A DNA stretch of 36,612 bases from Pseudomonadota bacterium (lineage in GTDB: Bacteria; Desulfobacterota; Desulfarculia; Desulfarculales; Desulfarculaceae). Below, in pieces: positions 1 through 36,612 of the stretch. The notes beneath the pieces are model-generated. The model saw nothing but the letters and a program-made list of their open reading frames with translations. It made no database searches and was not told where the DNA came from. The position numbers were made by a program, and so were the translations under genes. The number at the start of each line of letters is the position of its first letter. Position 1 is the first letter of the stretch. Location of the stretch: positions 1 to 36,612 of the forward strand of contig JAHJPG010000003.1 in the NCBI GenBank assembly GCA_018819925.1. Reading direction: 5' to 3'.

Positions 1-49
1 CCAACCCCATAAAGCAAGGCGCCAAGGCGGCGGCCTGGAGGGATAAATC

Positions 50-718
50 ATGATCACCGCAGAACGCAAGCCCATGGAAGAAATTTTACGCAGCGTGGAG
101 CCCTACGGCAAAATCCTGCTGGTGGGCTGCAACGAATGCGTCACGGTATGCCACGCCGGCGGCCGCAAAGAGGTGGCCATGCTGGCCTCGGCCCTGAGGA
201 TGGGCCGGCTGAAGCAGGGCGCTCCTCTCACCGTGGACGAGTTGACTCTGGAACGCCAGTGCGACCCAGAATACGCCGATGAGTTGGCCCGGGTCATCGA
301 CCAGTACGACGCGGTATGCTCCATGGCCTGTGGTTGCGGAGTGCAGACCGTGGCCGAGCGTTACCGGGGTCTGCCGGTGCTGCCCATGGTCAACACGGCC
401 TTCATGGGGGCCAGCGAAAAGAACGGGGTCTGGGCCGAGCGTTGCGCCGGCTGCGGCAACTGCGTGCTGGGCATGACCGGCGGCATCTGCCCCATCGCCC
501 GTTGCTCCAAACGCATTTTCAACGGACCCTGCGGCGGCTCCACCAAGGGCAAGTGCGAGATCAGCCCGGATGTGGACTGCGCCTGGCAGTTGATTTGGGA
601 CCGCCTGAAACAGCTGGGCCAGACCGAGCTTTACAGCCAGATCATGGCTCCCAAGGACTGGCGTAGCGCCCGTGACGGAGGACCGCGCCGGATCGTCAGA
701 GAGGACATGGCCATATGA
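50..718 (+). CDS. metV: MetV-type methylenetetrahydrofolate reductase partner (MTHFR_C zinc/Fe-S domain)
   Basis: 222 aa, small partner subunit of MetF in the methyl branch of the Wood-Ljungdahl pathway. The sequence is cysteine-rich. A first cluster lies near residues 27-35 (GCNECVTVCHAGG) and a second near residues 128-170 (CAGCGNC, GGICPIARCSK, NGPCGGSTKGKCE). This pattern is typical of the MTHFR C-terminal domain family. In acetogens MetV sits with MetF and often with HdrA/MvhD-like electron-transfer proteins. Anything of that kind would lie upstream of the window; only 49 bases precede this gene. The ATG follows a good GGAGGG site at 36-41. The stop overlaps the metF start by four bases (ATGA), so the two are probably translationally coupled. 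Family assignment is firm; the exact electron donor cannot be read here. Confidence 0.85.
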   Translation: MITAERKPMEEILRSVEPYGKILLVGCNECVTVCHAGGRKEVAMLASALRMGRLKQGAPLTVDELTLERQCDPEYADELARVIDQYDAVCSMACGCGVQTVAERYRGLPVLPMVNTAFMGASEKNGVWAERCAGCGNCVLGMTGGICPIARCSKRIFNGPCGGSTKGKCEISPDVDCAWQLIWDRLKQLGQTELYSQIMAPKDWRSARDGGPRRIVREDMAI

Positions 719-1638
719 AAAGCGACAGCAATCTGGAGAAAGTCCTGGCTGCGGGCCATTTCGCGGTAACCGGCGAATTGGGCCCGCCCCGGGGAGCCAA
801 CCTCCAAGCCATCAAGGACAAGGCCAGTCACCTCAAGGGTATGGTTGACGCGGTCAACGTGACCGACAACCAGACTGCGGTGGTGCGCATGGCCTCCTGG
901 GCGGTGAGCCTGGTGCTCAAGGAAATGGGCATGGAGCCCAACTATCAGATGGTCTGCCGCGACCGCAACCGCCTGGCCATGCAATCGGACATTCTGGGCG
1001 CCGCCGCCCTGGGCATCAACACCATGCTCTGCCTTTCCGGCGACCACCCCAGCTTTGGCGACCATCCCCAGGCGGCCAACGTCCACGACATCGACTCCAT
1101 TCAGCAGATTCAGATGGTCGCCGCCATGCGCGACGAGGGCCGCTTCATGGGCGGAGCCGAGATCGACACCCCCCCGCGCATGTTCGTGGGCGCGGCGGCC
1201 AACCCCTTTGGCGACCCCTTTGAACTGCGCGTGTTACGTCTGGGCAAGAAGGTCGCGGCCGGGGCTGATTTTATTCAGACCCAATGTATTTACAACATGG
1301 AGCGTTTCGCGGAGTATATGCGGCAGGCCAACGATATGGGACTGACCGAGAGAACCAAGATTCTGGCCGGCGTGACCCCGCTCAAGAGCGCGGGCATGGC
1401 CCGCTACATGGCCAACAAGGTGCCGGGCATGGATGTGCCCCCCGAGGTGGTCAAGCGCATTGCCGACCAGCCCAAGGAAAAGCAGGCCGAGGAGGGCATC
1501 AAGCTGCTCTGCGAACAGATAGAGCAACTACGAGAAATGCCCGGAGTGGCCGGTATTCACCTGATGGCCATCGAGTGGGAGCATCGAGTCCCCGAGATAG
1601 CGGAGCGGGCCGGCCTGCTTCCCCGGCCACAGGTATAA
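715..1638 (+). CDS. metF: Methylenetetrahydrofolate reductase MetF
   Basis: 307 aa, the usual size for a bacterial MetF TIM-barrel enzyme reducing 5,10-methylene-THF to 5-methyl-THF with FAD. Supporting motifs are the N-terminal VTGELGPPRG (Glu expected to serve catalysis), VTDNQ, the MVCRDRNR segment, LCLSGDHP and ADFIQTQ in the order expected of the family. Its ATG overlaps the metV stop by four bases. The pairing with metV, rather than methionine-synthesis genes, suggests a role in autotrophic or C1-oxidising energy metabolism rather than methionine supply. That role is inference from context. Confidence 0.9.
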   Translation: MKSDSNLEKVLAAGHFAVTGELGPPRGANLQAIKDKASHLKGMVDAVNVTDNQTAVVRMASWAVSLVLKEMGMEPNYQMVCRDRNRLAMQSDILGAAALGINTMLCLSGDHPSFGDHPQAANVHDIDSIQQIQMVAAMRDEGRFMGGAEIDTPPRMFVGAAANPFGDPFELRVLRLGKKVAAGADFIQTQCIYNMERFAEYMRQANDMGLTERTKILAGVTPLKSAGMARYMANKVPGMDVPPEVVKRIADQPKEKQAEEGIKLLCEQIEQLREMPGVAGIHLMAIEWEHRVPEIAERAGLLPRPQV

Positions 1639-1682
1639 AGGCTCCGCGCCCTCCCGGGCGGGATAGCAAGGAGGAGGCCGAT

Positions 1683-2066
1683 ATGGCCGACGCTAAATAC
1701 GTATTGGTGGTGGATGACGACCCGGATTTGGTTGAATCCGTAGCCATGAACCTGGAGGCCAAGGGCTTCGAAGTGGGCAAGGCCTACGACGGAGTGGAGG
1801 GCCTGGAGAGCATCAAGGCGCGGCGGCCCGATGTGGTGGTGCTGGACGTGATGATGCCCCGCAAAGACGGCTACGAGGTTTGCGCACAGCTCAAAAGCGA
1901 CAGCAGTTACCAGGACATGCCGGTGATTCTGCTAACCGCGGTGGGCTCGGCGGTGAACTCCACCTCCTATACTCACCGCGACGGCATGACCACCGAGGCC
2001 GACGAGTACGTCGCCAAGCCGGTGGATTTGGACAAGTTGGCCGAGCTGGTGGCGGAGCTGGCCTAG
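1683..2066 (+). CDS. Single-domain response regulator (REC only)
   Basis: 127 aa and essentially one receiver domain: acidic pair DDD at 11-13, phospho-acceptor D55 in VVVLDVMMP, T86 in LLTA and K112 in AKP. There is no output domain, so it probably acts by protein interaction or phosphorelay. I chose the ATG at 1683 because a strong AAGGAGG lies just upstream at 1669-1675; the longer reading frame starts inside metF. The loop between LLTA and the conserved AD.Y..KP is about five residues longer than in common receivers (it contains YTHRDGMTTE). It lies 44 bases after metF and 28 bases before the next gene, so it is probably co-transcribed with both. Confidence 0.85.
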   Translation: MADAKYVLVVDDDPDLVESVAMNLEAKGFEVGKAYDGVEGLESIKARRPDVVVLDVMMPRKDGYEVCAQLKSDSSYQDMPVILLTAVGSAVNSTSYTHRDGMTTEADEYVAKPVDLDKLAELVAELA

Positions 2067-2094
2067 GCGGCGGTCCGGCGAGCCGGTGCCGGTC

Positions 2095-2616
2095 ATGACG
2101 CACCTGCGCATAACCGGGTGGAAGCATCGCCGGGATCTTAGCCTGTTGGCTTTTAAGGACTGGCCTTGGTCAGGGGTTAATTCCCTGCTCAGGGCCTTGG
2201 CCCAGGCCCACATCAACCTGCCTTTCCTCCTCATGCAGGGGGGTGGGGGCGGGGTGCGGATTCGTCTGTGCCTGGAACGGGGGCAGCGTCTCCGGGCCGA
2301 GGCCCTGGCCGGGGATCTGGCCAAAGAGGAAGGCTGGCCTGTCCCCCAGGTTACCGAGCCGGTTATCGCCTTGACTTTTTATCCCCTGGCCGGGGGCATG
2401 ACCCTGCCCGCCGAAGCCCTGGCTTGTCTGACCGGGGCTGGCCTGCGGCCCTTGGCCGTGGGCACCTCCCTTGCGGCCATGACTTTGATTTTGCCAGAAA
2501 AAATGCTTCCCGCCGCTGTCCGGGCCCTGGGGCGGCGCTTCGATCTGCCCCCAGGGGGGTTGCCGCCCGAGGAACGGGTCAGCGTGGTGCAAAGCCCTAC
2601 GCCCAGGGAGAGTTGA
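2095..2616 (+). CDS. Small protein, probably two ACT-like domains (first of a pair)
   Basis: 173 aa from the ATG at 2095; a GTG at 2086 is the alternative start. There is no signal peptide or membrane segment. I do not recognise a named protein. Two segments have the pattern of ACT ligand-binding domains as in aspartokinase C-termini: one around WSGVNSLLRALAQAHINLPFLL, the other around TLPAEALACLTGAGLRPLAVGTSLAAMTLILPE followed by AVRALGRRF. ACT domains usually bind amino acids or other small metabolites. The gene is three bases from the next one, which has the same apparent architecture, and the pair precedes two histidine kinases. A sensing or adaptor role is inference; a fold prediction would be needed to secure the domain call. 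Confidence 0.55.
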   Translation: MTHLRITGWKHRRDLSLLAFKDWPWSGVNSLLRALAQAHINLPFLLMQGGGGGVRIRLCLERGQRLRAEALAGDLAKEEGWPVPQVTEPVIALTFYPLAGGMTLPAEALACLTGAGLRPLAVGTSLAAMTLILPEKMLPAAVRALGRRFDLPPGGLPPEERVSVVQSPTPRES

Positions 2617-2619
2617 GCC

Positions 2620-3111
2620 ATGGAAACCGTGGCCGTGTTTTTTGAAAAGCCGGTGCGCACCTACGGGCTGATGGTCCGGGAGGGGCACCTGGTGCTTAAC
2701 CTGGAATGCACCGCCGGCCAACTGGCCGGGCTCACCGCGGCCCTGTCCGCCCTGGAGCCTCCCCTGCGGCTCATATCCTGCAGTCTTTTATGGGAGGAAG
2801 AACTGGCCTGCCTTCAGGTTTGCCTGCCTGGGGACCAAGTCCCCCGCCTGGAGCAGGCGGCGGTCCATGCCGGGGCCCGCTTGGCTGGGCGCGGCCAGGC
2901 CAGCGTGGTCAACCTGCAAGGCCCCCATTTCGGCGACCGTTGGGGGCTGGCCTCCGAGGCCTTGGACGGCTTGGGAGAAGCAGGGGTCGAGCCGCTGTGT
3001 TTTTTGGGGGTGACCCACACCTTGCAGTTGGCTCTGGCGCCGGACGACAGCCAAGCGGCCCTGGAGGGCTTGGGGGAGCGTTTCACCGCTCCGGGAGGCG
3101 TAAATGGTTGA
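2620..3111 (+). CDS. Small protein, probably two ACT-like domains (second of a pair)
   Basis: 163 aa, soluble. The C-terminal half is the clearest ACT-like segment of the pair: GPHFGDRWGLASEALDGLG, then EAGVEPLCFLG, then THTLQLALAPDDSQAALEGL, matching the beta-alpha-beta-beta-alpha-beta rhythm of aspartokinase ACT repeats. The first half (LAGLTAALSALEPPLRLIS, then LACLQVCLPGDQVPRLEQA) could be a second copy. There is no kinase domain, so this is not an aspartokinase. It overlaps the following histidine kinase start by eight bases, which argues for coupled expression and perhaps a stoichiometric partnership. Function unknown. Confidence 0.6.
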   Translation: METVAVFFEKPVRTYGLMVREGHLVLNLECTAGQLAGLTAALSALEPPLRLISCSLLWEEELACLQVCLPGDQVPRLEQAAVHAGARLAGRGQASVVNLQGPHFGDRWGLASEALDGLGEAGVEPLCFLGVTHTLQLALAPDDSQAALEGLGERFTAPGGVNG

Positions 3112-4657
3112 TACTCTGCCAACTGCCCCGCCGCCCATGGTTCAGTTAAACAACCAGAACTACGGGCGCATTTTTCAATTTCTGCCCATACCAACCATTT
3201 TGCTGGGGCCGGACAAGCGGGTGATAGCCGTCAGCAAGAGCTTTTTGCAGCGCTACGGCCTGACCCAAGACAAGGTGGAAGGGCACCTGTGCTACGAGGT
3301 CTACCGCAGGGGCAAACAGCCATGCCCACTGAGTGTCTGCCGTTTCTCCGCGGCCATGCAGGGCCAGCAGGGCCTGTTCAATCTGCATGAATACAAGGAC
3401 TCCCGTGGACACCGGGTCATGGAGGAGGTGCATCTGAGCCCTTTCACCGACGAGAGCGGCAAGGTGCTGGGGGTCATCGAATCGGTGCGCGACATCTCCG
3501 AGGCCAAGCGCCTGGAGGCCAGCCTCACCGAAACCAACGAGCTTTTGGGATGCCTGCTCAACTCCATGTTGGGAGTGGTGGTGGCCGCCGACCTGGAGGG
3601 CCGCATCCTGTTCGTGAACCACAACGCCCAGCGGGTCATGGGCTACCAGCCCGAGGAGCTGATGGGCAAGACCCTGTGGGACCTGAGCCCCCATGAGGAG
3701 CTAAGGCGCCTCAGGCGCATCCTGGACGAGAGCAATGGGCCGGTCACGGGAGTTCGCTCCCAGGTCACCAAAAAGGATGGCGAGATCATCCCGGTCCAGG
3801 TGAACCTGAACTATATCTACCGCGACGGCAAACCCATCGGAACCCTGGGCATCATCAGGGACCAGCGCGAACGGGCCAAGATGGAGCGCCACCTCAGCTC
3901 GGCCCGCATGCAGGTGGTGCAGTCTGACAAATTGGCCATGCTGGGGCGCATGGCCGCCGGGGTGGCCCACGAGCTGAACAACCCCCTCACCGGCATCACC
4001 ATCTACGGCGAGTTGTTGCGCGAGCATCTGCCCCCGGACCACCATCTGCAAGGGGACCTGACGCGCATAATCGAGGACGCCGAACGCTGCCGGGACATTG
4101 TGCGCGACCTGCTGGACTACAGCCGCCAAGGCACCATCCAGTTGGAATCCCTGGATCTGAGCCAAGTGGTGGAGGAGGCGCTGTCGCTGACTCATGCCGA
4201 CAGTCTGGGCCTGCACGTGGAGGTGCTCACCGACTGGGCCCCCGAGCCCCTTATCGTGCAAGGCGACCGCCAGCTTTTGCGCCAGGTGTTCATAAACCTT
4301 ATCTCCAATGCCTTCGACGCCATGCACGGCCGCGGCAAACTCACGGTGCGCACCTATCAGGGCGACGAGGGCATGCGTTGCGCCGAGGTCGGGGACACCG
4401 GCGCGGGCATACCCCGGGAGTACCTGGTCAAGGTGTTCGATCCCTTTTTCACCACCAAACCACCGGGGCAGGGGACCGGTTTGGGATTGAGCGTGGTTTT
4501 CGGCGTGATCTCGCGGCACGAGGGCAAAATTTCGGTAAAGCAGACCGGGCCCCAGGGCACCACATTTCTGGTGCAGCTGCCGGCCCAGGCCCCGAAAACC
4601 TTGCTGGAATTTGCGAACACGATGCACAACGACCCTGAAGACGAGGAGATCGGGTGA
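3104..4657 (+). CDS. Soluble PAS-PAS sensor histidine kinase
   Basis: 517 aa with no evident membrane segment, so probably cytoplasmic. PAS 1 spans about 17-135 and carries three cysteines, C63 (LCYEVY), C74 (QPC) and C79 (SVC). PAS 2 spans about 145-260. The HisKA H-box is GRMAAGVAHELNNP with phospho-accepting H289. The HATPase domain has NLISNAFDAM, DTGAGIP, FDPFFTTKPPGQGTGLGLS and the final G-box. This is NtrB/AtoS-like kinase architecture. The ATG at 3104 lies inside the end of the preceding ACT-like gene. The end overlaps the next kinase gene as GTGA. Likely signal: a cytoplasmic redox or metabolite cue, perhaps through the Cys motif or the ACT-like partners (inference). Confidence 0.9.
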   Translation: MVDTLPTAPPPMVQLNNQNYGRIFQFLPIPTILLGPDKRVIAVSKSFLQRYGLTQDKVEGHLCYEVYRRGKQPCPLSVCRFSAAMQGQQGLFNLHEYKDSRGHRVMEEVHLSPFTDESGKVLGVIESVRDISEAKRLEASLTETNELLGCLLNSMLGVVVAADLEGRILFVNHNAQRVMGYQPEELMGKTLWDLSPHEELRRLRRILDESNGPVTGVRSQVTKKDGEIIPVQVNLNYIYRDGKPIGTLGIIRDQRERAKMERHLSSARMQVVQSDKLAMLGRMAAGVAHELNNPLTGITIYGELLREHLPPDHHLQGDLTRIIEDAERCRDIVRDLLDYSRQGTIQLESLDLSQVVEEALSLTHADSLGLHVEVLTDWAPEPLIVQGDRQLLRQVFINLISNAFDAMHGRGKLTVRTYQGDEGMRCAEVGDTGAGIPREYLVKVFDPFFTTKPPGQGTGLGLSVVFGVISRHEGKISVKQTGPQGTTFLVQLPAQAPKTLLEFANTMHNDPEDEEIG

Positions 4658-6108
4658 CAACGGAACCAACACGCCGCATTTTGATTGTGGACGACGAGGA
4701 GCGTGTGAGGCTGGCGGTGCAGCGGGTGCTCATCGAGGCCGGCTACGATGTGTTTTTGGCCTCCAACGGCGCCGAAGGCCTTGCCCTGGTGGAAGAGCAC
4801 GCCCCGGACCTGGTGCTGGTGGATTTGGTGATGCCGGTCATGGACGGGATAGAGTTCCTGGACCAGGCCCGGCGCCGCTTTCCGGATTTGTCTTCGGTGG
4901 TCATCACCGGCTTCGCCACTCTGGAGAAGGCCGTGGAGGCCATGAAACAGGGGGCGGACGACTTTTTGGCCAAGCCCTTCAAGCCCCAGGACCTGCGCCT
5001 GGTGGTGGAGCGGGCCTTGCGCCGGGCGCAAACCCTGCAAAACATCTCCATCGAGAAGAGCCGCACCCGGGCCCTGGTGGCGTCCATGCGCAACGGGGTC
5101 CTGGTGGTGGACGCCGCCGGCGAGACCGCCCTGGTCAACCCAGGCCTGGCCAAGCTTTTGGGCACCACCCCCGAGGAAATGGTGGGACGGCCCTGCGCCC
5201 GGGTGCTGCCCTGGCCCGAGGTGTGCGAGTGCCTGGACCAGGCCATGCACCACCGCCGGGAGGAGCTTGCCCACGACGAGTGCCGGGGCCAGGTGAGCCT
5301 GGGGCAGGGCGACGACGCCCTATACTTCCAAGTGAGCTGCGCCCCCTTCCACGACGCCCGCAGTCAACCAGTGGGCGCGGTGGCGGTGTTCGACGATATA
5401 ACCGCCTGGCGGCGTCTGGACCAGTACAAGAGCGAGTTCGTCTCCACGGTGGCCCATGAGATCGTCAGCCCCCTGTCGGCGGTGCTGGGCCAGCTGCAAA
5501 ACCTGGGCAAGGGCCTGTTGGGCCCCTTGGAGGAACCCCAGAAGGATCTGCTCCTGCGGGCCCGGGAGCGCCTGGAGTCCATAGCCGGCTTGAGCAAGGA
5601 CCTCTTGGACCTGTCCAAGATCGAGGCGGGGGCCATGGGTCAAGTCGTCCGGGTGGATATGGCCCCCCTGCTGCGCGAGGCGGTGGATCAGCTCATGGGC
5701 CGGGCCCAGGCCAAGGGCCAAAGCCTGGAGTTGGAACTGCCCGCATCCTTGCCTCCGGTTATGGGCGTGGGCGAGGAGCTGTTGCGGGTGGCGGTGAACC
5801 TGGTCAGCAACGCGGTGAAGTACACTCCCGATGGCGGCAGCATAAAGGTGCGGGCCTGGGAGGACCAGGGCGAGGTGTGTCTGAGCGTCAGCGACAACGG
5901 TCTGGGCATCCCCCCCGAGGAGCAGGAGGCCATTTTTCAGCGCTTCCACCGGGTGAAAAACGCCGACACCCGCCATATCCCGGGCACCGGCCTGGGGCTG
6001 GCCATCGTAAAACGGGTGGTGGAAAGCCACGGCGGCAAGCTGGAGTTGGACAGCCGGCCGGGCCAAGGCAGCACCTTCACCCTGCATTTGCCGGCGGTAC
6101 GGCAGTAG
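4654..6108 (+). CDS. REC-PAS hybrid histidine kinase
   Basis: 484 aa, GTG start overlapping the previous stop. It begins with a receiver domain (DDE at 13-15, phospho-acceptor D57 in LVLVDLVMP, K108 in AKP), then a PAS domain at about 142-252, a HisKA domain with H268 in STVAHEIVSP, and an HATPase domain (NLVSNAVKY, SDNGLGIP, FHRVKNADTRHIPGTGLGLAI, GQGSTF). The receiver at the N-terminus suggests it is itself controlled by phosphorylation, plausibly by the PAS-PAS kinase encoded just before it. Together with the lone receiver at 1683 this makes a possible multistep relay. No DNA-binding output protein is encoded in this operon. It converges on the DUF3786 gene with only eight bases between stops. 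Confidence 0.9.
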   Translation: MTTEPTRRILIVDDEERVRLAVQRVLIEAGYDVFLASNGAEGLALVEEHAPDLVLVDLVMPVMDGIEFLDQARRRFPDLSSVVITGFATLEKAVEAMKQGADDFLAKPFKPQDLRLVVERALRRAQTLQNISIEKSRTRALVASMRNGVLVVDAAGETALVNPGLAKLLGTTPEEMVGRPCARVLPWPEVCECLDQAMHHRREELAHDECRGQVSLGQGDDALYFQVSCAPFHDARSQPVGAVAVFDDITAWRRLDQYKSEFVSTVAHEIVSPLSAVLGQLQNLGKGLLGPLEEPQKDLLLRARERLESIAGLSKDLLDLSKIEAGAMGQVVRVDMAPLLREAVDQLMGRAQAKGQSLELELPASLPPVMGVGEELLRVAVNLVSNAVKYTPDGGSIKVRAWEDQGEVCLSVSDNGLGIPPEEQEAIFQRFHRVKNADTRHIPGTGLGLAIVKRVVESHGGKLELDSRPGQGSTFTLHLPAVRQ

Positions 6109-6116
6109 TCGACCGC

Positions 6117-6920
6117 CTATTTGTCGTGGGTCTGGGCTATCTTCTCCAGCATGGTCACCAGCCCCATCCCCAGGGTGTAGATGGACTCTATGGGCAGGTT
6201 GTCGGCGGCGGTGGCGTCAAAGCACAGGTTCAGGGTGGACTCCAGGCCGTCCTCCGGAGGCCAGTAGCGGATCAGCAAGGGCAGCTTGGGCAGGGGCCAC
6301 AACACCACCCCCAACTCGGGCGAGCCTTCTTCTTCCACGGCCTGGGCCCCGAAGATGTCGATCACCCACTCCATTAGCGCGGTGTGCTCGTCGATCACTT
6401 TTTGCAGCGGCTTTTCGCAGCGCTGGGCGAACAAGCGGTGCCAATCGCCGCCCCCCCGCAACTCTTTGAGCAGCACCCAGCGCCCCACCGGGTCCTTACC
6501 CTGGCCCAGGCTCACGTAGTTGAGCATGGGCTCGGCCAGCCAGGCGTTCACGTGGCACTGGGAGGCCAGGCTGCCATCCGGGGCCACGGTGAAGTTCTTG
6601 CCCAGGCACTTGAGAATCAGATGCTTGCCGTTGTGGGCGCAGCCCAATTGCCCGGCCTTGGCGGCCAGGTCCACTTCCGCCACCCTGGCCTTCAGAGGGG
6701 CCAGGGCCCGCATCATCTCCTCGTTGGGAGTGGTGGCCTGGCCCAACTCCTGGGCCAACTCCTCGCGCAGCGTGGGGTCCAGGTCCTTGCAGGCGCTAAG
6801 CGGCTTTTGTCTCCGCATGGCCGCGGCGGCAAAGGCCAGGCAGGCGTTCATGCCGCACTTCTTGCAGTTGGTTTGGGGAAGCAGCTTGTAAAGATCCAGG
6901 TAGCTCTTGATGGGGGCCAT
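6117..6920 (-). CDS. DUF3786 protein with N-terminal 4Fe-4S motif
   Basis: 267 aa. The N-terminus has C19-x2-C22-x4-C27-x16-C44 in LLPQTNCKKCGMNACLAFA and SACKDL. This matches the Fe-S domain of corrinoid iron-sulfur protein subunits (CdhD/AcsC type). The remainder, with an HNGKHLILKCLGKNFTV segment and PLPKLPLLIRYWPPEDGL near the end, fits the DUF3786 family, whose biochemical role is not established to my knowledge. The ATG at 6920 (minus) has GGAG a few bases upstream. The Fe-S domain and the metVF neighbours make a role in corrinoid or C1 metabolism plausible, but that is inference. Confidence 0.75.
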   Translation of the reverse strand: MAPIKSYLDLYKLLPQTNCKKCGMNACLAFAAAAMRRQKPLSACKDLDPTLREELAQELGQATTPNEEMMRALAPLKARVAEVDLAAKAGQLGCAHNGKHLILKCLGKNFTVAPDGSLASQCHVNAWLAEPMLNYVSLGQGKDPVGRWVLLKELRGGGDWHRLFAQRCEKPLQKVIDEHTALMEWVIDIFGAQAVEEEGSPELGVVLWPLPKLPLLIRYWPPEDGLESTLNLCFDATAADNLPIESIYTLGMGLVTMLEKIAQTHDK

Positions 6921-7106
6921 GTCGCCGTGCTCCGTTGATGGTGGCGCAATATGGCCTTAAGCCTACCCTCCGGCGGGTGCCCGCGAATCGCCCGAACGGG
7001 TGATATTTCCCAGCCATTTAACATGTGGGAAGTAAAGCAGTCTGATGGAGTATAAGAAATTTTTGAAAAAGGATTAGCTACAGCGAAAATCGGTTCGCAC
7101 ATCCTT
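6921..7106. other. Intergenic stretch upstream of the DUF3786 gene
   Basis: Non-coding on both strands as far as I can see. Together with the repeat at 7107-7227 it makes a 312-base gap between the DUF3786 gene (leftward) and the end of the LuxR-type gene (also leftward). An A+T-rich patch around 7035-7080 is the likely promoter area for the DUF3786 gene; reading leftward it holds a TATACT -10-like hexamer, but I see no convincing -35 at the right distance. Confidence 0.4.
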
Positions 7107-7227
7107 CGGCACAGCCAGCCGCCGTCAGACAAGGCTTCTGGCGAGCGAGGGCCGTAGGCGTAGCAAAGGTTACGTCGAGGCCCGAGCGATGCCAGGAACG
7201 CAGTATGCCGGTGGCTGGCGAAGCCGG
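7107..7227 (-). repeat. Nested-palindrome intergenic repeat, copy A
   Basis: Read on the minus strand this about 121-base segment starts CCGGCTTCGCCAGCCACCGG, followed by CATACTGCG, and ends GGCGGCTGGCTGTGCCG. It aligns along its whole length with copy B (15787-15908) and, apart from a missing central arm, with copy C (35338-35418). The outer ends pair imperfectly with each other and an inner arm (around GACGTAAC and GCTACGCC) can also fold. It begins five bases after the stop of the LuxR-type gene, in that gene's direction of transcription. Function unknown; a 3'-end RNA structure or a REP-like mobile repeat are the candidates. Confidence 0.75.
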
Positions 7228-7232
7228 CTAGT

Positions 7233-7910
7233 TTATACTAGGCCTTGCCTGGCGGCCCACACCGCCGCCTGCGCCCGGTCATTGACCCCCAGCTTGTTGA
7301 AGATGTTCACCACGTGGCGCTTCACAGTGTTTTGGCTGATGCCCAATACGTGGGCGATGCGCGGCTTGGAAAGCCCCTGGGCGGTGAGGCGCAGCACCTC
7401 CAACTCCCGTTTGGTCAGGGGGCTGCCCCCCGCCGGCTGGAAGGGCAACTCGTCCAACTGGAAGCGGTTCATCTCCTCCAGGGAGCGCTCCAGGGTCATA
7501 AGCTCGCCCTCCAGGCGGGACTGGCGCTTCTTGCGGTGGGTGATGTCGAAGCTGATGCGGGCGGCAAAGGCCACCACTCCCCGGCGGTCCACGATGGGGT
7601 AAGCTCTGGCCTCGCGCCAAACCTCCTCGCCCGCTGTGGTGACGAAGTGGCGCTCCACCGAGTGGGGCCGCCCATCGGCGAACATGGGCCGCACCGGGCA
7701 GGCGCTGGAGCAGGGGGTGTCGCGGTCGGCGAAGACCCGGTAGCAGGGTTGGCCCACCGGGTTCACGCCCGGCTTGTAGGCCTCCATGAGCGGCTCCTTG
7801 AACCAGATCACCCGGTAGTCCCGGTCCACGATCATCAAGGATTCCCCCAGGCTGGCCAGGATTTGCCAGGCGGTGAGAACGGCGGCAGGGCTCTTTTGCT
7901 GGTTGTTCAT
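7233..7910 (-). CDS. PAS domain-LuxR type transcriptional regulator
   Basis: 225 aa. An N-terminal PAS domain (about 15-130) is followed by a short, charged, probably coiled segment (about 130-155) and a LuxR-type helix-turn-helix (about 163-225: LTKRELEVLRLTAQGLSKPRIAHVLG, then ISQNTVKRHVVNIFNKLGV). The PAS domain has a cysteine motif, C56-Y and then C67-x3-C71-P (RDTPCSSACP), resembling that of the kinase at 3104. The start has a strong GGAGGAAGG site just upstream. There is no receiver domain, so it probably senses its cue directly. Target genes unknown; the TVP38-type gene lies behind it on the same strand. Confidence 0.85.
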   Translation of the reverse strand: MNNQQKSPAAVLTAWQILASLGESLMIVDRDYRVIWFKEPLMEAYKPGVNPVGQPCYRVFADRDTPCSSACPVRPMFADGRPHSVERHFVTTAGEEVWREARAYPIVDRRGVVAFAARISFDITHRKKRQSRLEGELMTLERSLEEMNRFQLDELPFQPAGGSPLTKRELEVLRLTAQGLSKPRIAHVLGISQNTVKRHVVNIFNKLGVNDRAQAAVWAARQGLV

Positions 7911-7996
7911 GGCCTTCCTCCGGACCAGGCCGGCGCGCGCGGGACGGATACCTTGTTTATGGCACGGCAGGAGAGCGGCCGCAAGCAGTGCGATGC

Positions 7997-8731
7997 CTAG
8001 GCGTCGTGTTTATGCTTGCGGTGCAGCAGGCGCTTGAGCAGCCAAGTGGCCAGGGCCAACAGCACCAGCGCGCCCACGGCCAGGGCCAGGTCCTCCCAGA
8101 GGGGCTGGTGCCAGATGTAGCGCAGGCGGTCGGCGAATACGGTGATGGCCAGGGTCACCGGGATCATGCCCAAAATGGTGCCCACCACGAAATACATAAG
8201 CCTGAGCCGGGAGGCCCCGGCGGCCAGGTTGATGAGAGTGAAGGGGGCCACCGGCAGCACCCTGAGAAGGATGACCGCCGCTATGCCGTGGTCGGCCATT
8301 TTTTGGCTCACCTTGCCGATCTTGCCGCCGGTGAACTTGGAAAGGGTGTCGTGCCCGGCCAAGAAGCCCAGGCCATAGACGGCCACGGAACTGAGCAGGG
8401 CCCCGGTCAAGGCATAGGCCGCGCCCAGCCAGGGGCCGAAGATCATGCCCGTGGCCCCGATCAACAGCACCACCGGCAGCATGACCAGGCAGCCCGCGAA
8501 AAAGCAGACCAGGGCCAGCAGGGGGGCCAGGGGAAGGCCTTGGACCTGGGCGGCCCAACGGTGCAGGCTGTGCTCGTCCAGCATGCCGCTGAAGGGCCCC
8601 CAACGCCAAAAGGCGCACAGGGACAAAAGCACGGCCGGCACAATGGCCGCCTTCAAGCAGCGCCGCCAGCCCCAGTGATGGTGGGCCGGGCCCCCCGGCC
8701 CGGAGCTTGCCCTGGGTGACACATCAGCCAT
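7997..8731 (-). CDS. TVP38/TMEM64 (VTT/SNARE-associated) family membrane protein
   Basis: 244 aa with about six hydrophobic segments: near 28-45, 68-90, 93-118, 150-172, 178-200 and 215-235. The conserved VTT core is visible: LPVVLLIGATGMIFGPWLGAAYA, then GHDTLSKFTGG, then ILLRVLPVAPFTLINLAAGAS. DedA/TVP38 relatives are inner-membrane proteins implicated in lipid scrambling and envelope homeostasis; the exact substrate here is unknown. The tail is basic and His-containing (RKHKHDA). It is the upstream gene of a possible two-gene unit with the PAS-LuxR regulator (86-base gap) and is divergent from the nickel-type transporter. Confidence 0.85.
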   Translation of the reverse strand: MADVSPRASSGPGGPAHHHWGWRRCLKAAIVPAVLLSLCAFWRWGPFSGMLDEHSLHRWAAQVQGLPLAPLLALVCFFAGCLVMLPVVLLIGATGMIFGPWLGAAYALTGALLSSVAVYGLGFLAGHDTLSKFTGGKIGKVSQKMADHGIAAVILLRVLPVAPFTLINLAAGASRLRLMYFVVGTILGMIPVTLAITVFADRLRYIWHQPLWEDLALAVGALVLLALATWLLKRLLHRKHKHDA

Positions 8732-8781
8732 GCGTGGCGCTCTCCATCTTCTTTTCCGCCAAGGCCGTTCCTGGCGGGTGT

Positions 8782-8810
8782 TTGCTCAAACCAAGACCCT
8801 AGGATAACAA
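8782..8810 (+). promoter_or_regulatory. Possible sigma70 promoter for the metal transporter
   Basis: TTGCTC (8782-8787), 17-base spacer, TAACAA (8805-8810). Each hexamer matches the consensus only partly. Position is right for a transcript with a leader of about 100 bases ahead of the start at 8914. Confidence 0.35.
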
Positions 8811-8811
8811 G

Positions 8812-8875
8812 CCGCCGGGCCGGGGGCTAGCCGCAGGCGGGCACTGGAACAAACGGTCCTGGCCCCCGGCGGCGG
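8812..8875 (+). other. Long G+C-rich leader hairpin before the metal transporter
   Basis: Left arm CCGCCGGGCCGGGGGC (8812-8827) pairs with right arm GCCCCCGGCGGCGG (8862-8875) with a two-base bulge, enclosing about 34 bases. It starts near the predicted transcription start, so the whole hairpin would lie in the mRNA leader. There is no U-run. I do not recognise a known riboswitch class; a metal-responsive leader is speculation. Confidence 0.45.
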
Positions 8876-8913
8876 GAGGTGGTACCCTTGCCGCCACAAT
8901 CCGGAGGATGCCC

Positions 8914-9687
8914 ATGGAGTTACAGGTTCTTCTAGCCACCGCCATATCGATCGGCTTCATCCACACCCTCATCGGTCCGGATCATTACCTGCCCTTTATC
9001 CTTATCGGCCGGGCGCGGGGATGGCCCCTGGCCAAGGTGATCAACCTCACCGTGTGGTGCGGCATCGGCCACGTTCTCAGCTCCGTGGGCCTGGGGGTGT
9101 TGGGGGTGGCCTTCGGGGTGGCGGTGGGCCTGCTGGAAGGCGTGGAAACGGTGCGTGGCGACCTGGCCTCCTGGCTGCTCATCGGTTTCGGGGTGGCCTA
9201 TGCCGCCTGGGGTCTGCGCATCGGCCTGCGCTCCAGCGAGCACCAGCATCCTCACCCTCACCCCCACGAGCACCCCCAAGAGCCGGATTCAGGCCACCAG
9301 CACCCCCATGAGGAAAACCACGGCCACGGCCAGGCCCACACCCACCAGCACCAACACTCCCACAGCCACCTGGGCCGCCATGTCCATCCCCACGGCGACC
9401 CCAAGACGGTGACTCCATGGGCCCTGTTCATCATCTTCGTGCTGGGCCCCTGCGAACCCCTGATCCCCATCCTCATGTACCCCGCCGCCCAGGGCTCCTG
9501 GTGGGACCTTTTGTGGGTCACCCTGGCCTTTGGGGTGGTTACGGTGGGCACCATGACCGCAGTGGTGCTTTTGGTGTCCAAGGGTCTGTTGCACCTGCGT
9601 TTGGGCTGGATGGAGCGCTACGTGCATGCCTTGGCCGGGGTGATAATCGCCTTGTCCGGTCTGTCCATCAAGCTGCTGGGCTTGTAG
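8914..9687 (+). CDS. Nickel/cobalt-type transporter with His-rich loop (NiCoT/RcnA/UreH-like)
   Basis: 257 aa from the ATG at 8914. The in-frame ATG at 8908 abuts GGAGG (8903-8907), whereas 8914 sits six bases after it, so I prefer 8914. About six membrane segments flank a cytoplasmic or periplasmic loop. The first helix holds HTLIGPDHYLPF, a version of the metal-binding HxxxxDH motif of NiCoT/UreH/RcnA relatives. The loop, about residues 110-158, is packed with His-Pro and His-X repeats (HPHPHPHEHP, HTHQHQHSHSHLGRHVHPHG), as in RcnA-like metal carriers. A later FVLGPCEPLIP segment is also family-like. Whether it imports or exports, and which metal, cannot be decided. Convergence with a LarA-family nickel enzyme supports nickel. 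Confidence 0.75.
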   Translation: MELQVLLATAISIGFIHTLIGPDHYLPFILIGRARGWPLAKVINLTVWCGIGHVLSSVGLGVLGVAFGVAVGLLEGVETVRGDLASWLLIGFGVAYAAWGLRIGLRSSEHQHPHPHPHEHPQEPDSGHQHPHEENHGHGQAHTHQHQHSHSHLGRHVHPHGDPKTVTPWALFIIFVLGPCEPLIPILMYPAAQGSWWDLLWVTLAFGVVTVGTMTAVVLLVSKGLLHLRLGWMERYVHALAGVIIALSGLSIKLLGL

Positions 9688-10951
9688 GTCCGCCGGTCAG
9701 CAGGGGGCTCAAGTAGGGCCCCTCGGGCATCACCGCCACCCGGGTATGCCCGGCGCAAAGTTCGGCCAGGGCGGCGGGCAGGTCCTCCACCCACTCCAGG
9801 CCGAAGGAGCGGGCCTCATCGGCTTGCAGGCCCGGAGCATACAAAAGCACCCGCCCCAGGTGCTCCAAACACTGGAAATAGGCCTGGGCTCCCCACTGAT
9901 CCACCACGAAGTTGGCCGGGTCGCCATGTTTGGCCTTAAAACCCCGGGGAGTTGCGCAGCCGCGCACCATGCGGCAGTAGTCCTCGCCGCCCAGGCCCTG
10001 GGCGCATTCGGTGATCCACAGCACCGTGCCGCCGGGCCGGGTTATGGCCTTGGCTGCCAAGAGGCCTTTGGAGGCCTGATATAGGGTGGCGTCCAGGGGG
10101 TGGCCGCCTCCGCTGGTTATCACCAGGTCATAGGGCTCGTCCACCGGCGCCACCGTCTGGCGGGCGGCCAGGGCGCAGCCGTGCAAAAAGGCCTCGGGGA
10201 AGGCGCCGGCAAACACGCCCAGGGGCCGGCGCCGGCGGTCTATGACCACGTTGAGCATGAAATCCAGGCCGGCGGCCCGGGCCACCCGGCCCACCTGCTC
10301 CTGGAAGGGGTTGTTCTCCAGGCCGCCCGAGCGCAGGCCGGGATGGTTTATCATCTCGAAGGAGTGCATGAACTTCATGCTCTCCAGGCTGGCCAGGCCC
10401 GGCAGGATGGATTTGCCCCCGCCGGAAAAGCCGGCAAAGGGATGGGGCTCGATGAGCCCGGTGACTATCTTGAGCTGGGCCTCAAGGTAGCGGCGGTTCA
10501 CCGCGATGGGCGCGCCCTGGATGGTGTCCACCACCTCCAGAGATGAGTGGTACTGGCAGTCGTGGTTAACCACCCGCCAGTTGCCGGCCACCTCCGGGCC
10601 CAGCAGCTCTTCCACCTCCGGGCCCAGGTTGGGGCGGTGCATGCCCGTGGCGATGAGAATGGTGACGGCTTCCCGTGGGACTCCGGCCCCCAGCAGGGTG
10701 TCCAGCAGGGGCGGCAGCAATAGGCGATTGGGCACCGGCCGGGTGATGTCGCTGACCACGATGCAGGCGCTGGACTTGCCCCGGGCCAGCCTGGCCAGGG
10801 GCGGGCCGCCCAGGGGATCGGCCAGGGCGGCGGCCAGCGCGCCGGCCGGATCGGCCAGGGGGGGCACCTCGGAGGTTTGCAGAACCGCCGCCCCGGCGGG
10901 CAACTCCAGGGTCAGTTCTTCGCGGCCGCAGGGAATTTGCACGGACGGCAT
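9668..10951 (-). CDS. larA: LarA-family nickel-pincer enzyme (lactate racemase-like)
   Basis: 427 aa, typical for LarA. Residues known in Lactobacillus LarA to hold or use the nickel-pincer nucleotide have counterparts: D68 and R71 (SDITRP), H105 (GMHRP), H170 (EPHPFAG), K180 (SGGGKSILPG, the cofactor-attachment lysine), H196 (MHSFEM), and Y291, Q292 and K295 (YQASKG). LarA homologues act on a range of 2-hydroxy acids, so lactate is not assured. The start has CGGGAGGAAAC upstream. Its 3' end overlaps the 3' end of the nickel-type transporter by 20 bases. The cofactor-building larB, larC and larE genes are not in the window. Confidence 0.85.
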   Translation of the reverse strand: MPSVQIPCGREELTLELPAGAAVLQTSEVPPLADPAGALAAALADPLGGPPLARLARGKSSACIVVSDITRPVPNRLLLPPLLDTLLGAGVPREAVTILIATGMHRPNLGPEVEELLGPEVAGNWRVVNHDCQYHSSLEVVDTIQGAPIAVNRRYLEAQLKIVTGLIEPHPFAGFSGGGKSILPGLASLESMKFMHSFEMINHPGLRSGGLENNPFQEQVGRVARAAGLDFMLNVVIDRRRRPLGVFAGAFPEAFLHGCALAARQTVAPVDEPYDLVITSGGGHPLDATLYQASKGLLAAKAITRPGGTVLWITECAQGLGGEDYCRMVRGCATPRGFKAKHGDPANFVVDQWGAQAYFQCLEHLGRVLLYAPGLQADEARSFGLEWVEDLPAALAELCAGHTRVAVMPEGPYLSPLLTGGPTSPAA

Positions 10952-11145
10952 GTTTCCTCCCGGGAATCTTACCTAATATAACCCTCCCCTGGACATTCTG
11001 GCTAGGGAAGTACAACACTGGAACCCAGCGCCCAAAAGAGTTATGCTGAATTCGGTTGCCCAGGCAGGTTTTGCGCCCCGGGCAGGGGAGGGTGACGCCG
11101 CTGGCCGCAGCCCAAAAAACCTTCATAGGTAATGGGAGGAGAGAC

Positions 11146-12360
11146 ATGAAAAGGAAACTATGGCTGCTTTTGGCCTTGACCGCTGCTGTCGGCCTGGCCC
11201 TGGGCGCCGGACCGGCTCTGGCCAAAACCATCAAGATCGGCCTCATCGACTGCTACAGCGGCCCGCCCAGCACCTATACCAACGACGTGCGCGATGCCTT
11301 CAAGCTGCAAATGGACAAGGTTAACGCCAAGGGCGGCATCTGGGGCAACAAGTTCGAGATCGTCACCCGGGACACCAAGTTCAAGGTGGACCTGGGCCTG
11401 AGCCAGGCCAAGGAGCTTATCATGCGCGAGCAGGTGTCCATGCTGGTGGGCACCATCAACAGCGCCCTGGCCCTGGCCTTGGCCGACCTTTGCCAGCGGG
11501 AGAAGATCCCCTTCTTCGCCACCTTCAGCAAGAGCGCCAAGATCAGCGGCGAAAAGGGCAACCGCTACGTGTTCCAGATCACCGAGAACACCTCCATGAT
11601 CGGCAAGGCCGCCGCGGCGGGCCTGGCCAAGAAGCCCTACGTGAAATACTGGATCGCCGGCGACGACTATGAGTACGGCCATGCCGTGGCCGAGGGGGTT
11701 TGGAACAACCTCAAGAAGCTGAAACCCGAAGTGCGGCTTTTGGGCCAAAGTTGGTGGAAGGTGGGCGAGCCCGACTTCACCCCCTACATCACCGCGATTT
11801 TGTCCGCCAAGCCCGACGCGGTGATCGTGGCCACCGGCGGCCGGGACTGCGTGCCCTTCCTCAAGGCGGCGCAGGCCACCGGCTTCAACAAAAAGGTTCC
11901 CTTCTACATGCACACCGCCACCGAGTTGGCCACCCTGCGTCCGGTGGGCAAGCACGCCCCCGAAGGGGTGCTGGGCACCAGCAACTACTTCTTCTATCAT
12001 CCCGATAGCGCGGCCAACATCGCCTTCGTCAAGGAGTTCAAGGACGCCTTTGGCCGTTTGCCCACCGTGGGCGCTCTTTACGGATACATCACCGCCGAGT
12101 TGGTCACCCAGGCCTATCAGAAGGCCAAGGTCATCGACACCGAGAAGTTCATCGACGCCATCGAGGGCCTCACCGTGCAGACCCCGGTGGGCCCGGTGCA
12201 GTTGAGGGCCGAAGACCACCAGGCCCTGCTGCCCATGTACATGGGCGTTACCAAGAAGTCCCCCAAGTACGACTTCCTGGTGGCCGACGGCATCGTGACC
12301 ATCTCTCCCCAGGAGGCCGCGCCGGACCTAGAAGAGATAAAGAAGGCCCGGGGCAAGTAG
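11146..12360 (+). CDS. Periplasmic substrate-binding protein of ABC importer 1 (Peripla_BP_6/LivJ type)
   Basis: 404 aa from the ATG at 11146, chosen because GGGAGGAGAG lies just upstream; the frame is open further upstream without a plausible start. The N-terminus is a classical Sec signal (MKRKLWLLLALTAAVGLALG, cleavage probably after ALA near 26). The mature part begins KTIKIGLIDCYSGPPS and has the DAFKLQMDKVNAKGGIWGNK segment of type I periplasmic binding proteins of the HAAT family. It is followed by livHMGF. Ligand unknown: such proteins bind branched-chain amino acids, amides or aromatic and other carboxylates. It is not a close paralogue of the other two SBPs in the window. Confidence 0.88.
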   Translation: MKRKLWLLLALTAAVGLALGAGPALAKTIKIGLIDCYSGPPSTYTNDVRDAFKLQMDKVNAKGGIWGNKFEIVTRDTKFKVDLGLSQAKELIMREQVSMLVGTINSALALALADLCQREKIPFFATFSKSAKISGEKGNRYVFQITENTSMIGKAAAAGLAKKPYVKYWIAGDDYEYGHAVAEGVWNNLKKLKPEVRLLGQSWWKVGEPDFTPYITAILSAKPDAVIVATGGRDCVPFLKAAQATGFNKKVPFYMHTATELATLRPVGKHAPEGVLGTSNYFFYHPDSAANIAFVKEFKDAFGRLPTVGALYGYITAELVTQAYQKAKVIDTEKFIDAIEGLTVQTPVGPVQLRAEDHQALLPMYMGVTKKSPKYDFLVADGIVTISPQEAAPDLEEIKKARGK

Positions 12361-12384
12361 CTCCGGCCAACCACTGCAACCAAT

Positions 12385-12423
12385 GCCCGGCGGGCGGAGC
12401 GAAACAGCTCCGCCCGCCCGGGC
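12385..12423 (+). other. Strong hairpin between SBP and permease genes of importer 1
   Basis: GCCCGGCGGGCGGAGC, loop GAAACA, then GCTCCGCCCGCCCGGGC: at least nine perfect pairs next to the loop and more beyond a small mismatch. The nearest T-run (12433-12437) is about ten bases further on, so this is not a standard terminator. A hairpin here commonly protects the abundant SBP transcript end or lowers read-through into the permease genes. Confidence 0.65.
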
Positions 12424-12460
12424 GCGACGGCGTTTTTAGCCTCCGCGCCAAGAGGAGCCC

Positions 12461-13354
12461 ATGGATTTGGCAAGCCACATAACCCTGGCTGCTCTGGGGC
12501 AACAGTTGCTGGTGGGGCTCAGCCGCACCACCATTCTGTTCATCGTCAGCTCCGGTTTGAGCCTTATCCTGGGGGTGCTCAGGATCCCCAACGTCTCCCA
12601 CGGCTCCCTGTACATGATCGGGGCTTTTGTCACCTATTCGGTGGCCACCTTGATCGGCGGCCAGACCGGATTTTGGGTGGCCCTGGCCGCGGCCCCGGTG
12701 GTGGTGGGCCTGTTCAGCCTGGCCGTGGAGCGGGGCATTTTCTGCCATCTATATGAACGCGAGCATCTGATGCTCCTGTTGTTCACCTTTTCGCTCATGC
12801 TGGTGCTGGGCGATTTGGTCAAGCTCATCTGGGGGTCGGACTATCGCTCGCTATCGGCCCCGCCCATGCTGCAAGGCTCCTTCTCCCTGGCCGGCATGCC
12901 CTTTCCCCGCTACAACCTGTTTTTGCTGATGATAGGGCCATTGGTGGCCCTGGGCCTGTGGGCCCTGACCAACAAGACCAAGATCGGCAAGATAGCCCGG
13001 GCGGCGGCGGTGGACCGGGAGATGGTGGCGGCCATGGGCATCAACGTGAGTTGGGTCTTCGCCTTTGTCTTTTGCCTGGGCTGCCTCATGGCCGGCCTGG
13101 GCGGGGCCCTGGTGGCGCCCACCCAGAACATCACCCAGGGCATGGATCACACCATCATCATGGAGGCCTTCCTCATCGTTATCATCGGCGGGTTGGGCAA
13201 CATGTGGGGCGCCCTGTTGGGCGCGGCCATTTTCGGCATCACCGACTCCATCGGCATCCTGGTGTGGCCCCAGTTCGCCATCGTCTTTCCCTACGTGGCG
13301 GTGACCATCGTGCTCATATTCCGGCCCAAGGGCCTGCTCAAGAGCACCTGGTGA
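12461..13354 (+). CDS. livH: Branched-chain amino acid-type ABC permease, importer 1 (LivH)
   Basis: 297 aa, eight or so hydrophobic helices. LivH hallmarks are the early SSGLSLILGVLRIPNVSHGSLYMIGAF segment and the EAA-like cytoplasmic loop AAAVDREMVAAMGINVSWVFAFVF, followed by GGLGNMWGALLGAAIFGI. The ATG follows AGAGGAG. First of four tightly packed genes (livHMGF) after the SBP. Transport substrate not readable from sequence. Confidence 0.88.
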   Translation: MDLASHITLAALGQQLLVGLSRTTILFIVSSGLSLILGVLRIPNVSHGSLYMIGAFVTYSVATLIGGQTGFWVALAAAPVVVGLFSLAVERGIFCHLYEREHLMLLLFTFSLMLVLGDLVKLIWGSDYRSLSAPPMLQGSFSLAGMPFPRYNLFLLMIGPLVALGLWALTNKTKIGKIARAAAVDREMVAAMGINVSWVFAFVFCLGCLMAGLGGALVAPTQNITQGMDHTIIMEAFLIVIIGGLGNMWGALLGAAIFGITDSIGILVWPQFAIVFPYVAVTIVLIFRPKGLLKSTW

Positions 13355-13366
13355 GGGGGGGCGGTT

Positions 13367-14323
13367 TTGCAGCAACAAAAACTGCTCAGTTCCCGCAGCC
13401 TGATTGTGGTGGCGGTCCTGCTGGCCGCCTTGGCGCTGCTGCCCACCATGGCCAGCCGCTACTACATCTATCTGGTGGCCCTGATGATGGTCACCGGGCT
13501 CTTGGCCACCAGCCTGAACATGGTCTTGGGCTTTGGGGGCATGTATCAGTTCAACCACGCGGTGTTCTACGGGGCCGGTGCCTATGCCGCCGCCTTGCTC
13601 ACCGTGCGCGGAGGGTTCAACCCCTGGTGGGGCTATTTGCTGGGGCCGGTGATGGCCGCGGCGCTCAGCCTGCTGATGGGGATCATCTGCGTGCGCCTGA
13701 GCAAGCTGTACTTCGGCATGCTGCAAATTTCCCTGGGCAGCCTGGTGTGGGCCGTGGTGTTCCGCTGGTATTCCTTCACCGGCGGCGACGACGGCATGCA
13801 CGGAGTGCCGTCGCCCCGGCTAATCGGCTCCATAGACGGGGCCTACTACTTCGTGCTCATCGTCACCGTGGTCTGCCTGGCCTTGATGTACCTCATCGTG
13901 AACTCGCCCTTCGGCAGGGTGTTCCAGAGCATCCGCGACAACCCGGAGCGGGCCGAGGCCATCGGGGTGAACGTGCATCTGCACCAGCTCATCGGCCTGG
14001 TCATCGCCGGGTTCTTCGGAGGGGTGGCCGGCACCCTGTTCGTCACCGTCGAGGGCAGCGTGTTTCCGGACATGCTGTTCTGGACCCTGTCCCTGGAGAT
14101 AATCATCATGTGCCTGTTGGGAGGGTGGTTCACCTTCTTGGGGCCCATGCTGGGGGCGGGCATCGTGGTCAGCCTGCGGGCGGTGGTGGGCATTTACACC
14201 GACTACTGGACCATGGTGCTGGGCATCATACTCATGCTTTTGATCTTCTTCCTGCCCGAAGGGGTGTTGGGCTTTTTCACCGCCCGCCTGGGCCGCGGCC
14301 GGGCCGCGGGGGAGGGTGACTGA
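13367..14323 (+). CDS. livM: Branched-chain amino acid-type ABC permease, importer 1 (LivM)
   Basis: 318 aa. It apparently starts with TTG at 13367, five bases after a G-rich Shine-Dalgarno run at 13355-13361; no ATG is available at a sensible place. Multiple hydrophobic helices with LivM features: SLNMVLGFGGMYQFNHAVFYGAGAY near residues 45-70 and the loop RVFQSIRDNPERAEAIGVNV. The C-terminus GVLGFFTARLG is typical. It forms the heterodimeric membrane channel with LivH. The rare start codon may hold its level down. Confidence 0.88.
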   Translation: MQQQKLLSSRSLIVVAVLLAALALLPTMASRYYIYLVALMMVTGLLATSLNMVLGFGGMYQFNHAVFYGAGAYAAALLTVRGGFNPWWGYLLGPVMAAALSLLMGIICVRLSKLYFGMLQISLGSLVWAVVFRWYSFTGGDDGMHGVPSPRLIGSIDGAYYFVLIVTVVCLALMYLIVNSPFGRVFQSIRDNPERAEAIGVNVHLHQLIGLVIAGFFGGVAGTLFVTVEGSVFPDMLFWTLSLEIIIMCLLGGWFTFLGPMLGAGIVVSLRAVVGIYTDYWTMVLGIILMLLIFFLPEGVLGFFTARLGRGRAAGEGD

Positions 14324-14324
14324 G

Positions 14325-15068
14325 ATGCTCTCGGTGCAAGGCCTCAGCAAGTCCTTCGGCCCCTTCTTGGCCGTGGCCGACGCCAACCTGGAGGTGGCCA
14401 GGGGCGAGGTGGTGGCGGTGATCGGCCCCAACGGCGCGGGCAAGACCACCCTGTTCAAACTCATCACCGGCCAGCTCAAACCCGACGGCGGGCGCGTCCT
14501 TTTCAAGGGCCAGGACATCGCCGGACTGAGCCCCCACCGGGTGTGCCGCCTGGGACTCAGCCTTTCCTACCAGGTGGTGAACATATTCTCCCGCATGAGC
14601 GTTTTCGAAAACGTGCAGGTGGCGGTGTTGGCCAGGCGGCGTCAGGTGCTGCGCCTGTTCACCCCGGCGGCCCACCTGGCGGTGGATGAAACCTGGGAGA
14701 TACTGAACAGCGTGGGCCTGGCCGAAAAGGCGGCGGTGACCAGCGGCACCCTGTCCCATGGGGACAGCAAGGTGCTGGAGATGGCCATCGCCCTGGGCAA
14801 CCGTCCCGAGCTGCTCATCATGGACGAGCCCACCGCGGGCATGAGCCCCGAGGAAACCCGGGCGGCCATGGCCCTGATCCGGCGACTGAACACAGAGATG
14901 GGGCTCACCATCCTTTTCTGTGAGCACGACATGGAGCTGGTGTTCAACCTGGCCCAGCGCATCATGGTCATGCGCCAGGGGCGCACCATCGCCCAGGGCA
15001 CCTGCGATGAGGTTCGTTGCGACGAAAAGGTGCAGCAGGCCTACCTGGGAGGCCATGACCATGCTTGA
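14325..15068 (+). CDS. livG: ABC importer 1 ATPase (LivG)
   Basis: 247 aa from the ATG at 14325, eight bases after GGAGGG; a GTG at 14316 lies inside that site and is less likely. Walker A GPNGAGKTT (about 33-41), signature LSHGDSKVLEMA, Walker B LLIMDEPTAGMSPEE, H-loop EHD (about 203). The order and the LSHGD signature are typical of the LivG branch. It follows the livM stop by one base and overlaps the livF start. Confidence 0.9.
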   Translation: MLSVQGLSKSFGPFLAVADANLEVARGEVVAVIGPNGAGKTTLFKLITGQLKPDGGRVLFKGQDIAGLSPHRVCRLGLSLSYQVVNIFSRMSVFENVQVAVLARRRQVLRLFTPAAHLAVDETWEILNSVGLAEKAAVTSGTLSHGDSKVLEMAIALGNRPELLIMDEPTAGMSPEETRAAMALIRRLNTEMGLTILFCEHDMELVFNLAQRIMVMRQGRTIAQGTCDEVRCDEKVQQAYLGGHDHA

Positions 15069-15759
15069 GCTTCAGGGCGTTCACACCTACTACGGCCTCA
15101 GCCACATTCTGTTCGATGTGAGCCTGAAGGTGGCGCGCGGCGAAGTGGTTTGCCTGTTGGGGCGCAACGGCGCCGGCAAAAGCACCACCATGCGCTCCAT
15201 CATGGGCCTCACCCCGCCCAAGCGCGGGCGCATCGTGTACAAAGGCCAGGACATCACCACCATGAAACCCCATCTGCGGGCCCGCCTGGGCCTGGGCTAT
15301 GTGCCCGACGACCGCCGGGTCTTCGCCGACCTCACCGTGGGGGAAAATCTGGAGATCGTGGCCCGGCCCGGCCCGGGCAGCGAGCAGTGGGACAAGGAGC
15401 GGGTTTACAACTTTTTCCCGCCCCTGGCCGAGATCGACCACCGCCAGGCCGGCTTCCTGAGCGGCGGCGAGCAGCAGATGCTCACCATCGCCCGCGCCCT
15501 GATGACCAATCCAGACTTTTTGCTGCTGGACGAGCCCACCGAGGGCCTGGCCCCCCTGGTGGTCAAGATGCTGGCCCAGCAGATACAGAGCCTTAAACAG
15601 ACCGGGTTGACCGTGCTGTTGGCCGAACAAAACCAGGAGGTCGCCCTGGGCTTGGCTGACCGAGGCTACATCATTGACAACGGAGTGATTCGCTACTCCA
15701 GCACCATCGAAGAGCTGAGGGCCGATGAAGAAGTGCGCAAACGCTACCTCATGGTTTAG
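15061..15759 (+). CDS. livF: ABC importer 1 ATPase (LivF)
   Basis: 232 aa. I chose the ATG at 15061 because GGGAGG (15047-15052) is eight bases upstream; ATG 15055 is only two bases away from it. Walker A GRNGAGKST, Q-loop region YVPDDRRVFADLTV, signature LSGGEQQMLTIA, Walker B LLLDEPTEGLAP. The stop codon TAG forms the outermost bases of the 23-bp terminal inverted repeat of the element at 15757-16017, so the element inserted at the very end of the gene without changing the protein. Confidence 0.9.
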   Translation: MLELQGVHTYYGLSHILFDVSLKVARGEVVCLLGRNGAGKSTTMRSIMGLTPPKRGRIVYKGQDITTMKPHLRARLGLGYVPDDRRVFADLTVGENLEIVARPGPGSEQWDKERVYNFFPPLAEIDHRQAGFLSGGEQQMLTIARALMTNPDFLLLDEPTEGLAPLVVKMLAQQIQSLKQTGLTVLLAEQNQEVALGLADRGYIIDNGVIRYSSTIEELRADEEVRKRYLMV

Positions 15760-15786
15760 CCCGCATATTTCATGAGGGCCGCGCGT

Positions 15787-15908
15787 CCGGCTTCGCCAGC
15801 CGCCGGCATACTGTGTTGCTGGCTTCGCTCGGGCCTCGGCGTAGTGCTTACTACGCCAGCGGCCCTCACTTGTCGCGCGCCTTGCCTGGCCCTCCCTGGC
15901 TATGCCGG
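15787..15908 (+). repeat. Nested-palindrome intergenic repeat, copy B
   Basis: Starts CCGGCTTCGCCAGCCGCCGG, then CATACTGTG, and ends CCTGGCTATGCCGG. Nearly every base of the first 50 matches copy A. The centre has a perfect hairpin GGCGTAGT-GCTT-ACTACGCC (15838-15857). It begins 27 bases after the livF stop, in the same orientation as livF, and lies inside the terminal-inverted-repeat element. Confidence 0.75.
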
Positions 15909-15928
15909 CAATGGGTACAAACCATGCC

Positions 15929-15956
15929 TTGATAATGCGCGCGCTTTTTGCATAAC
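15929..15956 (+). promoter_or_regulatory. Possible sigma70 promoter for the sensor-kinase operon, inside the mobile element
   Basis: TTGATA (15929-15934, five of six to consensus), 16-base spacer, CATAAC (15951-15956, four of six). It would start transcripts about 110 bases before the kinase ATG at 16077. Modest match; no better candidate seen in this gap. Confidence 0.3.
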
Positions 15957-16076
15957 TGGCCTATGAATACTGGTTTGTGGCCTAATGCCACCCAGCCCTC
16001 ATGAAATATGCGGGCTAGGCCGACAGTCGGCCGCCCGGGCAAACTTAACCGACCCCATGGGTCCGGGCCGGCGGCG

Positions 16077-17924
16077 ATGAAACTGAAGTCCTCCATTTTT
16101 TACAAATTGCTTTTGTTCATACTGCCCCTGGTGTGCCTGCCCACGGCGGTGGTGGGCTATTTCTCCATCCAGGCCTCGGTGGAGCGGGTGAACCGCCTGG
16201 TGCGCCAGGAGCAGATGGTGCAGGTGGAGGCTGCGGCCAAGAAGATCAACGACGTGTTGCATTCGTGCCGCATCGACCTGGCCACCATCACCGGCCTGCC
16301 CCTGATCGAGGAGTACAACCTGGCCCGCTCCTTCCGCCTCAAGGCCGAGGCCGGCTTCAACCGCGACAACATCGTGCGTCTGTTCCAGGACTTTTTGGCC
16401 CGCACCCCCTACTACTGGCAGCTGCGCTACATCGACGCCCAGGGCCGGGAGCTGATAAAGGTGCGCCGGGGCCAGACCAGCCCCCCCCGGGAGCAGGCGG
16501 CCGCAGCCCCCCTGATGGCCGCCGCCCGCCGTCTGGCCCCCGGCGGGGTCTACTTTTCGCCGCTGGTGAGTTCCCGTGATCTGGGCGGCTTCGTCATGCA
16601 CTGCGCCCGGCCCACGGACAGCCCCTGGGACCGTTTCACCGGCCTGGTGGTCATCGACCTGGATTTCGAGCGCATCACCCAGGTGGTGCGCGGCATCCAC
16701 GTGGGCCAGCAGGGCTACGCCTTTTTGGTGGACCAGAGCGGACGCAACCTGGTGCATCCCACCGCTCCGCCCTACGCCCTGGGGCCCGAGATGGGCCCGG
16801 ACAGCCTGCGCCGCCTCTTGGCCGACATGATGGCCGGGGGCACCGGCTGGCAGAGCTATTATTTCCAGGACGAGGAGAAGGTGGCCGCCTACGCCCCCAT
16901 TCCCTCCCTGCACTGGTCGGTGGGCGCCACCATCCCGGTCAAGGAGTTCCGCCAAGAAGCGGACGCCATCCAGGGCCGGGTGATACAGGTGATGATCATC
17001 GCCTTGATCCTGGCCGTCACCGCGGTGAGCATCCTCTCATACAACTTGCTCAAGCCGGTGCGCTTTTTGGCGGCCGCCACCGAGCGCCTGGCCGCGGGAC
17101 AGTCGGCCAAGGAGCTGCCGGTCACCTCCCGGGACGAGCTGGGCGAGTTGACCCTGGCGTTTAACCGCATGAGCCGCAACCTGGAGCGCACCCAGGCCGA
17201 ACTTGTGCGTAGCGAGAAGCTGGTCTCCCTGGGCCGCCTCAGCGCCGGGGTGGCCCACGAGATCAGAAACCCCCTGAGTGCCATGCAGGGGGCCATGGTT
17301 CACTTGCGGCGGCGGCGGCCCGATGACCCCCTGATAAACGAGTACGGCAAGATCGTCTGCGAGGAGATCGAACGGCTCAACCGGTTCGTCACCGAGTTCC
17401 TCTACTTTGCCCGCCAGGCCCCGCCCAAGCCGGTGCCCATCGATTTGAACGCCCTCATCAGGTCGGTGCAGAACTTGTTCCAGGAGGAGGCGGCCAAGCG
17501 CGAGATCCGCTTCCACGACCTCTTGGACGACACCTTGCCTCTGCTGATGCTGGACCCCCATCAGATGGAACAGGTGCTGGTGAACCTACTTATTAACGCG
17601 ATGGACGCACTGCCCCAGGGGGGCTACGTCACCTTCTCCACCACCTGGCAGCGTCCGGGCCCGGGCCAGCCGGGGGTGGTGCGCCTGGCCTTGGAGGACA
17701 ACGGAGTGGGCATTACTCCCGAGCAGCAGGCCAGCATCTTCGATCCTTTCTTCACCACCAAGGACGCGGGCACCGGCCTGGGGCTCACCCTTAGCCTGGG
17801 CATCGTCGAGGGCCACGGCGGCCAACTGGAGGTGGAAAGCCGCCCGGGGCAGGGGACCACGGTTATGATAAGGTTGCCCTACCGGCCAGCCCCGCAAGAG
17901 AGCCAGGAGAAGCCAGGTGGATAG
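16077..17924 (+). CDS. Membrane sensor histidine kinase with periplasmic dCache domain and HAMP
   Basis: 615 aa from the ATG at 16077. An earlier in-frame start at 16008 lies inside the inverted repeat and would add an unlikely 23-residue basic leader; no strong ribosome site precedes either. TM1 at about 9-30, a large extracytoplasmic domain of double-Cache type (YIDAQGRELIKV, then GYAFLVDQSGRNLVHP, then SLHWSVGATIP), TM2 at about 302-325, HAMP, then HisKA with GRLSAGVAHEIRNPLS and an HATPase domain (NLLINAMDAL, EDNGVGITPEQ, FDPFFTTKDAGTGLGLT). Overlap of eight bases with the NtrC-type gene makes it that regulator's partner. The ligand is probably shared with the SBP encoded third in the operon (inference). 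Confidence 0.92.
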   Translation: MKLKSSIFYKLLLFILPLVCLPTAVVGYFSIQASVERVNRLVRQEQMVQVEAAAKKINDVLHSCRIDLATITGLPLIEEYNLARSFRLKAEAGFNRDNIVRLFQDFLARTPYYWQLRYIDAQGRELIKVRRGQTSPPREQAAAAPLMAAARRLAPGGVYFSPLVSSRDLGGFVMHCARPTDSPWDRFTGLVVIDLDFERITQVVRGIHVGQQGYAFLVDQSGRNLVHPTAPPYALGPEMGPDSLRRLLADMMAGGTGWQSYYFQDEEKVAAYAPIPSLHWSVGATIPVKEFRQEADAIQGRVIQVMIIALILAVTAVSILSYNLLKPVRFLAAATERLAAGQSAKELPVTSRDELGELTLAFNRMSRNLERTQAELVRSEKLVSLGRLSAGVAHEIRNPLSAMQGAMVHLRRRRPDDPLINEYGKIVCEEIERLNRFVTEFLYFARQAPPKPVPIDLNALIRSVQNLFQEEAAKREIRFHDLLDDTLPLLMLDPHQMEQVLVNLLINAMDALPQGGYVTFSTTWQRPGPGQPGVVRLALEDNGVGITPEQQASIFDPFFTTKDAGTGLGLTLSLGIVEGHGGQLEVESRPGQGTTVMIRLPYRPAPQESQEKPGG

Positions 17925-19302
17925 CCCGCGCAAGATATTGGTGGTGGACGACCGCATCACCGCCCTCAAGGTGCTCATGGCCATCCTGGCCGATGAGGGC
18001 TATGAGGTGCTCACCGCCACCAGCGGCGGGGAGGCCTTGGCCCTGTATCATGCCCACCCGGATATCGACGTGGTCTTGGCCGACCTCAAAATGCCGGCCA
18101 TGAACGGGTTGGATTTGTTCCGCCGCATGAGCTACGAGGCCGAGGCCCCGCCATTCGTGATAATGACCGCTCACGCCACCGCCCGTTCGGCGGTGGAGGC
18201 CCTCAAGCAAGGGGTGACCGACTACTTGTTCAAACCCTTGGACTACGATGAGCTGTCCATCGTCCTGGACAAAGCCATCCGCCAGCAGCGCATGTCCCGG
18301 GAACTGGCCAGCCTGCGCCGCCAGGTGGAGGCCGAGGACTCCTTTCACGGCATCATCGGCTCCTGCCCGCCCATGACCAAAGTGTTCGAACTGGTGCGCA
18401 CCGTGGGACCCACCGACGCCTCGGTGCTCATCCACGGCGAGACCGGCACCGGCAAGGAGCTTCTGGCCCGGGCCCTGCACGCCGAGAGCCCCCGGGCCGC
18501 CGGGCCCATGGTGTGCATCAACTGCGCCGCCCTCACCGAATCCCTCCTGGAGGCCGAGCTGTTCGGCTACGTGAAGGGGGCTTTCACCGGCGCGGCCGGC
18601 GACAAAAAAGGCCGTCTGGAGTTGTCCGACGGCGGCACCCTGTTTTTGGACGAGATCGGCCACATGAGCCTGGGCCTCCAGGCCAAGCTGCTGCGCTTTC
18701 TGCAGGAGCGCACCTTCGAGCCGGTGGGCGGCAACGCCTCCCGGCGGGTGGACGTGCGCCTGCTGGCCGCCACCAACCAGGACCTGGGCCGGCTCATCGA
18801 GGCGGAGAAATTTTTGGGGGACCTGGTCTACCGCATAGAGGTGATCGCCCTGCACCTGCCGCCCCTGCGCCAACGGGGCGAGGACATACCCCTGTTGGCG
18901 GAGTACTTCATGGGCCGCATGTCCCAGCGCTACTCCAAGCCGGTGGTGGGGATCAGCCCCCGGGCCATGCAGGCCCTGGTGGAGCATTCCTGGCCGGGCA
19001 ACGTGCGCGAGCTTGAAAACGTCATCGCCCGGGCGGTGATCCTTTCCAAGGGCCAGCGTCTGGGCGTGGAGGATTTCTCCGACCTGGCCGGGGAAAAAGA
19101 GCCCGCCGCGCCGGTGACCGGCATCATCAGCGGCCTGCCCGAGGATGGGGCCACCATCAAGGACATGGAGCGCGAACTTATCGCCAAGACCCTGGCCCAG
19201 TGCGGGGGCAACAAGAGCCGGGCGGCCAGGCGCCTGGGCATCTCCCGCAAGGGGCTCTATGAAAAACTGGAGCGTCATGGTCTGGCCGACGGCCAGGATT
19301 AG
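17917..19302 (+). CDS. NtrC-family sigma54-dependent response regulator
   Basis: 461 aa, GTG start within the end of the kinase gene. Receiver domain with D56 (VVLADLKMP) and K106. AAA+ domain with Walker A GETGTGKE (174-181), GAFTGA sigma54-contact loop (221-226), Walker [11 protein letters not shown] (D245-E246), R-finger region and [15 protein letters not shown]-terminal Fis-type helix-turn-helix ([20 protein letters not shown]). All parts needed for activating RNA polymerase with sigma54 are present. A near-consensus sigma54 promoter with repeated upstream dyads lies at 20555-20787, ahead of the second importer, and is the obvious target (inference). Confidence 0.95.
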
Positions 19303-20557
19303 GGCCGGGGTTCTGCTGCTGGCCGGGCTGCTGGTCCTGGCCGGGGCCGGGCGGGCCGCCACTGTTCCCGAGGCCGTGGTGCTGGGGGTGCCCACCAGCC
19401 TCACCCTGCTGGAGGGGCGCGAAAGCCTTTTGGCGGTGCGTTTGGCCGTGGAGGAGATCAACGCGGCCGGCGGGGTGCGCCTGGGCCCACGGCGGCTGCC
19501 CCTCAAGGTGGTGTCCCACGACCTTAGGGGGGCCGCCCCCGGGGTGGCGGTGGAGCAGGCGGTGGCCTCCTTGGGCGGCTTTCTTCAAGACAAGAGCCTG
19601 CACGCCCTGGTGGTGGGGCCCTTCCGCTCGGAGGTGCTGCTCAGTTCCATGGACCTTTTGGCCCAGCGGCGCATCCCCTTGCTGGGCACCATCGCCATGA
19701 CCCCGGTTTCCGAGGCCATGGTGCTCAAGAACCCCGCCTATGGCAACATCTTCCGGGTGGGTCTCAACACCCGCTACCTGGTTGATTACCTCATAAGCAG
19801 CATGCGCTTTCTGGAGCAGCGCTTCGGGTTCAAGCGGGTCTATATTCTCAACCAGGACGTGGCCTGGGCCCGCACCACCGCCTCCAAGATGATCCGGCTG
19901 TTCTTCCGCCGGGCCGGCTGGCAGGTGCTGGGGCAAAAAAGCTTTCCCAGCGGCGCGGGCGATTTCTCCATTGCCTTGGAGGAGGCCCGGGCCCAGGGAG
20001 CCCAGGTTTTGCTGTGCATCTTCGACTCGCCCAGCAGCGGCCGCTTGGCCCGGCAATGGCGGCGGCTGAAGGTGCCGGCCCTGCTCTGCGGCTTTGTCTC
20101 CCCCATGGTGGGCCCCGGCGCCTGGCAGGCCTTCGAGGGCCAGGTGGCCGGCAGCCTCAACGTCATCTTCGAGCTGGGCAACATCCCCAGCCGGCGCTAT
20201 CCTCCGGCGGCGGCCTTTTACCAGGCCTTCCAGCGCCGCTGGGGCCAGCCGGTGCAGTCCGGCCACGGCCCGGCCCCCTCCTACGAGGCGGTGTACATCC
20301 TGGCCGAGGCCATGGAGCGCTCCGGCAGCCTGGAGCCCGGGGCCCTGGTGGCCGCCCTGGAGGCCACCGACCGCCAAGGCTGCATGGGCCGGGTGCGTTT
20401 TCATCCCGACCACCAGGCCTACTTCGGCCTGGACCCCAAGCGCGAGGCCCTGGCCGCGGTCTTCCAGTGGACTCCCCGGGGGGGGCGCCGCATAGTTTTT
20501 CCTCCGGCCATCGCCGAGGGTGACATCGAACTACCCGCTTTCGTGCCCGCCCCTTAA
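19259..20557 (+). CDS. Substrate-binding protein encoded with the two-component system (paralogue of importer 2 SBP)
   Basis: 432 aa from the ATG at 19259 (AAGGGG upstream); an alternative ATG at 19277 gives a neater signal peptide ([20 protein letters not shown], cleavage probably in GRAAT). It starts inside the NtrC-type gene, overlapping it by 44 bases in another frame, so the three genes are tightly coupled. Peripla_BP_6/HAAT fold. It is clearly paralogous to the SBP at 20901: both have TSL..LEG.ES, HALVVGPFRSE, PLLGTIAM, NQDVAWAR, GPGAW and GPAPSY in the same order. No lipobox. It has no permease of its own in the operon, so it may be the sensor's ligand receptor rather than a transport subunit (inference). 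Confidence 0.85.
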   Translation: MKNWSVMVWPTARIRAGVLLLAGLLVLAGAGRAATVPEAVVLGVPTSLTLLEGRESLLAVRLAVEEINAAGGVRLGPRRLPLKVVSHDLRGAAPGVAVEQAVASLGGFLQDKSLHALVVGPFRSEVLLSSMDLLAQRRIPLLGTIAMTPVSEAMVLKNPAYGNIFRVGLNTRYLVDYLISSMRFLEQRFGFKRVYILNQDVAWARTTASKMIRLFFRRAGWQVLGQKSFPSGAGDFSIALEEARAQGAQVLLCIFDSPSSGRLARQWRRLKVPALLCGFVSPMVGPGAWQAFEGQVAGSLNVIFELGNIPSRRYPPAAAFYQAFQRRWGQPVQSGHGPAPSYEAVYILAEAMERSGSLEPGALVAALEATDRQGCMGRVRFHPDHQAYFGLDPKREALAAVFQWTPRGGRRIVFPPAIAEGDIELPAFVPAP

Positions 20558-20697
20558 GGTGTTACCTTATCATACAGGTAGGGCGTGGCCGTTACCAAAG
20601 GTGACTTGCCAGCCTAACCTGCCGGTAATCGGTATGAAACAGCTCTAGGAGTTTCAGGGGCCGGAATAGGGGTCTCTGAAGTGTTACCTAAGGTTGC
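20555..20697 (+). promoter_or_regulatory. Candidate upstream activator sites (GTTACC dyads) for the NtrC-type regulator
   Basis: Two 15-base dyads share a consensus: GTTACCAAAGGTGAC (20591-20605) and GTTACCTAAGGTTGC (20683-20697), 12 of 15 identical. A third GTTACC lies in the perfect dyad TAAGGTGTTACCTTA (20555-20569), which overlaps the stop of the SBP gene. The sites lie roughly 90-230 bases upstream of the -24 element, the usual range for NtrC-family enhancers. The rest of the gap 20558-20900 shows an A+T-rich patch (about 20725-20755) that could be a bend or IHF region, and no gene. Confidence 0.5.
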
Positions 20698-20771
20698 ATC
20701 CCCAACAAGGCCCCGGTTTGCTATCCTCTTAAAATCCATAAAAAACAGCATGATATCCGGCATCTAACCGA

Positions 20772-20787
20772 TGGACCGTTACTTGCA
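20772..20787 (+). promoter_or_regulatory. Sigma54 (-24/-12) promoter of importer 2 operon
   Basis: TGGACCGTTACTTGCA: the invariant GG (20773-20774) and GC (20785-20786) are exactly ten bases apart, and the sequence follows TGGCACGN4TTGCA at all but two positions. Predicted start about 20798, leaving a leader of about 100 bases before the SBP gene at 20901. Confidence 0.75.
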
Positions 20788-20900
20788 TAATTTTGCTAAG
20801 TCACCCCGGGCAACGGGCGGCGGCAGCAGGGGACAGGGGTGGCCGCACACTTTTTGGGTCTGGGGTCGCGGACTCCACACCTTAACGGGGAGGACTTTAG

Positions 20901-22172
20901 ATGAGGAAGTTGACCTGCTTAACGGCCATCGCCTTGCTTCTTACCGCCTTGCTCCTGGCTCCGGCCGGGGTTATGGCAGCGGACAAGATCGTAATCGGGG
21001 TTACCACCTCCTTGAACTTCCTGGAAGGCAAGGAATCCAACAACGCGGTCAACTTGGCCGTGGCCGAGATTAACGCCAAGGGCGGGGTAAAGGTGGGCGG
21101 CAAGATGCTGCCCTTTGCCGTGGAGTCCATTGACATCCGCGACGCCGCCCCGGGCGTGCCGGTGCCCGAGGCCCTGTTGGGCATGGAAAAACTCATCCTG
21201 GAGAAAAAGCCCCACGCCCTGGTGGTGGGCCCCTTCCGCTCCGAGGCCCTTTTGGCGGGCATGGACATGCTCTCCAAGCACAAGGTGCCCCTGTTGGGCA
21301 CCATCGCCATGAGCCCCAAGACCGAGGCCAAGGTGGCCCAGGACCCCAAGTATAAGTACGTGTTCCGGGTGTCTTTGGACGCCAAGTACTTCGTGGGCTA
21401 CATCGCCGGCGTCATGGGCTTCATGGGCAAGGAATTTGGCTTCAACAAGGTCTACATCATGAACCAGGACGTGGCCTGGGCCAGGGCCACCGCCGGCATC
21501 ATGAGCAAAATCTTCAAAGGCAAGCTCAAGTGGGAAGTGGTGGGCCACGAGACCTTCCCCACTGGAGCCAGCGACTTCGCCCCGGCCCTGATGAAGGCCA
21601 AGATGAAGGGCGCCCAGGTTATTCTGCCGGTGTTCGACATGCCCCAGAGCGGCATCCTGGTCAAGCAATGGAAGGCCATGAAGGTCCCGGCGATCATGGC
21701 CGGCTTCATCAGCCCGCTGACCGGTCCCGGCGCCTGGAAGACCTTTGACGGCAAGATCGGCGGGGTGCTCAACGCGGTGTTCGAACTGGGCAGCATCCCC
21801 AGCGCCAAGTACCCTCCCTCCAAGGCCTTTTATGACGCCTACGTGGCCAAGTACGGCAAGCCCCTGGAGGCCGGCTACGGCCCGGCTCCCTCCTACGCTT
21901 CGGTGTACCTGCTCAAGGACGCCATCGAGAAGGCCAATTCCCTGGACCCCGACGCCATCGTGGACGCCCTGCGGGCCACCGACGCGCAGGGGGTGATGGG
22001 GCGCATCAAGTTCACCAAGGGCAACCAGGTTATCTACGGCAAGGACCCCCAGAAGGAGGCCCTGGGCTGCTTTTTCCAGTGGACCGACGACGGCAAGCGG
22101 GTGATCGTCTATCCCCCGGCCATCGCCGAGGCCCAGATCAAGCTGCCTTCAGGGATGAAGTCGGCCAAGTAG
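20901..22172 (+). CDS. Periplasmic substrate-binding protein of ABC importer 2
   Basis: 423 aa with a Sec signal peptide (MRKLTCLTAIALLLTALLLA, cleavage probably after GVMA near 26) and mature start DKIVIGVTTSLNFLEGKES. Peripla_BP_6/HAAT fold. The ATG follows GGGGAGGA by about seven bases. It is the first gene after the sigma54 promoter and is followed by livHMGF and a CoA ligase. It is a close paralogue of the SBP at 19259, so the sensor operon and the importer probably recognise related ligands. The ligase at the end of the operon suggests a carboxylic acid, perhaps aromatic or aliphatic; this is inference. Confidence 0.9.
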   Translation: MRKLTCLTAIALLLTALLLAPAGVMAADKIVIGVTTSLNFLEGKESNNAVNLAVAEINAKGGVKVGGKMLPFAVESIDIRDAAPGVPVPEALLGMEKLILEKKPHALVVGPFRSEALLAGMDMLSKHKVPLLGTIAMSPKTEAKVAQDPKYKYVFRVSLDAKYFVGYIAGVMGFMGKEFGFNKVYIMNQDVAWARATAGIMSKIFKGKLKWEVVGHETFPTGASDFAPALMKAKMKGAQVILPVFDMPQSGILVKQWKAMKVPAIMAGFISPLTGPGAWKTFDGKIGGVLNAVFELGSIPSAKYPPSKAFYDAYVAKYGKPLEAGYGPAPSYASVYLLKDAIEKANSLDPDAIVDALRATDAQGVMGRIKFTKGNQVIYGKDPQKEALGCFFQWTDDGKRVIVYPPAIAEAQIKLPSGMKSAK

Positions 22173-22191
22173 CCACCCCAGTGATCGCATA

Positions 22192-22232
22192 GCCGGGGGG
22201 AGTGCCCTCCCGTCCCCAGGGCGCCCCCCGGC
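22192..22232 (+). other. Nested hairpin between SBP and permease genes of importer 2
   Basis: Outer stem GCCGGGGGG (22192-22200) with CCCCCCGGC (22224-22232), nine perfect pairs; inner stem GCCCT/AGGGC. No T-run follows. Same position and probable role as the hairpin after the SBP gene of importer 1. Confidence 0.6.
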
Positions 22233-22293
22233 TCCTTCCCGGCAACCTCAGGCAGGTGGCGGATATGCTCCGCCGGCGAGGTACAGGCGAACT

Positions 22294-23166
22294 ATGCTTG
22301 AAGGCACCCTGATCTACGGCTTTATCAACAGCGTCATCCTGATGCTGGTGGCCCTGGGCTTCTCGGTCACCTTCGGCATCAGCGGAGTGGCCAACTTCGC
22401 CTACGGCGCGCTATACATCATGACCGGCTATCTCGCCTGGCTGGGCCTGCATGCCCTGGGCCTGCCCTACTGGATAGCGGCCCCGGCGGCGGTGGCCGTC
22501 ACGGCGGGGGTGGCGGCGCTGATCTATTGGTTCATCCTGCTGAGGGTGCGCGGCCTGGTGGTCAGCGAGGTCATCGCCACCTTCGGGGTGGGACTGGCCA
22601 TCTTGGAGCTTTTCCGCTACCTGGGCTTCATCGGCTTCGAGTACACCCTGCCCCCGCTCATCGACGCCTCGGTGATGATCGGGAGCACCTACGTGGACGC
22701 CCAGCGGCTGTGCATCGTGGGGGCGGGGGTGGTGCTGGCCGCCTTCCTGTGGTTCTTCACCCACTACACCAAGACCGGCCTGGCCTTCAGGGGCATCGCC
22801 CAGGACGAGCGCACCGCCCTGACCCTGGGCATAAACGTCGACAAGGTGGCCGCCTGGTCCGTGGCCTTCGGCGCCGGCTACGGGGCCTTGGCCGCCCTGA
22901 TGATCCTGCCCCTGGGCACCATCGCGGTCAGCGAGGGCTACAACGTGCTGGTCAACGCCCTGGCGGTATGCATCGTGGGCGGCCTGGGCAGCACCGTGGG
23001 CATCATCGTGGCCAGCTTCTTGATCGGATTCGCCCAGATACTCACCGCCACCTACCTGGAGACCCACTGGATGATGATCGTCAGCCTGGTGGCCATCCTG
23101 GCCATCTTGGTGGTCAAACCCTCGGGGCTCTTTGGGCACCAGAAGCAGCTTGAGGAGCGCATCTGA
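22294..23166 (+). CDS. livH: ABC permease, importer 2 (LivH)
   Basis: 290 aa, multiple hydrophobic helices. LivH family features: LGFSVTFGISGVANFAYGALYIMTGY near residues 19-45, cytoplasmic loop GLAFRGIAQDERTALTLGINVDKV and GGLGSTVGIIVASFLIGF. There is no strong ribosome site (GCGAGG further upstream). The stop shares its last base with the livM start (TGATG), so translation is coupled. Confidence 0.88.
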   Translation: MLEGTLIYGFINSVILMLVALGFSVTFGISGVANFAYGALYIMTGYLAWLGLHALGLPYWIAAPAAVAVTAGVAALIYWFILLRVRGLVVSEVIATFGVGLAILELFRYLGFIGFEYTLPPLIDASVMIGSTYVDAQRLCIVGAGVVLAAFLWFFTHYTKTGLAFRGIAQDERTALTLGINVDKVAAWSVAFGAGYGALAALMILPLGTIAVSEGYNVLVNALAVCIVGGLGSTVGIIVASFLIGFAQILTATYLETHWMMIVSLVAILAILVVKPSGLFGHQKQLEERI

Positions 23167-24170
23167 TGGCAAAACGCAAAGAGCGCATCGACCGGGGAAT
23201 CAAGGTTCGCAGCGAAGACATCTTCGCCCTGACCTCTTGGCGGGAGATGCTTTACCTGGCCGCCCCCCGGGTGGTTCCGGTGCTGGCCTTGTTCCTGCTG
23301 GGCCTGGTGGCCACCCCCTATTGGGAGCGGGTGCTCATCACCACCTGCATGTTCGCCCTGTTGGCCATAAGCTGGGACCTCTTGAACTCGGCGGGCATGG
23401 TTTCCCTGGGCCAGGCCTTGTTCTTCGGGGTGGGGGCCTACATCGCCGGCACCCTCAACCACTACCTGGGCCTGCCTCCGGCCCTGACCATTCCCATCGC
23501 CACCGTGGGCGGAGGGGCGCTATGCACCTTGGCTCTGCTTCCGGTGCTGCGCCTCAGGGGCATCTACTTCGCCATGGTCACCCTGATCCTGCCCCTGATG
23601 ATCGAGCGGGTCATCGAGGCCACCAAGATTTTCGGCGGCACCGAGGGCATCAGCGGCCTGTCCACCATGGGCAGCGTGCACCTGGAGTTCTTGGTGGCCG
23701 CGGTGTTGGTGTTCGTGGCCCTGTTCGGCTTCCGGCGCATGATGGGCACCGACTACGGCCTGCTGCTCAAGGGCATAAGCGACAACGACCGGGCGGTGAT
23801 GAGCGCGGGCATGAACATCTACGTCTACAAGGCTCAGGCCCTGTTCATGGCCGCGTCGGTGGGCTCCTTTGCCGGGGCCTTCATGACCCACGCCTATCAG
23901 TTCGTGGGCATGCCGGTGTTCGCCCTGGACTACTCCATAATCCCCATCGCTTCGGTGGCGGTGGGGGGCATGGGCACCCTGGCCGGGCCCATGTTGGGCA
24001 GCTTCATCCTGGTGCCCCTGTCGGAACTGCTCAGGGGCCTGGGCGGGCTCCGGGTGGTGATCTACGCGGTGATCCTGGTGGTGTGCACGGTGGGCCTGCC
24101 CGAGGGCATCTTCCACTACTTGGCGCGCAAGTACAACCAGTTCGAGCGCTGGGTGGGGGTGGAACGATGA
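23166..24170 (+). CDS. livM: ABC permease, importer 2 (LivM)
   Basis: 334 aa. A hydrophilic N-terminal stretch of about 35 residues (many Lys and Arg) precedes the helices. Family segments: SWDLLNSAGMVSLGQALFFGVGAYIAGTL, LRGIYFAMVTLILPLMIERVI, the loop LLLKGISDNDRAVMSAGMN, and VGGMGTLAGPMLGSFILVPL. It ends with the usual LPEGIFHYLARK. Overlaps the LivG start by four bases (ATGA). Confidence 0.88.
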   Translation: MAKRKERIDRGIKVRSEDIFALTSWREMLYLAAPRVVPVLALFLLGLVATPYWERVLITTCMFALLAISWDLLNSAGMVSLGQALFFGVGAYIAGTLNHYLGLPPALTIPIATVGGGALCTLALLPVLRLRGIYFAMVTLILPLMIERVIEATKIFGGTEGISGLSTMGSVHLEFLVAAVLVFVALFGFRRMMGTDYGLLLKGISDNDRAVMSAGMNIYVYKAQALFMAASVGSFAGAFMTHAYQFVGMPVFALDYSIIPIASVAVGGMGTLAGPMLGSFILVPLSELLRGLGGLRVVIYAVILVVCTVGLPEGIFHYLARKYNQFERWVGVER

Positions 24171-24925
24171 AACAAGAAGTAATTTTGGAGGCCCAGGGCC
24201 TGTCGCGCTACTTCGGCGGGGTCAAGGCGGTGGACGGGGTGAGCTTCAGCCTGAGGCGCAACGAGGTGCTGGGAGTCATCGGCCCCAACGGCTCGGGCAA
24301 GACCACCCTGGCCAACCTGCTCACCGGATTCGTCAAGCCCAGCAAGGGCAGGGTCATCTTCGAGGGCAAGGACATCACCGGCATGCCGCCCTACAAGGTG
24401 GCGGACCTGGGCATCGCCCGCTCATTCCAGATGGTCAAGCCTTTTTATCAACTGGCCGCCTTCAAAAACCTCAACGTGGCCCTGCTCTCCCCCCGGGTGC
24501 GCCGCCTGGCCGGCGGGCGTTTTGGCGACCGCGACGCGGTGGCCAAGGACCTTTTGGAGGAAGTGGGCTTTGAGCGGGACTCCTGGGTGATAAACCACCA
24601 GGCGGCCAGCCTGCCCCACGGCTATCTCAAACGCCTGGAGCTGGCCAAGTGCATGGCCCTGCAACCCGAGATAATCGTGCTGGACGAGCTGTTTTCGGGC
24701 CTGTCCTTGGCCGAGGTGGCCTCCCTGGTGCCGGTGATCGAAAAACTGGTGCACCAGGGCAAGACCCTGGTGATGATCGAGCACCGGCTAAAGGAGTTGT
24801 TTCGCATCGCCGACCGGGTGATCGTTTTGAACTTCGGGCAAAAAATCGCCGAGGGCCAGCCGGACCAAGTGATGGAGGACCCCCAGGTCAAGGGCGCCTA
24901 TCTGGGCAGCGAGGCGGAGGAATAG
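24167..24925 (+). CDS. livG: ABC importer 2 ATPase (LivG) with divergent signature
   Basis: 252 aa from the ATG at 24167; a much longer open frame upstream is only the shadow of livM. Walker A GPNGSGKTT (about 38-46). The signature is LPHGYLKRLELAKCM, where most relatives have LSxGxxR. Walker B is IIVLDELFSGLS, with Leu in place of the Pro of DEP. The H-loop is EHR. The core Lys, Asp and Glu remain, so it should still hydrolyse ATP. Confidence 0.85.
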   Translation: MKQEVILEAQGLSRYFGGVKAVDGVSFSLRRNEVLGVIGPNGSGKTTLANLLTGFVKPSKGRVIFEGKDITGMPPYKVADLGIARSFQMVKPFYQLAAFKNLNVALLSPRVRRLAGGRFGDRDAVAKDLLEEVGFERDSWVINHQAASLPHGYLKRLELAKCMALQPEIIVLDELFSGLSLAEVASLVPVIEKLVHQGKTLVMIEHRLKELFRIADRVIVLNFGQKIAEGQPDQVMEDPQVKGAYLGSEAEE

Positions 24926-24928
24926 AAC

Positions 24929-25675
24929 GTGCTTACGGTCAAGGACCTCATCGTCTTCTACGAAAACGCCATCGCGGTCAACGACCTGTCCATGGAGGTG
25001 CGCGAAGGCCAGATCGTGGGGGTCATCGGCTCCAACAGCGCGGGCAAGACCACCCTCATGAACACCCTGAGCGGCCTCATCTGGGACATGCGCCTCAAGG
25101 AGAGACGCCGGGGCGGCGAGCGCATCACCGTGATGGGCCAGGTGTCGCTGTTTGACGAGGACATCAGCGACCTGCCGGCCTATCGCCGGGCCCAGGCGGG
25201 CATCGTCTTGTGCCGGGAGCGCCATCCCATCTTCCCCGACTCCACCGTGGTGGAGAATTTGAGGATCGCCGGCTATCTGCGCAGCTGGGCCCAGGTGAGA
25301 AAGGGGATCGAACTGAGCTTCGACCTGTTTCCCAACCTGGCCCGCCACCGGGGGCGCAAGGCCGGCTATCTCTCCGGTGGAGAGCAGCAGATGCTGGCCA
25401 TCGGCATGGCCATGATGGTGGGGCCCAAGCTGCTGCTGTTGGACGAGCCGCTCCTGGGGTTGAGCCCGGCCATGCAGACCCAGGTGGTGAAGGCCATCAA
25501 GGACGTGCGCCGGCACACCGGGGTCACCCTGGTCATCGCCGAGCAGTTCGCCCGGCCGCTGCTGCCCTGGCTGGATTTCACCTATGTCATCGAGAACGGC
25601 ATGCTCACCCTCACCGGGCCCGGGCCCGAGCTGATGGACAACCCCGAGATCAAGAGCGCCTACTTTGGCGTTTAA
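24929..25675 (+). CDS. livF: ABC importer 2 ATPase (LivF) with an extra segment
   Basis: 248 aa, GTG start with GGCGGAGG about eight bases upstream. Walker A GSNSAGKTT (34-42), signature LSGGEQQMLAIGMAM, Walker B LLLLDEPLLGLSP. Between Walker A and the RERHPIFPDSTV region it is about 12 residues longer than ordinary LivF, with a basic run (RLKERRRGGERI, about 55-66). The H-loop His appears to be Gln (AEQFARP), which is common in LivF. Three bases after livG. Confidence 0.85.
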   Translation: MLTVKDLIVFYENAIAVNDLSMEVREGQIVGVIGSNSAGKTTLMNTLSGLIWDMRLKERRRGGERITVMGQVSLFDEDISDLPAYRRAQAGIVLCRERHPIFPDSTVVENLRIAGYLRSWAQVRKGIELSFDLFPNLARHRGRKAGYLSGGEQQMLAIGMAMMVGPKLLLLDEPLLGLSPAMQTQVVKAIKDVRRHTGVTLVIAEQFARPLLPWLDFTYVIENGMLTLTGPGPELMDNPEIKSAYFGV

Positions 25676-25688
25676 CAGGGAGAGCGCT

Positions 25689-27326
25689 ATGCAGCCGCCG
25701 GTGGAGATAACCAACATCCCCGAGACTTTTGACCGAGTGGCCGCCCTGAACCCGGACAAGCCCGCCGCCTGGTACCTGGGCACCGCTTTCAGCTATGGCC
25801 GCTTGCAACAAATGGCCGACAGCTTCGCCGCCGGGCTCTTGCGCCGGGGGGTGGAGCCTGGCGACCGGGTGGTGCTTTATTTGCCCAATTGCGTGCAATG
25901 GCTCGTAGCCTGGCTGGGCATCCAAAAGGCCGGGGCGGTGGCCGTGCCCATCACCCCCGTCTACACCCCCTTCGACGTGGCCTACATCGCCGGGGACACC
26001 GACGCCCGCGCCATCGTATGCACCGACCGCAACTACGGCTACGTGGCCAAGGTGCGCAAGGAACACCCCTTCCAAACCGTGGTGGTCAGCGGCATGGCCG
26101 ATGTCCTGCCCGGGTACAAACGGTTTTTCGGCTGGGCCTTTGACAAGGTGCCCAACGGCCGGGTGGGCAAGAGCGCCCACACGGTTTGGCTTGCCGATCT
26201 CATCAAGGAGCCGGGCCAGCCTCCGGCGGCGGGCAGCGATCCGGACTCCCCGGCGGAGATCATCTACACCGGCGGCACCACCAAACACCCCAAGGGGGTG
26301 CCCATAAGCCACCGCCTGCTCCTGGAGTGCGCCCACGAGCAGATATCCGCCAGCGCGGCCCTGTTCGAGGTGACCGACAACATGGTGTTGGGCTCCGCCC
26401 CCCTGTTCCACATCCTGGGGCAGACCACGGCCCTGGGAACCATTCTGGTGCATGGCGGCACCATCATATTGCAGCCCAAGGTTAACCTGGACGCCATGAT
26501 GCATGCGGTGACCACCCACCAGGCCACCACCTTTGTTGGGGTGCCGGCCCTGTACCGCATGATCCTGGAGCACGACCGCCTGGACCAGTACGACCTGAGT
26601 TCGCTGAAATACTGTTTCTGCGGGGGCGACGTGCTGCCCCAGGACATCGCCAAACGCTGGCTGGAGCGCTTCGGCTGGCCCATCTACATCGGCTACGGGG
26701 CCAGCGAAACCGTGGGCGGGGTGTGCATGAGCCCGGCGGACCGGCAAAATCCGCCCGGCGCCATGGGACTGGTGCTGCCCTCCAAACAGGTGCGCATCGT
26801 GGAACCGGCCTTCTTGACTCCAGTGGAGCTCGGCGAGTCTGGCGAGTTGCTGGTGCATTCCGAGCCCATGGTCAGCGCCTACTGGAACAAGCCCCAGGAG
26901 ACCGCCGAAGCCTTCGTGGAGTTGGACGGCAAGCTCTTCTACCGCACCGCCGACGTGGTGCGCCAGGACGAGCAGGGCTACTTGTACTTCGTGGACCGCA
27001 CCGTGGACACCATCAAGCACAAGGGCTACCGGGTCAGCGCCTCGGAGATCGAATGCATTTTGCAGGACCACCAGGCGGTGGTGGCTTCGTGCGTGGTGGG
27101 CATCCCCGACGAAAAGGTGGGCGAGCGCATCAAGGCCTACGTGGTGCTGAAAAAGGACATCAAGGGCATTACCGGCTACGACCTCATCGCCTTCTGCCGC
27201 AAGCGCATGGCCGCCTACAAGGTGCCCCAGTACATCGAGTTCCGCGACATGCTGCCCAAATCCAAGGTGGGCAAGCTCCTGCGGCGCGAGGTGCGCGGCG
27301 AGGAAGCCTCCCGCCGCGCCGGTTAA
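25689..27326 (+). CDS. AMP-forming carboxylate-CoA ligase, last gene of importer 2 operon
   Basis: 545 aa from the ATG at 25689 (AGGGAGAG upstream); an earlier TTG at 25665 lies in livF. ANL-superfamily motifs: P-loop YTGGTTKHPKG (about 192-202), GYGASE (A5 region), YRTADVV with DRTVDTIKHKGYRVSASEIE (hinge and A8) and a C-terminal lysine in SKVGKLLRRE that should catalyse adenylation. It makes an acyl-CoA from a carboxylate, ATP and CoA. It is 13 bases after livF and probably transcribed with the importer, so it would trap the imported acid as its CoA ester. Substrate (fatty, aromatic or dicarboxylic) unknown. Confidence 0.88.
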   Translation: MQPPVEITNIPETFDRVAALNPDKPAAWYLGTAFSYGRLQQMADSFAAGLLRRGVEPGDRVVLYLPNCVQWLVAWLGIQKAGAVAVPITPVYTPFDVAYIAGDTDARAIVCTDRNYGYVAKVRKEHPFQTVVVSGMADVLPGYKRFFGWAFDKVPNGRVGKSAHTVWLADLIKEPGQPPAAGSDPDSPAEIIYTGGTTKHPKGVPISHRLLLECAHEQISASAALFEVTDNMVLGSAPLFHILGQTTALGTILVHGGTIILQPKVNLDAMMHAVTTHQATTFVGVPALYRMILEHDRLDQYDLSSLKYCFCGGDVLPQDIAKRWLERFGWPIYIGYGASETVGGVCMSPADRQNPPGAMGLVLPSKQVRIVEPAFLTPVELGESGELLVHSEPMVSAYWNKPQETAEAFVELDGKLFYRTADVVRQDEQGYLYFVDRTVDTIKHKGYRVSASEIECILQDHQAVVASCVVGIPDEKVGERIKAYVVLKKDIKGITGYDLIAFCRKRMAAYKVPQYIEFRDMLPKSKVGKLLRREVRGEEASRRAG

Positions 27327-27367
27327 ACCCTAACTTTCCGGCCCAGCCGGGCGAGAGCTTGTTTGGC

Positions 27368-27422
27368 TTGACAGCTCCCGCCGGGACGGGTAATGTGCGT
27401 AAAACAAACCGACCGGACGGTT
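27368..27422 (+). promoter_or_regulatory. Sigma70 promoter and TetR-type operator, locus 1
   Basis: TTGACA (27368-27373), 17-base spacer, TAATGT (27391-27396), then the near-palindrome AACCGACCGGACGGTT (27407-27422, 14 of 16 symmetric). The operator covers the predicted transcription start and reaches to seven bases from the tetR ATG. The block AAAACAAACC...GATTTTATG around it (27401-27431) is identical to that of locus 2 (29794-29824). Confidence 0.75.
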
Positions 27423-27428
27423 GATTTT

Positions 27429-27722
27429 ATGTCATCGATACCCAAGGGCCGAAAACGCCGCCGCCAGCTATACGCCGCCGCCGCCCGCCTCTTCGCGGCC
27501 CGCGGCTACCATGCCACCAGCCTGCGTGAGCTGGCCGAGGCCCTGGGGCTCAACAAAAGCTCGCTCTACCACTACTTCGACTCCAAGCAGGAGTTGCTCT
27601 GCCATCTATTGGACGACTACATCTGCGAGGCCTTGGCCGAAATTCAGTCCTTGTGCTCCGGCGATAGGGCCCCGTGGAGTGGCACAATGGCGACCTGTTC
27701 CCCGGATGGGTTTCGATCGTGA
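27429..27722 (+). pseudogene. TetR-family regulator, 3' two-thirds lost (paralogue of the gene at 29822)
   Basis: Starting at ATG 27429 the frame gives an intact TetR helix-turn-helix (GRKRRRQLYAAAARLFAARG, TSLRELAEALGLNKSSLYHYF, SKQELL) that matches the intact regulator at 29822 almost residue for residue up to AEIQSLCSG (about 27666). There it breaks off into unrelated sequence and stops at 97 aa. The ligand-binding and dimer domain, about 120 residues, is missing. The sequence that replaces it is an IS1380-family transposase remnant. The upstream start at 27393 is rejected because it would lie in the promoter. A residual DNA-binding stub could still be made. Confidence 0.8.
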
Positions 27723-28017
27723 CCAACTCGACCCTTCGCACCAGGGAGGTGGTCCGGGCCTACAATGGCCGGGCCTATGTTGAAAACCGGATCAAGGTGG
27801 CCGAGAACACCCTGCGCTGGGACAAGACCAGTTGTCATCGGTTCGACGCCAACCAGGCTCGGCCGGAGATGAGAGCCTTGGCCTACAACCTCCCGCACAT
27901 GATCAGGGAGTTTCATTTGCAGGGAAGGATATCAAGCGGTACATGGGGTGGATGGTCCATAGGATCATCAAGGCAGATTCAAGGATTCCCTACCACGGCC
28001 GGCGCTGGTGGGTTTAA
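27668..28017 (+). pseudogene. IS1380-family transposase remnant (C-terminal part, frameshifted)
   Basis: The frame through 27674 encodes VEWHNGDLFP, IVTNS, VVRAYNGRAYVENRIKVAEN, LRWDKTSCHRFDANQAR and LAYNLPHMIREFHLQG, which I recognise as the C-terminal part of IS1380-type DDE transposases. After about 27932 the match continues in another frame (KDIKRYMGWMVHRIIKADSR, then IPYHGRRWWV, stop at 28017), so there is a frameshift. The N-terminal catalytic part and the left end of the element are absent. The remnant directly abuts the broken TetR gene, so insertion plus deletion probably destroyed it. Confidence 0.75.
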
Positions 28018-28023
28018 GATTTC

Positions 28024-28064
28024 TTTTTTTAGATTCCCGGTGATTCGCCTGGAATCTAAAAAAA
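28024..28064. repeat. 14-bp perfect inverted repeat before the second CoA ligase
   Basis: TTTTTTTAGATTCC (28024-28037) and GGAATCTAAAAAAA (28051-28064), 13 bases apart. The T-run is on the 5' side, so it is not a normal rightward terminator. It ends two bases before the ligase ribosome site (CGGAGGG, 28066-28072). It could be the scar of the IS end or a leader structure. Confidence 0.6.
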
Positions 28065-28079
28065 TCGGAGGGTCGTATT

Positions 28080-29636
28080 ATGGATGATATTTGCACACTA
28101 CGGACTGTGTTGGACCGTAATCTGGAATACAATCCGCAAAGGGTTGCCCTTGTTGAGGGAGACCGACATTATTCTTTTCTAGAATTTACCCAGCGCACCA
28201 GAGCCATGGGAAACGCCCTTTTTAATCTAGGCCTGAAAAAGGGCGATCGGGTGGCGATCCTGAGCAAGAACAGTATGGAAAATGCCGAGTCCTATTTCAG
28301 CATCCCCAACGCCGGTCTGGTTCTGGTGATGCTCAACTTTCGTCTGGCGCCAAGGGAAATCCTAACCATCCTGGAGGATTCAGGCGCATCAGTTTTGATG
28401 GTGAACAAAGAGTACATGGGCCATGTGGACCAGATAAAAGATAAGCTTGATTTCATTAAAAAATTTATCTTCATAGGTCCCCTTGCCGAAGCACCAGAGG
28501 GGTGGCTTCACTATGAAACCTTGATCGAAGATTCTTCTTTCGAGGTGCCACCAACCGAACTGCGCGAAAACGATCTGGCCGCCCTTATGTACACCAGCGG
28601 CACCACCGGATCTCCCAAGGGATGTATGGCCACCCATAGAAATTTTTATCACGTGGGCAGAAGTCTCACCTTGGAACTTAAGATGACCCGGGAAGATGTG
28701 GGCATTATCGCCTCGCCCCTTTTTCATGCCACTGGCGAGGTGGTGTTAATGAATGGAATGTACAGTGGCACAACCTCTGTAATAATGCCGCAATGGGATG
28801 CCCCCCAATTTCTAGCCCTGGTGGAAAAATATAAAGTGACTACCGGGATGCTGGCGACGCCCATGCTTCTTTTCCTGTTGGAGAGCCCGGAAGTCGATAA
28901 ATATGACCACAGCAGCTTGAAAAAGATTTTTTTCGCGGGAGCCCCGGTAACTCCGGTCGTTTTCCAGCGAGCCATAGAGCGGTTTGGCAATGTATGGGTG
29001 CATCTTTTTGGCACCACTGAAACTGTCGGCCAGACCACGATACTGAAAACCGAGGATATTGAGGATGCCTTAAGCACGGGCAACATGGAAATCCTGGGGT
29101 CCTGCGGACGCTCCTTTGCCGATATGCAAAGCATAGTGGTGGATGGCGATGACCGCCCGGTTTCCCCCGGTGAAGTGGGCGAGATGAAAGTACGAGGCTT
29201 GGGCACCACTCTCGGGTACTGGAATAAACCGGAAGAAACACGCGACGATTTTAGGAACGGCGCCTACTATTCCCAGGACCTGTGCCGGGTCGACGAACAG
29301 GGCTTCATCTATGTGGTGGACCGGAAAAAGGATATGATCATCACCGGAGGGGAAAACGTCTATCCCGCCGAAGTGGAAAATATCCTTTACAAACATCCCG
29401 GCGTGTCCATGGCGGCGGTTATCGGAACCCCGGATGAAAAATGGGGGGAAGCGGTGACGGCCATGATCGTCAAAAGGGGAGACGAGCCGCTGGACGCTGA
29501 GGATATCAGAGCTTTTGTCCGCGGGGAAATCGCGGGTTACAAAGTGCCCAAAAATATTTTGTTCGTTGATTCGCTTCCTATGAGTGCCAGCGGCAAGATC
29601 CTGAAATTTAAATTGCGGACGGAATTCTCCGCCTGA
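28080..29636 (+). CDS. AMP-forming acyl-CoA ligase, probably acquired by transfer
   Basis: 518 aa. ANL motifs: P-loop YTSGTTGSPKG (about 177-187), FGTTET, YYSQDLCRVDEQGFIYVVDR, KKDMIITGGENVYPAEVE and the adenylation lysine in SASGKILK. The long-chain/medium-chain fatty acid or aromatic acid ligase group is likely; substrate open. The base composition is unlike its neighbours: for instance 28441-28500 has only 23 G+C of 60 and codons ending in A or T are frequent, while the flanking genes are strongly G/C-ending. With the IS1380 remnant beside it this suggests horizontal acquisition. The nearest upstream promoter is that of the broken tetR at 27368. It is less similar to the ligase at 25689 than a recent duplicate would be. 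Confidence 0.88.
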   Translation: MDDICTLRTVLDRNLEYNPQRVALVEGDRHYSFLEFTQRTRAMGNALFNLGLKKGDRVAILSKNSMENAESYFSIPNAGLVLVMLNFRLAPREILTILEDSGASVLMVNKEYMGHVDQIKDKLDFIKKFIFIGPLAEAPEGWLHYETLIEDSSFEVPPTELRENDLAALMYTSGTTGSPKGCMATHRNFYHVGRSLTLELKMTREDVGIIASPLFHATGEVVLMNGMYSGTTSVIMPQWDAPQFLALVEKYKVTTGMLATPMLLFLLESPEVDKYDHSSLKKIFFAGAPVTPVVFQRAIERFGNVWVHLFGTTETVGQTTILKTEDIEDALSTGNMEILGSCGRSFADMQSIVVDGDDRPVSPGEVGEMKVRGLGTTLGYWNKPEETRDDFRNGAYYSQDLCRVDEQGFIYVVDRKKDMIITGGENVYPAEVENILYKHPGVSMAAVIGTPDEKWGEAVTAMIVKRGDEPLDAEDIRAFVRGEIAGYKVPKNILFVDSLPMSASGKILKFKLRTEFSA

Positions 29637-29760
29637 AAATTTAATTATGCGTTGCATCGGAGAAAGGGAGAGGGGTTAGGCGTTTGAGATGACACACCCC
29701 CTTGTCAGCGGACTATTAAAACCGGTTTTGGGCTCCGGGCGGGCGGCGGCGAGCTTTTGC
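29637..29760. other. Gap after the second ligase
   Basis: No gene seen. A perfect 12-base palindrome AAAACCGGTTTT lies at 29718-29729, about 30 bases before the -35 of tetR locus 2; it could be an extra operator, but there is no second copy to support this. Confidence 0.35.
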
Positions 29761-29815
29761 TTGACAGCCCCCGCCGAGGAGGCTAACCTTCACAAAACAA
29801 ACCGACCGGACGGTT
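29761..29815 (+). promoter_or_regulatory. Sigma70 promoter and TetR-type operator, locus 2
   Basis: TTGACA (29761-29766), 17-base spacer, TAACCT (29784-29789), then AACCGACCGGACGGTT (29800-29815) over the predicted transcription start, directly before the tetR ATG at 29822. Same layout as locus 1, and probably the autoregulated promoter of the whole tetR-acyl-CoA dehydrogenase operon. Confidence 0.78.
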
Positions 29816-29821
29816 GATTTT

Positions 29822-30421
29822 ATGCCTTCGCTTCCCAAAGGACGCCAACGCCAAAAACAGCTCTACGACGCCGCAGCCCGTCTTTTCGCGGCCTGCGGCT
29901 ACCACGCCACCAGCCTGCGCGAGCTGGCCGAGGACCTGGGACTCAACAAAAGCTCGCTCTACCACTACTTCGATTCCAAGCAGGAGTTGCTCTACCACCT
30001 ATTGGACGACTACATCTCCGAGGCCTTGGCCGAGATACAATCCCTGTGTTCCACCGGCAATAACCCGGAGGAAAAGCTGGCGAACTTCATGCGCTACTAC
30101 ACCCGGTTTTACGCCCGCGACCTGGATCGTCTGGCCCTGTTGGTAAACGAAGTGGACAGCCTGGAGCCCCGTTTCCGCGAGGTGCTTAGGGAAAAGGAGC
30201 GCCGCTACCTGGCCGCGCTCACCGATATCTTCGAGCAACTGCGCGGCCAAGGGCGCCTCAAGGACGTGCCCTCCACCGTGGCCGCCTTCGCCTTTTTCGG
30301 CATGGTGCACTACACCTTCAAGTGGTACCGCCCCCGGGGCAAGGTGAGCCCTGAGGAGCTCTCGGAGATGTTCTGGGAAATCTTCGGGCGCGGGGTCCTG
30401 CGGCCCCAGGAGGAAAGATAG
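29822..30421 (+). CDS. TetR-family repressor, intact copy
   Basis: 199 aa. N-terminal helix-turn-helix (RQKQLYDAAARLFAACGYHA, TSLRELAEDLGLNKSSLYHYF) followed by a helical ligand domain (NFMRYYTRFYARDLDRLALL to the C-terminus), the usual TetR length. A weak GGACGG inside the operator is the only ribosome site, so operator and translation start overlap. Three bases separate it from the next gene, so it leads an operon for acyl-CoA oxidation and electron transfer. By analogy with FadR/PsrA-type regulators of the family an acyl-CoA ligand is plausible (inference). Confidence 0.88.
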   Translation: MPSLPKGRQRQKQLYDAAARLFAACGYHATSLRELAEDLGLNKSSLYHYFDSKQELLYHLLDDYISEALAEIQSLCSTGNNPEEKLANFMRYYTRFYARDLDRLALLVNEVDSLEPRFREVLREKERRYLAALTDIFEQLRGQGRLKDVPSTVAAFAFFGMVHYTFKWYRPRGKVSPEELSEMFWEIFGRGVLRPQEER

Positions 30422-30423
30422 CC

Positions 30424-32427
30424 ATGAATCCCCTGCGCATGCCTTTCTGGGGGGTGGATGCGGCTTGGCTCTTCTACCTCCTGGCCGCCCTGGCCATGGC
30501 CTGCCTGGGCCTGGGCCTGTGGGAAAAGATTTCCCTGTGGAGGCAGGGACGCCGGGCCGCGCCGGCGCCCAGCAGCAAGCAGGCCCTGGGCCCGGCCCTG
30601 GCCGACGTGCTCCTGGGACGCCGCATCTGGCGGGGCGGCCGCATTGCCGGGCTCATGCACCTCATGCTGCTGTGGGGCTTCCTGGGCCTGTTCCTCGGCA
30701 CCTGCGCCGTGGCCGTGGATCACTACCTGATTTCGTTTCTGCACGGCCGGGTGTATCTGTGGTTCTCCGCCGGCCTGGAGGCCTGTGGCCTGCTCTTGGT
30801 GCTGGGCCTCATGTTGGCCTTGGCGCGGCGCTGGCTTTTGCCGGTGGCCCGTCTGGAGCGGCGCCCCGACGACACCCTGCTGCCCCTGTGGCTGCTGGCC
30901 GTGGCCTGCGGCGGTTTCATGGTGGAGGCGGCTCGCCTGGCCGCCACCGCGCCGCCCTGGGGGGCGTGGTCCTTTGTGGGATATGGCCTGGCCGGGCTTT
31001 TCCCCGGCCCCGAAGCGGCCCGTGAGCTGTTCCCCTGGCTGTGGTGGTCCCATGCCCTGGTCAGCCTGGGCTTCATCGCCTGGTTGCCCTGGTCCAAGCT
31101 GGCCCACGCCATCGCCGCTCCGGCCAGCCTCTATCTTCAGGGCCAACCCCTGGCCGTGCTGGCCGTGGCCGCCGAGGAGGGCGACCTGGCCGCCCTGGGG
31201 CTACGGCACCTTTTGCACCTGGACGCCTGCACCCGCTGCGGCCGCTGCGTGGAGGCCTGCCCCTCGGCCCGGGCCGGGGAGCCCTTCTCGCCCCGGGATG
31301 TGCTGCACCGGGCCCGCCGCCAGGCCCGTCTGAAATACAGCCCCCTGTACCGCCTGCCCTGGCTGCGGGGCCGCCGGCAAGCCCTGTTGGAGCGCGACCG
31401 CGCCGCCGGCTGGGAGGACGCCTGGTATTGCACCACCTGCCGGGCCTGCCTGGAGGTCTGTCCGGTGCAGGCCGCGCCCATCGAGATGGTGCGCAAGCTG
31501 CGGGCCGGTCTGGTGGAGCAGGGCTCGGCGGTGCCCCCCCCGCTCATGGACACCCTGGAGAAACTCCACCGCTACGGCAATCCTTGGGTGGCCAAGAAGG
31601 GGGCCAAGGCCGCCTGGGCCGCAGGGCGGGACATACCGGACCTTAGCAGGTCCGGCCAGGAGGCCGACTGGCTCTACTTCGTGGGTTGCACCACCTCCAT
31701 CGACACACGGGCCCAGGGCATCGCCCGCGCCTTGAGCGACGTCTTCACCCACTGCGGGGTCTCCTTCGGCACCCTGGGCAAAAAGGAGCCCTGCTGCGGG
31801 GACATCGCCCGCCGCCTGGGCGAGCAGGGGCTCATGGAGGAGCAGATCGAGGCCACCCGGGACCTGCTCAACGGGCGCGGCCTCACCCGCCTCGTATGCA
31901 CCTCGCCCCACTGCTTCGACACCATCAAAAAGGTGCATCCCCTGTTCCTGGAGGAAGGCCTGCCCTTGCGGGTGCTGCACTACAGCCAGATGCTGCATCG
32001 CCTGTGGCGACAGGGACGGCTTACCTTCGACCATCCCATGCCGTTGAAGGTCACCTTTCACGACCCCTGCTTTTTGGCCCGGCACAACCGCATCGTGGAC
32101 GAGCCCCGTGGGCTGCTCGGGGCCATCCCCGGCCTGGAGCTGGTGGAGATGGCCGAGCACGGCCTGAACGCCCTGTGCTGCGGTGGCGGGGGAGGGCGCA
32201 TGTGGCACGAAATACCGGGCCAGGCCAACCTGGCGGTGCGCCGCCTGGAGCAGGCTGCCGCCACCGGGGCGGAACTGGTGGTCACCGCCTGCCCCCTGTG
32301 CCTGATAATGCTGGAAGACGCCCGCAAGACCGGCGGGTTCGAAGACAAGTTTGGCATCATCGATCTTAGCGAGTTGGTGGCCAGGGCCCTGAGGCTCACG
32401 GCCGCCATGGACGAGGAGGCCGTATAA
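30424..32427 (+). CDS. Membrane Fe-S oxidoreductase, probable ETF:(mena)quinone oxidoreductase (DUF224/HdrD-like with NarI-like domain)
   Basis: 667 aa. An N-terminal membrane part (about 1-240) has five or six helices and several histidines (H79, H100, H210, H228) suitable for haem b, as in NarI-type subunits. Then come two 4Fe-4S motifs: CTRCGRCVEACP (269-280) and CTTCRACLEVCP (336-347). The C-terminal half has the CCG repeats of HdrD/GlpC proteins: EPCCGD, HDPCFLARHN, LCCGGGGGRMW and TACPLC. Such proteins next to etfBA in Geobacter and Syntrophomonas pass electrons from acyl-CoA dehydrogenase through ETF to menaquinone. Here etfB, etfA and an acyl-CoA dehydrogenase follow directly, supporting the same role. 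Confidence 0.88.
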   Translation: MNPLRMPFWGVDAAWLFYLLAALAMACLGLGLWEKISLWRQGRRAAPAPSSKQALGPALADVLLGRRIWRGGRIAGLMHLMLLWGFLGLFLGTCAVAVDHYLISFLHGRVYLWFSAGLEACGLLLVLGLMLALARRWLLPVARLERRPDDTLLPLWLLAVACGGFMVEAARLAATAPPWGAWSFVGYGLAGLFPGPEAARELFPWLWWSHALVSLGFIAWLPWSKLAHAIAAPASLYLQGQPLAVLAVAAEEGDLAALGLRHLLHLDACTRCGRCVEACPSARAGEPFSPRDVLHRARRQARLKYSPLYRLPWLRGRRQALLERDRAAGWEDAWYCTTCRACLEVCPVQAAPIEMVRKLRAGLVEQGSAVPPPLMDTLEKLHRYGNPWVAKKGAKAAWAAGRDIPDLSRSGQEADWLYFVGCTTSIDTRAQGIARALSDVFTHCGVSFGTLGKKEPCCGDIARRLGEQGLMEEQIEATRDLLNGRGLTRLVCTSPHCFDTIKKVHPLFLEEGLPLRVLHYSQMLHRLWRQGRLTFDHPMPLKVTFHDPCFLARHNRIVDEPRGLLGAIPGLELVEMAEHGLNALCCGGGGGRMWHEIPGQANLAVRRLEQAAATGAELVVTACPLCLIMLEDARKTGGFEDKFGIIDLSELVARALRLTAAMDEEAV

Positions 32428-32432
32428 AACCC

Positions 32433-33218
32433 ATGAAAATACTGGTGCTGGTAAAGAACGTCCCCGAGGTGGCCGAGGCCGAATTGGAGATAGAGCAGGG
32501 GGCCTTGGACCTCGAGGATCTGGAGATGGTGGTCAACGAGTGGGACAACTACGCGGTGGAGGAGGCGGTGCGCCTCACCGAGGCCGCCGGCGGAGATGTC
32601 CACCTAATGACCCTGGGGGGTGAGGACGACGAGGACGTGCTGCGGCGCGGCCTGGCCATGGGGGCCCACTCGGCCACCCATTTGTGCGACGAGGCCTTCG
32701 AGGGCTCGGACCCGACCACCCTGGCCCGCGTCTTCGCCGCTGCCGTGAAGGACGGCGGCTACGACCTGATCCTCACCGGGGTGCAGAGCGCCGACCTGGG
32801 CCAGGCCTCCACCGGGGTGCTCCTGGCCCAGGAGTTGGGCCTGCCCCACGCCACCATGGCCATCGCCCTGGAGCCCGGCGCCGGGGAGGTCACCGTGACC
32901 CGGGAGCTGGAGAACAACACCAGCGAAAAGGTGGCCTTGCCCCTGCCCGCCGTGGTCACGGTGCAGTCGGGCATCAACCAGCCCCGCTACGTGTCCATCA
33001 TGGGCATCCGCAAGGTGCGCAAGATGACCATAGAGATGCTCGAGGCCGGCGACCTGGGCCTGGAGTCCCAGGCCCTTGGCCGGGAGGCATCCAGCGTGGC
33101 CGGGCAGTCGCTGGCCCTGCCGCCGGTGGGAGAGGGGGCCCAGATGCTCACCGGCAGCCTGGATAGCGTCTGCGGCCAGGCGGCGGCCATCCTGCGGGAG
33201 AAGGGAGGCCTGGCATGA
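32433..33218 (+). CDS. etfB: Electron transfer flavoprotein beta subunit
   Basis: 261 aa. Family segments: N-terminal MKILVLVKNVPEV, NEWDNYAVEEAVRLTEA, VQSADLGQASTGVLLAQELGLP and the C-terminal SIMGIRKVRKMTIEML. It forms a heterodimer with EtfA and binds AMP or a second FAD. I cannot tell from the sequence whether it bifurcates; the membrane oxidoreductase next door argues for the simple quinone-linked type. Overlaps etfA by four bases. Confidence 0.92.
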   Translation: MKILVLVKNVPEVAEAELEIEQGALDLEDLEMVVNEWDNYAVEEAVRLTEAAGGDVHLMTLGGEDDEDVLRRGLAMGAHSATHLCDEAFEGSDPTTLARVFAAAVKDGGYDLILTGVQSADLGQASTGVLLAQELGLPHATMAIALEPGAGEVTVTRELENNTSEKVALPLPAVVTVQSGINQPRYVSIMGIRKVRKMTIEMLEAGDLGLESQALGREASSVAGQSLALPPVGEGAQMLTGSLDSVCGQAAAILREKGGLA

Positions 33219-34183
33219 GCGGCGTGCTGGTTATCGCCGAACACCGCCAGGGCGCCCTGCGCGAGGCCACCCTGGAGTGCCTGGGCGCGGCCTTGTCCCT
33301 GGCCCCGTCCCTGGGCGGCCAGGTCACCGCCGCCCTGCTGGCCGATGATCCCCAGTCCCTGGCCGGGGAGCTGCAAGGCCGGGCCCACGGGCTCAAGCTT
33401 TACGCCCATCCCGAGTTGGCGGCCTACAACCCGGAGCTGTATCTGCCGGTGCTGGCCGATATCATCGCGGCCAGCCAGCCGTCCCTGATCTTGATGCCCC
33501 ACTCCAGCCAGGGCATGGATCTGGCCCCGGCCCTGGCCGGCCGCCTGGGCCTGCCCCTGGTCACCGACTGCGCCGGGCTGTCTTGGTCCGATGGGGCGCT
33601 ATCTGTACAGCGCAACGTGTACGGCGGCAAGGCGGTGCTGGATCTGGCCCTAAAGCCGGCGGCCACGGTGGTGGCCACCCTCCAGGCCGGGGCCTTCCAG
33701 GCCCCGCCGGCCGGCGCGGCGCCCACCGCCAGCGACCGCACCGCCCTCACCGAGCTGGCCCCCCGCCACGCCCGGCGCTTCTTGGAATACCTGGCCGGCG
33801 TGGTGGAGGACGTGGACATCGCCGAGGCCGACATCCTGGTTTCGGTGGGCCGGGGCATCGGCGGGCCGGACAACGTGCCCCAGGCCCAGGCCCTGGCCGA
33901 GGCCCTGGGGGCCACCCTGTCCTGCTCCCGGCCGGTGGCCGACGCCGGGTGGCTGCCCAAGAGCCGCCAGGTGGGCACCAGCGGCAAGACGGTGCGGCCC
34001 AAAATCTACCTGGCCCTGGGCATCAGCGGGGCCTTCCAGCACCAGGCGGGCATGAACAACAGCGGCACCATCATCGCGGTCAACTCCGACCCCCGGGCCC
34101 CCATCTTCCAGGTGGCCCACTACGGCATCGTGGCGGACATGTTCGAGGTGTTGCCCAAACTCACCGAGCTTTTCAAGGGCTAA
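33215..34183 (+). CDS. etfA: Electron transfer flavoprotein alpha subunit
   Basis: 322 aa. The C-terminal FAD domain is well conserved: VSVGRGIGGPDNVPQAQALA, SCSRPVADAGWLPKSRQVG, SGKTVRPKIYLALGISGAFQ, QAGMNNSGTIIAVNSD and the final APIFQVAHYGIVADMFEVLP. It accepts electrons from the acyl-CoA dehydrogenase encoded next. ATG start inside the etfB stop (ATGA). Confidence 0.93.
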   Translation: MSGVLVIAEHRQGALREATLECLGAALSLAPSLGGQVTAALLADDPQSLAGELQGRAHGLKLYAHPELAAYNPELYLPVLADIIAASQPSLILMPHSSQGMDLAPALAGRLGLPLVTDCAGLSWSDGALSVQRNVYGGKAVLDLALKPAATVVATLQAGAFQAPPAGAAPTASDRTALTELAPRHARRFLEYLAGVVEDVDIAEADILVSVGRGIGGPDNVPQAQALAEALGATLSCSRPVADAGWLPKSRQVGTSGKTVRPKIYLALGISGAFQHQAGMNNSGTIIAVNSDPRAPIFQVAHYGIVADMFEVLPKLTELFKG

Positions 34184-34194
34184 GGGAGCCAGTC

Positions 34195-35337
34195 ATGGAC
34201 TTTTCTCTGAGCAAGGAGCAGCGGGACATCGTCAAGGCGGCCCGGGAGTTCGCCCAGGGCGAGTTTACCGGCCGGGCCCTGGAGTTCGACCGCAGCGAGA
34301 GCTTCGACCTGGACATCTGGCGCGCCGCCTGCGATCTGGGCTTCGTGGGCACCTTCATCGCCGAGGAGTACGGCGGGGCGGGCCTGGGCTTTTTGGAGCA
34401 CAGCCTTATCACCGAGGAGTTCTGGGCCGTGGACCCGGGCTGCGGGCAGGGCGTGCTATCCGTGACCTTTGGCTCAGAGTTGCTTCAGCTGTTCGGCAGC
34501 GAGGAGCAGAAGCACATGGTGCTGCCCGAGCTGGTGGAGGGCAAGGCCATCATGTGCTCTTGCATCACCGAGCCCGAGGCGGGCAGCGACCCCAGCCGGG
34601 CGGCCACCACGGCAGTCAGGGACGGCGACGAATGGGTCATCAACGGCTCCAAGATGTTCATCACCAACGGCACCACGGCCAAGTGGGCCCTGATCTTCGC
34701 GGCCACCGACCCGGACAACTCCGACCGCCACGCCAGGCACAGCTTTTTCCTCGCACCTACCGATGGGCCGGGTTTTCAGGCCACCAAGCTCACCGGCAAG
34801 CTGGGCATCCGGGCCTCGGACACCGCCGAGGTGGCCCTGAGCAATCTGCGGGTGCCCGCGGACGCCCTGGTGGGCCAGTTGGGTCAGGGCTTCAGCCAGC
34901 TCATGGCCTTTTTCAACCGCACCCGCCTGCACATCTGCGCCCAGGCCGTGGGCCTGGCCCGGGGCTGCCTGGAGGAGAGCGTCAAGCACCTCAAGGGGCG
35001 GATGCAGTTCGGCCAACCCCTGGCCGGCTTCCAAGTCAACCGCTTCAAGGTGGCGGAGATGGCCACCAGAATCCGAGCCTCGCGCAACCTCTACTGGGAG
35101 GCGGCCTGGTCCATGGACCGGGGCAAGGTGGATCACGGGCTCATCGCCATGGCCAAGTGGTTCAGCGCCCGCACTGCGGTGGAGGCGGCGGACGAGGCCC
35201 TGCAGATTCACGGCGGCTACGGCTACTTTGACGAGTACAAGGTGCAGCGCCTCTACCGCGACGCCAAGATCCTGGAGATATACGAGGGAACCAAGGAGGT
35301 GGAGAAGATCATCGTGGCCGGCACCTTACTCGGCTAG
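34195..35337 (+). CDS. Acyl-CoA dehydrogenase
   Basis: 380 aa from ATG 34195 (AAGGGAG upstream), the standard soluble acyl-CoA dehydrogenase length. N-terminal MDFSLSKEQRDIVKAAREFA, flavin/substrate segments CITEPEAGSDPSRA and INGSKMFITNG, DEALQIHGGYGYFDEY and the catalytic base E364 in IYEGT. It introduces the alpha-beta double bond in an acyl-CoA and hands electrons to EtfAB. Chain length or ring specificity cannot be read. Last gene of the tetR operon; the repeat copy C begins at its stop codon. Confidence 0.92.
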   Translation: MDFSLSKEQRDIVKAAREFAQGEFTGRALEFDRSESFDLDIWRAACDLGFVGTFIAEEYGGAGLGFLEHSLITEEFWAVDPGCGQGVLSVTFGSELLQLFGSEEQKHMVLPELVEGKAIMCSCITEPEAGSDPSRAATTAVRDGDEWVINGSKMFITNGTTAKWALIFAATDPDNSDRHARHSFFLAPTDGPGFQATKLTGKLGIRASDTAEVALSNLRVPADALVGQLGQGFSQLMAFFNRTRLHICAQAVGLARGCLEESVKHLKGRMQFGQPLAGFQVNRFKVAEMATRIRASRNLYWEAAWSMDRGKVDHGLIAMAKWFSARTAVEAADEALQIHGGYGYFDEYKVQRLYRDAKILEIYEGTKEVEKIIVAGTLLG

Positions 35338-35418
35338 CCGGCTGCGCCTGCCACCGACATACTGCGTTGCTGGCTGCGCTCGCCAGACGCCTTGTCTGTC
35401 GGCGGCTGGCTATGCCGG
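35338..35418 (+). repeat. Nested-palindrome intergenic repeat, copy C (short form)
   Basis: Starts CCGGCTGCGCCTGCCACCGA, then CATACTGCG, and ends GGCGGCTGGCTATGCCGG, directly after the acyl-CoA dehydrogenase stop. Compared with copies A and B it lacks the central 40-base arm. The outer arms pair at 16 of 21 positions (core GCCACCGACA with TGTCGGCGGC) and the inner arm GCGTTGCTGGC pairs with GCCAGACGC. The first bases TAGCCGGCT, including the stop codon, are also shared with copy A. Confidence 0.72.
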
Positions 35419-35585
35419 GCCGCTGGCGGCAGAGCGGGTCGAGCATCTTGTGGCCTTCACAAACATCGAAGGCTCCCGCAGAGACACCCTTGGCAGCCCA
35501 AGCCTTGGGTCGCCTTGCCTAGCGCCACATGGCTGTGCCGCGAAGATAGCCCGGTGGTTGTCTTCGGAAATAATCTAAATATGGT
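35419..35585. other. Rest of the gap between the acyl-CoA dehydrogenase and phosphatase genes
   Basis: No gene seen. Around 35509-35541 the sequence CGCCTTGCCTAGCGCCACATGG, read in two parts (CGCCTTGCCTAG and CATGGCTGTGCCG), resembles the right end of the repeat family (as in copy B), so a decayed fourth copy is possible. Confidence 0.3.
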
Positions 35586-35625
35586 GTAGGTTGGCGTAGA
35601 GGGCTTCTTAGCCCGAAACCCAACA
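35586..35625. repeat. Palindromic GTAGGTTGG...CCCAACA intergenic repeat
   Basis: GTAGGTTGG at 35586-35594 and CCCAACA at 35619-35625 flank a hairpin GGGCT-TCTT-AGCCC. The form resembles a widespread type of bacterial intergenic repeat (GTAGGTTGGG...CCCAACA). It lies between the ends of two converging genes and might end transcription on one or both strands, although no U-run follows. Confidence 0.5.
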
Positions 35626-35637
35626 ATTCCTTATTGT

Positions 35638-36225
35638 CTAAAATCTATCTGGCCGTAAGTTGAAGCCGTGCAGCTTCCAGCCCTGCTGCCCTCGATCCGC
35701 CAGGCACAGCCCGGCGTAGTCCAGCTCCAGGCGCAGCAGGTGGTTCAGAGGCAGGCCCAGCAAACGGCACAGGCCGGCCCGGATCACCCCGGAGTGAGCC
35801 ACCACCAGCATCGGGCCGGGGGCGTCGGCCAGGGCTTCCAACAGGGGGGTTGCCCGCGCCGCCGCCTGGGCGAAGCTCTCGCCGCCCTGGGGCCGGTGCC
35901 CGGCCAGGTCTTCGCCCCGGGCCTCGTATTGGCCGGGGAAGCGCGAGCGCACCTGATCCACGGTTAGCCCCTCCCAATCGCCCAGGGAAATCTCCCGCCA
36001 GCCGGGCTCCACCAACACCTCGCGGCCCGGCGCGGCCAGGGCGGCGGATTCCCGGCAACGGGACAGGGGGCTGCTGTACACGGCCTTGAACTCCACCCCC
36101 GCCAACCTGTCTCCCCACCAGGCGGCCTGGTCCCGGCCCCGCCGGGTCAGCGGCAGGTCTCTCTGCCCCACGAAACGCCGGGGCCGGCTCTGTTCGATTT
36201 CACCATGGCGCAGCAGGTAGATCAT
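35638..36225 (-). CDS. Histidine phosphatase family protein (CobC/phosphoglycerate mutase-like)
   Basis: 195 aa. The catalytic RHG motif lies at the N-terminus (MIYLLRHGEIEQS, His7 as phospho-acceptor), followed by YSSPLSRCRESA, WREISLGDWEGLT and VVAHSGVIRA with the second catalytic His. The size and GDWEGLT segment suit alpha-ribazole-phosphate phosphatases (CobC) of cobalamin synthesis, but small general phosphatases look alike. The start overlaps the stop of the HD-domain gene upstream by four bases, so the two proteins are made together. Confidence 0.8.
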   Translation of the reverse strand: MIYLLRHGEIEQSRPRRFVGQRDLPLTRRGRDQAAWWGDRLAGVEFKAVYSSPLSRCRESAALAAPGREVLVEPGWREISLGDWEGLTVDQVRSRFPGQYEARGEDLAGHRPQGGESFAQAAARATPLLEALADAPGPMLVVAHSGVIRAGLCRLLGLPLNHLLRLELDYAGLCLADRGQQGWKLHGFNLRPDRF

Positions 36226-36612
36226 GACGCCTTGGCTCCCACCGGCAGTTGTGCCTGGGCCAAAAAGTCTTCCAAGCCCATGCCCAGCGCCGCCTCCACC
36301 CGCCGGGAGATAAGCCGGGCCAGGTCCCAGCGCCGCTGGATGGCCTCCAGCGCGCCGGGGTCGCGGCCATTGCGCTCCAGCTTGGCTTGGAAGCGTCCAC
36401 CAAGGTCCACCCGGCGGTCGCCCTCCACCAACTTGTCGGCCAGATGCACCAGCTCGGCCTCGCTGAGAGGCGCTTCCGGGGCGATGGTGATGTCCACGTG
36501 GGAAGCGGCCAAGGGGGCCACGGCGGCAAAGCCCATCTCCCGCAGCAAGGCGGCCCCGGCGGCGGGATGGTCGCGCCGGCCCTTGGCCGCATCGTGCAAA
36601 AGGCCGCCGGCC
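36222..36612 (-). CDS. HD-domain protein, 3' part (runs off the window)
   Basis: Open to the window end on the minus strand; about 130 C-terminal residues are visible. The HD motif LLHDAAKG (about 36579-36602) and the following HPAAGAALLREMGF, ASHVD and LVHLADKLVEGDRRVDL are typical of HD phosphohydrolase domains. The HD signature lies almost at the window edge, so any N-terminal domain is out of sight; in related bacteria such HD domains can follow a nucleotidyltransferase domain. Coupled to the histidine phosphatase. An apparent TTG start at 36599 falls inside the HD motif and is not real. Confidence 0.7.
   Translation of the reverse strand, partial: AGGLLHDAAKGRRDHPAAGAALLREMGFAAVAPLAASHVDITIAPEAPLSEAELVHLADKLVEGDRRVDLGGRFQAKLERNGRDPGALEAIQRRWDLARLISRRVEAALGMGLEDFLAQAQLPVGAKAS

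Follow-up and report, generated by a model that had tools for sequence, protein, structure and literature searches.

The question raised by this locus is how a gene for an acyl-CoA ligase came to stand behind the promoter of a broken TetR regulator, and whether that promoter now drives it. The window, that is, the whole stretch of 36,612 nucleotides analysed here, is C41:1-36612 of a 4.03-Mb assembly (G000) in 145 contigs, and the genes of the locus are read on its plus strand. LigA, an acyl-CoA ligase gene (25665-27326; PF00501 4.7e-86), lies behind liv-type transporter genes and is followed by a promoter (P1), the stub of a TetR gene (TetR1), a slice of an IS1380-family transposase gene, a palindrome, the acyl-CoA ligase gene in question (ligB), a further promoter (P2) and an intact TetR-family regulator gene (TetR2). 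Downstream of TetR2 come the genes of an Fe-S oxidoreductase, two electron-transfer flavoproteins (ETF) and an acyl-CoA dehydrogenase (30424-35337; Fe-S/CCG domains, PF01012, PF00766, PF00441), in an order that is the same in the related genomes G004, G005 and G007. LigA has the same position in G004 and G005; in G007 only its 3' end is present, at the start of the contig. In other genera of the family (L127, L128, L130 and L132) the TetR gene is oriented divergently to the liv operon and does not lie 3' of LigA, which implies that the locus was rearranged either in this genus or in theirs. The longest exact run shared by the TetR1 and TetR2 repeats is 32 nt, and two other assemblies have ligB in this same place; a misassembly is therefore unlikely.

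The TetR1 stub (27429-27722) consists of a TetR-homologous DNA-binding domain extending to about 27675 and an IS-derived tail up to the stop codon. Pfam detects TetR_N (PF00440, 2.7e-19), and the domain search found no C-terminal domain. TetR homology is lost near 27675, the DNA match to G004 and G005 stops at 27678 and the frame ends at 27722, inside the slice; the preliminary description of this DNA had likewise seen a broken TetR gene running into IS1380 code. TetR2 (29822-30421) has both TetR_N (PF00440, 6.8e-17) and the PF17932 ligand domain (8.4e-28), which places it in the TetR_C_24 group, whereas the stub has TetR_N only. Relatives of TetR2 with 83-91% identity occur in three other genomes of the genus, and TetR2 matches the structure 3vpr, which we take to be PfmR, at 3.2e-23. 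The promoter and 5' end of both TetR genes form a direct repeat of 298 nt, 86% identical (27362-27659 and 29755-30052). Counted position by position, so that codons with several changes enter more than once, replacement/silent changes from a majority reference are 15/8 in the stub and 8/13 in TetR2, and 6/8, 4/10 and 6/16 in the TetR2 genes of G004, G005 and G007, respectively. The stub looks relaxed by these numbers, which are small. An open frame at 27674-28087 starts within the stub ORF, runs through the IS slice and the palindrome and extends 8 nt into ligB; this overlap would in principle allow continuous translation from P1 to ligB, and it may be due to chance.

P1 (27368-27428) has TTGACA at 27368-27373, a 17-nt spacer and TAATGT at 27391-27396, while P2 (29761-29821), the promoter of TetR2, has TTGACA, 17 nt and TAACCT. 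Directly 3' of the -10 box of both promoters lies the same operator, AACCGACCGGACGGTT, at 27407-27422 in P1 and at 29800-29815 in P2, and these are its sole exact copies in the whole 4.03-Mb assembly. When up to two mismatches are allowed, the counts in this assembly are no higher than those of the reversed control pattern, so that the case for an operator is made by the exactness and the position of the two copies. The sites of its core, ACCGGACGGT, listed in G004, G005 and G007 (5 sites) are all at the corresponding place. P1 and P2 of this genome are identical over 31 nt, from AAAACAAACC to the ATG with the operator included, and differ at 10 of the 33 positions that precede this stretch; the identity is modest evidence for use of the operator of P1. 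An intact promoter and operator facing ligB, with the source gene broken and an intact TetR2 carrying the identical operator, is what the preliminary description had reported, and this part of it stands. So does its statement that the ligase has no clear promoter of its own: a consensus scan listed no sigma-70-like site between 27396 and 28080, although the same scan also misses P1 and P2, both of which have poor -10 boxes. The stop codon of ligB in G007 (L125, 2132-2134) falls within the -35 box of P2 (2131-2136).

The sequence between the stub and ligB contains two elements, the IS1380 slice and the palindrome. The IS1380 code scores 63.6 bits against NF033539 (1.3e-17; cut-off 180), as a fragment would, and matches PF13701 above its cut-off (1.8e-16), and it thus belongs to the transposase family. 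Compared with unbroken relatives from the phylum (446 codons in L199 and 453 in L198), the slice (27677-28009) corresponds to a 3'-proximal stretch of some 333 nt of the transposase gene, is 71% identical to both at the nucleotide level, bears small indels and lacks both element ends. No full IS1380 element with both terminal inverted repeats was found, this being a remnant only. The putative end of related IS elements, CCTGGATTATGCCGCA, has no match in the window at up to three mismatches, and a test with it thus found none of the IS-type ends that ISEcp1-like mobilisation would have left on either side of ligB, which may have ends of another type. Inverted pairs I3-I5 do span ligB, with arms in coding or G+C-simple sequence, unlike the putative IS end. 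A second IS1380 fragment of the same assembly (G000:C5:46984-47219, L006) is 80% identical to the slice, and two weaker ones lie at C61:21652-21752 and C135:9809-9976.

The near-perfect palindrome (28024-28064; 41 nt, arms of 20 nt with 90% complementarity, hairpin z -7.1) is found directly 5' of the putative ribosome-binding site of ligB, GGAGGG (28067-28072), which lies 7 nt 5' of the ATG. No counterpart was seen at the corresponding place in G005 or G007, this assembly contains no second copy of the exact arm 14-mer, and viral_contigs gave no match to the palindrome. With one mismatch allowed, the arm pattern matches in 45 of 297 genomes of the phylum, this one among them. For L174 and L175, the two other loci that have an exact arm, Pfam gave no transposase family in the three longest ORFs, a set to which six L174 ORFs of 92-130 aa do not belong. 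We rejected the palindrome as the right end of the IS remnant, for the slice breaks off before the transposase gene is complete, and L199 has putative ends that differ from the palindrome, sharing with it the first letters CCTGGA only; the palindrome may be an IS1380-type end of another kind. It was also rejected as an intrinsic terminator, since it has its T run 5' and its A run 3' and went unlisted in the terminator scan.

The comparison with related genomes bears most directly on how the arrangement arose. ligB is present in three of the eight genomes of the genus (G000-G007), namely this one, G007 (91% protein identity; an assembly that is 82% complete) and G005 (86%), while the other five gave best matches of 39% or less, or none at threshold. 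In all three ligB lies between LigA and TetR2. The order in G005 and G007 is LigA, P1 with its operator, a wrecked TetR remnant, ligB, P2 and TetR2 (G005, L126: P1 at 7936, remnant 7997-8190, ligB 8209-9762, TetR2 at 9952; G007, L125: P1 at 356, remnant 417-556, ligB 575-2128, TetR2 at 2192), and the ligB leader ATCGGAG is common to the three genomes. The remnants, of 194 nt in G005 and 140 nt in G007, are derived from the 5' end of a TetR gene. For G005, the alignment score is 132.5, compared to 71.4 (sd 8.5) for shuffled sequences, none of 500 reaching it, and to 60-85 for five other pieces of L126 used as a control. The G007 remnant, which has lost its ATG, scores 82.5 against 45.0 (sd 7.6), again with none of 500 shuffles reaching it, the shuffles being the sole control in this case. 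At this locus, a DNA search (E up to 0.001) gave no match to IS1380 in G005 or G007; elsewhere it found none in G005 and one in G007. As the same layout occurs there without IS1380, the arrangement does not depend on the element, which is unlikely to be what brought ligB, and the proposal of the preliminary description that an IS1380 event lay behind it is not supported. G004 has LigA, a promoter and a single TetR gene, and no ligB. The order of the four species is weakly supported (84 and 55), so that the lack of ligB in G004 may be a loss or the ancestral state.

ligB (28080-29636) is covered by PF00501 (6.9e-80) and PF13193 (1.4e-21) and thus encodes an AMP-forming acyl-CoA ligase; its best NCBIfam match is NF004837, with 470.1 bits against a cut-off of 476. 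Its GC3 of 0.597 compares with 0.82-0.93 in the neighbouring genes and 0.76-0.94 in the further frames of the window selected as gene-like, one exception being a minus-strand frame (34474-35211, GC3 0.624) opposite the acyl-CoA dehydrogenase gene. The ligase had been described earlier as A+T-richer, which is true of this genome (0.60) and not of G005 (0.86); the value is 0.70 in G007 and 0.85 in G010, and the neighbouring genes measured, taken from four species of the genus, have 0.80-0.93. Because ligB is not A+T-rich in G005, a foreign origin is not to be inferred from composition. Vertical ancestry in the group, which the same description had set against its own reading, holds in part, the gene having one and the same place in the three genomes that possess it. 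Between this genome and G005, ligB is identical at 57% of third sites, compared with 74-80% for LigA, TetR2, Fe-S, etfB and etfA and 80-86% for livK, livH and livM, despite an ordinary protein identity, and neither the tree nor the composition of ligB fits cleanly with those of its neighbours. The divergence would be explained if, in the line to which this genome and G007 belong, an A+T-richer relative had replaced ligB; alternatively, the composition of ligB might have shifted in place. Third-site patterns with G010 as the outgroup indicate a gain of A+T both here and in G007, at third sites that are probably saturated. Matches above 40% were found in G005, G007 and G010 (67%) only, with 59 other relatives searched, at threshold, and the best match of the wider search was 39% among the 80 listed of 584 confirmed loci, a selection in which near relatives may be left out. 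In G010, which belongs to another genus of the family, the ligB relative (G010:C222, L197) adjoins an ORF that by eye resembles an acyl-CoA dehydrogenase.

Judging from these sequences, we lean towards a history in which a duplication would have placed ligB behind the TetR promoter P1, TetR1 would then have been lost and P1 would now drive ligB under the control of TetR2. An autoregulated unit of TetR promoter and gene would have come to flank ligB in two copies, giving the ancestral order LigA, P1, TetR1, ligB, P2, TetR2, Fe-S oxidoreductase, ETF genes and acyl-CoA dehydrogenase, and this duplication would be older than the split of these species. The redundant TetR1 would subsequently have been lost, by decay and deletion in G005 and G007 and by truncation with the IS1380 slice here, while P1 and its operator are still present, most likely driving the transcription of ligB. 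TetR2 would be the working repressor of both P1 and P2, with relief by acyl-CoA predicted, and ligB and the electron-transfer operon would respond together to the same acyl-CoA-type inducer. This is the best explanation that we can offer, and there are points against it: in the columns where both align, P1 has been conserved between G005 and G007 no better than the remnant, and the -10 boxes are poor. The missing ATG of the G007 remnant, as a fossil would show, also counts against it. Polarity is possible as well, since some 0.7 kb with the IS slice and a strong palindrome intervene between P1 and ligB.

A different history is possible but less likely, in which P1 and the TetR1 stub are a later copy of P2-TetR2, made by a second duplication in this lineage and separate from the remnant of G005 and G007. 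It can be combined with capture of ligB by P1. In the tree of the TetR 5' ends, TetR2 of this genome clusters with the stub (support 80), the two have five sites in common against the other three TetR2 genes, compared with two sites for the stub with G004 alone and one for TetR2 with G004 alone, and the stub is far less decayed than the remnants of G005 and G007. Gene conversion would yield the same site pattern, however, and conflicting patterns exist, such as four sites that the stub shares with G004 and G007. Moreover, the distance from the start of the repeats to the -35 box is 1-6 nt in each of the three species, as expected from a single old event. Given the five shared sites, an old duplication needs a later gene conversion, so that either gene conversion would have kept the stub and TetR2 alike or the stub would be a later copy. 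The fuller proposal is tentative and rather unlikely: at least two lineages would independently have reduced the same duplicate autoregulator to its promoter and operator, a redundant repressor gene thus becoming, more than once, a regulated promoter of the adjacent gene, and gene conversion would have kept the operators identical here.

It seems rather unlikely, too, that P1 is a fossil and that ligB is read from a promoter of its own in the A+T-rich gap (28017-28080) or from the LigA operon. LigA and its operon do lie upstream on the same strand, and here the A+T-rich stretch with the palindrome is directly 5' of ligB; the scan, with the reservation already made, listed no sigma-70-like site in the gap, and G005 and G007 are without the A+T-rich stretch yet have kept P1 gap-free. 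What P1 has retained relative to TetR1 can be read from the pairs. P1 and P2 agree at 51 of 61 positions in G005, compared with 120 of 185 for the remnant and TetR2 (p 0.006); the direction is the same in G007 (47/61 vs 92/138, p 0.18), and in this genome P1 and P2, taken whole (51/61), are no more alike than the stub and TetR2 (171/198, p 0.68). The identical 31-nt stretch of this genome gives p 0.03 against the stub, a stretch picked after inspection. Relative to P2 and TetR2, P1 has no gaps in G005 and G007, and the remnants have 22 and 62 gap columns, respectively. When G005 is aligned directly with G007, P1 has no gap columns and the remnant 56, but in the aligned columns the two are equally alike (53/61 and 120/139, p 1.0), which is a point in favour of a fossil. 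The evidence for selection on P1 is mixed.

It is highly improbable that, in this lineage, TetR1 was broken by the insertion of IS1380 and a foreign ligase, newly arrived, thereby came under P1: the stub and the slice do abut, ligB is the compositional outlier here and the stub has remained well preserved in this genome, but in G005 and G007 ligB has the same site and its leader begins alike, 3' of P1 and a broken TetR gene and without IS1380, which is strong evidence, and the slice lacks both ends, with no end-like sequences of the related element in the window. Promoter capture as such is plausible from the sequence comparison, a modest case, and IS1380 is probably not its cause.

Insertion-driven promoter capture is exemplified by ISEcp1 with beta-lactamase genes. 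Both there and here a mobile element and a promoter lie 5' of another gene; the promoter at this locus is from a broken host regulator instead of an IS, and the layout exists without the IS. A limited literature search, which carries little weight, found no account of this locus. The ACCGACCGG-type operator of the PaaR and PfmR regulons is present at P1 and P2, judged by likeness to the sites given in the parts of the publications cited below. PaaR of Burkholderia cenocepacia is a TetR-type repressor of phenylacetate genes with the operator ACCGACCGGTCGGT, which is one base off ACCGACCGGACGGT here, and its target is a CoA-thioester pathway; the cited parts of that work describe no broken duplicate (PMC2770484). 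PfmR (TTHB023) of Thermus thermophilus, a TetR-family regulator of fatty-acid genes, has a predicted site, TACCGACCGNTNGGTN, that resembles the operator here; its gene neighbourhood is different, and the cited parts describe no duplicated promoter (PMC7022988).

The locus is another example of an already known sort of regulatory rewiring. As relatives share the layout without the IS, a new regulatory link is not necessarily due to an IS fragment that lies next to a broken gene. If the proposed history is true, the single TetR gene, the decayed remnant and the preserved stub would form a natural series in which the duplicate of a repressor becomes a plain regulated promoter.
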